Positions 1 through 54,960 of a stretch of DNA of 54,960 bases are shown in pieces. Position 1 is the stretch's first letter. Every line of letters starts with the position of its first letter. Origin of the DNA: Nitrospirales bacterium (GTDB lineage: Bacteria > Nitrospirota > Nitrospiria > Nitrospirales > UBA8639); NCBI GenBank assembly GCA_021604105.1, contig BQIW01000021.1, positions 1-54,960 of the forward strand, read 5' to 3'. Made by a program: the position numbers and the translations under genes. Under the pieces are notes generated by a model that did no database searches, was not told the origin of the DNA, and saw nothing but the letters and a program-made list of their open reading frames with translations.

Positions 1-5
1 GCGAG

Positions 6-26
6 AACGCCGCTGACGGCGTTTTT
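6..26 (+). terminator. Rho-independent terminator
   Basis: A 7-bp perfect stem (AACGCCG at 6-12, CGGCGTT at 17-23) with the loop CTGA is followed directly by more T residues (24-26). The T run lies on the right side only, so it would end a plus-strand transcript entering from outside the window. Confidence 0.65.
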
Positions 27-1008
27 CAACAGACCCTTGCCTGATTTTTTCCTGTCTTCACGTATTTCTGCCAGGTAGGACAAAACCTCGTCACTATTTT
101 GATTTCACTTATCTTATAAACGTATCGAATCCATCTCGTTGAACACCTCCTTTCATCCCCGTGTTAGAAGGACTATGATATGAAACTTCCCGTTGGGGGT
201 GCGGGGTCCGAAACTCGCGTGAGTTGAAAACCACTGGAGCTCTTCACCGTGGCAGCATCCATCATGTTTGAGATGGGGGTCTATGAGGGTCATGCCTGCG
301 AGAATTCGGAAAGTCTTTTTTCTGCCACATCGATTAGCCCCCCAAAGGCGGGACCAGCCTCGGGAACAACCGTCAAAAACCTGATGGAAATCCAGCAGGG
401 AAACATCTCCGTGAAAAGTGAACCCGGCAATTGCCTCATATTCAGAGGATACCTTTTTTTTCAATATCTCAGCCGACCCCCTAACCTAAATCTCAACCTA
501 GCTTCTCACGAGCTCATATCCAACTCAGCCAGCCACCTCCTCCTCTTTGGAGACAGCTTGGCCTTGAAATCCCTGACTATTCATACTCCCCACTCCCTAT
601 TCTGAACACTTTCTCATGAACGCCTTGCTGTTTGGGGCCAGGGTAGCCTTCCTTGGCCATTTTCTATCGTCTCAAGAACGGCCTTTCTAATGCCAAAGCA
701 CACTTCCTTTCCGACTGTGGCCTTTTCCGAAAATGTCTGAAAGATCAAGAAATTTGCGCAGGGAACAATCCGAAAGAAGAGATGTTCTCGCAGCCAAATA
801 CACATTTTGCTGGAATCAGACAATCTGAAGGTCAGATGCCCTAGAAATCCATCTTTAGGTACGAAAGGCCTTGTTCTCTCCGTTCAAAGGGTAGATGTTT
901 TTTTTCAACACTCTTGCTAAGCTTCCTGCGACATTTTTCCGGATGTCATCATTTTCATCCATTTTCACTTTTTTTTCTTTTCTTTTTATTTTTAAGGAGG
1001 GGCGGCCA
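27..1008. other. Gene-poor stretch, possible decayed genes
   Basis: I find no convincing gene here. Two minus-strand open stretches (153-464 and 614-823) lack ribosome binding sites and match no family I recognise. Near 291-341 the minus strand reads a short P-loop-like string (GANRCGRKKTFRILAGM) that resembles an ABC ATPase Walker A region. The key glycine and lysine positions are disturbed, and a second minus-strand frame over the same bases is also open. The stretch could be a decayed gene remnant or chance. Confidence 0.4.
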
Positions 1009-1404
1009 ATGAAAAAAAGAATTTTGGGTGCAGCGATTTCATTTGTTGTACTTGGTGGATTTGTGGCCGGGCCGGAGGGGAAAAATCTGATCGGAGCCAC
1101 AGCCACAGCCGCATCATGTTCGGATTTGCCAGGCGTGGAAGCGTGTATCCTCATCAAGCCAGGAGGCATTGTCGACATCGTTCCCGGCAAAGATAAAAAC
1201 GGCAAAGTCATAAAATTCAGGAAACCAAAAAAGCAAGGAGAAGGGAAACCTGACGCTCCAAAACCCGGCACGACCAAAGATCGTAAGGACCTTCCTGCAG
1301 ATTTAGAGGACGATATTACTACCGAAAATTTTTTAGAAAATCATGTCACCGTCTATGGGGACAAGACTTGTGCAAATGTTAACGGAATTTGGTACTGCTG
1401 GTGA
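1009..1404 (+). CDS. Small secreted four-cysteine protein, unknown function
   Basis: The product is 131 residues. The start is the ATG at 1009, preceded at 8-9 bases by a strong AAGGAGG; an upstream in-frame ATG at 895 has no such site. Residues 1 to about 35 form a classical signal peptide (basic MKKR, a hydrophobic core, then an Ala/Thr-rich cleavage region), so the mature protein is probably periplasmic or secreted. The mature part is lysine- and proline-rich in the middle (about residues 58-95) and then acidic. It has four cysteines in two pairs, C37/C46 and C121/C130, each with eight residues between them, suggesting two disulfides at the two ends. I do not recognise a family. The gene stands alone, with a weak hairpin (1424-1441) after it. 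Confidence 0.6.
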   Translation: MKKRILGAAISFVVLGGFVAGPEGKNLIGATATAASCSDLPGVEACILIKPGGIVDIVPGKDKNGKVIKFRKPKKQGEGKPDAPKPGTTKDRKDLPADLEDDITTENFLENHVTVYGDKTCANVNGIWYCW

Positions 1405-1727
1405 TTCTTGATTGTGATTGATACCGCAAGGGTGGTTGCGGCGACCACGGAAAGTTCAATTGCGGGAAAAAGATGTCTGTTGTCGAATAGATTGAGGGGG
1501 TGGCCGCTCAACCTGTGCGCGAATGAGAGGAAAGGCCATGGCACCGGAGGCGAGAAGCCATGAGATATCAGGGATGACCGATGAGAAAAACAGGATTTGA
1601 GATATTTGATGTCCAACCGAGGCAAAATACGTGACAGGTTCTTTCCCGGGCCTTTCAAATTCACATTTTAGGAGTACTTTCGCTATGGTGCTCCGTCAGG
1701 AAAGTATTGAAAGAATTAGGGTAAAGG
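1405..1727. other. Spacer with a small hairpin
   Basis: No gene is supported. A perfect 6-bp inverted repeat (CCGCAA 1424-1429, TTGCGG 1436-1441) lies 20 bases after the preceding stop codon but has no T-tract, so it is at best a weak terminator. The open frame running from 1631 across the start of the next gene is in a different frame from that gene and looks like a shadow. Confidence 0.35.
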
Positions 1728-4700
1728 ATGGAAGAAGACCCTTTTCCAAAAAGAAGTCCCGTCCTGAGAATGGCAATGTCCTTGTCAAAGGAAAAAGCCC
1801 GGAACTCACTCAATGGAACTTTACTTATCGTCGCCTTAAGTGTGGGCGGGGGTGTTGTCAATACAGGTGTCGCATTTGCCATCCCATGTGAAGAATGGGT
1901 AGCGAAGCTCGTGTCGGTTGAGGGGACGATCGAGGCCCGTTCAGTTGGTGAAGCAAACTGGGTAAAGAGCAGAACGGGAGCGACCTATTGCGTCGGCGAT
2001 ACCGTTCGAGTCCCTCACTGGCGGGCAGCTCTGGTACTCAAGAATGAAACCATCATCCGACTGGATGCAGGCTCCGAAATCACCTTCACTGAATTCAAGG
2101 AAGAGACGCCGTCATGGATCGAGCTTCTCAAAGGCATGGTTCATTTCTTTAGCCGTACCCCCCAGCGCCTGACAATCACCACCCCCTTCGTCAACGGAAC
2201 AATAGAAGGCACCGAATTTCTCATCCGCGTCACTCAAAATGAGGCCCAACTCTTGGTGTTCGAGGGTCGTGTGATATTGGAAAATGCATTCGGCACCTTA
2301 CCGGTTGTCCGTGGCCAATCCGCTGTGACGCACCATGGAGAGGCCCCTCAACGGATGATTGTGGTCCGTCCCCGTGATGCGGTGCAATGGGCCCTCTATT
2401 ATCCCCCCCTATTCGATTATCGCGGGGCACGGCTGGCAGGGCCAGATTCTCCCGCTCTTCGCAAAGCGACACAACGCTATGAGGAGGGAGATGTGCTGGG
2501 AGCCTTGTCTTACCTCGAAAAGGTTCCACCCGCCGGGCGTGATGTCCAGTATTTTACGTTCCGGGCCGGAATGCTTCTCTCCATCGGGCGGGTCGATCAT
2601 GCGCAGGCGGATATTTCCGACGCACTCAACCTGGATGCCGACAATGGGGTGGCCCTTGCCCTGTCGAGCGTAATTGCCCTTGTCAACAATGACAATCAGG
2701 AAGCGCTCCAGCTTGCGCATCGGGCTGTTGAACATGCACCGGATTCCTCAATTCCGCGTATCGCTTTATCCTATGCTCAACAGGGAGCCTTCCAAATCGA
2801 TCAAGCATCGGTGAGTGCCCAAGACGCCACCCGTTTGGCTCCCGAAGACGCCTTGGCCCAGGCCCGGGAGGCTGAAATGTGGCTTGCGCGCGGCTATTCC
2901 GGACAGGCGATAGATGCCGCTCAGTTGGCGGTGGAACGCAATGGCAAACTCAGTCGCCCCCACACGATTCTCGGGTTTGCCCGTCTCACTACCATGGAAA
3001 TTAAAAAAGCCGCCACGGCCTTTCAGCAAGCTATTGCTCTGGATCAGGCTGATCCGCTCCCACGACTGGGGCTAGGGTTAGCCAAAATCAGGCAAAACGA
3101 GCTGGAAGCCGGGCGACGGGAGATTGAGATCGCAACTTCGCTTGATCCCAATAATTCGATTCTGCGCAGCTACTTGGGGAAAAGTTATTTTGAAGAAAAA
3201 CGCGATGGGTTGGACGAAATGCAGTATGAGATGGCCAAGCAGTTGGACCCGCATGATCCGACACCCTGGTTTTATGATGCCATTCGAAAGCAGTTGGTTA
3301 ACAGGCCCATCGACGCGCTCCACGATTATCAAGAATCCCTCCGTCTGAATGACAATCGGGCCGTGGATCGTGGACGACTCTTGTTGGACGAAGATATCGC
3401 AGCTCGTGGGGCCACAGTGGGCCGCATATATAACAATCTGGGTTTTGATCAGCGGGGAAGGGTTGAGGGTTGGTATTCTCTCACCAATGATCCCGCTTCG
3501 CCCATGGCCCATCGCCTCTTGTCGGACGTATATAGCACCCTGCCCGGTTATGGAATCGCCAGGGTGAGTGAATTATTACAGTCACAATTATTGCAGCCGT
3601 TGAATACCAATAACCTTCAACCCCAGTTAGCCTTCAGTAATTTACAAATTATTGAGGCGGGAGGGCCATCGGCGGTCTCCCTCAACGAGTTCAATCCGTT
3701 GTTTATGCGCGACCGCCCGCGACTGCTGGTCAATTCGGTAGTTGGAAACAACGACACGTACGGTGGCAATGTGACGGGGTCGCTTTTGCATGGACCGGTG
3801 TCCGTCAGTGGTGGAGCCTATGGATTCAAAAGCGAACCGGATTTCCGCGATAATTTCGATGTGAAACACACGATTTATAATCTCTTTGGGCAGGCGGAAT
3901 TTCACCCCCGGTTCAACGTCCAAGCCGAATACCGGTACCGGCATACCGAGCAGGGTGATCTAGTCCTCAATTTCGATCCAAAAAACTTTTCTGCCGATGA
4001 AAAGACCACCATTGACCAAACCGTCGTGCGGACGGGGACCCGCTTCACCCTGGGTCCGCATACGGACATCATTGGATCGTATATTTATAGTCGACTGGAG
4101 CAGAACAGCCTTTTTCCCGGCGTTCCGTCCATCGACGTAAACGCCGTGGATAACGCCAATCAGGTCGAAGGGCAGTATCTGTTTCGGGATGGAATCTTCA
4201 ATGCCCAAATCGGCGGGGGCTATACCCATGTCGATACGAACAATGTGTTTAACTTACAGGCTATGGCAATTCCGCTTCCGCCTTTCTGCATCCCTCCCAT
4301 TGCATCTCCTCCCGCCTGCAATTCGAATGTTAAAGATAAATTTACATCCACACAAGCCAACGGCTATGTGTATCTCAATGTCCATTGGCCCCAACAGATT
4401 ATCTGGACAGGAGGGTTTTCGTATGAGTCCATCAATGACCGGTCAAATGAGTACGACCGGCTTCTGCCAAAGGCCGGCATGCAGTGGAATATGACTGACT
4501 GGGCACGGCTGAGGTTGTCCTATGTCCAAACGGTGAAACGGCCGTTAGTGGCCGATCAAACGATTGAACCCACACAGGTCGCCGGATTCAATCAATTTTT
4601 TGACGACGCCAACGGGTCGATCACCGAACAGGAGGGGGTGGCCCTTGATCTTACGCTGACGAAAGATCTGTATGCCGGATTCCAACTGTCCCATCGGGAA

Positions 4701-5210
4701 CTGAAGTGGCCGTCGATTTCCAATCTCGCAACCGTTTTCAATGACCGGCGCGAGGATCGAGCATTGGGCTATGCCTATTGGGCTCCTCACCCCTGGTGGG
4801 CCTTCACGGCAGAGGGATCGTATGAACGGTTCAAACGCTCCGCCTCTGACCCTACAGTGGTGCGTGGAGGACAACCACTGAAGGTGGAGACCGTAACGAT
4901 GCCGCTCAGCGCACGATTTTTCCATCCGTCCGGATTCTTCGCCGGAGTCAAGGGAAATTTTGTCTGGCAAACGGTAGATCTTCCATCGACATCGAACTTC
5001 AACGATGGCCATGACAATTTTTTTCTGGTGGATGCCGATATCGGGTATAGGCTCCCCAAACGGTTCGGAATCCTTAGCCTAGAGGTCCGCAACCTCTTTA
5101 ATACCTCCTTCCATTATCAGGATCTCAATGTCCAAACCCAACGGGAAGCCGTGACGTCGCCTTTTCTACCGACACGCATGGTCGTTGGCAGGTTGACGCT
5201 AAGTTTTTAA
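1728..5210 (+). CDS. FecR domain-TPR-outer membrane beta-barrel fusion protein
   Basis: A 1160-residue envelope protein. The ATG at 1728 gives the longest form; ATGs at 1770 and 1776 fit the signal peptide better (hydrophobic run about residues 30-51, ending VAFA), and no start has a clear ribosome site. Residues about 55-210 are a FecR-type domain: a VEGTIEAR-like first strand, GDTVRV, RLDAGSEI, and an IEGTEFLIRV element typical of FecR sensors. About 245-560 are tandem TPR-like repeats (for example GLAKIRQNELEAGRREIEIA). The remaining 550 residues alternate hydrophobic and polar positions with Gly/Tyr/Asn-rich strands, and the protein ends in an aromatic Phe (GRLTLSF) after an RNLFNTSF motif, as in TonB-dependent receptors. 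No plug domain is visible. FecR normally relays TonB-receptor occupancy to a sigma factor across the inner membrane; here it is fused to the barrel, so its role is unknown. The CHASE2 cyclase downstream may be functionally linked. Confidence 0.8.
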   Translation: MEEDPFPKRSPVLRMAMSLSKEKARNSLNGTLLIVALSVGGGVVNTGVAFAIPCEEWVAKLVSVEGTIEARSVGEANWVKSRTGATYCVGDTVRVPHWRAALVLKNETIIRLDAGSEITFTEFKEETPSWIELLKGMVHFFSRTPQRLTITTPFVNGTIEGTEFLIRVTQNEAQLLVFEGRVILENAFGTLPVVRGQSAVTHHGEAPQRMIVVRPRDAVQWALYYPPLFDYRGARLAGPDSPALRKATQRYEEGDVLGALSYLEKVPPAGRDVQYFTFRAGMLLSIGRVDHAQADISDALNLDADNGVALALSSVIALVNNDNQEALQLAHRAVEHAPDSSIPRIALSYAQQGAFQIDQASVSAQDATRLAPEDALAQAREAEMWLARGYSGQAIDAAQLAVERNGKLSRPHTILGFARLTTMEIKKAATAFQQAIALDQADPLPRLGLGLAKIRQNELEAGRREIEIATSLDPNNSILRSYLGKSYFEEKRDGLDEMQYEMAKQLDPHDPTPWFYDAIRKQLVNRPIDALHDYQESLRLNDNRAVDRGRLLLDEDIAARGATVGRIYNNLGFDQRGRVEGWYSLTNDPASPMAHRLLSDVYSTLPGYGIARVSELLQSQLLQPLNTNNLQPQLAFSNLQIIEAGGPSAVSLNEFNPLFMRDRPRLLVNSVVGNNDTYGGNVTGSLLHGPVSVSGGAYGFKSEPDFRDNFDVKHTIYNLFGQAEFHPRFNVQAEYRYRHTEQGDLVLNFDPKNFSADEKTTIDQTVVRTGTRFTLGPHTDIIGSYIYSRLEQNSLFPGVPSIDVNAVDNANQVEGQYLFRDGIFNAQIGGGYTHVDTNNVFNLQAMAIPLPPFCIPPIASPPACNSNVKDKFTSTQANGYVYLNVHWPQQIIWTGGFSYESINDRSNEYDRLLPKAGMQWNMTDWARLRLSYVQTVKRPLVADQTIEPTQVAGFNQFFDDANGSITEQEGVALDLTLTKDLYAGFQLSHRELKWPSISNLATVFNDRREDRALGYAYWAPHPWWAFTAEGSYERFKRSASDPTVVRGGQPLKVETVTMPLSARFFHPSGFFAGVKGNFVWQTVDLPSTSNFNDGHDNFFLVDADIGYRLPKRFGILSLEVRNLFNTSFHYQDLNVQTQREAVTSPFLPTRMVVGRLTLSF

Positions 5211-5369
5211 GATGACATTCGTGGCTTTTCCAAGATAATCAATGCCAAGTGGAATACATTGCCATGAGCCCGAATAGGTCAGGGTATCAAACGTCTGGTA
5301 CTTTTTCTTTTTGTGAAGAGGTCACACCTCAAAGGCTTACGCGGCTTCGAACAGCTCTATGATTGCTGC

Positions 5370-5576
5370 ATGAACCAGAACATGTTACACGAATACACAT
5401 TCACGAAACTATCTCATCCCGGCCATTTTTCATCCGTAATATCGCAGGTTTCGAAACCCAGCGTTGGGGCCATTGTCTTTGTATCTTTTGGCATTCTTTC
5501 TTGTGTAAGTCTGCGTCCAGCCCGTTTTTGGGAAAACCCTGGTCCAATCACCAAACCAGGACCTTCTCTATTGTAA
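5370..5576 (+). CDS. Possible small membrane or lipoprotein-like ORF, doubtful
   Basis: A 68-residue frame sits in the 370-base gap between the barrel protein and the cyclase and ends 7 bases before the cyclase start. Its middle reads as one hydrophobic segment ending in a lipobox-like LSC (GAIVFVSFGILSC). The hydrophobic stretch begins about 31 residues from the only ATG, too deep for a normal lipoprotein signal, and there is no ribosome site. It may be chance or a fragment. No function can be proposed. Confidence 0.22.
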   Translation: MNQNMLHEYTFTKLSHPGHFSSVISQVSKPSVGAIVFVSFGILSCVSLRPARFWENPGPITKPGPSLL

Positions 5577-5583
5577 CTCTCAC

Positions 5584-7884
5584 ATGCATTCCGAAAGTTT
5601 CCAAAAACCCGTTTCGAAATTTAATAATTGGCTGATGGGGTGCCTGCTCATCAGTCTGACAGGCATGGGGATGAATCTCTTCCCTGTCGGATTTAATGTC
5701 GAGGAAGAATTGGGATTACATTGGTTATTTCAAATACGCGGCGTTCGCCCCCCTCCTGAAGACGTGGTCGTCATCGCCACCGATCGGCAATCCGCGTATG
5801 AGCTGGATCTCCCCCAGGAACCCTACAAATGGCCCCGTTCCCTGCATGGAAGGTTAGTCAACCGTTTGACAGAACAAGGGGCCAAGGTCATTGTGTTCGA
5901 CCTGTTTTTCAAAGACGTCCGATCACCGGAAGAGAATGCGACATTTGCCAAAGCGATGCGTGATGCCAACAATGTGATTCTGTTCGAAAAAATAACCACG
6001 ACGAGTCCTCAGGCACATCCTGTTCGAGGTTCGATTCGAACTCCTCCAACGGCTCAATTGGCTCAAGCGGCTTTGGGCTTGGCCTCTCATCCCCTTCCAA
6101 CCAGTTCGCTTCGGGTCAATCAATTCTGGCTTTTTGATCCGAACAATCCCCACCGGGGCACCCTGCCTTTTCTCGCTCTCCAATTGTATTCACTTGATCT
6201 TGTTGAAGAATTGCTGGAACGGCTCCGGGACGTGGTCCCCACTGAGGTGGCCATGCTGCCAAGGGGATACCACGATATTCATGGGCCGGATGGCATTCAA
6301 AATTTGGTCAAAGCCCTGCGCACCATTTTTACCCGTCATCAATCCCTCGGGAACACGCTGCTTGGCAGACTCCCCACCCCGCACTCTGCACAGGAAGCAG
6401 AAAATTCGAGAGTGTTAGCTTCGCTCATCCGGGCTTATAGCGCCGAAGGCAGTCAGTTTATAAACTTTTATGGCCCCCCCAGAACAGTTTCCACCGTTCC
6501 TTATTTTTGTGTGCTAATTCAGTGTTCCTCTCAACGGCTGGGCATGACATCCCCCTTGGACTTCTCCGGAAAGGTGGTCTTTGTGGGGCTATCCGAGACA
6601 GTACAAAGTGAACAGCAAGACCGGTTTCCCACCGTGTTTACATCAAAAGACGGACTTGATCTCAGCGGTGTTGAAATTGCCGCGACAGCATTTGCCAATC
6701 TTCTTGAGAGACAACAGCTGACTCCACTACCGCTGTATCTCCACTTTTTCGTATTGCTGGCATGGGGGGTCCTCGTGGGAACGGCATTTTTTGTGGTGTC
6801 GACCTCACGCCTCCAACACAGAAGTGGCCTACTGATCGCCTCCCTTTCAGGAATTGGGCTGTGGCTTGGTATGGTGTACTTGGCGGTCATCGTGTGGGCT
6901 TTTGTCACACAGGCCCTCTGGTTTCCACTGGTGATTCCCTTGCTGGTTCAACTTCCCCTTGGCCTGGTTGCCGCCCTGTTCGGAACCTATCGTGATGTGA
7001 ACCGGCAACGACTGATCACTGAAAAGGCTTTGGCGAATTATGTGCCTACTCCGGTCATCAAACCGCTCGCACGAAAAATTGAAGAAATCCGTAGCCAGGA
7101 AGAGGCAGTGCACGGTCTCTGCCTCCTTACGGATGCCGAAGGATATACACAAATCTCGGAAGCCTTGGAGGGGAATCCTGACAAATTACAAGCCCTGATG
7201 AATCGATATTTCGAAGCTGTCTGTGCTCCTGTGCGTGAACAAGGGGGTATTGTATCGGACATTACCGGGGATGCCGTGCTGGCTATTTGGCCGGCAGGGA
7301 TACTTACTGCGGAACTGCGCAAGAGGGTTTGTCTGACCGCGCTGAACCTTGTGACCGCAGTGGCTCAATTCAATGAGTCGGAACCTGAATTTTCACTCCC
7401 CACCCGCGTGGGATTAAGTGGCGGGCCAATGTTTACGGGGGAGGTCGGGGCTGGGGAGTATTTTACCTATACACCCTTGGGCGATATCGTCAACACCGCT
7501 TCCCGAATTGAAAACCTCAATAAGCAGCTTGGGACTCGATTGCTGGCTTCTCACCTCGTCGTCGAAGACCTCTCCGGCATTCTCACTCGAAAGGTAGGGA
7601 GTTTTCAATTAATCGGGAAAACGAGGCCGGTGGTGATTTATGAACTCCTCTGTCGGGAAACCGAAGCGGATACTATTTGCCGGGAAGCGATTCAACTTTT
7701 TTCACACGGAGTAGAAAGTTTTCATGCCCGGGGCTGGGACCAGGCGGAAGAATCGTTTCGAACGTGTATTCAACTTCGGGGGAAAGATGGTCCCAGTCAT
7801 TTTTATCTGAGACTGTGCAGACATTATCGAGCCAATCCTCCCTCCCAGGATTGGACCGGAACGATCATCTTGACCACAAAATGA
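5584..7884 (+). CDS. CHASE2-domain class III adenylate cyclase
   Basis: A 766-residue inner-membrane enzyme predicted to make cyclic AMP from ATP. One membrane segment (about residues 16-36) precedes a periplasmic CHASE2 sensor domain (about 38-380, with the typical VVVIATD start and the GAKVIVFDLFF element). Three closely packed membrane segments follow (about 385-485), and then a cytoplasmic class III cyclase domain. The two metal-binding aspartates are D517 (LLTDAEGYT) and D563 (ITGDAVLAIW). The transition-state pair is N637 and R641 (VNTASRIE). D634 in LGDIVN is the residue that selects adenine over guanine. About 65 residues after the catalytic domain are helical and TPR-like (EEALQLFSHG-type pattern). 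The gene follows the FecR-TPR-barrel gene on the same strand. What CHASE2 binds is not known for most family members. Confidence 0.9.
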   Translation: MHSESFQKPVSKFNNWLMGCLLISLTGMGMNLFPVGFNVEEELGLHWLFQIRGVRPPPEDVVVIATDRQSAYELDLPQEPYKWPRSLHGRLVNRLTEQGAKVIVFDLFFKDVRSPEENATFAKAMRDANNVILFEKITTTSPQAHPVRGSIRTPPTAQLAQAALGLASHPLPTSSLRVNQFWLFDPNNPHRGTLPFLALQLYSLDLVEELLERLRDVVPTEVAMLPRGYHDIHGPDGIQNLVKALRTIFTRHQSLGNTLLGRLPTPHSAQEAENSRVLASLIRAYSAEGSQFINFYGPPRTVSTVPYFCVLIQCSSQRLGMTSPLDFSGKVVFVGLSETVQSEQQDRFPTVFTSKDGLDLSGVEIAATAFANLLERQQLTPLPLYLHFFVLLAWGVLVGTAFFVVSTSRLQHRSGLLIASLSGIGLWLGMVYLAVIVWAFVTQALWFPLVIPLLVQLPLGLVAALFGTYRDVNRQRLITEKALANYVPTPVIKPLARKIEEIRSQEEAVHGLCLLTDAEGYTQISEALEGNPDKLQALMNRYFEAVCAPVREQGGIVSDITGDAVLAIWPAGILTAELRKRVCLTALNLVTAVAQFNESEPEFSLPTRVGLSGGPMFTGEVGAGEYFTYTPLGDIVNTASRIENLNKQLGTRLLASHLVVEDLSGILTRKVGSFQLIGKTRPVVIYELLCRETEADTICREAIQLFSHGVESFHARGWDQAEESFRTCIQLRGKDGPSHFYLRLCRHYRANPPSQDWTGTIILTTK

Positions 7885-8573
7885 TCAACCGCGTGAACCC
7901 ATCAAGTTCTTTTACTCCGAACGGTCTCCCACTGTCATGTTTATTCCAATGAATGATCCGCATTCGTTTCAACATGACGCCTGCTCATCTTTTCTATTGG
8001 CACCCGATTGGATTCCATCCCTTTCCATAACTCCTGGCTTAGTCGTGAAGGTCATTGATTGTATGAAAAATATTATTAACAATTGCCTTCGGATGTATCA
8101 AACTTCATCAACTTTGAGTACCATTAACCATTCCTCCTGCTAGATGTCATTATTGTATCTAACCATTCAAGCCATGAGGCAACATAATGGATTCCAGTAT
8201 GGCAGGGGAGACACCAGCCCATTGTCAACACGTTCTAGGAATGCTGGCTCCCTTTTGGCATCAGCAAAAGAAGTGTATTATCTAAAATGTTGACTGATCC
8301 TGCTTGGAGACACCGAATGAACTGAAGGGAGGAAAACAGGACTATTCCCCGGCAGACTTACGTCATGATAGTGAGCACGCCCCGAACAATTGACCCTATA
8401 TCTGCCTCTGTCTAATTCAATATGCCCAATATCAAGGCCAAATTAACCCTTTCTCTTATTGGTGGATTACGATAATATTGTGCGTTCAGAAGAGAGTAAG
8501 AACATTTTTCTTTTCCCTCTGACTAATTGAAAACTTAATCAGGCTACTCACCTAACAACAAAGGAGAAGAGTG
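7885..8573. other. 689-base intergenic region
   Basis: I see no supported gene. The only plus-strand frame of note (7937-8143) has no ribosome site and a composition unlike its neighbours. The final part presumably carries the promoter of the response regulator at 8574, but no clear -35/-10 or -24/-12 pair is visible. A TTGGCAC at 7998 lacks a correctly placed GC, so it is not a sigma-54 promoter. Confidence 0.4.
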
Positions 8574-9005
8574 ATGGCGGAAACAACTGCTGCAATGTTT
8601 GGAGGACACAAAACCAACGGCCTGGTTCTCGTCGTGGACGATGAGCCCGATGTCCGGAAAGTTGTTCGGATGACTCTCGAAAAGTCCGGATATGATGTCA
8701 TCGAGGCGGAGGATGGGGAAAAGGCCATACAGGAAGTGCAGAAAGGCGAAAACCCCTTAATGCTGGACGTCATCATTTCCGATATTCGTATGCCAAAAAT
8801 CAATGGTGTGGAGGCCATTAATTATTTCCAACAGCAATACCCCCGTGTTCCACTCATTGTACTGACAGGATTCCCGGATATGGAAATGGCCACGGGATTT
8901 CTCAAGCAGGGCATTGTGGACTATCTCGTTAAACCGGTTGAAAAAGAAAAACTCATTAAATCTGTGGCCACCGCCATGGAAAAACGAGATCTCAATCGCT
9001 TGTAA
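8574..9005 (+). CDS. Single-domain response regulator (CheY-like receiver)
   Basis: A 143-residue cytosolic receiver domain with no output domain. The acidic pocket is D22/D23, the phosphoacceptor is D70 (IISDIRMP), the switch threonine is T98 (VLTG) and the conserved lysine is K120 (LVKP). The ATG at 8574 is preferred over the GTG at 8571 because AAGGAG at 8561-8566 is then 7 bases away. A strong terminator at 9089 separates it from the two histidine kinases downstream, so it is a separate transcription unit. Proximity suggests it accepts phosphate from one or both. With no DNA-binding domain it would act through protein contact or as a phosphorelay intermediate. Confidence 0.9.
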   Translation: MAETTAAMFGGHKTNGLVLVVDDEPDVRKVVRMTLEKSGYDVIEAEDGEKAIQEVQKGENPLMLDVIISDIRMPKINGVEAINYFQQQYPRVPLIVLTGFPDMEMATGFLKQGIVDYLVKPVEKEKLIKSVATAMEKRDLNRL

Positions 9006-9088
9006 TTTAACGGGACTGACGTTTCAGCTTTCGAGGTTCTTCTCGCGGGAGAATCGTTCCCCATGAAGAAGGCTATGGTATATCGAGT

Positions 9089-9119
9089 AAAGCCCTATCC
9101 TCAGGATAGGGCTTTCTAC
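9089..9119 (+). terminator. Rho-independent terminator after the response regulator
   Basis: A perfect 12-bp inverted repeat (AAAGCCCTATCC at 9089-9100, GGATAGGGCTTT at 9104-9115) with a 3-base loop; the right arm ends in TTT followed by CTACC. This is the strongest terminator in the window and isolates the response regulator from the kinase operon. The flanking A and T runs are symmetrical, so it may work in both directions. Confidence 0.8.
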
Positions 9120-9213
9120 CATATGAACCTTGAGACATGGGGAAACATCTCAGACCCCCCATCCAGCCTTAGTTTCACATCATCCGCCATTCCCACAATC
9201 CAGGAGGGATTCT

Positions 9214-10275
9214 ATGTCAACCGTTGAATCTCCGATAACCATTGCCATTCTCGGGGCCGGCAAGGGGGGAACGGCCATGTTGGAATCCTTTCTAAATTTA
9301 CCCCATATCCGTCTCCTGGGTATTGCCGACACAAATCCTCACGCGCTGGGTTTTCAACTTGCCAGACTTCACAATATTCCGACAGTGTCTCACCCACTGA
9401 AGCTTATTCAGGAAGACAAGTTGAATTTGATAATTGACGTGACCGGGGATCCCATTCTTCCTTCATACATTACAGAGCACAAACACAGCGGAGCTGAAGT
9501 GCTTGGAGGGACCGCCGCCAAGGTTCTCTCAGAATTGATCCAGCATCAAACCATTATCCAAACACAACTGTTTCAATCGGAAAAGTTAGCCAGCATGGGA
9601 ACTTTTGCCTCAGGGATCGCCCATGACATTAATAACCCGCTGTATGTCATTTTGGCAATGGCCGAAGAAATTCAGGAGGAAACCAATCTCGATCGCATTC
9701 GACTCCATGCCGCCAGCATCCATGAAGCGGCTCAACGCATTCAAGCCATTTCACGAAATATTACTGATTATGTTCGCACCTCCAGTCATCAGGAACTCGA
9801 AACCATCGACCTCCATGCCAGACTGGATGAAGCCTTAAGCATTTCCCGATTTGCGACAAAATTTCGAGAAATCACCGTTCAGAAACACTACCAAAACGGC
9901 TTATCCGTCCAGGCGAAACCCGAAGAAATGCTCCAGGTATTCATCAATCTTATAACCAACGCCATTCATGCCATGGAAGAAAAAGGCAGCCTCACCATTA
10001 CCACCTCACATAGCAATGGAACGGTTCAGATTGCTATCAGCGATACCGGCTGTGGCATTTCGCCGGAACACCTCCCAAATATTTTCAATCCATTCTTTTC
10101 AACTAAACCTAAAGGCCAGGGGACGGGCCTCGGTCTCTATAACGTCAAAACAATTGTCAAAAAATATCATGGGGATCTTCAGGTCGAAAGTGAACAGGGG
10201 AAAGGCACCACGTTCCGACTGTCCTTTCCCACCTTTCCTCCTGCAGAAGATAAGGTGTCCGGTGGACAAATCTGA
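9214..10275 (+). CDS. Soluble histidine kinase with N-terminal NAD-type Rossmann domain
   Basis: A 353-residue protein with no membrane segment. The ATG at 9214 is set by AGGAGGGA at 9202-9209; an in-frame start at 9130 has no ribosome site. Residues about 8-110 look like an oxidoreductase-type nucleotide fold. They contain the glycine motif G14-A-G16-K-G-G19, and an acidic residue, D39, at the end of the second strand (LLGIADTNP), which usually favours NAD(H) over NADP(H). A VDVTGD-like strand follows. A short helix (about 115-130) joins it to a HisKA domain with the phosphoacceptor near residue 136 ([10 protein letters not shown]). Then comes an HATPase_c domain with N box ([10 protein letters not shown]), G1 (DTGCGI) and G2 (GTGLGLY). 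The catalytic part of a dehydrogenase is absent, so the first domain is probably a sensor of a dinucleotide or similar ligand (inference). The next gene overlaps its 3' end by 14 bases. Confidence 0.88.
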
Positions 10276-12733
10276 ACCTAAACCTGCCAAACGAAAAAAA
10301 GGACTGACCAAAAAACTGGTTCTGTCCATGCTGTTGGTCGGTGCCCTCCCCTTGATCATTGGACTCCTGTTGGCTTTCTACCAGGGCACACAGGAAATTC
10401 GGGAGGTCAATGGTTCCAGCTTTGAAGCTCTCGCAACAGAAACGGCCAGAAAGCTTGATCTAGTCATGGCAGATGAACTTGCTCGAACGGCCTTACTGAC
10501 AACCGATATCAAGATCATTGCAAAACTGGAACACACCCGCGACGCCCTCAGTGAGTTGACTCCACAGGAACTGGCTCTCACTCTACAATACGAACAAGAA
10601 GCCTGGAACGCCAAGGATCCCGACATCCTTCAAAGAATTCTGAAAGGACCCTTTGCCGAGATTCTACAACAACATGTGGGGGGAACCTTTATTGACCCGG
10701 GCCATCCCATTCCGGTGATTACCCGATCTGCTACACGTGGCTTATTTATTACCGATCATGCAGGACGGGTCGTGGCCAGCCTGGACTCCGACATTCCCTA
10801 CCTTCACCGGGAGGAAGTGTGGTGGAAAGGAGCATTCCACAATGGCGTCGGTCAACCGTATATAGGCGAGATAGCGTTTGATTCACTACGGGGAGTCTAT
10901 ACGTTTACTCTCGCGCTACCAATCATGGATAGCTTGCGGTATGAAGCCATCGGCGTCCTGCATCGGATTTATGACGCCAAGGAATTCTTTGCCCCCTCCA
11001 TCGACATTATTCGATTTGGCAAAACCGGTCATGTCATGCTCATTGACAGCCGTGGCGTCGTCCTGAGCTGCCCGATCCTTCCGACCGGGACCTCAATTAG
11101 TGACACCCGCCTTATTCCCCTCGTCACACCCCTGCATGCCGGATGGACTCCAGCCCCAAGCGATGGGCATGGGGGCACTGCAGCCTCCATCATTGGATTC
11201 GCTCCCTTGAGCAATACCAATCAGATTACCCAATCCTCTACCGGCCAGACCTGGCATATGTTTGTCTGGCAGTCATCTGGGGAGGTCTTTGCCCCCATAG
11301 AGCACTTTTTTAAATGGACGGCAGCTTTTGGATTACTCGGAGTGGCGCTGCTCGTCACATTGGGATATATCGCAGCCAATCGGATTGCCGCACCCATTCG
11401 TCGTCTTCAGGAAGCTGCCCGGCAAATCGGCAGAGGAGAATATCGCGAGCCCATTATCTTGTCCACTGGAGACGAGATTGAGGAATTGGCCGATGAGGTC
11501 AATCGCATGAACCAACAACTGGCTTCACAGTTCGCCGGACTGGAAAGCCAAGTTGAGTTGAAAACCCAGGAAGTGAAATACCTTGAGGAGTCCACTATAA
11601 AAATTCTGGATAATGTGCCTGACCCGGTCCTCATGATTGGTCCGGACGAACACATCGAATATTTGAATAAGGCCTCGAAAGAAGCCTTCGCCGCCACGAA
11701 CGGCGAGATCATCGGCACCCCACTGTTTCAAATTTTCTCCTTGGACCCTGCGACACAAGACCGCCTTAAACAAGAAATGCATGCGGTCCAGGTTATGGAA
11801 CCTCTATCTTCAGACAATACGAAGACCGATCCATCCAAAACCTCGCTACAAGATCCTCTGATTCCCACGAATTGGGCCCACTCAGGCACTAATCGCCAGG
11901 AAATTCGGATTAATCAGCGAACGTTCCGGTACCGTTGGTTTGGTGTTCAGTCCCGACCAGGAAGGGGGCCAAGTGCCGGATTGGTATTACGAGATACGAC
12001 GGAGGAAAGTATCCTACAGGACCGGGTCATCCAAGGGGAAAAACTTGCAAGTTTGGGCGTTCTCAGTGCCGGAATTGGGCATGAGCTCAATAACCCTTTA
12101 GTCGGAGTCATTGGATTAGGTGAAGCGATACAAGAGGAGACCAACCCTGAGCAAATCAAAGAATATGCCAGGGGCATCGTCCAACATGGAAAACGTATGG
12201 CTTCCGTCGTCCGAGACTTTACCGGTCAATCCGGAGAAAAATTGACTGAAGGCCAAACGCTCATTAACCTCAATGAACTGTTAGAGCAATCTCTGGCTAC
12301 CGTTAAGGAACTCTTCCCATCAGTCTCGGTAGAAATCCAGACTCACCTGGGGCCCATTCCGCTCATTCAGGGAAAAGCTTTGGAACTCGGGCAGGTCTTT
12401 ACCAACATCATCACCAATGCGTTTCAAGCAATGAAAGAAGGTGGGAAGCTTGATATTTCAACGGAAACGTCGGGACATGATTTGGAAATCCGCATTAACG
12501 ACACGGGGCCCGGCATCGCCCCAACACATCTGCCTAGAGTCTTTGATCCATTTTTTACAACTAGGGGGCAGGGAGAAGGATCTGGCCTGGGACTCACCGT
12601 GGCCTATCGAATTATCAATAAATTAGGTGGACATATTCGAATGGAAAGTGAAGAGAGCCAGGGGACGACCTGCTTGATTACCTTACCCGTCTCGAATATC
12701 CACCTGGCCAAGGAAAGGAGTTCAACATCATGA
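10262..12733 (+). CDS. Membrane sensor histidine kinase, Cache-HAMP-PAS-HisKA-HATPase
   Basis: An 823-residue inner-membrane kinase. The GTG start at 10262 lies inside the end of the preceding kinase gene, with AAGGTG just upstream; other in-frame starts lie deep in that gene or inside the membrane segment. A membrane segment (about residues 19-41) is followed by a large periplasmic Cache-type domain (about 45-345). A second membrane segment (about 350-372), HAMP (about 373-425), coiled coil and PAS (about 437-560) come next. The HisKA phosphoacceptor is near residue 604 (GIGHELNNP), and the HATPase_c domain has N box (ITNAFQAMKE), G1 (DTGPGI) and GSGLGL G2. There is no receiver domain. It is co-transcribed with the Rossmann kinase before it and the haem protein after it (ATGA overlap), so an extracytoplasmic redox or small-molecule signal is plausible. 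Confidence 0.9.
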   Translation: MDKSEPKPAKRKKGLTKKLVLSMLLVGALPLIIGLLLAFYQGTQEIREVNGSSFEALATETARKLDLVMADELARTALLTTDIKIIAKLEHTRDALSELTPQELALTLQYEQEAWNAKDPDILQRILKGPFAEILQQHVGGTFIDPGHPIPVITRSATRGLFITDHAGRVVASLDSDIPYLHREEVWWKGAFHNGVGQPYIGEIAFDSLRGVYTFTLALPIMDSLRYEAIGVLHRIYDAKEFFAPSIDIIRFGKTGHVMLIDSRGVVLSCPILPTGTSISDTRLIPLVTPLHAGWTPAPSDGHGGTAASIIGFAPLSNTNQITQSSTGQTWHMFVWQSSGEVFAPIEHFFKWTAAFGLLGVALLVTLGYIAANRIAAPIRRLQEAARQIGRGEYREPIILSTGDEIEELADEVNRMNQQLASQFAGLESQVELKTQEVKYLEESTIKILDNVPDPVLMIGPDEHIEYLNKASKEAFAATNGEIIGTPLFQIFSLDPATQDRLKQEMHAVQVMEPLSSDNTKTDPSKTSLQDPLIPTNWAHSGTNRQEIRINQRTFRYRWFGVQSRPGRGPSAGLVLRDTTEESILQDRVIQGEKLASLGVLSAGIGHELNNPLVGVIGLGEAIQEETNPEQIKEYARGIVQHGKRMASVVRDFTGQSGEKLTEGQTLINLNELLEQSLATVKELFPSVSVEIQTHLGPIPLIQGKALELGQVFTNIITNAFQAMKEGGKLDISTETSGHDLEIRINDTGPGIAPTHLPRVFDPFFTTRGQGEGSGLGLTVAYRIINKLGGHIRMESEESQGTTCLITLPVSNIHLAKERSSTS

Positions 12734-13332
12734 CAAACGTACGAAAGAGCAGGAACGGCTTGTCTATGGCATTTCTGGCCATTCTCTTCATTGGAATAGG
12801 CTTTTCTTCATCTCTTCAAGCAAGTGATTCCAACGCCATGAAAAATCTATCCCCGGAGAAAGTGGCAGACTTCATTCATTCCATCGTTGAGGCGGACCGG
12901 CACGTCTACACGACCCATATCGTAAAGAGAATGCAGGACCAAGGCGTCGTGGTGGCACGAGAAGATTGGGAAAACAAAAACGCCATTCCCCTTCCAGCAC
13001 AGTTTCTCCATATTTCCAGCAAATTGGTTGCGGAATCAGGACACGGCATTCGATTCCGTTTAATTAGTCTGTGGCCAATATATCGAAGAAATGGACCTGC
13101 AACGGACTTCGAACGAAAAGCCCTGGAACAACTTTCGCTCAACTCAGATACGCCTCGACGTGGAATTGTTTCCACGGGGAAAAAACGCTTATTTCAGGCC
13201 ATTTATGCTGACAAAGCGATAAACGATACCTGTACGACATGCCATAATGCTCACCCCTTAAGCCCCAAGCGTGACTTCAGAAAAGGCGACGTCATGGGGG
13301 CCATTGTCATCACCATTCCCCTGGAGGACTAA
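12730..13332 (+). CDS. Periplasmic c-type haem sensor protein, Tll0287-like (DUF3365)
   Basis: A 200-residue protein whose ATG overlaps the kinase stop codon (ATGA). It has a signal peptide (basic start, hydrophobic core about residues 13-28, cleavage after LQA near 32). A single CxxCH haem-attachment motif lies at C168-T-T-C171-H172. The PIYRRNGPATDFERKAL and VMGAIVITIPL elements match the Tll0287-like / DUF3365 fold as I know it. In other bacteria this domain is usually the built-in sensor part of kinases, cyclases or diguanylate cyclases. Here it is free-standing and directly follows a Cache kinase. The likely reading is a periplasmic redox, oxygen or NO sensor subunit acting on that kinase; this partnership is inferred from gene order only. 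Confidence 0.85.
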   Translation: MTNVRKSRNGLSMAFLAILFIGIGFSSSLQASDSNAMKNLSPEKVADFIHSIVEADRHVYTTHIVKRMQDQGVVVAREDWENKNAIPLPAQFLHISSKLVAESGHGIRFRLISLWPIYRRNGPATDFERKALEQLSLNSDTPRRGIVSTGKKRLFQAIYADKAINDTCTTCHNAHPLSPKRDFRKGDVMGAIVITIPLED

Positions 13333-13428
13333 CTCCCGGCACAGGTTTCCCACAAGCTCCATTTTCACACATGCATAGTACGCTTCCCCTGTTTCACGTA
13401 TGATTTCAATCTCCGTTATGACAAGGAA

Positions 13429-14934
13429 TTGGTAGGAAACTTGTTACGATCTCCCATTGCCCAATTTTTGATAGGACTCATTCTCACGACTCCTGCTTGG
13501 GGCTTTGACCATCAGCCCTCACTTTTTTCCTCCGTCCCTGTGGTTATTGGGAATATCATACAGGACATTCGCGAACTGAGCCATCCAGTGTATCAAGGTC
13601 GGCAGGCCGGCACGCATGGTAGCTTGCAATCGGCCGACTATCTGGTTGATCGCTTCAAATCCCTCGGCTTACAACCGGCTAGCCACTTCTCAAAACAAGA
13701 ACAGGATAGTAATTGGTTTCAACAACGGTCCATGAACGCGGTTCAATTGCTGGAGCCATCCACCATCACCCTTTCCATCATTCACGCGAACCGGCCGTCA
13801 ATGACCATGACACTTATTCCAGGTCAAGAGTTTCTGCCAATCTTGGATTCTCCTTCAACCAGAACCATAGCCAGAGTCGTCTTTGTGGGATACGGCATTG
13901 TCGACCCGGCACGCGGAATAGATGAGTATCAGGGAATGAATGTCGACAATCGCATCGTCCTATTTCTCCGGGGAAAACCCCCTTCCTACCCTGGGTGGGT
14001 CAGCCATGAAGAAAAAGTGGCCATCGCCAAAGAACGAGGCGCGGTAGGCTATTTAACGACAACCGGTCCACTGCTTGGTCGTTATGAAGCACGCAAAGGT
14101 CTGGGGCAGGCTCCTTTGGCAATCTATGGGGAAACTCCCGATAACCGCCCCATCCCCGGGGCATGGATACATGGGAAAATTCTTGACCAGGCCTTAAAAG
14201 TAACCAATGACTCGCTCGAAGCCCTGCAACATGCCGCCAACGATATCGGGACTTTTCGTAACAGCCCACTTCCGCTTCTGGTCCAATTCCTGTGGGAAAG
14301 CCAAAGTCAGCCAGGAACGCTGACCAATGTCATCGGCATGTTACCGGGTCGCGATCAAAACCTACGCAAAGAATTCATTCTCATCGGTGCGCATCGCGAC
14401 CACTTTGGCCAGCAATCCGGCTTGCTTTTTCCTGGAGCCGATGACAATGCATCCGGAACATCCGTGATGTTGGAATTAACCAGGATGCTCTCTCAACGCA
14501 CCACCGCACCTAAACGGACCGTTCTCTTCCTGTCTTTTGACGGAGAAGAACGAGGTCTACTGGGATCGACGCTCTATGTCAGCAATCCTGCCGTTCCCTT
14601 GGCTCAAACGGTCGCCATGCTTAATCTTGATCATCTAGGAGCGGGGGATGGAAAACTGACGGTTGGAGTCACTCGAATGGATAAGAACCTGGCTCAGCAA
14701 GCAGCCGACCGGGTGGGAGTAGGCGACGATATTCAAATGTATGGATATTTCCCAGGGGGCGATCATGTCCCTTTTTTTGAGGCCGGGGTGCCGACCGTGA
14801 CAGTTGTCAGCAGCGGCAGGCACCCCCATTTTCATCAGCCATCTGATACCCTGGAGTCCATTCAACCCGCAAATTTGGCGATCGCTACCAAATTTCTCTT
14901 TTCACTGATTTCCCTGTTAGCTGACAAGCCGTAA
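13429..14934 (+). CDS. Exported M28-family metallopeptidase with PA-like insert
   Basis: A 501-residue zinc peptidase (aminopeptidase-like). No ATG fits; the start is TTG at 13429 or TTG at 13441, which has AGGA a few bases before it. The hydrophobic N-terminus (PIAQFLIGLILTTPAWG) is a signal peptide. About residues 120-270 form a PA-like insert (GYGIVDPARG, GAVGYLTT). The catalytic domain carries the M28 two-metal set: H322/D324 (GAHRDHFG), D338/D339 (GADDNASG), the E373-E374 pair (FDGEERGLLGS), D401 (NLDHLG) and H469 (HPHFHQPSDTLE). It is expected to trim peptides in the periplasm. A hairpin (TGAC...GTCA, 14922-14945) spans the stop codon but has no T-tract. The gene is 96 bases after the haem sensor on the same strand and may share its transcript. 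Confidence 0.87.
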   Translation: MVGNLLRSPIAQFLIGLILTTPAWGFDHQPSLFSSVPVVIGNIIQDIRELSHPVYQGRQAGTHGSLQSADYLVDRFKSLGLQPASHFSKQEQDSNWFQQRSMNAVQLLEPSTITLSIIHANRPSMTMTLIPGQEFLPILDSPSTRTIARVVFVGYGIVDPARGIDEYQGMNVDNRIVLFLRGKPPSYPGWVSHEEKVAIAKERGAVGYLTTTGPLLGRYEARKGLGQAPLAIYGETPDNRPIPGAWIHGKILDQALKVTNDSLEALQHAANDIGTFRNSPLPLLVQFLWESQSQPGTLTNVIGMLPGRDQNLRKEFILIGAHRDHFGQQSGLLFPGADDNASGTSVMLELTRMLSQRTTAPKRTVLFLSFDGEERGLLGSTLYVSNPAVPLAQTVAMLNLDHLGAGDGKLTVGVTRMDKNLAQQAADRVGVGDDIQMYGYFPGGDHVPFFEAGVPTVTVVSSGRHPHFHQPSDTLESIQPANLAIATKFLFSLISLLADKP

Positions 14935-15129
14935 GCAGGCTGTCATCCGCAGCTTCCCACAAAGGATCTGTGCCCAGAGTGAAGGTAGCTGGCGTTTGTC
15001 AAATCCTTTCAGAAAAATGGTCGGATCTTTCCGATTGGTTTACCATGATATGGCCTTACCAAACTTTACCTTCTCCTACAATTCTCACAGGGAACATGCA
15101 GACTATTACCATACATTTCCCGCTGTCCT

Positions 15130-15768
15130 TTATTCTTTTTCTTGTTTCACTCTTTCGGCGGTCTTTTCTTTGATCACTTCAATTTCCAGAATGATTTCGA
15201 CCTCATCACCCACCAACATTCCACCACTATCTAATAGTTTGCTGAATTTCATGCCGAAATCCTTTCGGTTCAGCGTGCCGCCGGCAGTGAAGCCAGCCCG
15301 TGTATTGCCCCAAGGATCCTGAGCGACCCCATTAAACGTCCCGACCAAGGCGATCTCTTTGGTGACGCCCAACAAAGTCAAATCTCCGACGGCGGTGTAG
15401 TCGTCTCCGGTTTTCTTGTAACTTTTCATGGTATAAGTCATAGTCGGAAACTTTTGAACGTCAAAAAAGTCCGGGCTTCGTAAATGCTCATCCCGTTTCT
15501 GATGATCCGTCGTAACCGAGGAGGTCTGGATGACCGCTTCAATGGTTTTAAATTCCTTCTCCTCTGCGTCCATCTCAACGATTCCTGAATACTCGGTAAA
15601 CTTGCCATTGGTTTTGGACACCACCATATGGGCAACTTGAAATCCAACCCTGGAATGATCATGGTCCAGTTTCCATTTTGCCATTTCTGCAATCGAAGCG
15701 GTAATAAACCCAAAACCAACGATCAGAACTGCTCCAATCCCAAAACACACTTTCGAAACCTTCCGCAT
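15130..15768 (-). CDS. YceI-family periplasmic lipid-binding protein
   Basis: A 212-residue protein. The start at 15768 is chosen because AGGAGG lies 8 bases upstream and the product then begins with a normal signal peptide (MRKVSK, hydrophobic core, cleavage near TASIAE). The mature part has the YceI pattern: WKLDHDHSRVGFQVAHMVV at the start, GKFTEYSG, the repeated (K/R)DEHLRSPDFFDV element, and the TLLGVTKEI and GTLNRKDFGM blocks. YceI proteins are lipocalin-like barrels that bind polyprenoid lipids; some are tied to acid or osmotic stress. The C-terminus is unusually charged (KEKTAERVKQEKE). It is convergent with the M28 peptidase and lies 109 bases after the DsbA-like gene on the same strand. 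Confidence 0.9.
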   Translation of the reverse strand: MRKVSKVCFGIGAVLIVGFGFITASIAEMAKWKLDHDHSRVGFQVAHMVVSKTNGKFTEYSGIVEMDAEEKEFKTIEAVIQTSSVTTDHQKRDEHLRSPDFFDVQKFPTMTYTMKSYKKTGDDYTAVGDLTLLGVTKEIALVGTFNGVAQDPWGNTRAGFTAGGTLNRKDFGMKFSKLLDSGGMLVGDEVEIILEIEVIKEKTAERVKQEKE

Positions 15769-15877
15769 CACATAACCTCCTGTGCAATTTGAAGACATAC
15801 TGTTTGTATGGTCTTCGTTCATGAATAACCAACAGGACATGACCTAGGAATCATCCATCCTATGCTCCGAGAATGAT

Positions 15878-16531
15878 CTATACGACCAACGAACTGCCCT
15901 TGCCGGAAGCTGAACCATCCAGCCATTCGTCAATGAGTGAAATCATCACCCCTGTAGGTTGATACCCCTGCGTCAATCTGATGTGGTCATTACCATTTTG
16001 CCCAAGCAGCGCCGGGAAACCACTCACTCCCAATTGGCGAGCCCGATCAAACTCCTGCCAGATCGATTGTTTGATCCCAGAATCATAAAACCATTCCAAA
16101 AACCTGCCTTGATCAATACCCTGAGTACCGGCAAGATTCGCCAAAATCTCTGGGTGCGTGACATCTGTGTTTTTCACGTAAAATGCTTCCTGCACAGTAT
16201 TCAAAAACACAAGTTCTTTATCCGGAGCCAATTGCCGAACCACCATCATCGCTCGTGATGGCGGTTCGGTGTCATACATGAACGAAGGGTCCGGATTAAA
16301 ATTAAAGTTAAATGGCTGACCGGTTCGTTCATGGACCGCATGCCAATGGCTGAGAATATAGGCACGCCGTCCCTCATCAAACCGTTCAGTATTGCCGGGG
16401 CGCAAACCACCCAACAATACCTTGATCGGGACCCGATCGCAATATCGCCGAACAATTTCGTCAATGACTGGTGAAAACCCCCAGCACCACGAACACATGG
16501 GATCAACCACATAGATAAGCGATTTCACCAT
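15878..16531 (-). CDS. DsbA-family (FrnE/SpxH-like) thioredoxin-fold protein
   Basis: A 217-residue protein starting at the ATG at 16531 (a GTG three bases upstream is also possible). There is no signal peptide, so it is cytosolic. The active site C13-S-W-C16 follows the first strand (IYVVDPMCSWCWGFSP), as in FrnE- and SpxH/YjbH-like DsbA relatives. A helical insert follows, and the cis-proline strand is VSGFPALL in the last quarter. Relatives act as disulfide oxidoreductases or isomerases, or as adaptors for ClpXP, and are often linked to oxidative stress. It is transcribed away from the sigma-54 activator at 16840 and ahead of YceI. Which role applies here cannot be told from the sequence. 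Confidence 0.87.
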   Translation of the reverse strand: MVKSLIYVVDPMCSWCWGFSPVIDEIVRRYCDRVPIKVLLGGLRPGNTERFDEGRRAYILSHWHAVHERTGQPFNFNFNPDPSFMYDTEPPSRAMMVVRQLAPDKELVFLNTVQEAFYVKNTDVTHPEILANLAGTQGIDQGRFLEWFYDSGIKQSIWQEFDRARQLGVSGFPALLGQNGNDHIRLTQGYQPTGVMISLIDEWLDGSASGKGSSLVV

Positions 16532-16839
16532 CACGTCTACTACCTGGCTCCCTCGGTGGCCTGCCCGGACATACCCAACCGTTTATGACCCAACAAATGA
16601 AATCAAAATACTTTACCACAACGGCTATATGAAACTTATCAATTTTCCCTCAAGGTTTCTTTTAAATTTCATGTAGCTTCGTGCATATCTGAAGCACCGT
16701 CTGGCAACTCCCTCCCCTTCGGAACGAACGCTCTACTATTGTAGCCTGTGAAATTGCAGCATCCTCGAACCTATACCCGCCCAATCTTTACACTCCTCAA
16801 ACCAATGGATCATAATAAGGTTCTTATTTGGGAGACGCT

Positions 16840-18777
16840 ATGCTGGGATCCCATCACGATCCGTTAACGAACCTCAACGAAGAGACTGCACTCCGAACTA
16901 TCCTGGAGGGCACGGCCACTGTCACAGGCGAACGATTCTTTGAAGCCCTGGTGGAAAACCTGGCCAAAGCCTTACATACCCATGCCGCCTGGGTCACGGA
17001 ATATTTTCCGGAATCCCGACGAATGAAAGCCCTAGCGTTTTATTTAGAGGGCAACTTCCTCAAAAATTGGGAAATGGATATTGCCGGGACTCCGTGCGAG
17101 CACGTTATCGAGCAAGTCCGACTCATTCATTTCCCAGACAACTTATTAAATCTCTTTCCCATTGATCCCGATATCGTCGGCATGAAGGCAGCCAGCTATA
17201 TGGGTCTCCCACTTGTCGATTCGATCGGAAATATCCTTGGGCATCTGGCGGTCATGGATACCAGACCCATGCCGGCGGAACCGCGGGTGCAGACGATTGT
17301 TCGAATTTTTGCATCAAGAGCGAGTGCCGAACTCCAGCGCATCCACGCAGAATCCGCGACACGTGAACGTGAACAAAAGTTGCGGCGATTTGTGGACAGT
17401 GCCATGGATGCCATTATTGAATTAGATGAAGATCTTGGAGTAACCCGAATCAATCCGGCTGCCGAAAAGGTGTTCAAATGTAAAGCCACTCATTTGTTTG
17501 GTAAGAATTTTCCCCAATTTCTTTCCCAAAAAGACTCCGAGAAATTACGGCTTCTTATCCAAGATCTCAGCACGAAACCTGCAGGCCAGCGATCTCTCTG
17601 GATTTCAGGTGGATTCACAGCCATCCGCGCCGACGGTTCGGAATTTCCCGCAGAAGCCACGCTTTCCCAATTTCACATGGATGGACGGATCTATTACAGC
17701 CTGATTCTTCGTAATGTGAATGAACGACTGGAAGCGGAACAAAAAATTCGGTCCCTCACGATTGAAAAGGAATTCCTCAAAGAAGAGTTACATGAACTCC
17801 AACATTTTGGGGAAATTTTAGGGAATAGTCCTGCCTTGATGCACGTCCTTCGGGACATCCAACAGGTGGCAGATACCGACGCCACCGTGCTCATTACGGG
17901 CGAAACCGGAACCGGCAAAGAAGTGATGGCCCGCGCCATTCATGCGAACAGCCGGCGGCGCGAACATCCATTTATCAAAGTGAACTGCGCCGCAATTCCT
18001 GCGACCTTGATCGAAAGTGAATTTTTTGGACATGAACAAGGGGCTTTTACCGGGGCCACGAAAAAACGGGAGGGGCGATTTACATTAGCCGACCGCGGGA
18101 CCATTTTTTTAGATGAAATCGGCGAACTGCCTTTGGATCTTCAAGGGAAACTGTTGCGCGTTCTTCAGGAAGGGGAGTTCGAACCGGTCGGGAGTTCTCA
18201 CACCAAAAGAGTGAAGGTTCGGGTTCTCGCGGCCACAAACCGTGATTTACAGAAGGACGTCCAGGAAGGAAGATTCCGCGAAGATCTCTACTATCGACTC
18301 AATGTCTTTCCCATTCATCTCCCACCGCTTCGAACACGAGGTGAGGATGTGGTCCTGCTGGCTGCCTCATTTGTTCAGCACTTTGCCCAACGGATGGGTC
18401 GTACCGTGACTCCACTATCTCCGGATGCGCTGGAACGCCTCAAAGCGTACCATTGGCCGGGAAATGTTCGTGAATTGCAAAACGTGATCGAGCGGGCAGT
18501 CATTACTACACAAAACGGCCAATTGAATCTTGATCGTGCCCTCCCCGAGGCTAAAGGGACCCCTTCTTCGACTCATGAAAGCGTCAAACAGGAGTCTCCC
18601 ACTTGCATTCGAACCATTCAGGAAATTCAAAATTTTGAACGTCAAAACATTCTGCTGGCCCTTGAACAACGCGGGTGGAAAGTATCAGGTGAACAGGGAG
18701 CTGCCAAACTTCTTGGCATGAACTCTTCAACCCTTGCATCTCGTATGAAAACTTTGGGCATTACTCGCGCAAAATAA
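16840..18777 (+). CDS. Sigma-54-dependent activator, GAF-PAS-AAA+-Fis HTH
   Basis: A 645-residue transcription activator. The ATG at 16840 has GGGAG 5 bases before it; a TTG at 16828 is less likely. A GAF domain (about residues 15-175) carries a TPCEHV element with a single Cys that is shared with the hybrid kinase at 26839. A PAS domain follows (about 185-300). A short coiled coil leads to the AAA+ domain (about 320-560), with Walker A GETGTGKE, the sigma-54 contact loop GAFTGA, Walker [10 protein letters not shown] and the [13 protein letters not shown] region. The C-terminal Fis-type helix-turn-helix is [22 protein letters not shown]. There is no receiver domain, so it probably responds directly to a ligand or redox signal through GAF/PAS, as NorR- or FhlA-type activators do. 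The OsmC gene just downstream has a sigma-54 promoter and is the obvious target. Confidence 0.95.
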
Positions 18778-18853
18778 TTCCTGCACGTTTTCTACCCATT
18801 TCTTTTCAATTCTTTCCGATTCCCTTACAGGATTTTTCCAGAATTTTATTGTA

Positions 18854-18923
18854 TTTGCGAATTTTCGCAAATTCATCATATGAAATTTCGCAATTCGTCA
18901 AATTTCACGAGCGAATTTCCCGC
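18854..18923 (+). promoter_or_regulatory. Palindromic upstream activating sites for the sigma-54 activator
   Basis: A perfect 18-base dyad, TTTGCGAATTTTCGCAAA (18854-18871), is followed by a degenerate inverted copy near 18886-18904. A further partial copy lies at 18911-18923 (GCGAATTTCCCGC against GCGAATTTTCGC in the dyad). They sit 50-120 bases upstream of the -24/-12 promoter, which is where bacterial enhancer-binding proteins bind. The activator gene ends 76 bases before the first site. That the Fis HTH of that activator binds here is inference. Confidence 0.65.
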
Positions 18924-18974
18924 CATCTGTTATTTCAAGACATTGTTTTTATTATTTTTTTAAGACTTTTCAGC

Positions 18975-18991
18975 TTGGCACATCCCCTGCA
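18975..18991 (+). promoter_or_regulatory. Sigma-54 (-24/-12) promoter of the OsmC-family gene
   Basis: TTGGCACATCCCCTGCA matches the sigma-54 consensus YTGGCACGNNNNTTGCW at all but two positions and has the obligatory 10 bases between the GG and the GC. Transcription would begin near 19001, giving a leader of about 187 bases before the OsmC start codon at 19188. Confidence 0.8.
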
Positions 18992-19187
18992 TAATGGATG
19001 TATCATGGGAAACAACACATATCAAACAGGTTCTCAAAAAGAGGGCAGGAACGAAATGACAAATCAGAAAAAACAATATTCCAACTCTCAGACGCTGGCT
19101 GACAAACGGAACCTCCAGGATATGTGCCGTCAGGCGGATCAACTCTTTTTTTACATGCTGTTTCACACTCAACCAGGAGGATGTGCC

Positions 19188-19757
19188 ATGTCATCAGTCA
19201 CCACACCATCAACCATCAATGGGGTCAACGTCGAACAATTAGGGGACAATATCAATGCCATTCAAGGCGAACCGGGTTTGGCCAAATTTCAGTTCCGGGC
19301 CACCAACTCCTGGATTAATGGGGGGCACAATCGCACAACAATCAAGGAATTTTACGGAGTGGGCAAAGAAGATACGACCCGAACTGAGCCATTTGTCCTG
19401 GATGCCGATGAACCGCCGGTCTTGTTAGGACAGGACCAGGGAGCCAATCCGGTGGAGTTTGTGTTGCATGCCCTGGCGTCCTGCCTGACTACATCGATGG
19501 TCTATCACGCTGCCGCTCAGGGCATCAAAATCGACGCTGTAGAATCTAAGTTGGAGGGAGACTTGGATCTTCGTGGGTTTCTAGGGCTATCCCAAGACGT
19601 CCGACCAGGCTATCAAAATCTCCGGGTTCAATTCACCGTGAAAAGTGACGCCCCAGCCGAAACCCTGAGAAATTTGGCGAAGTATTCACCGGTTTTCGAC
19701 ATTGTATCGAATCCCGTACCAGTGGCTATATCGGTGAATACGGACGGAACCAACTGA
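19188..19757 (+). CDS. OsmC-family protein
   Basis: A 189-residue cytosolic protein. The ATG at 19188 has AGGAGG 7 bases upstream. The frame stays open for more than 100 codons before it, and an ATG at 19056 with an AGGA is the alternative start. OsmC features are present: the DADEPPVLLGQDQGANPVE block, then LHALASCLTTSMVYHAA with the reactive cysteine at the start of the central helix, and a YSPVFDIVSNPVPV C-terminal block. OsmC/Ohr enzymes reduce organic hydroperoxides with two cysteines. Only one cysteine exists in this protein; the second is replaced in the YSPVFD segment, so a normal peroxidase cycle is unlikely without an external thiol. Expression is probably controlled by the sigma-54 activator upstream. 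A strong hairpin follows the stop. Confidence 0.9.
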   Translation: MSSVTTPSTINGVNVEQLGDNINAIQGEPGLAKFQFRATNSWINGGHNRTTIKEFYGVGKEDTTRTEPFVLDADEPPVLLGQDQGANPVEFVLHALASCLTTSMVYHAAAQGIKIDAVESKLEGDLDLRGFLGLSQDVRPGYQNLRVQFTVKSDAPAETLRNLAKYSPVFDIVSNPVPVAISVNTDGTN

Positions 19758-19768
19758 CGACAAGCCAA

Positions 19769-19803
19769 GCCGATTGTCTCAGGCCCAACCTGAGGCAATC
19801 GGC
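19769..19803 (+). terminator. Terminator-like hairpin after the OsmC-family gene
   Basis: A near-perfect 15-bp stem, GCCGATTG plus CTCAGG (from 19769) pairing with CCTGAG plus CAATCGGC (to 19803), with a CCCAA loop, lies 11 bases after the stop codon. There is no T-tract, so it could end transcription inefficiently or protect the transcript's 3' end. Confidence 0.5.
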
Positions 19804-20457
19804 CAATGAGTGAACGAATAAACAGAAAGAATGGTCATAAATTGTATAGTTTTTTTCTCTCGCACCCTGTATCACCTATATTTCCTAGCCATCTTTTTGT
19901 ATGCCGTAAGATTTCTCGGATACTTTAGCGTCTCCAATACCATCGACGGGTAACCCTGGGTTATAGTCCGGCATGCTCTGGCCAACAATTCGTTTCTGTT
20001 AGGGATTTTTGTGGTCCAAGACCGCATCATGGCCCGGCAGACCTTAAAACGAGGACCTAAACGTATTCCCCGCTTTTTCAGAGGGAATCTCACGAGGAAA
20101 CCAAAAGCCGCAAGAACATTGGCTCCATGAAGTCTTAAAGCACACAATCCGCTGCGTGACAAAACCATGCAGCGGCAACTTTATCTCTATAACAGGGAAG
20201 GGAAAACAACCATGCACACATTAAAAACTGAATTACTCCAGAATGCTTTCAGGAACCCACCAGGATGAACACGTTTGGATGGTATGGGGTGGAATTTTTC
20301 ATAACCAAGGAGCATTCTGACTTATCACCTCTTTTTTTATCTCTGGATTCAACTAAATCTTTTCTCCCTTTTTCCGGGCCGCCGACTCATGAGCACGTAA
20401 TGGAGTGAGATCCACACAGAAAAACGTATCCCATGGGATTACGTTTGAACCCAAGTC
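19804..20457. other. 654-base gene-poor stretch
   Basis: A minus-strand frame of 98 codons (19872-20168) is open but has no ribosome site, is rich in Arg and matches nothing I know. A 7-bp inverted repeat (CCGCTGC 20149-20155, GCAGCGG 20169-20175) overlaps its start. I see no RNA gene or mobile element. Confidence 0.35.
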
Positions 20458-20784
20458 TCATTCCTTCCAAAACACTGCGAGCCAGATCGTGTCTTGCTGA
20501 GGATCGGTCCATTCCACACGATGCCTGGTATGGGCGGAAAGATAAAGCGTATCCCCAAGACCAAGCATCATTTCAGATTGTCCCTCAATTTTGAGTGAGG
20601 CATTTCCTGCTAGTACCACAACGTATTCATGCTCTGCCTGGTCATACCAAAAATCGGGTGGAGAGGCCTGTCCCCGTGACACTATCCGCTCAATTCGTAC
20701 AAAGCGACCCCTCAATACCTCACTCGTCAATTCGTGATCAAGGTGTTCAGGAATATCGGCGAAAAGGTTTTGACATCGTTCCAT
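20458..20784 (-). CDS. Small cupin-domain protein
   Basis: A 108-residue single cupin barrel. The ATG at 20784 is chosen over a GTG at 20793 because AAGAGG then lies 8 bases upstream. The metal-site pattern is seen in the EHEYVVVLAGNASLKIEGQ block (His and Glu ligands) and in the LSAHTRHRVEWTD block (second histidine). Such stand-alone cupins with a WLAVFWKE end are often annotated as phosphoribosylaminoimidazole carboxylase-like or metal-dependent cupins, but the substrate cannot be read from sequence. It is isolated, with no operon partner. Confidence 0.8.
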   Translation of the reverse strand: MERCQNLFADIPEHLDHELTSEVLRGRFVRIERIVSRGQASPPDFWYDQAEHEYVVVLAGNASLKIEGQSEMMLGLGDTLYLSAHTRHRVEWTDPQQDTIWLAVFWKE

Positions 20785-21123
20785 TTTCTGCACCTCTTAA
20801 CAATTCATTACTGTTATGAAGCTCACAGAAAGCTCCCGGCATTATGGCAGACTCTTAGACCTGGCTGATTGCCATAGGTGCATTGAGCTGGCGTTGATCT
20901 TTGGGAAAATTCAAGACTCAGCCATTTTTGGTGGGAAAAACCAAAGGACCGGAAACGGTATAATAAATATGTTAAAGATCAAGCAGAAGAATCAGGAGAA
21001 TGGCGATATTCCAAAATGAGGAATAAGCAACGGACCAGACAGACTCTTAGGGTAAAATTGCCTCATTTTTCTCAATCCAAGGGGTCCTCCAAGATACGTC
21101 TCTGGCCAAATTGGCTGACCACC
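20785..21123. other. Spacer between cupin and Pal-like genes
   Basis: Two short plus-strand frames (20816-21019 and 21016-21252) overlap by four bases. They have poor ribosome sites, and the second runs into the Pal-like gene on the other strand. Their codon use is unlike neighbouring genes. I do not call them. Confidence 0.3.
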
Positions 21124-22056
21124 TTACTGCACGACAAAATGGCCACGTCGGTTTTCCTGCCAGCACTCTTCATTCTCTTCCGTGCAAAATGGCTTCTCTT
21201 TTCCATAACTCACAACCTGCAGATTTTCACTGGGGACTCCCAAATCCACTAAAAATTCTCTCACCGCATTTGCTCGTCGCTCACCAAGCACCATATTATA
21301 ACTTTCTGTACCACGCTGATCACAATGCCCTTCGATTACAATTTTGTTATTTGCCAAGCCTGAAGCCAGTGTTTGAGCATTTTCTTGCAGAACGGCGATC
21401 GCATCCTCCCGAATAGAAAATCGGTCATAATCAAAATAAATATCTCCCAGAGACTTGAGCAGACCATCCGTCTGCTTTTCCATCGCTTCGGGCATCGCTG
21501 GGGCTTGCTGATCCGATTTGTCCGCCTCGGGCTCCACTCGAGCCACCATTTGTTCCGGTGGAGCCGCATCTCCAGGAATTATCGGGCGTGCCGGCACTTC
21601 CGGTTCAAACGCAATCGGCGGGATTCCAAACACTTCTGATGATTCTTGAGAAGAAACTGGCCCTGGTTCGGTAGGTATGATAGGAGACGGAGGAGTTACG
21701 GGTTCCGCTACCAGAGGAGCTTCAAGAGGCGCAGAGACTGTGGTTCGAGGAGTGGCAAAAATATCGGCTGGAACCGAGGGACGAATAACCGGACGGGCAG
21801 GCTCTTCAACAGGAATGTCTATAGGCGGAATCCCAATGAACGTTTCAGCTTGCACGGGTGGCTGAACGACCGCCTCAACAGGTGGCGTCACAGGTTCAAC
21901 CTTTGCCACTTGGGGCTTGGCAGGAGGTTCAGTCACACTGATAACCGTCGTTTGTAGTTTGGAACTACACCCCGCCAATATCGCAATCAGGCATCCGCCC
22001 AATAAGCCAAATTTCCCTACTCTCCTTGCATTCGAAAAAGCCAATACTTCGATCAT
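21124..22056 (-). CDS. pal: Pal/OmpA-family lipoprotein with long proline-rich region
   Basis: A 310-residue outer-membrane lipoprotein with a good ribosome site (GGAGGT) before the ATG at 22056. The signal peptide ends in a lipobox (LAGC, Cys near residue 29). The last 120 residues are a Pal/OmpA peptidoglycan-binding domain: YFDYDRFSIRED, then VIEGHCDQRGTESYNMVLGE, ERRANAVREFLVDLG and VVSYGKEKP, ending NRRGHFV. Typical Pal is about 160-180 residues; this one has about 150 extra residues rich in Pro, Val and Glu between the lipid anchor and the domain, including a duplicated GIPPI...E..PARP.I unit. The extra part could act as a long periplasmic tether. No tol genes are nearby, so a Tol-Pal role is inferred from the domain alone. 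Confidence 0.88.
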   Translation of the reverse strand: MIEVLAFSNARRVGKFGLLGGCLIAILAGCSSKLQTTVISVTEPPAKPQVAKVEPVTPPVEAVVQPPVQAETFIGIPPIDIPVEEPARPVIRPSVPADIFATPRTTVSAPLEAPLVAEPVTPPSPIIPTEPGPVSSQESSEVFGIPPIAFEPEVPARPIIPGDAAPPEQMVARVEPEADKSDQQAPAMPEAMEKQTDGLLKSLGDIYFDYDRFSIREDAIAVLQENAQTLASGLANNKIVIEGHCDQRGTESYNMVLGERRANAVREFLVDLGVPSENLQVVSYGKEKPFCTEENEECWQENRRGHFVVQ

Positions 22057-22391
22057 GTTTTACCTCCACCATTTCCCTTTCTTGACTGACGGATGCCTCG
22101 GCGACATCCCATTCAGTTTAATTTCTCAGATCCTTCAAAAACTTCTCTGAACAAGGACCCTGTCTTTCCTAATGATAACCTTATTTCAAAACTGTATGCA
22201 GTCCCTTCAAATTGTGTCAAGAACTCAAATGTGGCATTCCTAACCGCTATTCCTGCTTCATCATCTAAGAATGCCTTTTGATAGAATCAAGGTCAAGGGT
22301 CGTACAAACAAAACTACATGAAATCCCCGCATGAAACAACCTTTTATCTTTATCATTGTACTTCCAATTAGAGCAAGCCTTGCTCTCTCGC
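22057..22391. other. Spacer ending at the IS target site
   Basis: No gene is supported. A perfect palindrome, AGAGCAAG-C-CTTGCTCT (22370-22386), overlaps the left target-site duplication of the insertion sequence, suggesting the element inserted beside a hairpin. Confidence 0.4.
22383..22391 (+). repeat. Left target-site duplication of the IS
   Basis: CTCTCTCGC stands immediately before the left inverted repeat and is repeated exactly at 23780-23788. A 9-bp duplication is within the 8-9 bp normal for the IS256 family. Confidence 0.85.
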
Positions 22392-22417
22392 GAGCTAAAG
22401 TTGAAAGTGGTGTTTGA
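22392..22417 (+). repeat. Left terminal inverted repeat of the IS
   Basis: It begins GAGCTAAAGTTGAAAG and pairs with the reverse complement of 23754-23779. The shared core is GAGCTA and TGGTGT.TGA. Confidence 0.8.
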
Positions 22418-22500
22418 CGTGAGTTGAAAAGACGCGGCGTCTCGGGTTGCCATGGGTGTTGCGAGACACCCACCTTCAACCACAAAGGAGAGACGCCACG

Positions 22501-23745
22501 ATGAGTGAGAGTACCAAAACAGAATCAAGAGAGCGAGGGAGTCGAGACGCCCTCACGGAGTTGATGCGGGCCGGTGCCAGGCAGCTGATTGCGGAGGCAT
22601 TGGAAGCGGAGGTCACCGCACTCTTGGCCACGTATGCTGGCCAGCAGGATGCCCAGGGGCGAGCCATCGTCGTCCGCAACGGCCCTCAGCCGGAACGAGA
22701 GATTCAGACGGGGATCGGCCCGGTGACCGTGCAGGTGCCCAAGGTCCGCAGTCGCCAAGGGGAGCCCATCACCTTTCGATCCGCCTTGGTTCCGCCGTAT
22801 GTGCGTAAGACGGCGAGTCTTGAAGCCGCGATTCCCTGGCTGTATTTGAAAGGCATCTCGACCGGCGAGAAGCAGGGGGCCCTGGAAGCGTTAGTGGGAC
22901 CGGAGTCGCAGGGACTTTCGGCCAGTACGGTGTCGCGATTGAAACAAGTCTGGCGGGAGGAGTATATGGCGTGGCAGCAGCGCCGGCTCGATGGCGATCA
23001 GTGGGTGTATATCTGGGTGGATGGGATTGACAGCGGGTTGCGGGCGGAGGATCACCGGCTGTGTGCCCTCGTCGTCATTGGCGTGAATGCTCGTGGAGAG
23101 AAACACTTTTTGGCGATTGAAGATGGCATTCGTGAATCCACCCAGAGTTGGCGCGAAGTCTTGGTTGGCCTCAAGGCCCGTGGGCTCACCGCCCCGCATC
23201 TCGCCGTCGGCGATGGTGCGATGGGCTTCTGGGCCGCCCTCGAGGAACTCTTCCCCACAACCCGGCAGCAACGGTGTTGGTTCCCCAAAACGCAGAACAT
23301 TCTGAATGCCCTCCCGAAGAGCGTCCAGCCGAAAGCGAACCAAGCCTTACAGACCATCTGGCGTGCGGAGAGCAAAGCGACGGCAGAGCGAGCCTTTGAC
23401 GTGTTTCTGACAACCTATGAGCCGAAGTATCCGAAGGCGACGATGTCGTTGCAGAAGGACCGAGAGGAGTTGCTGGCCTTCTATGCCTTTCCCGCTCATC
23501 ACTGGCAGAGTCTGCGTACGACGAATCCGATTGAATCGACGTGTGGGACGATTCGGCATCGGACCGGGCGAACCAAAGGATGTCTGACTCGGGACGGCCC
23601 CTTGCACATGATGTTCAAGTTGGGCCAGTGTGCCGAGAAGACCTGGCGGCGACTCCGTGGATTTCGTCAACTCGGCAAAGTGATCAGAGGGGTTCCATTT
23701 AGAGACGGTCTTGAAGAGACAACCACGAATTCGGTCGCCGCGTGA
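22501..23745 (+). CDS. IS256-family DDE transposase
   Basis: A 414-residue transposase that cuts and pastes or copies the element by DDE chemistry. The ATG at 22501 follows AAAGGAGAG. An N-terminal helical DNA-binding part contains the ALEAEVTALL and RNG-PERE-QT-GPV-VPKVR elements typical of IS256 (Mutator-like) enzymes. The catalytic triad is D174 (WVDGID), D238 (VGDGAMG) and E345 (NPIEST). The length is normal for the family and there is no frameshift, so it is probably functional. It is the only gene in the element and its codon use is more GC-rich than its neighbours. Confidence 0.95.
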   Translation: MSESTKTESRERGSRDALTELMRAGARQLIAEALEAEVTALLATYAGQQDAQGRAIVVRNGPQPEREIQTGIGPVTVQVPKVRSRQGEPITFRSALVPPYVRKTASLEAAIPWLYLKGISTGEKQGALEALVGPESQGLSASTVSRLKQVWREEYMAWQQRRLDGDQWVYIWVDGIDSGLRAEDHRLCALVVIGVNARGEKHFLAIEDGIRESTQSWREVLVGLKARGLTAPHLAVGDGAMGFWAALEELFPTTRQQRCWFPKTQNILNALPKSVQPKANQALQTIWRAESKATAERAFDVFLTTYEPKYPKATMSLQKDREELLAFYAFPAHHWQSLRTTNPIESTCGTIRHRTGRTKGCLTRDGPLHMMFKLGQCAEKTWRRLRGFRQLGKVIRGVPFRDGLEETTTNSVAA

Positions 23746-23753
23746 TCAAACGC

Positions 23754-23779
23754 TCAGACACCAGATTTGACAATAGCTC
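23754..23779 (-). repeat. Right terminal inverted repeat of the IS
   Basis: The plus strand ends in TAGCTC at 23774-23779; read as reverse complement it begins GAGCTATTGTCAAATC and matches the left repeat. The transposase stop codon is 8 bases upstream of it. Confidence 0.8.
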
Positions 23780-23788
23780 CTCTCTCGC
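23780..23788 (+). repeat. Right target-site duplication of the IS
   Basis: CTCTCTCGC, identical to 22383-22391. Confidence 0.85.
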
Positions 23789-25085
23789 ACCTCCCTTTAT
23801 GTTCACACACAATAGTTTGGTGGCTTCCCCAATTATGGATGCTATTTTTTGTTTATCCAGAATATTTATTGAAGATTCCAAGGTCACTCCGTCAGGATTT
23901 TTTCATATAATGGGATTCACCAGCTGTTCGGAAACATGAGAAGAGAATACCTAACAGTTTTTTTGGGTTCTCTAAAGTTTTCCAAAACAGCAACCAAAGA
24001 GATAATGCCCCGAAGTTTGACCCGCTAACTAATACATGAGCAACGTCGAAACAGAACCCAAATCAATACCTATCAGTTCATAATGAAATTTCTTAGACAT
24101 TCGGCCCAAAATTGATTTTTTTAAGGCCCAATCAACTCTAATGTAAGATCCGGCACTTTCCGTTTCATTCTCACGAGTCACCTTTACGCAAGCCTGATTC
24201 ACACATTTCTAGGACTGTTGAATATTTTTCATATTTTGTTTTTTCATCATTTGAGTGCCAGAATCCCGCACAGGGAGAAATAAGGGCATGCTTAGAAGGT
24301 GCGTTCAGCTTTGTCCTGAACCTTCCTGAAGAAAAGCCCACGGCCACATGAAGGAGCGAGGCGAATGAAGGAGTAAATGACAGATCAAGGCCCAACCTGC
24401 CTGCGGGTTTGCACGTCAAATCACTTCAATGCGTAGACGTAAAACCGCTACGGCAAAGGCAAGGAACGCCCCCAGCCCATTGTTCAACATCCCCATTCCT
24501 TTATTCCTGGTATTGGTAGTGAGCTTTTCTCAAGTTCAAACAGACCCCGTCAAATGCTCCCCTCAGTAAATCGATGGATAAATATCATCAATGGGTAGAT
24601 TGACGTTCATAAAATCCTTCACCTCGTCTTTCACGTAGGCCATTTGTACTTCTGAAGGAGGTCGACTTCGTCCTGTAGGGTTTCACCTGCATGAATTTCA
24701 TTAAACCTTTTGCCGACTGGAATCATAAGTATTTGTTTTATTTAAATTTTATAAAAAAAATCATATGGAACACCCTTTGCATCTATACTCCTTACCATTT
24801 GTGACTCCTCAATACCGAAGCGAAGCAATTTTTTCAATATGCCATTTCATTAACTAGCTCAACGACGTGGAGATCGACGTGATTTGAATGTCCTGATAAT
24901 ACAGTTGAAAATTGGCAACACTGGAATTGAGCTCCACTATATGAGCCTCGGCGGAGGGACTGGTTTCAGGGGAACTACGATTTCGACCGCACCCGGAGTC
25001 TGGTCTCCTCATCAGCCACCTTCTCAAAGGTCCCTCCGCCACCTATTGAGAGAAAATATTACCCCACTAATAAATGTAAATTTTC
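23789..25085. other. 1.3-kb AT-rich gene-poor stretch after the IS
   Basis: I see no complete gene. The minus strand at 24171-24419 has an 82-codon open frame starting MTCKPAGRLGLDL without a ribosome site. Short coding-like frames lie at 24563-24726 and are listed separately. The stretch is AT-rich compared with the housekeeping part of the window. It looks like eroded or intergenic DNA next to a mobile element. Confidence 0.35.
24563..24726 (-). pseudogene. Coding-like remnant split over two frames
   Basis: Two overlapping minus-strand frames look translated by composition. A 31-residue frame (24726 down to 24631) reads MIPVGKRFNEIHAGETLQ and continues to LLQKYKWPT. A 26-residue frame (24643 down to 24563) reads MAYVKDEVKDFMNVNL and continues to IYPSIY. 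They overlap by 13 bases in different frames, and joining them after LLQKYK gives one acidic, helical peptide of about 54 residues. This could be a gene broken by a single-base frameshift, or two coupled small genes. I do not recognise the family and see no ribosome site. Confidence 0.3.
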
Positions 25086-25559
25086 ATGAAAATTTTAGGC
25101 GCATATCAGCATTTAACAAAATCCGGCCCTCCCAAGGTTCCCATCAAAGACCGAATTTTGTTAGTTGATGATGATCAACGTCATCGAACCTGTCTGAAAG
25201 AATTTTTAGAACTTCGAGGGTATATGTGTTTAGAGGCTGGAAATGGCGTGGAAGGGCTTGAAACTTTGCAGAAAGAGTCCGTCTCCGTCATTATTACCGA
25301 CAACAATATGCCACAGATGGATGGGCTTGATTTCATTGAACAAGTCAATCATAAATATTCACAGGAAATTCTCTCGATTTTTCTGATTACTGCCCAATTA
25401 TCCCACATTGTCCGGCTTCGCGCATTTAAAAACGGGGTCAATCGAGTCTTTGAAAAGCCCTTGGATTTTCAAGAGCTTTGTAATGCCGTGGACTGGGTCA
25501 CGAAATTTGATATCCATCAATCGACGACCACAAAATTCTCCTCTGCGAGATACCTTTAA
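25086..25559 (+). CDS. Orphan single-domain response regulator
   Basis: A 157-residue receiver protein. The acidic pocket is D28-D30 (LLVDDDQ), the phosphoacceptor D72 (IITDNNMP), the switch T102 (FLITAQ) and the conserved lysine K124 (FEKP). There are extra tails of about 20 residues before and after the domain and no output domain. The ATG at 25086 lacks a good ribosome site, and the gene is AT-rich like its surroundings. It lies between two long non-coding stretches and is convergent with the hybrid kinase at 26839, whose own receiver makes a relay between the two possible but unproved. Confidence 0.82.
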   Translation: MKILGAYQHLTKSGPPKVPIKDRILLVDDDQRHRTCLKEFLELRGYMCLEAGNGVEGLETLQKESVSVIITDNNMPQMDGLDFIEQVNHKYSQEILSIFLITAQLSHIVRLRAFKNGVNRVFEKPLDFQELCNAVDWVTKFDIHQSTTTKFSSARYL

Positions 25560-26838
25560 GGCTTGGCTCTTTTCGAGCTGTAGGCCCATCTCCCCCGGAT
25601 CCTCCAGAATTAAAATAGACTCATGTCCTTCTCAAAAATCCGTAGCTCTGGGTTTTGCTCATGGGATCTTCATATGGCCATTTTTAATCCCAGGACGCAC
25701 ACGCATTTTCGAATCTGAGACAGGGCAGCACCTACTTTATCCCCCCTCTATCCCCAGTTCACTAGTAATTTCCATGGTGATGCGTTTCAGCGAGACAAGC
25801 TGTCCAAAGCGAATGACTGACGTCGAAAAAACACTTGAAATCTATTTTACTTCCACTGCTCTCTCCTTCACCTGTCAACCCCTGCCACCCGACCAGTTCT
25901 GATGTTCCCCTGGGCCTTATCTGCTCCCCAGGAGTTGGCCCTCTCTGAACTCGCTTGCGTTTGTCCCATTCGACGTGACCGGACGTGGCTGCATAGTGCG
26001 CCGCGAGGAGCGCGCCCGCTATTTGAGGTCTTTTCCAAGGTGAAAAGGATTTCGTCCGCATGCATGAACCCCGGTTTAATCAATACCTCAAATCCCTATC
26101 CGTGAACACCGGGAAGCAATTCAGTGGGCTATCATTTCGTAAATGAATGCCGTATTCACGCATGGCCATCAACCTCACTTGGTTCGACGACGTCCTGTCC
26201 CTTCAGAATTTTTACCAGCCGCATTTCATGTTTCATTGCCGCGATCTATCAATTGGTGCCAATTGCATCGCGAGTTCAAGGGAAAATCATTCTTCAAAAT
26301 ATCCTCAGCAAAAATCCCCAGCCTGAACCCCTTATAGAACATTTCATTCCACCGCAAGGTGCAACGTCCTGACTATTTAAAACGGCCATCGTTGTAAACA
26401 TGTCGCCATGGGAGGTTGTCGGCCTCTGCCGTAGATATGGAAGGATCTCATCAAATGAATCATCTCTCATCACAATGAACACATCGTCTGAACAACGGTT
26501 GAATTGACGTATGCCTTTGGAAAAAAAAACGAAAGGTCACCACCTGTTTGACTTTGTAAACAGCCAATATCAAAAGGGATTCGAAGGCATGCTTCACAGA
26601 CTCATTCAGAAAAACATTAGATCATGATCACCGTGGCCGATTATGACCATGCGCTCCTTGTAACATCGGTATTCCCTCGAGAGCGAGGAGGAAAAACCAA
26701 CCTCGGGAGAATATAACCGACCAAGGTGTCGATGAGACATTGACATGCGGAGCGAGAGGATCGAAGAATTTCTCGGGAAAGATTGGCGAGCAGGAAAGAA
26801 AAACTATGACGGGGATAGTGGTTATCGCCGGATTGTTC
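25560..26838. other. 1.28-kb stretch without a supported gene
   Basis: Several frames of 60-165 codons are open on both strands (for example minus strand 25762-26061 and 25868-26083), but they overlap each other, lack ribosome sites and match nothing I recognise. No tRNA, terminator with a T-tract or direct repeat was found by eye. Confidence 0.35.
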
Positions 26839-29800
26839 TCAGCCAATACGGGTAGAGTCCGGAGTGAAACCTTTACCAAGGATGTCCCGGAGTGCAAGAG
26901 CCAGAGACAATCCGTTGACCGGCTTCATCAGGAAAGCCCGAACGCCGAGTTGCTTGGCTTTTTCTTGAGTCATGGTGTGGCTAAACCCCGTACACAATAA
27001 AATAGGAATATCCGCTCGAATACCTAACAACGCACGAGACAAGGCCTCCCCGCTCATGGTCGGCATGGTCTGATCTGTCACGACCAGGTCAAAATCGAAC
27101 GGATGTGCTCGAAACAGATCTAACGCTTCATATGGATTGACGCTTGCCACAACGGCATAGCCTAAATGGCTGAGAAATTGTGTCCCCCAGCGCGTCAACA
27201 TTTCTTCATCATCCACAAATAAGATCCTTCCCGATCCCGTCGGCCAAGCAATCACTTCCTCAAGTTTTTCGGGCGCAATCACATCCAAACGCGGAAGGAG
27301 TACTGTGAAGGTCGTGCCCTCCCCCGGACGACTGGACACCGCAATCCCACCACCGTGGTTATGGACGATCCCGTGGACGACCGCCAGACCGAGTCCCGTG
27401 CCCTCCCCAGCAGGTTTTGTGGTAAAGAATGGCTCAAAAATTCTCTCGACCATTTCGAGCGGAATACCCTTTCCTGAGTCACGAATCACCACCTGAAGGT
27501 AAGAACCGGCTTTGCATAGGCCTAGACCCGGCCTTCCTTCCTCAGGAATACACTCATGGCCTAAGAAAATTTCCAACAGACCACCCTCTTCCCGCATGGC
27601 ATATTCCGCATTGGCACACAGATTCATAATCACTTGTTGCATTTGCGTCCGGTCACCATAAATCACCGTGGACTCAAGATCCAATGAGGTTCGAATTTCT
27701 ATCGAGGAAGGAAAGCTGGCACGGACCATCTTCAGGACATCCCGAATGACCAATCGCAGGTCAATGGCCTCTTTATCCTTTTCCGAACGACGGCTAAAAG
27801 CTAAAATTTGTTTTACGAGATCACGGGCCCGATTCCCGGCGGCCACCACTTCATTTAAATACGATTTTAAGCGTTCATCCTGGGTGGCATAGGCCATCGC
27901 CAATTCGGAATATCCCAAGATCGCGCCCAAAATATTATTAAAGTCATGGGCAATACCCCCGGCCAATGTACCAATCGCCTCCATTTTTTGTGTATGCCGC
28001 AATTGCATCTCACTCAGTAATAAAGCCTCTTCTGTTCGTTTTCGCTCCGTAATATCCTCACAAGACAGCAACCACACCCGAGGCCCCGACTGTTTTTCAA
28101 TGGCCTGAATCGTCTCTTTCACCCAAAGGATGGTCCCATCCTTTTTTACTTTTCTGAATTCAGGAAGAATACCTTTGGCCGATTCGCGTAACCCCTTTTC
28201 CAGACCTGATTGAAACAGGTCGCGATCCTCCTCATAGACTACGGAGAACGCAGAGGTGCCCAGCAATTCCTCAACTCGGTATCCTAATAATTGTGCGCCA
28301 TATTGATTCACGGAAAGAATGCGGCCCTGACTGTTCACCGTAAAATAGATTAATGGGGTCTGATCATAGAGTTCACGGTACTGGTCCTGGCTGTTTTGCA
28401 CTTCTTCCTGTGCCCGCTTGCGCTCAAGTTCCGCCCCTGCCCGTGACGCAAAAATCTTCAAAAGGTTATGGCCTTGAGAGGAAAGAACAAGCGCATTCGT
28501 ATCCAAGAGTGCTAGATTTCCCACCACCTCATTCTTGGAATTAAAAAGAGGAGTTCCATAATAGGCCTCAACTCCCAGAGTTCGAATCGTTTCACTCCGG
28601 GGAAAGAGGCGTTGGACACCGGAAGGCAGGTCCACAGGATTACCCTGAAACACCTGTTCGCAAGGACCACCAAGACAGTCATACTCTGATGAAGGCTCAA
28701 AATGGTCTTGGCTCCAAAAAGCCAAAGTCCTGGCTCTACTGACATTTTGCTCAATTCGCTCGGACAAAAACACCATGGGCACCTGAAGGGCTTTCGCCAA
28801 TTCACCAACCAGAACTTCAAAAAAATTTGGAGAGCCCGGGATCACATTGCCTTTGACAATCGCCTCCAGGGCATCTTCCCATTGTTTTCTCTGTGTAATA
28901 TCTCGAGAAATGACGACAGCTCGCAGTTCCCCGAGCGCCGTTTGAAAAGCTCGGCCAGTGCTTTCAAACCAACGGTACTCCCCGTTTTGATGGCGATAGC
29001 GGTAAACCGAACGGCCGGAGCCGTGGGTCTTCATCCCCTGACAAAACTCCTCCACCACCCTATCCCGATCTTCAGGATGAACCGGGACAAAGACACTCGT
29101 GCCAAGCAGGTCTTGAGAGCTGTACCCAAGAGTTTCTTTAAAATTTGGGCTCACATAGAGGAACCGTCCTTCTGAATCGGCTTCCGTAATCAAATCATAG
29201 GCATTTTCCATAATGGCACGGAAACGTTTTTCTCGTTCCTGAATGATAAGCTCAGCGGCTTTTCTAAACGTAATATCGCGAGCAAAACCCAAGACCCCAT
29301 TCTGGCCATCAGGTAAAGACCCAAACGAGTCTTTCGTTACTAAAAACGTTCGGGAAACAGGATGCTGCTCCTGGACCTCGACTTCAAATGCCTGAGTCCC
29401 CGCAGATTGCATCACATGGTCATCCCCCTCGACAAACAAGGCATGCGGATTGGTGCCAAATATTTCCTGATCGGTTTTCCCGATGACTTCATGGATGGCT
29501 TTTCCCATAATCTCCGCGCCCGAAGGATTCACCAGGAGGTACCGACCATCAGGGTCTTTGACATAGACCACATCACTCATTTCTTTAAGGACGGCATCTA
29601 ACAGAGCGTGGTTCCGCTTTGATATGTCATCAGCCAACTTACGCTCCGTGATATCGCGTATGGTTCCTCCCCCTCGAAGTAACCGGCCATCGGCATCAAA
29701 AGTTCCCTCGCCGGTGGCCTCAAACCAACGATAGCCCTTTGATTTCGTGCGTAACCGCGACTCCACATGGTAGGGAATCCTCTTTTCAATATGATTGGTT

Positions 29801-30255
29801 AAAGCTTCAAACACTCGTTCCCGATCTTCAGGGTGCAACCGTTGCTCCCAACTCCCCAATACTCCAGGGAACTCAGATTCCTCATATCCCAACATTGCGA
29901 TAAACTGAGGGGAATACCACACCGGACAATCTGGAGAGTACCAGGGAATATCTGGACGAATTTCAGCCACCCATAACCCCTCACGGGACCCCTGAGAGGC
30001 GAGAATGAACCGATCCACTTGCTGACGTAGATTATTCAATTCCTCATGCAAATCAGGTTGTGGGTTAATTGGCGATAGATTGGATTGGCGAGTCTCGCGC
30101 AATCGGTTATTGTGCCTCAAAGCTTCAGACTCCGAAGACAATTGTCCAGGTGACCCTTGGGAAGACCCAAGGGAGAGTGTCAGATCTCCCACGCGCTCCC
30201 GATGAACTTCTTCATCGGAATGAGGAGAAGACTTTGAAGGATTGGGAGATTCCAT
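26839..30255 (-). CDS. Hybrid sensor histidine kinase, multi-PAS, GAF, receiver
   Basis: A 1138-residue soluble kinase with no membrane segment. After a disordered N-terminus there are three PAS/PAC units (about residues 83-210, 215-335 and 340-460) and a GAF domain (about 465-620, with a GPCEQV element). A fourth PAS (about 630-745) precedes the HisKA domain with phosphoacceptor His near 769 (GGIAHDFNNILGAILGYSEL). An HATPase_c domain (about 870-990; LCANAEYAM, DSGKGI, GTGLGLAVVHG) and a C-terminal receiver (about 1005-1125; FVDDEE, VVTDQTMP, LCTGFS, FLMKP) follow. A weak AAGGAT precedes the ATG. The PAS units probably sense redox, gas or ligand inside the cell. No dedicated output gene is adjacent; the nearest receiver gene is the orphan at 25086. 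It is divergent from thiD. Confidence 0.93.
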   Translation of the reverse strand: MESPNPSKSSPHSDEEVHRERVGDLTLSLGSSQGSPGQLSSESEALRHNNRLRETRQSNLSPINPQPDLHEELNNLRQQVDRFILASQGSREGLWVAEIRPDIPWYSPDCPVWYSPQFIAMLGYEESEFPGVLGSWEQRLHPEDRERVFEALTNHIEKRIPYHVESRLRTKSKGYRWFEATGEGTFDADGRLLRGGGTIRDITERKLADDISKRNHALLDAVLKEMSDVVYVKDPDGRYLLVNPSGAEIMGKAIHEVIGKTDQEIFGTNPHALFVEGDDHVMQSAGTQAFEVEVQEQHPVSRTFLVTKDSFGSLPDGQNGVLGFARDITFRKAAELIIQEREKRFRAIMENAYDLITEADSEGRFLYVSPNFKETLGYSSQDLLGTSVFVPVHPEDRDRVVEEFCQGMKTHGSGRSVYRYRHQNGEYRWFESTGRAFQTALGELRAVVISRDITQRKQWEDALEAIVKGNVIPGSPNFFEVLVGELAKALQVPMVFLSERIEQNVSRARTLAFWSQDHFEPSSEYDCLGGPCEQVFQGNPVDLPSGVQRLFPRSETIRTLGVEAYYGTPLFNSKNEVVGNLALLDTNALVLSSQGHNLLKIFASRAGAELERKRAQEEVQNSQDQYRELYDQTPLIYFTVNSQGRILSVNQYGAQLLGYRVEELLGTSAFSVVYEEDRDLFQSGLEKGLRESAKGILPEFRKVKKDGTILWVKETIQAIEKQSGPRVWLLSCEDITERKRTEEALLLSEMQLRHTQKMEAIGTLAGGIAHDFNNILGAILGYSELAMAYATQDERLKSYLNEVVAAGNRARDLVKQILAFSRRSEKDKEAIDLRLVIRDVLKMVRASFPSSIEIRTSLDLESTVIYGDRTQMQQVIMNLCANAEYAMREEGGLLEIFLGHECIPEEGRPGLGLCKAGSYLQVVIRDSGKGIPLEMVERIFEPFFTTKPAGEGTGLGLAVVHGIVHNHGGGIAVSSRPGEGTTFTVLLPRLDVIAPEKLEEVIAWPTGSGRILFVDDEEMLTRWGTQFLSHLGYAVVASVNPYEALDLFRAHPFDFDLVVTDQTMPTMSGEALSRALLGIRADIPILLCTGFSHTMTQEKAKQLGVRAFLMKPVNGLSLALALRDILGKGFTPDSTRIG

Positions 30256-30328
30256 ACAGCATCTATCCTTGAAAAGCCCAGAATGACCAGCTTCTCAAGG
30301 AGTGGCTCTATAATCAAACACCATGAAA

Positions 30329-30357
30329 TATTTTTTCTTTAATGTCAAGAAAAAATA
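30329..30357. promoter_or_regulatory. Inverted repeat in the kinase-thiD divergent gap
   Basis: TATTTTTTCTT (30329-30339) and AAGAAAAAATA (30347-30357) form a perfect 11-bp inverted repeat around a 7-base centre, in the 246-base gap between divergent genes. It could be an operator or an AT-rich hairpin; no protein can be assigned to it. Confidence 0.35.
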
Positions 30358-30501
30358 CTTAAAAACACCATGTACTCAGACGTAACCTGGAACAGCAGGC
30401 TCTCCACACTTACAAATCATAGGAATGGATCATCTCTGGATCATCAGAATATGACATGTTAAACTTACTGTTCGTCCAGATACCCCCATTTGCTGAAACC
30501 C

Positions 30502-31293
30502 ATGAAAAAAGCTGTTCTCACCATAGCCGGCTCTGATTCCAGTGGAGGAGCTGGCATTCAAGCCGATCTCAAAGCCATGTCTGCGAACGGAGTGTTCGGG
30601 ATGTCGGTGGTAACATCCATTACCGCACAAAATACGCGCGGCGTCTCTGCCGTTTTTCATTTGCCTGTCTCGATCATTACCGCACAACTCGAGGCGCTCT
30701 TTTCCGATATTCCTGTCACCGTGATTAAAACCGGGATGCTGGCGACCTCCGACATCATCACAACCGTCAGTCGGCATCTGGCCAAACAACATCTCGAGCA
30801 TCTGGTTGTTGACCCGGTTATGGTCGCGAAAGGAGGATATCCACTGCTGGAACAGGAAGCGATGGCCACACTGAAAACTGAATTGCTTCCTCAGGCTTCC
30901 CTTCTGACCCCAAATATTGCCGAAGCCGAAATGTTATCCGGCCTCTCCATTAAGACTCTGGCCCATGCCAGAGAGGCGGCGAAAGTCATTCATCAATTCG
31001 GCTGCCAACATATTTTGATCAAGGGCGGGCATCTGCTGGAACAGCCGGGAACCGACTTACTTTACGACGGCAGGTTTTTCCGCATGTTTAAAGGGGATTT
31101 TTTTCAGACGAATACAACTCACGGAACCGGTTGTACCCTGGCCTCTGCCATTGCCGCCAACCTGGCCAAGGGGAAACCCATCCCCGACGCGATTGAGGCC
31201 GCGAAACACTATACGACTGAGGCCATTCGTCACGGCCTTCCTCTTGGCCAGGGAAATGGCCCGACCGACCACTTCTACTTTCTGCAAGCATAG
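30502..31293 (+). CDS. thiD: Hydroxymethylpyrimidine (phosphate) kinase
   Basis: A 263-residue ribokinase-like enzyme that phosphorylates HMP and HMP-phosphate in thiamine diphosphate synthesis. The ATG at 30502 begins [18 protein letters not shown] with the family-defining [15 protein letters not shown] loop. The acceptor-site region is [15 protein letters not shown], and the ATP/anion-hole motif near the end is [19 protein letters not shown] with the reactive cysteine. The length is normal for monofunctional ThiD. No other thi gene or TPP riboswitch is visible here. The next gene starts about 7 bases after its stop, so a shared transcript is likely. Confidence 0.95.
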
Positions 31294-31300
31294 CCGACTC

Positions 31301-32110
31301 GTGGAGACCGCATCGCCCACAGAAAGCTGGGATGGGAGGACTGAAGCTCCTGTCAGCTTTACCGGTTCATCCGGCATCGTGACGACAGGGATTTTCGCTC
31401 AACCGGCTGCTTCCACGAATCGAGCGGTGATTCTTTGTCATGGATTTCCCTCCGATAAAAACAGTCGAACCAATCGGCGGCTGACGGACCTTCTCATTCC
31501 TCAATCCATCGCGACGCTTCGATTTGATTGGTATGGCATGGGTGACTCACCGGAGCCCCTGTCACAGCTCCGCATCAAAAAATGTGAGGAACAACTGGAT
31601 TCGGCTGTCCGCTTTCTCACCGAAAGATCCATGAAGGCGCTCGGACTTATTGGATCCAGTTTTGGTGGATTCATGGCCATCCTTTCGGCCCCCCGGTATC
31701 CTCTCCTACAGGCCCTGGGCCTAAAATGCCCCGTGGTTGATTTTTCTGAAGTGCTTCGCCTGGAATTAGGAGCAGACGCCATGGATCAATGGAAACGCAC
31801 CGACCACATACCCGACGTCTTCGGTGGCGACCTTCCGACACCCTTGCCGTATGCCTTTTTCGAGGAATGTCTCACCTATAACGGCTACAACTCAGCTTCG
31901 CGCATTCAAGCCCCCACACTGATTGTGCATGGGGATCAAGACGAAATCATTCCGGTCCATCAGATTGATCGGTTACTGACGTCTCTGAGCGTGCACAAGG
32001 ATTTTCGTCTCATTCCCGGTGCAAACCATCAATTCGGACGGCCTGAAGATTTTCGTCTCATGACCACTCATTTGGCCAAGTGGATGATCGCTCATCTGTC
32101 TCTCTCTTGA
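31301..32110 (+). CDS. Alpha/beta hydrolase, serine type
   Basis: A hydrolase of about 269 residues. There is no ATG after the thiD stop; GTG at 31301, 7 bases after it, is the best guess, and an ATG at 31256 inside thiD is an alternative. Alpha/beta-hydrolase features are visible: the oxyanion-loop strand AVILCHGFPSDKNS, the nucleophile elbow GLIGSSFGGFMA, the acid in LIVHGDQDEIIP and the catalytic histidine in IPGANHQF. It resembles the small S9-like or FrsA-like esterases of unknown substrate. It is cytosolic, with no signal peptide. It belongs to the plus-strand run thiD-hydrolase-membrane protein-carbonic anhydrase. Confidence 0.83.
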   Translation: METASPTESWDGRTEAPVSFTGSSGIVTTGIFAQPAASTNRAVILCHGFPSDKNSRTNRRLTDLLIPQSIATLRFDWYGMGDSPEPLSQLRIKKCEEQLDSAVRFLTERSMKALGLIGSSFGGFMAILSAPRYPLLQALGLKCPVVDFSEVLRLELGADAMDQWKRTDHIPDVFGGDLPTPLPYAFFEECLTYNGYNSASRIQAPTLIVHGDQDEIIPVHQIDRLLTSLSVHKDFRLIPGANHQFGRPEDFRLMTTHLAKWMIAHLSLS

Positions 32111-32128
32111 GGTGGCCGGACCCGATTT

Positions 32129-32605
32129 ATGCCTGACTCACCACACACCAACCGGGAATTATCCCAAGCGCAACTCGAAACCATCCGTATGCTCTATCCG
32201 TTATTTAAAAACGAGGTGCTCCGGCGACGGGAATACATGAGCCGGTTATCGGTATTCCACAATACAGTATTAGTATTCTTGATCATGATCATCGCGGTCA
32301 TTTCCCCTGGACATTACGATTCCACCATGCGATGGCTGACCATTTCCAGTGTGGTCATATTGTCTGGGTTTGTAGTTTATCTGATTCTTCAACAAGCTAC
32401 TCGACACCGGATGGCCAAACAACAATTAATTGAATTCGAGAGGAGCATGGGACTGTACCAAGAAGACCGGGGGTTTTCAGGAAAGACCACCTATCCGCAA
32501 CATTGGCAAACCGATTGGGTTTCCGACCGGAGTGTGGCGACGTACCTTACCATCCTCATCGTTCTCACAGTACTGGCTATCGGCGCCATGTTCATTCGTC
32601 TCTAA
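32129..32605 (+). CDS. Small three-span membrane protein, unknown
   Basis: A 158-residue protein with a soluble N-terminus (about 40 residues, helical, rich in Arg/Glu). Membrane segments lie at about residues 46-62 and 70-88 (VVILSGFVVYLILQQA), with a third at the very end (about 138-156, TILIVLTVLAIGAMF). The loop between the second and third is charged. I do not recognise a family. It starts 18 bases after the hydrolase gene and ends 55 bases before the carbonic anhydrase-like gene, so it is probably part of the same operon. Confidence 0.72.
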   Translation: MPDSPHTNRELSQAQLETIRMLYPLFKNEVLRRREYMSRLSVFHNTVLVFLIMIIAVISPGHYDSTMRWLTISSVVILSGFVVYLILQQATRHRMAKQQLIEFERSMGLYQEDRGFSGKTTYPQHWQTDWVSDRSVATYLTILIVLTVLAIGAMFIRL

Positions 32606-32660
32606 ACTTCACCTCACGTCCTTACAGAGAGATACTCTATTCGGCGAAAGGACCGCACTC

Positions 32661-33179
32661 ATGTTAAGAACATATCGTGGGATAGCCCCCACTGTCGCGC
32701 CCAGCGCGTTTATTGAAGACACGGCCGTCGTCATCGGCGATGTGGCCGTCGGATCGGAATCGAGCGTCTGGTTTCATGCCGTCATACGGGGGGACGTGCA
32801 TTCTATCCGCATTGGCCATCGGACCAATATTCAAGACCTCTGCCTGTTGCACGTGACGCATGACACCCACCCTCTCACTCTTGGGGATGACATCACCGTG
32901 GGGCATCATGTGGTCCTCCATGGATGCACGATTCAGGATCGGGTGCTGATTGGCATGGGAGCCATCATCATGGACGGCGTTGTAATCGAAGAAGACTGTG
33001 TCATTGGCGCCGGAGCCTTAATTACCCGGAATATCCACATACCCTCAAGGAGCCTGGTCATGGGGTCTCCGGCCAAAGTGAAACGCCTGTTGACGGATGC
33101 TGAAGTGCAGTGGATCAAAGAATCTGCCGCGAACTACATCCGATACGCCCAACAATATGTCTCCGAACAGAATGAGTAA
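32661..33179 (+). CDS. Gamma-class carbonic anhydrase-like hexapeptide protein
   Basis: A 172-residue left-handed beta-helix protein. The ATG at 32661 follows AAAGGA. Hexapeptide-type repeats run from about residue 12 to 130 (FIEDTAVVIGDVAVG, SVWFHAVIRGDVHSIRIG). The three zinc-ligand histidines expected for gamma carbonic anhydrases are in LLHVTHD and VGHHVVLHGC, and the GMGAIIMDGVVIEEDCVIGAG block is typical of the YrdA/CaiE/PaaY group. Members of this group are often weak or inactive carbonic anhydrases, so CO2/bicarbonate activity is possible but not certain. It is cytosolic and a trimer by family. Confidence 0.9.
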   Translation: MLRTYRGIAPTVAPSAFIEDTAVVIGDVAVGSESSVWFHAVIRGDVHSIRIGHRTNIQDLCLLHVTHDTHPLTLGDDITVGHHVVLHGCTIQDRVLIGMGAIIMDGVVIEEDCVIGAGALITRNIHIPSRSLVMGSPAKVKRLLTDAEVQWIKESAANYIRYAQQYVSEQNE

Positions 33180-33268
33180 TGTCGGAATTCCAATAAGCCC
33201 AAATCAGAAGATGCCCCGCCTCTTAAAAATTTCTCTTCCCAACCGCACATTCGGATAAGATCTCTCCC

Positions 33269-34102
33269 TTGAGCCCTTCTCTTCTTCAACACATTCCACT
33301 GGTCATTTTGGGAACCGGCTATACCGGCCGACGGCTCTACCACCAGGCTTGTGAAGCAGGGTGGAATGTGTTCACGACAAGCCGAATGCCGGATATCCAT
33401 CTCTCAGATATTTCACCTCAACATCGAATTCATTTTGACCTGACCCAGCCTGAAACCTGGCGATCCATTCCCACCACAGCCCATCTCATTTGGTGTTTTC
33501 CTGCGACGCCATTGAATGAGGTCAAGAAATTTTTCGCCGGCCGTCTCAGGAAGTCCGGTAAAATTCTGGTGCTGGGAAGCACATCCGCCTATGGCACAAA
33601 CTGCGGAACCATCACGGAACAGACTCCGGTCAACATGGATATCCCTCGGGTTCAAGGAGAAGAATATCTTCGGACACAATTGGGCGCTGTGGTCATTCGA
33701 CTGGCAGGATTATACGGGCCAGGTCGTCATGTATTGGATTGGATGAGAAAAGGCAGGATTGGCAATACTGCAAAATGGGTCAATCTCCTCCATGTAGAAG
33801 ATGCGGCAGGCATCTGCTTGCGAGCCCTTGAACGGGCTCAGAATGGTACCACCTATCTGGCTAGCGATGGGACCCCAAGGACCTGGTCAGAGATTTTCTC
33901 AATGGCGTCAGAAAAGTGGGGCATGCCCATTCCCCCGCCTGCACCCCTTCGAGAAATCGGCAAACAGGTCTCTATTCACAAACTCCTCACCAACCTTCAC
34001 TATACCCTTCGATTTCCTGACCTCTATCAGGCCTTGGACGACATTGAACGGCATTCATCATCACCTACACAAATCACTCCAAACCGCCACATGATCACTT
34101 AG
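33269..34102 (+). CDS. Atypical extended SDR (NAD-dependent epimerase-like)
   Basis: A 277-residue Rossmann protein. The only usable start before the glycine motif is TTG at 33269. The dinucleotide motif is ILGTGYTGRRLY (GxGxxG), and later SDR landmarks are VLGSTSAYG, VIRLAGLYGPGRH and NLLHVEDAAG. The catalytic YxxxK of classical epimerases is absent; the region after SAYG reads EYLRTQLGA, so it resembles YeeZ-type or non-catalytic extended SDRs. Its substrate is unknown. It is cytosolic, and its last four bases overlap the convergent CPBP protease gene. Confidence 0.78.
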   Translation: MSPSLLQHIPLVILGTGYTGRRLYHQACEAGWNVFTTSRMPDIHLSDISPQHRIHFDLTQPETWRSIPTTAHLIWCFPATPLNEVKKFFAGRLRKSGKILVLGSTSAYGTNCGTITEQTPVNMDIPRVQGEEYLRTQLGAVVIRLAGLYGPGRHVLDWMRKGRIGNTAKWVNLLHVEDAAGICLRALERAQNGTTYLASDGTPRTWSEIFSMASEKWGMPIPPPAPLREIGKQVSIHKLLTNLHYTLRFPDLYQALDDIERHSSSPTQITPNRHMIT

Positions 34103-35565
34103 CGGAAAAATGCAACAAGAGAAAACACCACCACCCCGTTATTGACCGCATGCGCCACCATGCCGGGAATCACACTCCCGGTTCGTTCGTAGGCCCATGC
34201 CCACAACAACCCACTCCACAAAACCGTCAGAAACGCGATCAACCCATAGCCATGGGCCAAGGCGAAGATCAATCCGCTTGCGCCCATGGAGAGCGGGAAA
34301 CTGAATTTGGTTCGAAGTGTCGTAAAAAGAATTCCCCGGAAAATGAGTTCTTCAAAGAAGGGAGCCAGAAAAACGAAGTCGATTGTGGTTTTGATGAGTT
34401 CCATCCGCGTTCCCCAAATCAACTGTGGGACAAACCATTCCGTCCAATGCACAGAAGATTGAAACGCATCCCCCCCGAGCACAATCAGCCAGTCCCCAAC
34501 AAGCCCAAGCGTCACCAACACCACAACCAATGGCAGACCGGATTTCAAACGTTGCCACACATTCGAACAACCCACCGCCTGCAGCAACGATTGTTTCCTG
34601 GGTCGGCACAACAGAAGGGAGGTCAACAAGACGGGCGGAAGATATAGTAAAGCAATTCCGAAATCCTCAATGATTCCTATACCATCAGGCATAACCACCA
34701 CCAGCCCCATCAACAGAATCGTCAGGGCCCCTCCACGAACTAAGACCGCGATACCCTCCCGGAATGTCCAAGGCACCCGGATTTCGGCCAAGTCGGCTTG
34801 ACTCTGTGACGCCCTGCCTTTCAGACGAGCTATACCAAGACGGATAAGCAGGACCACCCCAATCCCGATCACCACAACTTCACCCACCAATAGCACTCGC
34901 CATTTCCATAATGGTGGGTCGGTCAACTGATACTCTTGCAATTGAAGGTTTGCCTGTAAATCTTGATCGCCGGACTGAACGGCTATTCGTCGCGCAAGAT
35001 GAAAGTAAAACCAATTTGTGGGGACCTCTTCAGCTAACCTTGCCTGCAAGAAGACATAATCAGCAGGCGACGTTTCGCGCTGCCCATATCCCATTTCCAA
35101 TAATCGACGAAAAAGAGCAGGCGGATTGTGCTCCATACCCCAACGCATCACAAACCGGTTGAATTGTTCGGTCAACCCGGCTTCGCCATAGAGCATGCCC
35201 AAATACAATCTATCCAATGATGAAGATTGATCTTCCACCCTTTCTTCATACCAGAGTTGGATTTGCTCCAGCGTCTCCCCGTCCTGTCCCCCCAAACGAT
35301 ACATCACTTGTTCAAACGAGGAGAGTTCAGGCAGGCGAGATTCAAAACCCAACATCCGGCTGGCGATTCGTTCAAGATCCCGGCTTGCAGGTGAAGCCAG
35401 GCGCACATCATCGGAAAGCGTCACCGCCCAAAAGAGCAATCCCATTCCCGCCGCACACACCAACAAGCACGCGACGGTCAGTAATGGGGAAAATCGAATT
35501 TCTTCTTGAAGGTCCGAGCGAGTACCGGACGTAACCTCAACTAATTGTTCTGACTCCATGATCAT
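34099..35565 (-). CDS. CPBP-family intramembrane metalloprotease (CAAX-like)
   Basis: A 488-residue membrane protein; the start is ATG 35565 or ATG 35559, with no clear ribosome site. One membrane segment (about residues 27-47) is followed by a soluble, mostly helical region of about 150 residues, probably periplasmic. About seven more membrane segments follow. The C-terminal third carries the CPBP/ABI motifs: FEELIFRGIL (EExxxR), FALAHGYG and VAHAVNNGVV, giving the two Glu and two His that hold zinc. Bacterial CPBP proteins process or scaffold membrane peptides, including bacteriocin-immunity factors. The long N-terminal ectodomain is unusual. No peptide gene is adjacent. Confidence 0.87.
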   Translation of the reverse strand: MIMESEQLVEVTSGTRSDLQEEIRFSPLLTVACLLVCAAGMGLLFWAVTLSDDVRLASPASRDLERIASRMLGFESRLPELSSFEQVMYRLGGQDGETLEQIQLWYEERVEDQSSSLDRLYLGMLYGEAGLTEQFNRFVMRWGMEHNPPALFRRLLEMGYGQRETSPADYVFLQARLAEEVPTNWFYFHLARRIAVQSGDQDLQANLQLQEYQLTDPPLWKWRVLLVGEVVVIGIGVVLLIRLGIARLKGRASQSQADLAEIRVPWTFREGIAVLVRGGALTILLMGLVVVMPDGIGIIEDFGIALLYLPPVLLTSLLLCRPRKQSLLQAVGCSNVWQRLKSGLPLVVVLVTLGLVGDWLIVLGGDAFQSSVHWTEWFVPQLIWGTRMELIKTTIDFVFLAPFFEELIFRGILFTTLRTKFSFPLSMGASGLIFALAHGYGLIAFLTVLWSGLLWAWAYERTGSVIPGMVAHAVNNGVVVFSLVAFFR

Positions 35566-35887
35566 GGCTCACAGGTACGAGGAAATTTAACTTTCGTCAT
35601 AGATCAGAGACGATACCATGATCTACGGGGGACGTGCTGGGCACTGAGGCAACCGGGGAATACCCTCAACGAATCCGGATATCCCCCACAGGGAGTTTGG
35701 AGTTGTTGTTGCAACAAATAGACAGTCCTACGCTACAGACCAAGTACTTCGAACCAGGACGAACCCCAGTGAAATAATCTAAAAAACTGCAATGAAAATA
35801 TTTTCAAATTAGATTTTCATAATCTCAGTAAGAATTCGATCGGTAATTCAAGGGCCAATTCCTTTATAAGATCAAAAGTCCATTTTT
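35566..35887. other. Spacer with two perfect 12-bp palindromes
   Basis: No gene is seen. TTGTTGCAACAA (35706-35717) and GAAAATATTTTC (35794-35805) are perfect palindromes lying between the end of the XRE-like gene and the start of the CPBP protease gene, both on the minus strand. Either could be an operator controlling the protease gene, possibly by the XRE-like protein; this is speculation from position. Confidence 0.4.
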
Positions 35888-36244
35888 CTAAAAATCAGGG
35901 GCAGTTCGCATCTCTTCTATAGCTACCACATCAAAACCTATTGCCCCTTCCAGTTCCTCGTTTGATATTCCGAGGTTTCCCATTTGAGAGGTAATAAGCT
36001 TATTTGGTTTCAAGCCTGATGAGTATGAATCCCCTTTGGGAATTTCCAAGAGGTCAAAAAGATCAATATGCAATATCCGGCAAAGATTGCGGACCACATA
36101 AAGGTCTACGACTGACCCAAGCTCATCTTCATAAAATTCTATATTTCCATTCTCATAGATCGTTATTCCTAAACGGCGAGAAAGCTCTACATCACTAACA
36201 CCATCAGGAAGACGAGCCTGTTTAATTCGTTCACTGACTTGCAT
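35888..36244 (-). CDS. XRE-like small regulator with divergent helix-turn-helix
   Basis: A 118-residue protein starting at the ATG at 36244. Residues 4-70 follow the XRE pattern (SERIKQARLPDG, VSDVELSRRLGIT, then a C-terminal helix LCRILHIDLFDLLEI). The recognition helix is replaced by an unusual YENGNIEFYEDELGSVVDL segment, so normal DNA binding is doubtful. A second short helical domain follows (ITSQMGNLGISNEELEGAIG). It is AT-rich relative to its neighbours, which may indicate transfer. It lies divergent to the malic enzyme gene and upstream of the CPBP protease gene on the same strand. Confidence 0.68.
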   Translation of the reverse strand: MQVSERIKQARLPDGVSDVELSRRLGITIYENGNIEFYEDELGSVVDLYVVRNLCRILHIDLFDLLEIPKGDSYSSGLKPNKLITSQMGNLGISNEELEGAIGFDVVAIEEMRTAPDF

Positions 36245-36482
36245 AATAAGGCAAATTCTCCCTATGGAGCGCACTCTGTAACTTTGGCTCGCCTCCCCGG
36301 ACGAACCCCGTCCTTATTTCTCCCGTTCCTAAAATGATTTCCCGCCTTTAGTAATGGCCTTGTTCAATCTCCAGCACATACCCCTAACCTGGATAATCCG
36401 ATACAATATAAAAAGAAGGTCTGTAGGCTATGGGTAACCCGATCAAAATTGATCCATTTCGAAACTGAAGAGGAGGGACTCA

Positions 36483-37964
36483 TTGGTGTGGAATTTTTTT
36501 AAGCGACAGCAAAATGGTCAAAGTTCCTCGCAAGATATCGGCCCCTATTCCAATTACCGGATGGCCGTGCGATTAGAATTAACTCAACGGACCGGGGTTT
36601 TCGCACAACTCGCCACCGCCATCGCGGAAGAAGGTGCCAGTTTGGGCGCGTACGATATGGTTTCGGCCACTCGCACCAAGGTGATCCGGGATATTACCCT
36701 GGATGTCCAGAGTGAAGAACATGGCGAGCGGGTCCTGAAACGCCTGAATTCGTTGGCCGACGTTCGGGTCATCGCCTCCTCGGATCGGATTTTCCTCATG
36801 CATTTAGGTGGGAAAATCCATGTGGAGAGCAAGTTTCCCGTAAAAACCAGAAATACCCTGTCCATGGTCTATACGCCTGGAGTTGGGCGCGTCGTCAAAG
36901 CGATTGCCGCGGATGAGAAAAAGGCCTATTCCTTTACAACAAAAAGTAACAGCATCGCTGTCGTGACGGACGGATCGGCCATACTGGGATTAGGCAATCT
37001 CGGCCCTCTCGCTGCTCTGCCGGTAATGGAAGGCAAAGCCATGTTGTTTCATCAATTTGCCGGAATTGATGCCTGGCCTCTCTGCCTGAATACCCAGGAT
37101 TCTGAAGAGATTATCCGGACAGTGTTAGCTATTTCTCCGTCATTTGGAGGCATTAATCTGGAAGACATCAGTGCCCCTCGATGCTTTGACATTGAGCGCC
37201 GACTACAAGCCGAACTGGATGTTCCGGTCATGCATGATGATCAGCATGGCACGGCCGTGGTCATTTTGGGCGCGCTTCTCAATGCCTTAAAAGTCACACG
37301 CCGGACCATCAATGAAATTACCGTCGTGGTCGTCGGATTGGGAGCTGCAGGCACGGCCTGTTGTGAATTACTTTTAGGAGCCGGAGTCACCAGGCTCAAG
37401 GGATGCGACAAGCAGGGACTGGTGTTGGATCGCCCAGTGGAAGAAATTCTTCCACATCGCCATACGCTTCGCAGCATCATTCAGTATGATCAGCCGATCG
37501 GGACCTTTCAGGACGCCCTGAAAGACGCCCATGTTATTATCGGACTATCCACAGCCAACATTTTAAAACCCGAAGATTTAGCCCTAATGGCCAAGGATCC
37601 CATTGTGTTTGCCTTAGCCAATCCTGACCCTGAAATCCTACCCGAAGCCGCCATTCCTCACTGCCGCGTCTATGCCAGCGGCCGATCGGATTATCCCAAT
37701 CAATGCAACAATCTCTTGTCGTTTCCCGGCATCTTTCGTGGAGCCCTGGACGTGCAAGCCAAAACGATCAATGAACCAATGCTCATTGCTGCCGCTCAGG
37801 CCCTCTCCAAGATGATTCCTGACTCCGCACTCAGTGAGGAATATATCATTCCCAGCGTGTTCGACAAACAAGTGGTACCCAAAGTTGCTAAGGCAGTCTC
37901 TCAGGCAGCCATTGACTCCGGCGTGGCACGCCGAACGAAGAAAGACATGGAAGAGGAGATGTAA
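36483..37964 (+). CDS. NAD(P)-dependent malic enzyme with N-terminal ACT domain
   Basis: A 493-residue enzyme that decarboxylates malate to pyruvate. There is no ATG; AGGAGG at 36471-36476 fits TTG 36483 (6 bases) or GTG 36486 (9 bases). About residues 25-105 form an ACT domain (MAVRLELTQRTGVFAQLATA), a small-molecule regulatory fold. The catalytic part has the malic enzyme signatures VYTPGVGRV, FTTKSNSIAVVTDGSAILGLG, INLEDISAPRCFDIE, MHDDQHGTAVV and a Rossmann motif VVVGLGAAGTA, ending in a typical QALSKMIPD region. The ACT fusion suggests allosteric control, perhaps by an amino acid. It stands alone between the XRE-like gene and uppP (convergent). Confidence 0.93.
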   Translation: MVWNFFKRQQNGQSSSQDIGPYSNYRMAVRLELTQRTGVFAQLATAIAEEGASLGAYDMVSATRTKVIRDITLDVQSEEHGERVLKRLNSLADVRVIASSDRIFLMHLGGKIHVESKFPVKTRNTLSMVYTPGVGRVVKAIAADEKKAYSFTTKSNSIAVVTDGSAILGLGNLGPLAALPVMEGKAMLFHQFAGIDAWPLCLNTQDSEEIIRTVLAISPSFGGINLEDISAPRCFDIERRLQAELDVPVMHDDQHGTAVVILGALLNALKVTRRTINEITVVVVGLGAAGTACCELLLGAGVTRLKGCDKQGLVLDRPVEEILPHRHTLRSIIQYDQPIGTFQDALKDAHVIIGLSTANILKPEDLALMAKDPIVFALANPDPEILPEAAIPHCRVYASGRSDYPNQCNNLLSFPGIFRGALDVQAKTINEPMLIAAAQALSKMIPDSALSEEYIIPSVFDKQVVPKVAKAVSQAAIDSGVARRTKKDMEEEM

Positions 37965-38001
37965 AAACAGCGGATGACCGTGATTAGGGAACCAAAAGGG
38001 T

Positions 38002-38811
38002 CTATTTCAAAGAATCCCAAAGGATGATGCTGATTCCAAGTGGCCACAGATAATAGCTAAATAAATGGAAGTGATCCTGCCTAACGAGTTTAATGATCAA
38101 TGAAATAGATCCATACCCCACCAAAGCCGCGACAACCATGCCGAATACATAGACTCCTATCGGGTCATGAATCTGATCTAAGCCTTTTCCAATTTCTAAG
38201 ATTGTCGCCCCCACAATAGCTGGCATGGAAATCAGAAGTGAAAACCGGGCTGATAATTCACGATCCAAACCCAATACCACTCCACTAGCAATGGTTGATC
38301 CGGACCGGGAAATTCCAGGAAAGACCGCCACACCTTGTACCATGCCAATCGCCAGTGCATCCCGAATGTTCATGTCCTGAATACCCCGAGCACTGTTTCT
38401 CCCATGTCCCAACCAGAGAATCACACCGGTGCTCAACAACATAACGGCTACAATGGAAGGCTGAACCAGCGTTTCAAGACCGATCGACCGAATACCTAAT
38501 CCTATGATCGCCGTAGGGATGGAAGCAATCAGAACATAGTGAATGGTGCGTCGCTCAAAGCCTTGAAACAGGCTGCCCTGGGTTGTGGTCCGTCCAACAT
38601 ACCCCAAACCCAATGTGAGGAGATCATGACGAAAATACACCAGAATCGCGGTCACAGTCGCAAGATGCAACATAATGTCATACAACAAATTGGTCTCACT
38701 AAAATGACCAAACCAGTGTTGAACCAGGACTAAATGTCCGGATGAGGATACCGGGAGAAATTCCGTGAGTCCTTGAATAACCGCAAGCACCACCGCTTCG
38801 AGGTAGCCCAT
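38002..38811 (-). CDS. uppP: Undecaprenyl-diphosphatase
   Basis: A 269-residue inner-membrane enzyme (BacA family) that dephosphorylates undecaprenyl diphosphate so the lipid carrier can be reused for peptidoglycan and glycan synthesis. The family signatures are at the N-terminus (IQGLTEFLPVSSSGHLVLVQ) and in the middle (GVAVFPGISRSGSTIASGV). About eight membrane segments are visible, and the length is normal. It is the last gene of the minus-strand glycan precursor cluster, 67 bases after rfbD, and ends 37 bases from the convergent malic enzyme gene. Overproduction of this family gives bacitracin resistance. Confidence 0.96.
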   Translation of the reverse strand: MGYLEAVVLAVIQGLTEFLPVSSSGHLVLVQHWFGHFSETNLLYDIMLHLATVTAILVYFRHDLLTLGLGYVGRTTTQGSLFQGFERRTIHYVLIASIPTAIIGLGIRSIGLETLVQPSIVAVMLLSTGVILWLGHGRNSARGIQDMNIRDALAIGMVQGVAVFPGISRSGSTIASGVVLGLDRELSARFSLLISMPAIVGATILEIGKGLDQIHDPIGVYVFGMVVAALVGYGSISLIIKLVRQDHFHLFSYYLWPLGISIILWDSLK

Positions 38812-38878
38812 CGTTTTATGAATGCCTTTCTTTTACCTGAGGAGCCACAGAAAATGATCACGAAACAGATGACGACCC

Positions 38879-39715
38879 CTAGCCTTTCCACTGACTGGCA
38901 AAATCACGAACGCCCTCTTCCCAGGATGGCAACTCAATCAAGGGGTCCTGTAAAGAGGTCAGCACGGCATAGGGCGGCCTTCTAGCAGGGCGAGGAAATT
39001 GAGCGGTCGCTATCGGCACAACGGAGGTTTGAATATCCAACGCCTGATAAAGTGCTTGGGTCAATTCGTACCAACTGGCTCCGCCTGTACCGGCCATGTG
39101 ATAAATCCCAAAGGCATCGGTCTCACCCAATTGGGATACCGCCCGGGCAAGATGAGGGGCAAAGGTCGGTGACCCATACTGGTCGCTGACAACTTTCACG
39201 ACCTCTCGGCCCGCCATTCGACAAATCGTACGGGGAAAGTTCTTTCCTACGGTGTGGTAAAGCCATGCGGTCCGCACAATAAAATGCCGTGGATTCGCGA
39301 CCCGCACAGCCTCTTCACCGGCTAATTTACTGTGCCCATAGACACCTAACGGATTCGTACGGTCGAATTCGTGATAGGGCCGATTTTGCTGACCATCAAA
39401 CACATAATCGGTGGAAAAATGGATAAGTGTCATCCCCAAATCATTTGTCACCACGGCAAGATTTCTCGGGCCCAGGGCATTGCCCCGGTATGCGGCATCC
39501 TGCTTAACTTCTGCCTCATCCACCTGCGTAAATGCGGCCGCATTGATGACGATGTGTGGTCGTAGTTGATCAAGGGCTTTCCTAACTTCCTCGAACTGCG
39601 TGATATCCAAATCCTGGAGGTCCCAGGCCGTGACTTCATGGTCGGCGTATTGCCGTTGGAGCGCCTGTCCTAATTGCCCATGAGCTCCTGTGATTAAAAT
39701 TCGACTCTGCCTCAT
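38879..39715 (-). CDS. rfbD: dTDP-4-dehydrorhamnose reductase
   Basis: A 278-residue SDR that performs the last step of dTDP-L-rhamnose synthesis, reducing dTDP-4-keto-L-rhamnose with NAD(P)H. The start ATG overlaps the rfbC stop codon (ATGA). The nucleotide motif is [39 protein letters not shown] and the catalytic Y/K region ([17 protein letters not shown]) are as expected, and the length is normal. Genes run rfbB-rfbA-rfbC-rfbD on the minus strand, with uppP after it. Confidence 0.96.
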
Positions 39716-40266
39716 GATTGATAATCCGGAAAGTGGTCGCTCAAGTCATCAAGAACCTGCCCGGCAGCATCCTTTGTAGAGAGCAGTGGCTGTTCAATTG
39801 GCCATTGAATGCCAATACGGGGGTCGTTCCATCGAATGGTCACTTCACCACCCGGTGCATAGACATCAGTACATTTGTACTCCACTTCCGCCACATCGCT
39901 GAGGACACAAAATCCATGAGCAAACCCCATAGGAACATAAATTTGTCTGAAATCCTCTGCCGATAAGTTCACCCCCACCCATGAGGCAAAAGTCGGAGAC
40001 CCCTTTCGAATATCAACCGCGACATCAAAAATTTCCCCACGAATCACCCGAATGAGCTTCCCTTGTGGGCGAGCTTTTTGAAAGTGAAGCCCACGAAGGG
40101 TCTCGCGAACCGACGATGAACAATTATCCTGCACAAATGGAGGCAGAATCCCTGCGTCCTGATACTTTTGCACATGATACGTTTCTAAAAACCATCCACG
40201 TTGATCCCGGTGCACATCCGGCTCAACAATCAGAACCTCAGGGAGCCGTGTTGGGAGAAATTTCAT
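39712..40266 (-). CDS. rfbC: dTDP-4-dehydrorhamnose 3,5-epimerase
   Basis: A 184-residue cupin-fold epimerase, third enzyme of the dTDP-L-rhamnose pathway. AGGAG lies 9 bases before the ATG. The family motifs are [11 protein letters not shown] at the start, [18 protein letters not shown] with the catalytic His, [15 protein letters not shown] ([12 protein letters not shown] here) and [15 protein letters not shown]. It begins only 6 bases after rfbA and overlaps rfbD by 4 bases, so the three are surely translated from one message. Confidence 0.96.
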
Positions 40267-40272
40267 TTCCGG

Positions 40273-41148
40273 TTACTCCTGCCCCTGATTGACCAAATGC
40301 AGCAAGTATTGCCCGTACCCGTTGTCTTTCATTTTCGTGGCTAAGCGCAATACGTCATATGGCTGAATATACCCCATTTTATAGGCGATTTCTTCCGGAC
40401 AGGAAACCATCAGGCCCTGTCGTTCTTGTAAAACTTGAATATAATGGGCCGCTTGCATGAGGGATTCGTGAGTCCCCGTATCCAGCCAGGCAATGCCACG
40501 CCCAAGCACCCGCACATGCAGCGATCCGGCTTCTAAATAGGTTTTATTCACATCGGTGATTTCAAGTTCATTTCTTGCCGAAGGCTTGAGAGAATCGGCA
40601 ATACCCACAACCCGATTGTCATAAAAATATAACCCGGTTACGGCATAAGGCGACTTGGGGCGGGAGGGCTTTTCCTCCAGGCTGGTGGCTTGCCCGTGAT
40701 CATTAAAGGTCACCACACCGTATCGTTCGGGATCCCTTACCTGGTAGCCAAAGACTTGAGCCCCTGTGGACTGAGAGGCCGCTTCCTGAAGATAGCGAGA
40801 CAGCCCATGCCCATAGAAAATATTATCCCCAAGAATAAGCGCCACCCGATCCTTTCCAATAAACTCACGCCCAATCACAAAGGCTTGCGCAATTCCTTCC
40901 GGCCGGGGTTGCACCTGGTAGCCGATCGTTAACCCAAGATGACTGCCATCACCTAACAACCGGACAAACCCTTCCTGCTCATGCGGGGTGGTGATTACCA
41001 AAATATCCCGGATTCCAGCCAGCATGAGAGTAGACAAGGGATAATAGATCATCGGTTTATCAAAAACCGGCATGAGTTGTTTGCTGACCGCGTGGGTTAG
41101 GGGGTAGAGCCGGGTTCCCGACCCACCCGCTAGGATGATTCCCTTCAT
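40273..41148 (-). CDS. rfbA: Glucose-1-phosphate thymidylyltransferase
   Basis: A 291-residue nucleotidyltransferase making dTDP-glucose from dTTP and glucose-1-phosphate. The ATG at 41148, with AAAGGG before it, is preferred over one 15 bases upstream. The signature [19 protein letters not shown] and the nearby K of [26 protein letters not shown], the [20 protein letters not shown] block and [14 protein letters not shown] are all present. The length is normal for RfbA/RmlA. It comes 72 bases after rfbB and before rfbC. Confidence 0.96.
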
Positions 41149-41220
41149 CGTATCCCTTTGCATCCCAAGGTCTTCATCATCCTCATGTTACCCTGCCAAA
41201 AGGCGAAAACGTTCCCGCCC

Positions 41221-42315
41221 CTAAATCGATGGGACAGAGGCTAGCCCGAGCCGTTCCCGTTGATAGGAGTTCGCGGTCACAGCCTGACACCATTGACGAT
41301 TGGCCGCGTACCATTCAATCGTCTGCTGCAACCCAGACTCGAAAGAATGGCGTGGGCTCCACCCCAATTGCGAGTGAATTTTGGTGGTATCAATGCCATA
41401 ACGAAAATCATGCCCGGGCCGGTCGGCCACAAATATTTTCAGGTCGGCATATCGTGTGATGCCCCGTTGAGACAGAAAAGGATTGGATCCACCCGGGGCG
41501 ACCTCTTCTAAGATCCGGCATAGAGCGTCCACCACATCAAGGTTCGATCGTTCTGATCGCCCGCCCAGGTTATATTTTTCTCCAGGCGTTCCTTCCTGAA
41601 GGACCAGGAGTAGGCCCTCACAATGATCTTCCACAAACAACCAGTCCCGTATATTCTGCCCGTTCCCATAAATTGGAAGAGGCTTCCCTTCTAAGGCATT
41701 CAAGACCATGAGAGGAATAAGCTTTTCGGGAAATTGATAGGGCCCATAGTTATTGGAACAATTAGTCATCAGGACTGGAAGACCGTACGTGTGATGAAAA
41801 GCCCGCACCAAATGATCAGCGCTGGCTTTCGACGCGGCATACGGGGAATTGGGGGCATAAGGGGTCGCTTCGGAGAACAATCCTGTCGGCCCCAACGTCC
41901 CATACACTTCATCAGTTGAAACATGCAGGAACCGGAAACGTTGGCGATGATCAGCACGTCCTTGCTTCAGAAATCGCTTGACCACGTCTAACAAGATCAG
42001 CGTACCCGTAACATTCGTATGAATAAAGGGATAGGGATCGTCGATGGACCGGTCCACATGCGATTCAGCGGCAAAATTCAGTAACCACCTGGGAGAAAAT
42101 GAATCCATCATCCTGGTCATCTCACCTGCATCGGCAATATCTGCCTGGATAAATACAAGACGAGGATGATCCCACAATCCATCAAGGTTTTCTCGATGAC
42201 CCGCATACGTCAATTTGTCCACGACGACAATTCGTGCCTCGGTCTTTTGAAGGGCCATCCGGACAAAATTGGCGCCAATAAAACCAGCGCCTCCGGTCAC
42301 AATCATGGTTTCCAT
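41221..42315 (-). CDS. rfbB: dTDP-glucose 4,6-dehydratase
   Basis: A 364-residue extended SDR that converts dTDP-glucose to dTDP-4-keto-6-deoxyglucose using bound NAD+. The nucleotide motif is VTGGAGFIGANFVRM. NFAAESHVDRSIDDPYPFI, HVSTDEVYGTLG (catalytic T-D-E), APNSPYAASKASADHLVRAF (catalytic Y/K) and NCSNNYGPYQFPEKLIP are complete. Length is normal. It follows glmS by 76 bases and leads the rfb set. Confidence 0.96.
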   Translation of the reverse strand: METMIVTGGAGFIGANFVRMALQKTEARIVVVDKLTYAGHRENLDGLWDHPRLVFIQADIADAGEMTRMMDSFSPRWLLNFAAESHVDRSIDDPYPFIHTNVTGTLILLDVVKRFLKQGRADHRQRFRFLHVSTDEVYGTLGPTGLFSEATPYAPNSPYAASKASADHLVRAFHHTYGLPVLMTNCSNNYGPYQFPEKLIPLMVLNALEGKPLPIYGNGQNIRDWLFVEDHCEGLLLVLQEGTPGEKYNLGGRSERSNLDVVDALCRILEEVAPGGSNPFLSQRGITRYADLKIFVADRPGHDFRYGIDTTKIHSQLGWSPRHSFESGLQQTIEWYAANRQWCQAVTANSYQRERLGLASVPSI

Positions 42316-42391
42316 GATTCAATACTCTCCCATTGATAGACGCCATGAGAACCAAGAAGGAAAAACTCTGGTGGGATACCGGGAGGACCTC

Positions 42392-44221
42392 TTATTCAAC
42401 CGTCACACTCTTGGCAAGATTTCTCGGACGGTCAATATCTACCCCTCGTAACACCGCAATATGATAGGCCAGCAGTTGAAGACCGACGGTAAATAGAATC
42501 GGGGTTAGGAGCGCATGAACAGCAGGAATCGCGAACACGTGATCGGCGACCTCATCCAAGGCATGGTCCCCTTCGGTCACAAAGGCAATCACGGGAGCAC
42601 TCCTGGCCCGAACTTCCATCAGATTACTGACAGACTTTTCGTAAAGCCGATCTTTCGGCGATAGGACGACCACAGGCATGTCTTCATCAATCAAAGCGAT
42701 TGGACCATGCTTCATCTCCCCCGCTGCATACCCCTCTGCATGGATATAGGAGATTTCTTTGAGTTTCAAAGCACCTTCCAAGGCAATAGGATAATTAATC
42801 CCTCGACCCAAATATAAAAAATTACCTTTTTGAAAATACTGATTGGCAATCGCTTGGATAGCTGCTTCTTGCTTGAGGATATGTTCGACTTGGCCGGGAA
42901 GCTTGAGGAAATGATCCAGCCACCATCGCCCTTCCTCCGGACTTAACGTGCGACGCACCCGTCCTACATGCAAGGCCAAGAGATATATGGCAATTACCTG
43001 CCCGGTAAAGGCTTTCGTGGAAGCCACACTAATCTCAGGACCACATCTCGTGTAAATCACCCCATCAGCTTCACGAGCCAGGGTACTTCCCACCACATTC
43101 ACAATCGCCAGGACACGGGCCCCTCGGTGCTTGGCTTCCCGTGCCGCCGCCAATGTGTCCGCCGTCTCGCCAGATTGTGAAATGGCAATAAACAAATCGT
43201 CTTTTTGAATCATTGGCTCCCGGTATCGGAATTCCGAACCAATATCCACCTGAACGGGGCGCCGAATCATTTCTTCGAATAAATATTTCCCGACGAGCCC
43301 TGAGTGCCAGGACGTCCCACACGCAACGATCCAAATTCGCCTGGCGTTGAGCAACTCCTCGTCAGTCATGGCCAAATCGGGAAGATCCGCTTCACCCGTT
43401 TCATAGTGAAACCGACCTCTAAGCGTATCCATAATCACTTGTGGCTGTTCGTAGATTTCCTTCATCATGAAATCCGGATAGCCCCCCTTTTCAGCCGCTT
43501 CAGCATCCCAATCAATAGTGACGGTGTTAATACCTTTCGAATGGCCATCCGAATCAAAAATAGTGATGTCGGAATCCTCTAATACGCCCACATCTCCGTC
43601 TTCTAGAAACACCACCTCCCGTATATGGGCTAGGAGAGGAGTGACATCAGAGGCCAAAAATGCTCCTTTTCCGTTCTGACCAATCACCAGGGGACATCCT
43701 GAACGACTGACGACGATGCGTCCTGGCTCAGCCAACGACATCACCGCTATGGCATAACTCCCATGAAGTTCATTGGCAATCAACCTGACCGCCTCTTGAA
43801 GCCCATGCCCTTTTATCGTGAGCGAGGATAAGAGGTGCGCAATGACCTCGGTGTCGGTTTCAGACTCAAACCGATAGCCTTCTAATTCCAGTCGATGGCG
43901 AAGATTTAGAAAATTTTCAATGATTCCGTTATGGACGAGAACAATCTCTCCCGAACGGTGAGGATGGGCATTTTGTTCAGATGGACGACCATGAGTGGCC
44001 CAACGCGTATGACCGATTCCTATTGTTCCGGGGACGGCCCCGTTTTGCAAAACGGCCTGAAGATTGGTGAGCTTGCCCACCGTTCTTCGAATTTTCAATT
44101 CTCCATTATGTTGGATCGCAATTCCGGCGGAGTCGTACCCTCGATATTCCAGTCGTTGTAGCCCGGCCACCAAAATAGGGGTCGCTGATTCACCTCCAAC
44201 ATATCCGATGATTCCACACAT
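42392..44221 (-). CDS. glmS: Glutamine-fructose-6-phosphate aminotransferase (isomerizing)
   Basis: A 609-residue cytosolic enzyme that makes glucosamine-6-phosphate, the first step to UDP-GlcNAc. AAGGAG lies 9 bases before the ATG. The catalytic Cys is residue 2 (MCGIIGYVGG), the glutaminase domain has IGHTRWATHG and GSYAIAV, and two SIS domains follow (CGTSWHSGLVGKYL; ISQSGETADTLAA; AYPRGINYP-like LGRGINYPIALEGALKLKE). It ends with the conserved LAKSVTVE. The 139-base gap before it carries no recognisable glmS ribozyme. Its neighbour glmU uses the product two steps later. Confidence 0.97.
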   Translation of the reverse strand: MCGIIGYVGGESATPILVAGLQRLEYRGYDSAGIAIQHNGELKIRRTVGKLTNLQAVLQNGAVPGTIGIGHTRWATHGRPSEQNAHPHRSGEIVLVHNGIIENFLNLRHRLELEGYRFESETDTEVIAHLLSSLTIKGHGLQEAVRLIANELHGSYAIAVMSLAEPGRIVVSRSGCPLVIGQNGKGAFLASDVTPLLAHIREVVFLEDGDVGVLEDSDITIFDSDGHSKGINTVTIDWDAEAAEKGGYPDFMMKEIYEQPQVIMDTLRGRFHYETGEADLPDLAMTDEELLNARRIWIVACGTSWHSGLVGKYLFEEMIRRPVQVDIGSEFRYREPMIQKDDLFIAISQSGETADTLAAAREAKHRGARVLAIVNVVGSTLAREADGVIYTRCGPEISVASTKAFTGQVIAIYLLALHVGRVRRTLSPEEGRWWLDHFLKLPGQVEHILKQEAAIQAIANQYFQKGNFLYLGRGINYPIALEGALKLKEISYIHAEGYAAGEMKHGPIALIDEDMPVVVLSPKDRLYEKSVSNLMEVRARSAPVIAFVTEGDHALDEVADHVFAIPAVHALLTPILFTVGLQLLAYHIAVLRGVDIDRPRNLAKSVTVE

Positions 44222-44360
44222 ACTCTAACACTCCTTACATCGCATCTTTTTTTTCCAAATGGTTTTGGAAAGATCGGGATGGTCGCGATCAGTAAATGCC
44301 TAGATGAAAACACATAAGACCAAACAGACATCACTTAACTTCGTTCATTAAAAATGGCCA

Positions 44361-45884
44361 CTACACAGGGTCTTTTTGTTGCTGAGGATTCGGTCGGAGG
44401 GACGACTTTTCCGGGTCATTATGCTCTTTGGCCTGAACATGGGCGGCTGAGGAAGAAGCCAGAATTTCCCGCCGTTTCGCCGCCGTACCCTCTTTATTGA
44501 CTTGCGCGACTCGAGAAATGCCCAATGCGTCGGGCGGAACATTTTTCGTGACGGTGGTCCCTGCCGCGATCAGTGCCCCTTCCCCTATCGTCACCGGTGC
44601 AATTAATTGCACATCGCTCCCAATAAAGACATTGTCCTCGATCTGTGTCCGTGCCTTTCGAAATCCATCGTAGTTGCAGGTAATAGTCCCGGCACCGATA
44701 TTCACATTCCGCCCAATCACGGTATCTCCGAGATAACTCAAATGATTCACCTTAGACCCTTCTCCAACTTCCGTCTGCTTCAATTCCACAAAATTACCGA
44801 CCTTTCCTTTTCGATGAATATGGCTCCCCGGACGCAAATGCGCAAAAGGCCCGAGGACCGCCCCCTCTTCTATCCTAGCCTCCAGCAACACGCATGAATC
44901 CTGAATGAGGACATTATTGCCGACCAGGCAATTGTTCAGCCTCGAATTGCCGTAAATAACACAATTGGCTCCAATAACGGTCCGGCCTTCAAGTATGACT
45001 CCGGGATACAGACTCGTATCCCTTCCGACCTCGACTCCATCGTCAATAATCACACGTTCCGGATCCAGCATGGTGACACCTGACAACATGAGACGCTGGC
45101 AAATTCGTCGTCGCATTTCCTTTTCGGCTATAGCCAGATGTTCCCTTGTGTTAATCCCCGTCGTCTCCAAATGATCGTTAGTTATCCATGCCACAACTTT
45201 CAGGCCTTCCTGGACGGCCATTTCAATAATATCGGTGATGTAATATTCCCCTTGGGCATTTTGCGGACGCAATTGGCTCAACACCTGTCCGAGGAAGGTG
45301 CCATCCACGACATACGTTCCAACATTAATTTCAGAAATTCTTCGTTCTTCTGCTGAGCAATCTTGATCCTCGACAACTCGACGGATTACGCCTGATGGCC
45401 CCCGAACCACCCGCCCGTATCCACGTGATTCTGGAATGACCGTCGTTAAAATTGTCAGGCTAGCATTTTCAGATTGATGATAATCGACCAGGGAAGTCAA
45501 AGTGGCCTGCGTTAATAAGGGCGAATCGCCATTGAGAATCAAAAATTGGTCGGCCTGCTTGGCGTCGTTTCTGGTACAGACGGGATACGCCTGTTGAACG
45601 GCATGCCCCGTTCCCAATTGTTTCTCCTGGATCACTACTTCAAACGGTTCAAAATTAGCTTTTTCTTGTTCGAGGTAGGCCTGGACCCGTTCCGATCCAT
45701 GTCCAACCACAATGGCAACGGTCTGGTTTGTCACCTGCCTGGCTAAGTTCGCGGCATACCACAACATGGGACGACCGGCCACATGATGCAAAACTTTGGG
45801 CAAAGCCGATTTCATCCGGGTTCCTTGTCCCGCAGCCAGAATCATGGCGGACGTGTTTTTTTTACCACTCATTATGCCTGCCAT
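44361..45884 (-). CDS. glmU: Bifunctional GlcN-1-P acetyltransferase / GlcNAc-1-P uridyltransferase
   Basis: A 507-residue enzyme for the last two steps of UDP-GlcNAc synthesis. The start may be ATG 45884 or ATG 45872 (residue 5); ribosome sites are weak for both. The uridyltransferase domain begins MILAAGQGTRMKSALPKVLH, with LNGDSPLLT and an INVGTYVVDG block. From about residue 255 a left-handed beta-helix acetyltransferase follows (many I/V-G-x-x hexads), with NFVELKQTEVGEGSKVNHL and GAGTITCNYDGFRK. The C-terminal tail is about 45 residues longer than usual and is polar (Ala, Glu, Gln, Pro), probably disordered. It is preceded by the DUF502 gene and followed by glmS. Confidence 0.95.
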   Translation of the reverse strand: MAGIMSGKKNTSAMILAAGQGTRMKSALPKVLHHVAGRPMLWYAANLARQVTNQTVAIVVGHGSERVQAYLEQEKANFEPFEVVIQEKQLGTGHAVQQAYPVCTRNDAKQADQFLILNGDSPLLTQATLTSLVDYHQSENASLTILTTVIPESRGYGRVVRGPSGVIRRVVEDQDCSAEERRISEINVGTYVVDGTFLGQVLSQLRPQNAQGEYYITDIIEMAVQEGLKVVAWITNDHLETTGINTREHLAIAEKEMRRRICQRLMLSGVTMLDPERVIIDDGVEVGRDTSLYPGVILEGRTVIGANCVIYGNSRLNNCLVGNNVLIQDSCVLLEARIEEGAVLGPFAHLRPGSHIHRKGKVGNFVELKQTEVGEGSKVNHLSYLGDTVIGRNVNIGAGTITCNYDGFRKARTQIEDNVFIGSDVQLIAPVTIGEGALIAAGTTVTKNVPPDALGISRVAQVNKEGTAAKRREILASSSAAHVQAKEHNDPEKSSLRPNPQQQKDPV

Positions 45885-45906
45885 ACCCTTCGTTACAGCT
45901 CTCTTC

Positions 45907-46584
45907 TCACGGGGTTTGGACTTTTGGTGAGTCCTTGAGAGTCATTCTATCCCGTTTTTTTGCAATTTCAATGCTAGAAGATTTATCCGGAGGAGAATAG
46001 AACCCGCCTGAAACAATAAGCTTCATGGCTTCCTCAACCCCCATATCCACAGGAATAACTTCACTCTCGGGAACCAGGAGAAAATAGCCAGAGGTTGGAT
46101 TCGGAGATGTGGGGACAAACACATGGACCAGAGGCTCCGGAGCCAGATTTTGGATTTCATTTCTGGTTTCCCCCGTAACAAACGACAAACAATAGTTTCC
46201 CTCTTTGGGAAATTGAATCATAACGACTTTGTTATATTTTTCCCGTTGTTTGAATGATAAAATGTCCATCATCGACTTCAATGTGGCATAAATGCCACGT
46301 ACAATCGGAACGCGATCTAAAATTTCTTCCCACCGGACTACCAGACGTTTTCCCAAAAAATTTGTGGCAAAGACCCCGGCTGAAAAAATCAACAGTAATA
46401 ATGCCAAAATACCCAGACCTGGGAAGTAATAATCCGGTAACACAAGGTCAGCTAATGCCGTGCCAAGGATACTATCCACGGTCACAAACAGCGTTTTTAA
46501 AATGAGGATCGTTCCCCAAATTGGGGTAATTACCAACAGGCCTGTCAAAAAATAACGTCTGAGAGAGGCGCGAAGGGTATTCAT
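45907..46584 (-). CDS. DUF502-family membrane protein
   Basis: A 225-residue inner-membrane protein. The ATG at 46584 with AAGGCGGA upstream is preferred over a GTG at 46611. Two membrane segments (about residues 12-32 and 52-78) follow a basic N-terminus (LRASLRRYFLTGLLVITP). A DUF502-type soluble domain then follows, with VPIVRGIYATLKSMMDIL, FVPTSPNPTSGYFLLVPESEV and a DMGVEEAMKLIVSGG end. The family is widespread and of unknown function. It sits 22-34 bases ahead of glmU on the same strand, so it probably shares the envelope-precursor transcript. Confidence 0.9.
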   Translation of the reverse strand: MNTLRASLRRYFLTGLLVITPIWGTILILKTLFVTVDSILGTALADLVLPDYYFPGLGILALLLLIFSAGVFATNFLGKRLVVRWEEILDRVPIVRGIYATLKSMMDILSFKQREKYNKVVMIQFPKEGNYCLSFVTGETRNEIQNLAPEPLVHVFVPTSPNPTSGYFLLVPESEVIPVDMGVEEAMKLIVSGGFYSPPDKSSSIEIAKKRDRMTLKDSPKVQTP

Positions 46585-46703
46585 GAGAAAAATCCGCCTT
46601 ATGCCCGCCACACAGAGCAGGCACGGTCTATACGGGAGAGGTGGGAAGTCACCGTAATACTACCGCATCTTACAATCAGGATGGGACTCCTGCAAGACTT
46701 TTC

Positions 46704-46732
46704 TTGCGAATTTCAATGACTTAGACTAGGAT
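46704..46732 (+). promoter_or_regulatory. Weak sigma-70-like promoter before tmk
   Basis: TTGCGA (46704-46709) and TAGGAT (46727-46732) stand 17 bases apart, each matching 4 of 6 consensus positions. The -10 lies 18 bases before the tmk start. It faces the divergent DUF502 gene. This is a plausible but unremarkable match. Confidence 0.3.
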
Positions 46733-46750
46733 CGATCAGGGCAAATTTCC

Positions 46751-47536
46751 ATGAAACCGAGAAACCACACAAAAGGAAAACAGGGCCTGTCTTCAGGATT
46801 ATTCATCACCTTCGAAGGCACAGAAGGCTCCGGAAAGACCACACAATGCAACCTGTTGGCACAAGCACTTCGGGCTCAGGGCTTTCAGGTATTAGAAACC
46901 CGTGAGCCTGGGGGGACTCCATTGTCTGAGGCCATTCGTCGCCTTCTGCTTTCCCACTCCAAAACCAAATCTAATAAGGAAATTATTACTCCAGAATGCG
47001 AAACAGCTTTAGTCCTGGCTGCCCGGTCCCAACATGTTGCTCATGTCATTCGGCCAGCCCTGTCAAAAGGCATGATTGTAGTGTGTGACCGGTTTTTTGA
47101 TTCAACTCTGGCCTACCAGGGGTACGGACGACACTGTGATATCATTTTTCTTAAGCATTCCCATCAATTCGCCACGGAAGGGTTGACTCCACACCTCACG
47201 TTTTTACTCGATCTCCCGACCCAAGAAGGTTTGGCGAGGCGACAACAGGCCCGACACCAAAATCGACTCGACCAGGAATCCTTGGATTTCCACCAACGAG
47301 TGCGCCGAGGCTTCATCGCCCTCGCTAAACAGCATCCTCAACGCATTCAAAAATTGGATGCCAGGCAATCCCCCGAAATTTTGAACACTCTCATTACATC
47401 CATGATGGCACGGCTCATTCAGTCGTTGCCATCGACATGCCTGGCTCACGTCTCTCCTAAACCCAGACGCATCCTCAATCGAGTCCGGACGAAAGGGGCC
47501 CTTCTACATGGCGTTTCGAGATCTCATCGGGCATAA
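46751..47536 (+). CDS. tmk: Thymidylate kinase
   Basis: A 261-residue enzyme converting dTMP to dTDP. P-loop FEGTEGSGKTTQ, substrate motif TREPGGTPLSEAIR, the DRFFDSTLAYQGYGR (DRY-like) segment and a LID region with RRQQARHQNRLDQE are present. Usual Tmk is about 205-215 residues; here about 40 extra basic residues (PKPRRILNRVRTKG) run into the holB gene, which overlaps by 29 bases. That tail may be a by-product of the overlap rather than a domain. A GGGC-type ribosome site precedes the ATG. First gene of tmk-holB-metG. Confidence 0.93.
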   Translation: MKPRNHTKGKQGLSSGLFITFEGTEGSGKTTQCNLLAQALRAQGFQVLETREPGGTPLSEAIRRLLLSHSKTKSNKEIITPECETALVLAARSQHVAHVIRPALSKGMIVVCDRFFDSTLAYQGYGRHCDIIFLKHSHQFATEGLTPHLTFLLDLPTQEGLARRQQARHQNRLDQESLDFHQRVRRGFIALAKQHPQRIQKLDARQSPEILNTLITSMMARLIQSLPSTCLAHVSPKPRRILNRVRTKGALLHGVSRSHRA

Positions 47537-48539
47537 ACGCCCAATTACATGGCTCCAAACAGCAGTCTCCACCAATCATCTGGGTCATGCCTATCTCTTC
47601 CACGGAGAACCGACCATTGGGAAACGTCTTACCGCTATCGCGCTTGCCCAATATATCCATTGTGAGGTCCCACAAATCGCACCAGCACCCGATGCCTGTG
47701 GCCTCTGCCGATCATGTCATCAAATCGCCCAGACCACCCACCCAGACTTTTTGTTGGTTCAGCCTGAAGATACCCAAAAGCAGAATCCCAAAATTACCAT
47801 TGATCAAATTCGCGACATCGAACATCTGGTCATTTATCGCCCTCTCCTGGGGTCACATAAGATATGCCTCATTGATCAGGCCGACACAATGACTACCGAA
47901 GCAGCCAACGCCTTGCTCAAGACATTGGAGGATCCGCCAGACCATTGCCTCTTTCTCCTGATCACCAGCCGCCCTGAGCACCTTTTTGGCACAATTCGGT
48001 CTCGGTGCATTACGTTGCGATTTGCACCGCTTTCCACTGCCAGCATTTATGAATTTCTGAAGGAACGGACAGGCAGGGATGACCCGGATAACCGCTTAAT
48101 CGCGGCATTTGCGGAAGGTCGGTTGGGTTCAGCTTTGGCTTGTGACCCCACAGAATTGAAAGTGAAAATCCGTCAGTACTGGGCGTTGTTATTTGGGGAA
48201 CATACTGCGTCGGCTTCACGGGTGATGGATATGAGTGAAGGCCTTGTCAAATCGAACCAAGTTCAGGAAGCGATCCATTGGTTTTGGGCAGGCCTCAGGG
48301 ACTTGCTATTGCTGACCCTGGATCATTCGTTGTCTCCCACGTTGTACCAGGATCAAGAATCGGCTCTGCGCGAGTTGTCTCAACAGATCACCCCTTCTTC
48401 ACTTCTGGATTTAATCCATGAACTCAACCAACTCGAGCGAGGGCAGCAACGAAATCTAAATGTGCAAATCGGATTGGAACAATTTTTCTTTCATCTCCAC
48501 GACCAACTGGAATTCTCGCATCCACCAGGGCTCGCTTAA
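47508..48539 (+). CDS. holB: DNA polymerase III delta-prime subunit
   Basis: A 343-residue clamp-loader subunit. The ATG at 47508 lies inside the end of tmk. N-terminal AAA+ signs include the AYLFHGEPTIGKRLTA P-loop (degenerate, as in delta-prime). A four-cysteine zinc finger follows (C at IHCEVP, then ACGLCRSC), then HPDFLLVQP, IDQIRDIEHLV, and EAANALLKTLEDPPDHCLF, and the SRC motif (TIRSRCITLRF), whose arginine acts on the neighbouring gamma subunit's ATP. The partner tmk-holB pairing is common in bacteria. Confidence 0.93.
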   Translation: MAFRDLIGHKRPITWLQTAVSTNHLGHAYLFHGEPTIGKRLTAIALAQYIHCEVPQIAPAPDACGLCRSCHQIAQTTHPDFLLVQPEDTQKQNPKITIDQIRDIEHLVIYRPLLGSHKICLIDQADTMTTEAANALLKTLEDPPDHCLFLLITSRPEHLFGTIRSRCITLRFAPLSTASIYEFLKERTGRDDPDNRLIAAFAEGRLGSALACDPTELKVKIRQYWALLFGEHTASASRVMDMSEGLVKSNQVQEAIHWFWAGLRDLLLLTLDHSLSPTLYQDQESALRELSQQITPSSLLDLIHELNQLERGQQRNLNVQIGLEQFFFHLHDQLEFSHPPGLA

Positions 48540-48624
48540 CCAACAATTACCTGCTTATCCCGTTCTGCGACCGCCCGAGTGGTTTGGGATATGTGGGTTC
48601 CCAGCTAACAGAGGATGTAATGTC

Positions 48625-50610
48625 ATGTCCAACACATTTTATGTCACCACCCCTATCTATTATGTCAACGATGTGCCTCACATTGGCCATGCCTACACCA
48701 CCATCGCGGCCGATGTTCTAGCCCGGTTTTATCGGCTAACAGGGCATGAGGTTTTTTTCCTCACCGGATTAGACGAACATGGACAAAAAGTCCAACAGGC
48801 TGCGGCCAAAGCTGGGATCGATCCGCAGGAGCATTGTGACCTCCTCACGCCAAAGTTCAAGAATCTCTGGTCGCAATTGCATATCTCCAACAATGGGTTT
48901 ATTCGCACCACCGATTTTCAACATCAGACAATCGTCCAACGGTACCTGCAGGCCCTCTATGATAAAGATTTGATTTATCAAGCGGAATACACCGGCTGGT
49001 ATTGCACCTTTGATGAGCGATTTTGGACGGAAAAGGATGTGGAGAACGGACTGTGCCCGGATTGTCAGCGACCAGTAGAGCAGGTCAGTGAACGAAATTA
49101 TTTTTATCGCATGAGTCGGTTTCAGAACCGGTTAAAAGAACATATCCAGAAAAATCCCGACTTCATTCAGCCGGACACCCGTCGCAATGAGATCCTAGGG
49201 TTTCTACAAAAGCCCCTGGAGGATCTGTCAATTTCCCGACCCAAGTCACGGTTATCGTGGGGCATCGAATTACCATTTGATCGCGATTGCGTGGCCTATG
49301 TATGGTTTGACGCCTTAGTGAATTACCTGTCAGCCTTGGAGTACGTCGCTTCACCTCCCAGCGCCTCAAAATTCTGGCCCGCGTCACTCCATCTGGTCGG
49401 GAAAGATATTCTGACCACCCATGCCGTCTACTGGTCAACCATGTTAATGGGGTTGGAACTTTCGCTACCTCGATCCATCTTTGCGCATGGCTGGTGGACG
49501 GTGAATGGGGAAAAGATGTCAAAAAGTCGAGGGAATGTTGTTGATCCCTATGCCGTGGTCAAAGAATTCGGCGCTGACGCCTTTCGCTATTTCCTGTTGA
49601 GGGAAGTACCATTCGGCCAGGATGGAGATTTCTCCATCACGGCATTCGGTAGCCGTTATAACGCTGAATTGGCCAACGATCTTGGCAACCTGCTGTCCCG
49701 AACTCTTACGATGCTGGCGAATTTTTCCAACAATACCGTTCCTCAACCCGACGCAAACCAGGAAACCGATCAGGATCGTCAACTCCAACATGCAGCTTCA
49801 TCCCTCATCCCCTCCATTGAGACGCATCTTCGCCAATTAGAATTTAATCGCGCACTGGAAACGATGTGGGGTTTGGTGCAGTCAGCTAATCAATATATTG
49901 ATAAGACCGCTCCGTGGATGTTGGCCAAAGATCCTGGTCATACCCCTCGCCTTCAGACGGTCCTGTTTCATCTTACGGAGGTGCTGCGATTTCTCACGGT
50001 GTCCGTATACCCGTTTATGCCACAGATCGCCGAAACGATGAAGGTCCGACTGGGGTTATCGATGGATTTCTCCACACCCGTGTTGCAAGAATTCCCACCT
50101 TGGGGATCATATCTCTATAAGAAGCAAACCAGTAAAGGCGCTTCTCTATTTCCCAGAAAAGATTCCCGTCCATCGGACTCCAAAAAGAGTCCCGGACATA
50201 CAACGCCCATTCATCCAAGCAGGACACCCATGGAAATACCTCAGCCTGTTTCATCCACCCAACCGCAGTCCCCGCCCAGCGAGGTGCTACAGATCAATAT
50301 TGCCGATTTCCAAAAAGTCCAATTGAAGGTGGCTAAAGTCTTAACGGCAGAACGTGTTCCAAAGTCCGAAAAACTGCTCAAGCTCCAGGTGGATATCGGA
50401 ACTGAACATCGTCAGATCGTGGCTGGAATCGGGAAAAAGTATGCCCCCGAAACATTGGTGGGCCGAACCATTGTCGTCGTGGCGAATCTCAAGCCGGCAA
50501 AACTGATGGGAATTGAATCCCAAGGCATGGTATTAGCTGCAGGAGATCAAGAGGTCCTTGAACTTCTTACTATGTCCCAGGAGATCCCTGCGGGAACAAG
50601 GATCAAATGA
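48625..50610 (+). CDS. metG: Methionyl-tRNA synthetase with C-terminal tRNA-binding domain
   Basis: A 661-residue class I synthetase. The ATG at 48625 begins MSNTFYVTTPIYYVNDVPHI with the HIGH motif (PHIGHAYTTI). KMSKS is in NGEKMSKSRGN. The cysteines in YCTFDERFW and LCPDCQRP form a single zinc-knuckle-like site of the smaller bacterial type. The anticodon-binding helical domain follows (about 375-510). After a disordered Pro/Ser/Gln-rich linker (about 520-560) comes an EMAP-like tRNA-binding domain (about 560-661; LKVAKVLTAERVPKSEKLLK, GIGKKYAPE, LKPAKLMGIESQGMVLAA). The upstream frame from 48460 overlaps holB and is not used. Third gene of the tmk operon. Confidence 0.96.
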   Translation: MSNTFYVTTPIYYVNDVPHIGHAYTTIAADVLARFYRLTGHEVFFLTGLDEHGQKVQQAAAKAGIDPQEHCDLLTPKFKNLWSQLHISNNGFIRTTDFQHQTIVQRYLQALYDKDLIYQAEYTGWYCTFDERFWTEKDVENGLCPDCQRPVEQVSERNYFYRMSRFQNRLKEHIQKNPDFIQPDTRRNEILGFLQKPLEDLSISRPKSRLSWGIELPFDRDCVAYVWFDALVNYLSALEYVASPPSASKFWPASLHLVGKDILTTHAVYWSTMLMGLELSLPRSIFAHGWWTVNGEKMSKSRGNVVDPYAVVKEFGADAFRYFLLREVPFGQDGDFSITAFGSRYNAELANDLGNLLSRTLTMLANFSNNTVPQPDANQETDQDRQLQHAASSLIPSIETHLRQLEFNRALETMWGLVQSANQYIDKTAPWMLAKDPGHTPRLQTVLFHLTEVLRFLTVSVYPFMPQIAETMKVRLGLSMDFSTPVLQEFPPWGSYLYKKQTSKGASLFPRKDSRPSDSKKSPGHTTPIHPSRTPMEIPQPVSSTQPQSPPSEVLQINIADFQKVQLKVAKVLTAERVPKSEKLLKLQVDIGTEHRQIVAGIGKKYAPETLVGRTIVVVANLKPAKLMGIESQGMVLAAGDQEVLELLTMSQEIPAGTRIK

Positions 50611-50824
50611 TATCCTCTATGTTAATTTCACTCAAAAAGTCGTGACGGATATCTCACATCTCTCCCAAATTTTTCTTGAGAAGACTCATTGACGTCCTTG
50701 CACACCATGAAGAAAATACATGCTCAGGAAATGTCAGAAATAGACACGAGGAGGGAAAGACAACCCCATTATTTTAGAGACTTGCATGGAAGAATTGCCA
50801 CGTTGCCGCACAAAAAGTGAAAGG

Positions 50825-52225
50825 CTAATACGCTTCCCGATGGATCAATCCCTTCCAAAGAGTCATAATCATAATCTTTACATCCAGCCATAAGGACCAA
50901 TGCTCAATGTAATACATGTCGTAAGCTAAACGTTTTTCCCAAGAGGTATTTCCGCGCAATCCATTAATCTGTGCCCACCCCGTAATTCCGGCTTTCATGG
51001 TGTGACGCAGGTTATATTGTGGAATCTGGGCCCGGAATTTCTCGATAAACTCCGGTCGCTCGGGACGCGGCCCCACAATACTCATCTCTCCCTTTAAGAC
51101 ATTCCAGAATTGGGGCAATTCATCCAAACTGGTCCGTCGCAGAAACGTCCCGATGGGTGTCCTGCGTGGGTCGTGGGCTTTTGCCCAGACGGGACCTGTC
51201 TTATCCTCGGCATCCTTACGCATGGTCCGAATTTTAACAATATTGAACGATTTCCCATCAAGCCCGACACGAGTCTGCCGGTAGAAGACAGGACCTGGAG
51301 AGGTGAGCTTGATAAGTACCGCAATCATCAATGCGATTGGTGAGGCCACCACCAGGGCCACGGCGGCACCACAGACATCAACCATCCGTTTCAGAAACAA
51401 ATTCCACCCGTAAAGAGGAGATCCTTGGAGGGTAATGATAGGAAGACCCTCAAACATCTCGGCTTCCGCCCGCAACGTCACGAACTCATAAATGGAGGGA
51501 ATGATCTTCACTCCTGCTGTGGTGGCAGACAGAATTTTCATCAATCCTTCAGCTTCACATTCCACTTCCGGAGGCAAACATAAAAATACGATATCCACGT
51601 GGGTAGTTAAAATATCTGCCGCCTGGTCAAACGTTCCGATAACGGGTATTCCGTCTAACATTTGGCCAACCTTTTCGGCATTCCGTGTCAAATACCCGCG
51701 AACCTGGAGCCCAAGTTCGGGATGCATTTTGAGCGTATCGCCAACGCGCTGCCCAAGTTTTCCCGCGCCGATAATGACTACTTGGCGCTGGTTGTATCCC
51801 ATTCGCCTGAAAACTCTGAGAATTTCCCGAAAGACCATACGGGAAAAGCCCAACACCACCAGATTCAATAACCAAAAATACATGATCACCAAACGGGAAA
51901 ATTCAAACGGCTTCGAGAAAAAGGTCAATGCGACCAGGATCAGAATACTCAGCGTATTGGCCTTGGCAATGTCCACAAATTCCGCCAGATGAGAGCCCAT
52001 TCTACGGGGGCGATACAGATTAAATGAATAGAAACAAATTCCCCATACGGCGACAATGGGGAAAAGAAGCCAGAGATACGGCTCAATAGGAGGAATGCCT
52101 TTGGTGATGGGAAACAGCGGCACTGAAAAGCGAATGAAGTAGGCGACCACCCAACACACGCATATCACAACCAAGTCGGAAAGGAAGAGTAGATTTTTTA
52201 GAAATTCACTATGGCGTTTCAACAT
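50825..52225 (-). CDS. Undecaprenyl-phosphate hexose phosphotransferase (WbaP/WcaJ-like)
   Basis: A 466-residue polyprenyl glycosylphosphotransferase that starts glycan assembly by moving a sugar-1-phosphate, commonly glucose or galactose, to undecaprenyl phosphate. Four membrane segments (about residues 12-130) precede a Rossmann-like domain (about 148-265, VVIIGAGKLGQRVGD). A re-entrant hydrophobic helix (about 280-305) follows, then the catalytic domain (KRMVDVCGAA, SPGPVFYRQTRVG, KIRTM, RRTSLDELPQFWNVLKGEMS, IVGPRPERPEF). The ATG overlaps the end of the upstream GT4 gene by 7 bases. The sugar cannot be read from sequence. The genes upstream add the later sugars. Confidence 0.94.
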   Translation of the reverse strand: MLKRHSEFLKNLLFLSDLVVICVCWVVAYFIRFSVPLFPITKGIPPIEPYLWLLFPIVAVWGICFYSFNLYRPRRMGSHLAEFVDIAKANTLSILILVALTFFSKPFEFSRLVIMYFWLLNLVVLGFSRMVFREILRVFRRMGYNQRQVVIIGAGKLGQRVGDTLKMHPELGLQVRGYLTRNAEKVGQMLDGIPVIGTFDQAADILTTHVDIVFLCLPPEVECEAEGLMKILSATTAGVKIIPSIYEFVTLRAEAEMFEGLPIITLQGSPLYGWNLFLKRMVDVCGAAVALVVASPIALMIAVLIKLTSPGPVFYRQTRVGLDGKSFNIVKIRTMRKDAEDKTGPVWAKAHDPRRTPIGTFLRRTSLDELPQFWNVLKGEMSIVGPRPERPEFIEKFRAQIPQYNLRHTMKAGITGWAQINGLRGNTSWEKRLAYDMYYIEHWSLWLDVKIMIMTLWKGLIHREAY

Positions 52226-53403
52226 GGCGGGGTATGACGAAATTCGCGGTAACGGGACATGATCACTTGCTGCATCCGCTGCTTAAAATAAGAACGATCA
52301 AACGATTCAACATGTGCCCGAATTGCATCCGGGTTGAAATCTGTAAGGTGCTGCGTGAACAACTGAATGGCTTCAATTATGGCTTGGACCGACTGTTCAT
52401 AGTGAAAGACCCCCGTTGGAATAGAAGGGAATCCACTTCCGTGATCACCACGTACTACATGGTTTTCACCTTGTTTAGGCAAAGGATTGAGAGGAACGAT
52501 GGTTTCAAGGGCCCCACCCTTTCCATAGGCAATTACCGGTTTTCCTGTAGCCATGGCCTCCAATGGCACAATACCAAAATCCTCTTCACCGGGGAAGAGA
52601 ATGGCCAGGCACCGGCTGTAAAAATCTCTGACACGATAGTCTGGTTGCCACCCAAGAAATTCGACACTTGGTCCGGCCATTCCCCTTAAGCGTTTCTCAT
52701 CTTGTCCTTGTCCAATAATTTTTAATGGAAGACCCAGCTCATTGGCCACAGCAATGGCCAGGTCGACTTTTTTGTAAGGCGCAAAGGCCGTGACCATCAA
52801 GTAAAACCCTTCGTGGCGAGGCGACACGTGAAAGGTCTGCCAATCAACAGGAGGGTAGACCACACAGGCACGCCTTCCATACTGGCGTGCGATTCGCCCT
52901 GCGACATTATGCGAATTGGCAATAAAACAACTCACATGGGCATTGGATTCCACATCCCACTGCTGAAGTCGCGCTCGAAAAAGGCCCATACCCAGTCTGC
53001 CAAAATTCCAAAACCCCGTGTTAACAAAATAGGTATCAAATCCATCCCAGATATACCGCATGGGGGTATGAACGTAGGAAATATGACAGGTCTCGCGAGG
53101 CACTCGAATGCCCTTGGCCACGCAATGGCTCGAACTGACCACCAAATCATACTGATGGAATTCGAATCGCTGGATGACTGAAGGAAAGAAAGGGAGCAAA
53201 TACCGATATCGACTCTTTACACATGGGATTCGATTAAGAAAGCTTGGAATAATACGATGCCGCTCAATCGTCTCCGACACACTGCCTTTCACATGGAACA
53301 GGGTATAAATTGGCGCATCCGGAAACAATTCACACAACGCTTCAAGACACCGCTCCCCCCCCCGCATACCTGTCAGCCAATCATGTACCAGCGCCACTTT
53401 CAC
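52219..53403 (-). CDS. Glycosyltransferase family 4
   Basis: A 394-residue retaining GT-B glycosyltransferase. The start is GTG at 53403, 6 bases after the previous gene, beginning MKVALVHDWLTGMRGGERCL as in many GT4 mannosyl- or glucosyltransferases of exopolysaccharide clusters. The donor-site block is GEEDFGIVPLEAMATGKPVIA (E-x7-E type). Acceptor-side HTPMRYIWD is intact. Sugar specificity is unknown. It overlaps the phosphoglycosyltransferase gene that initiates the glycan. Confidence 0.93.
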   Translation of the reverse strand: MKVALVHDWLTGMRGGERCLEALCELFPDAPIYTLFHVKGSVSETIERHRIIPSFLNRIPCVKSRYRYLLPFFPSVIQRFEFHQYDLVVSSSHCVAKGIRVPRETCHISYVHTPMRYIWDGFDTYFVNTGFWNFGRLGMGLFRARLQQWDVESNAHVSCFIANSHNVAGRIARQYGRRACVVYPPVDWQTFHVSPRHEGFYLMVTAFAPYKKVDLAIAVANELGLPLKIIGQGQDEKRLRGMAGPSVEFLGWQPDYRVRDFYSRCLAILFPGEEDFGIVPLEAMATGKPVIAYGKGGALETIVPLNPLPKQGENHVVRGDHGSGFPSIPTGVFHYEQSVQAIIEAIQLFTQHLTDFNPDAIRAHVESFDRSYFKQRMQQVIMSRYREFRHTPPC

Positions 53404-53409
53404 TTGGGT

Positions 53410-54492
53410 TCAATGCCCTGCATGTGAGGCAGCCATTTCCTTATATATTTCCAGAGTCGAATCCATCATGGTCTCGCTGGAGAATTTTTCCTGTATAGTC
53501 TCTCGTGCCTTCTTGATGAGGGAGATCCTGAGATCCTCATTGTTTGTGATTATTTTGACCTTTCCGGCAAGGTCTTCTCCGCTCCTTTTCTCTACCAACA
53601 TTCCGTTTACCTCGTCATGAATGATTTCTTCCAATCCACTCACATTCATGCTCACAACCGGAACTCCCATGCCCATAGATTCTAAGACCAAAACTGGCAG
53701 GCCTTCCCACCTGGAGGTTAAAACGACCACGCTGAAAGTAGCAAGAATTTTCAGAGCCTCTCCATGGGACAATTCCCCCACCATGTGAACCCGTCCACCC
53801 AACCCCCGCCTGGCTATTTCCTGCTTGATCATCGGAGCCAAAGTCCCATCACCAACAATCGTGGCCGAGTACCCAGACAAGAACTCCATCATCTCTAAAA
53901 AAAGGAGAGGATCCTTCTGATGTACCAATCGTCCGATAAATCCAATATGCAGGAGCCCCTGAGGCAAAGGCCGTGGAAGATTGTTCAAAGAAAGACCGGG
54001 ATAGATAACTGACCTTTTATCACGACCTGATAATAATTGAAATTTTTCTGCAAGAACCACATCATATTTCGACACAAAAATAGAATGGCGCGCACGTCGC
54101 AAATTCCAACGTTCCGCCATTAACGCCAGCCAGCGAATTCCCGGTGACTTTTCAATAAAATGAAATCCATGGATGGTATAGACCATCGGGATCTTCAAGA
54201 GAGATATCGTAAAGAAAAACCCTGCACGCCCACCATGGACGTGAACCAGATCAGGTTGAAAGGCCATAACCAATGCTCGAAGTTGGAAAGGGATGGCAGG
54301 ATTAAGCCGACTAATGAAAAACCGAAGCCCCTGACAGGGAATTCCAAGAGCACCGGCTTCCTTCATTAAATATGATTGTTCTTCGGTAATGAGATAAAAA
54401 GAAACGACATGCCGTAAACCTTTGAGAATCTGTAGAACATGCGTTGTTCCTCCACCTGGTTTTCCATCAGCAACAATTTGGAGGACCCGCAT
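53410..54492 (-). CDS. Glycosyltransferase family 4, second copy
   Basis: A 360-residue GT-B enzyme. The ATG at 54492 gives the canonical MRVLQIVADGKPGGGTTH start; an in-frame start at 54555 would overlap the GT2 gene by 14 bases. DLVHVHGGRAGFFFT, IGRLVHQKDPLLFLE and the donor block SRWEGLPVLVLESMGMGVPV are present. It belongs to the GT4 group that builds polysaccharide repeat units, but its donor and acceptor are unknown. It sits between a GT2 and another GT4. Confidence 0.92.
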   Translation of the reverse strand: MRVLQIVADGKPGGGTTHVLQILKGLRHVVSFYLITEEQSYLMKEAGALGIPCQGLRFFISRLNPAIPFQLRALVMAFQPDLVHVHGGRAGFFFTISLLKIPMVYTIHGFHFIEKSPGIRWLALMAERWNLRRARHSIFVSKYDVVLAEKFQLLSGRDKRSVIYPGLSLNNLPRPLPQGLLHIGFIGRLVHQKDPLLFLEMMEFLSGYSATIVGDGTLAPMIKQEIARRGLGGRVHMVGELSHGEALKILATFSVVVLTSRWEGLPVLVLESMGMGVPVVSMNVSGLEEIIHDEVNGMLVEKRSGEDLAGKVKIITNNEDLRISLIKKARETIQEKFSSETMMDSTLEIYKEMAASHAGH

Positions 54493-54541
54493 TACGTGCC
54501 AAATTTCCCAAGTAAAATTTCTATGATTCGTAAAATACACA

Positions 54542-54960
54542 CTATAGCAGAGCACGACCTATTCGGTCGGTTCCAAGGCCACGATACATACCAAATCGAG
54601 CATAGATACTCTGCAAAACCCATAAGGCCCATGCGACCGGGCGACCAAAATGTTTCCGGAAAAAATAATATTGATTAACATAATAAATTTCCTTTTGTTG
54701 AGAAAGATCGCCCCCAAATGAAGCTCCAGACTGATGCTCTATGACAGCCTCAGGAACGTGCCACACCTCCCAACCAGCCTGCATGGCCCTGAGGCACAGA
54801 TCAACATCTTCATAATACAAAAAAAACTTTTCATCAAAGCCGCCAATTTCAGCCCAGATTGAACGCCGGCAACAAAGAAAAGCACCGGACACCCATGCCA
54901 CAGGCTCCGCTTCATGAGGGATGCAAAATTTTGTCGAACACCGGGCTATCCCCCGACGAA
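54542..54960 (-). CDS. Glycosyltransferase family 2, partial (5' end outside window)
   Basis: The frame is open to the right edge; about 139 C-terminal residues are seen. They read PHEAEPVAWVSGAFL, then CRRSIWAEIGGFDEKFFLYY and EDVDLCLRAMQAGW, with the ED motif that holds the metal-sugar in GT2 enzymes, and EHQSGASF. This is the pattern of rhamnosyltransferase-like GT2 proteins (RfbF/WbbL group), which fits the dTDP-rhamnose genes in the window, but the sugar is inferred. An apparent GTG start at 54901 lies inside this domain and is not the true start. Confidence 0.9.
   Translation of the reverse strand, partial: RRGIARCSTKFCIPHEAEPVAWVSGAFLCCRRSIWAEIGGFDEKFFLYYEDVDLCLRAMQAGWEVWHVPEAVIEHQSGASFGGDLSQQKEIYYVNQYYFFRKHFGRPVAWALWVLQSIYARFGMYRGLGTDRIGRALL

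Follow-up and report, generated by a model that had tools for sequence, protein, structure and literature searches.

The 54,960-nucleotide stretch of DNA analysed here (the window) encodes, at positions 9214-10275, a soluble histidine kinase that opens with a Rossmann domain of NAD-binding type. The evidence as a whole is best explained by a kinase that senses the cytosolic NADH/NAD+ redox state through a Rex-like Rossmann input domain, a reading to which a probability of about 0.6 is assigned. The same module recurs ahead of many other outputs, and the most economical account of it, and the best reading at present, is that of a Rex-like dinucleotide sensor turned into a portable module that provides input to two-component and other signalling.

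The kinase and its architecture

The kinase and the two parts of it that are discussed below are as follows.

9214..10275, + strand: soluble Rossmann-HisKA-HATPase histidine kinase, 353 aa (ORF; Pfam HisKA and HATPase_c)
9232..9570, + strand: Rossmann input domain, residues 7-119 (AlphaFold2; Foldseek/VIA; family conservation)
9508..9591, + strand: residues 99-126, last Rossmann helix, heading for the DHp helix at residues 132-155 (AlphaFold2 of the whole kinase; indicative)

The reading frame starts with an ATG preceded by AGGAGG. Pfam places HisKA at residues 128-188 and HATPase_c at residues 236-339, an overlapping GHKL model being the sole other match above cut-off, and the protein carries the phospho-His and the HATPase N, G1, F and G2 boxes of a HisKA-type histidine kinase. 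These kinase motifs (H137, N249, D277-x-G279-x-G281 and G303-T-G-L-G307) are invariant across 15 orthologues. A membrane segment is absent, since the peak 19-residue hydropathy is 1.05, and neither PAS nor GAF is found in the protein by Pfam. From about residue 119 onward the chain passes into the kinase according to both Pfam and AlphaFold2, leaving no catalytic dehydrogenase part. An earlier note on this DNA had likewise described a kinase with no membrane segment, no PAS or GAF and no catalytic dehydrogenase part, and the agreement of the ORF, Pfam and AlphaFold2 bears out its description of a soluble HisKA/HATPase kinase with an N-terminal Rossmann domain.

Purifying selection is stronger on the Rossmann domain than on the kinase part: measured against the sister species, dN/dS is 0.044 for residues 1-115 and rises to 0.078 for residues 116-340. 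An AlphaFold2 model of the whole kinase (pLDDT 73.5) retains the Rossmann part, and in this model residues 99-126 likely form a signal-transfer helix, an assignment that is indicative only. Because the linker has a pLDDT under 50, this helix coupling is tentative.

Fold and conserved motifs of the Rossmann domain

Modelled alone from a 51-row alignment, the domain is predicted by AlphaFold2 with a pLDDT of 92.7 and a pTM of 0.85, its strands and helices alternating as in the Rossmann fold. The top PDB matches of the model in Foldseek are acetaldehyde dehydrogenase, homoserine dehydrogenase and Gfo/Idh/MocA enzymes, and VIA-align superposes it on GenD2 with NAD (Z 12.4, rmsd 2.7, 100 aligned) and on a Rex repressor (Z 10.6, rmsd 2.4, 92 aligned). 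The Rossmann fold proposed earlier for residues 1-115 is thus upheld, no other fold having appeared, with the correction that the end of the domain lies near residue 119 and that the final helix points toward the kinase.

The domain of the window protein taken alone gives sub-threshold Pfam and NCBIfam matches, to acetaldehyde dehydrogenase (9e-4), GFO_IDH_MocA (E 0.03) and DapB_N (0.07), and homologues were therefore gathered. Among PDB sequences, a profile of the 51-sequence family clearly hits acetaldehyde dehydrogenase (9e-7) and Rex (1.6e-4), and the Pfam matches among the 51 members are to GFO_IDH_MocA (46), DapB_N (42) and, weakly, CoA_binding (17).

Conservation was read from an alignment of 61 Rossmann domains, from 60 loci and the window. 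In the window protein the motifs of the domain are GxGxxG (14-19), D39, DVTGDP (75-80) and GGTAAK (98-103). The complete glycine motif G14-A15-G16-K17-G18-G19 and the acidic D39 after the second strand lie where the earlier note had put them; the three glycines are kept in 58-60 of the 61 domains, so that the motif is not lost in homologues, and the position of D39 is Asp or Glu in 60 of 61, which argues for NAD over NADP. The domain therefore has the features of NAD(P)-binding Rossmann folds, namely a beta-alpha fold with GxGxxG after strand 1 and an acidic end of strand 2. The signature of the family across the alignment is D-x-N/D-P-x-A-P-G ... D-V-T-G-D/N ... G-x-x-A-K/R-x-x-W, in which the near-invariant Trp of the last helix is replaced by Ser (Ser106) in the window protein and its sister species.

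A chance match to the glycine motif is ruled out by the predicted fold and the conservation of the family. Likewise, a truncated dehydrogenase joined to the kinase through assembly error is ruled out by 14 syntenic orthologues and by a paralogue in the same genome on a NarL-type kinase.

Catalytically dead Rossmann domains serve as scaffolds in some proteins. Accordingly, the module could be a relic fold that serves dimerisation or protein contacts and holds no small-molecule ligand, a view to which the missing Trp of the window protein lends something. It is nonetheless improbable, as GxGxxG and D/E39 are among the best-conserved parts of the module across phyla and outputs, the domain evolves under a lower dN/dS than the kinase core, and even the copies inserted into receivers (described below) retain the ligand-contact motif. 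Homology to the N-domains of catalytic dehydrogenases also raises the prospect that the module itself works as an oxidoreductase, or contacts one that does, and that the kinase senses substrate turnover. This is very improbable, given that the domain stops at about residue 119, where the kinase follows in place of a C-terminal catalytic domain, and that the 61-domain alignment holds no invariant, potentially catalytic Cys or His.

Rossmann folds with GxGxxG in other families also bind FAD, SAM, CoA or nucleotides, and the acetaldehyde dehydrogenase (acylating) family, the nearest relative of the module in sequence, handles both NAD and CoA. The module might then bind another adenine-bearing ligand (CoA/acyl-CoA, ADP-ribose, NADP(H) or an adenine nucleotide) and report the carbon or energy state in place of NADH/NAD+, with CoA above all a possible choice in view of the weak CoA_binding matches in 17 of 51 members. 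Such a ligand is unlikely, if less so than either of the two alternatives above: the near-universal acidic residue favours NAD over NADP, the CoA_binding matches are outnumbered by those to GFO_IDH_MocA and DapB_N, and the neighbouring genes of the family encode NADH-linked enzymes (mdh, nuoE/F) and not acyl-CoA enzymes.

Relation to known families

No curated Pfam or NCBIfam family covers residues 1-119 of the window protein above cut-off. Some other members reach the cut-offs of GFO_IDH_MocA, DapB_N or NAD_binding_3, and databases therefore probably list them under oxidoreductase labels. The NAD-binding domain of acylating acetaldehyde dehydrogenase is the best relative of the module by sequence and by Foldseek, but the module lacks the catalytic/dimerisation domain and ends its strand 2 with a conserved acidic residue. 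Membership of that family is rejected for the window kinase, as TIGR03215 scores 15.5 bits against a cut-off of 282 and matches the N-terminal ~90 positions alone. The Gfo/Idh/MocA (PF01408) and DapB N-domain (PF01113) families share the same N-terminal Rossmann arrangement, and in this comparison L137 (36.5 bits) and L034 (33.5 bits) stand above the Pfam cut-off. The module differs in having no C-terminal alpha/beta substrate domain; at 15.3 bits against a cut-off of 24 the window kinase falls outside Gfo/Idh/MocA.

Functionally, the closest parallel is Rex, in which a Rossmann NAD(H) module likewise acts as a non-catalytic cytosolic redox sensor and to which the module is related by profile and by fold. 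Rex is a DNA-binding repressor that begins with a winged helix and ends in a domain-swapped helix, whereas the window-type module is N-terminal and lies ahead of kinase, AAA+, GGDEF or receiver outputs. The window kinase, with its N-terminal Rossmann domain and no winged helix, is thus not a Rex protein. NifL, DosS/DosT and other PAS/GAF cofactor-binding redox proteins also couple a cytosolic redox input to a kinase-type output, but use FAD-PAS or heme-GAF and no dinucleotide Rossmann domain (PMC8063818).

The Rossmann fold as an NAD-type sensor is known; what appears to be new is its joining to the outputs described here. Rex and a small number of other proteins account for most of what is known of how cells read their NADH/NAD+ state. 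A search of the literature returned no description that names a Rossmann or NAD-binding kinase and no histidine kinase that reads NADH/NAD+ through a Rossmann domain, which is weak evidence, most subscription journals being outside its scope. If the reading is true, it would provide a candidate sensor of NADH for groups largely without Rex, such as the Nitrospirota, and a transplanted copy of the module could serve as a genetically encoded sensor of NADH.

Spread of the module and its outputs

The earlier note had described a single kinase. Other kinases with its domain order exist, but the module also sits on many outputs that are not kinases, and the 61 domains with conserved GxGxxG and D/E39 carry at least seven kinds of output. 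Behind the module are found HisKA and HisKA_3 (NarL-type) kinases, sigma-54 AAA+ Fis activators, GGDEF-EAL, GAF-GGDEF and GAF-PAS-kinase proteins, and giant kinase-receiver-GGDEF hybrids; the absence of PAS and GAF, true of the window protein, accordingly does not extend to the family. In L157 the module sits behind a LuxR-type HTH. Stand-alone copies of ~131 aa have another C-terminal tail (L084, L085, L086, L241, L242), and tandem pairs stand at the N-terminus of PAS-kinases in Deltaproteobacteria-type genomes (L201, L202, L214, L240).

The module is present in 93 of 198 genomes of the Nitrospirota sample, in 8 of 199 of the sample around L137 and in 52 of 148 of that around L157. Beyond the Nitrospirota it occurs in records labelled Rokubacteria, Calditrichaeota, Planctomycetota/Brocadiaceae, Nitrospinota and Deltaproteobacteria. 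The genome of the window itself holds a second copy, on a 379-aa protein in which the same domain is joined to a NarL-type kinase.

L002:763-1902 (contig C79): second copy in the same genome, preceded by glyA and nrdR and followed by a LuxR-type regulator

A LuxR-type regulator adjoins this type of copy in most relatives, and glyA/nrdR in some.

Association with genes for NADH enzymes

Independent support for NAD(H) as the ligand may be drawn from the genes that surround other members of the family; the window operon itself has no such context. In Manganitrophales/Troglogloeales-type genomes, malate dehydrogenase (mdh) precedes the sigma-54 versions in all 14 loci (L092-L105), and a NuoF-type flavoprotein (nuoF) lies downstream of the activator in 11 of the 14, one of the other three being cut by the contig end. 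Activator and nuoF have a small zinc-ribbon-like ORF between them in L096 at least. A strict sigma-54 promoter, TGGCAY-N5-TTGC (-24/-12), lies between activator and nuoF in 10 of these loci.

L092:5311-5790, and equivalent gaps in L093-L105: conserved sigma-54 promoter region between the Rossmann-AAA+ activator and nuoF

Across 19 loci strict sites number 11, where shuffled sequence would give 0.65, and none was found near the Rokubacteria and Calditrichaeota activators. The Brocadiales kinase versions directly follow nuoF/hndC in all seven loci, with a gap to nuoF as small as about 10 bp, and nuoE is visible farther upstream in six. Among Deltaproteobacteria-type members, L211 lies behind a nuoM-nuoM-nuoN run and L238 near nuoN/nuoM and hdrBC, with hdrA near three members; the Nuo and Hdr names of these neighbours come from sequence reading and BLAST among the loci, while mdh, NuoF and HndC are confirmed by Pfam.

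Two of these associations are strong and hold across a lineage, the others are a few single cases, and the loci are not independent; the mdh/nuoF synteny of the Manganitrophales-type genomes is one inherited block and not 14 independent events. No recurrent NAD-linked enzymes were found around the NarL-type and hybrid members. The nuo genes are known targets of Rex (PMC8063818), and they are probably targets of the sigma-54 members of the module as well, which renders the NADH-sensor idea directly testable. Of 196 genomes sampled from the phylum, 3 were found to have Rex, set against the 93 of 198 that hold the module, and the Rex N-domain (PF06971) was not found in the window's own genome. 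With the same fold on many bacterial switches, some of them beside NADH-dehydrogenase genes, the module is therefore probably a widespread sensor of the NADH/NAD+ state.

The window operon and a proposed sensing mechanism

The kinase lies among the following partner genes and sites.

8571..9005, + strand: REC-only response regulator, 144 aa, likely partner (Pfam Response_reg; adjoins the kinase upstream in 14 of 14 further loci)
9089..9115, + strand: perfect 12-bp inverted repeat with a 3-nt loop between regulator and kinase (read from sequence)
10262..12733, + strand: dCache_1-HAMP-PAS-HisKA-HATPase membrane kinase (Pfam; sequence; next gene in 14 of 14 further loci)
12730..13332, + strand: Tll0287-like/DUF3365 heme-c Cache protein, probably secreted, CTTCH (PF11845, 2e-17; CxxCH; 13 of 14 loci)

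This gene order, from regulator through the Rossmann kinase and the dCache/HAMP/PAS kinase to the Tll0287 protein, is kept in the 14 further loci, in 13 of which the heme protein itself is detected, at Rossmann kinase identities of 46-93%. The genes overlap: a possible GTG start of the dCache kinase at 10262 overlaps the stop of the Rossmann kinase by 14 nt, and the heme protein gene overlaps that of the dCache kinase by 4 nt. A recent description of the Tll0287/DUF3365 family, to which the fourth gene belongs by PF11845 and its CTTCH motif, presents its members as heme-c Cache domains that show redox or NO behaviour (PMC12889525). The window protein is separate from the Rossmann kinase and probably a parallel, periplasmic input.

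The regulator is tied to the module by a rearrangement in at least three genomes of a sister genus. There a receiver is interrupted after its conserved LTG, between strand 4 and helix 4, by the Rossmann module together with the opening residues of the kinase linker.

L033:5845-6669; L034:5524-6378; L035:6145-6939: receiver with inserted Rossmann module

The two receiver halves match the window regulator at residues 6-116 and 105-144, the inserted copies keep GxGxxG and D/E39, and the window-type kinase was not found in these genomes. The insertion thus links the module to the regulator and suggests that the REC-only protein at 8571-9005 is the partner of the Rossmann kinase.

A mechanism may be proposed on these grounds. 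The Rossmann module, kin to the NAD-binding half of dehydrogenases and devoid of their catalytic domain, would use GAGKGG and D39 to bind NAD(H). Whether NADH or NAD+ is bound would affect the loop that follows strand 5 together with the last helix (99-126); this helix would run towards the DHp helix, and the change would thereby set the autophosphorylation of H137. The direction of this response, that is, which redox form activates the kinase, is a matter of inference. Phosphate would then pass to the REC-only regulator encoded upstream. The neighbouring membrane dCache kinase probably also feeds this regulator, with the heme-c Cache protein as a putative periplasmic partner, and the cell would in this way merge a cytosolic reading of NADH with a periplasmic reading of redox state or NO. 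More broadly, the chances are roughly even that the module represents a family of Rex-like Rossmann domains, spread over several phyla and as yet without a name, which would sense NAD(H), supply cytosolic input of a generic kind to two-component kinases, sigma-54 activators, c-di-GMP enzymes and even receivers, substitute for Rex in the Nitrospirota and, in the Nitrospirales, be wired with a periplasmic heme-c Cache protein in one redox-integrating two-component operon.

The inverted repeat at 9089-9115 resembles a terminator or attenuator, yet has no clear T run; it is possibly a partial terminator that separates the levels of regulator and kinase. Upstream of the operon, the window encodes a CHASE2-type adenylate/guanylate cyclase (5584-7884) and a 1160-aa ORF (1728-5210) that combines FecR, TPR and outer-membrane barrel matches.
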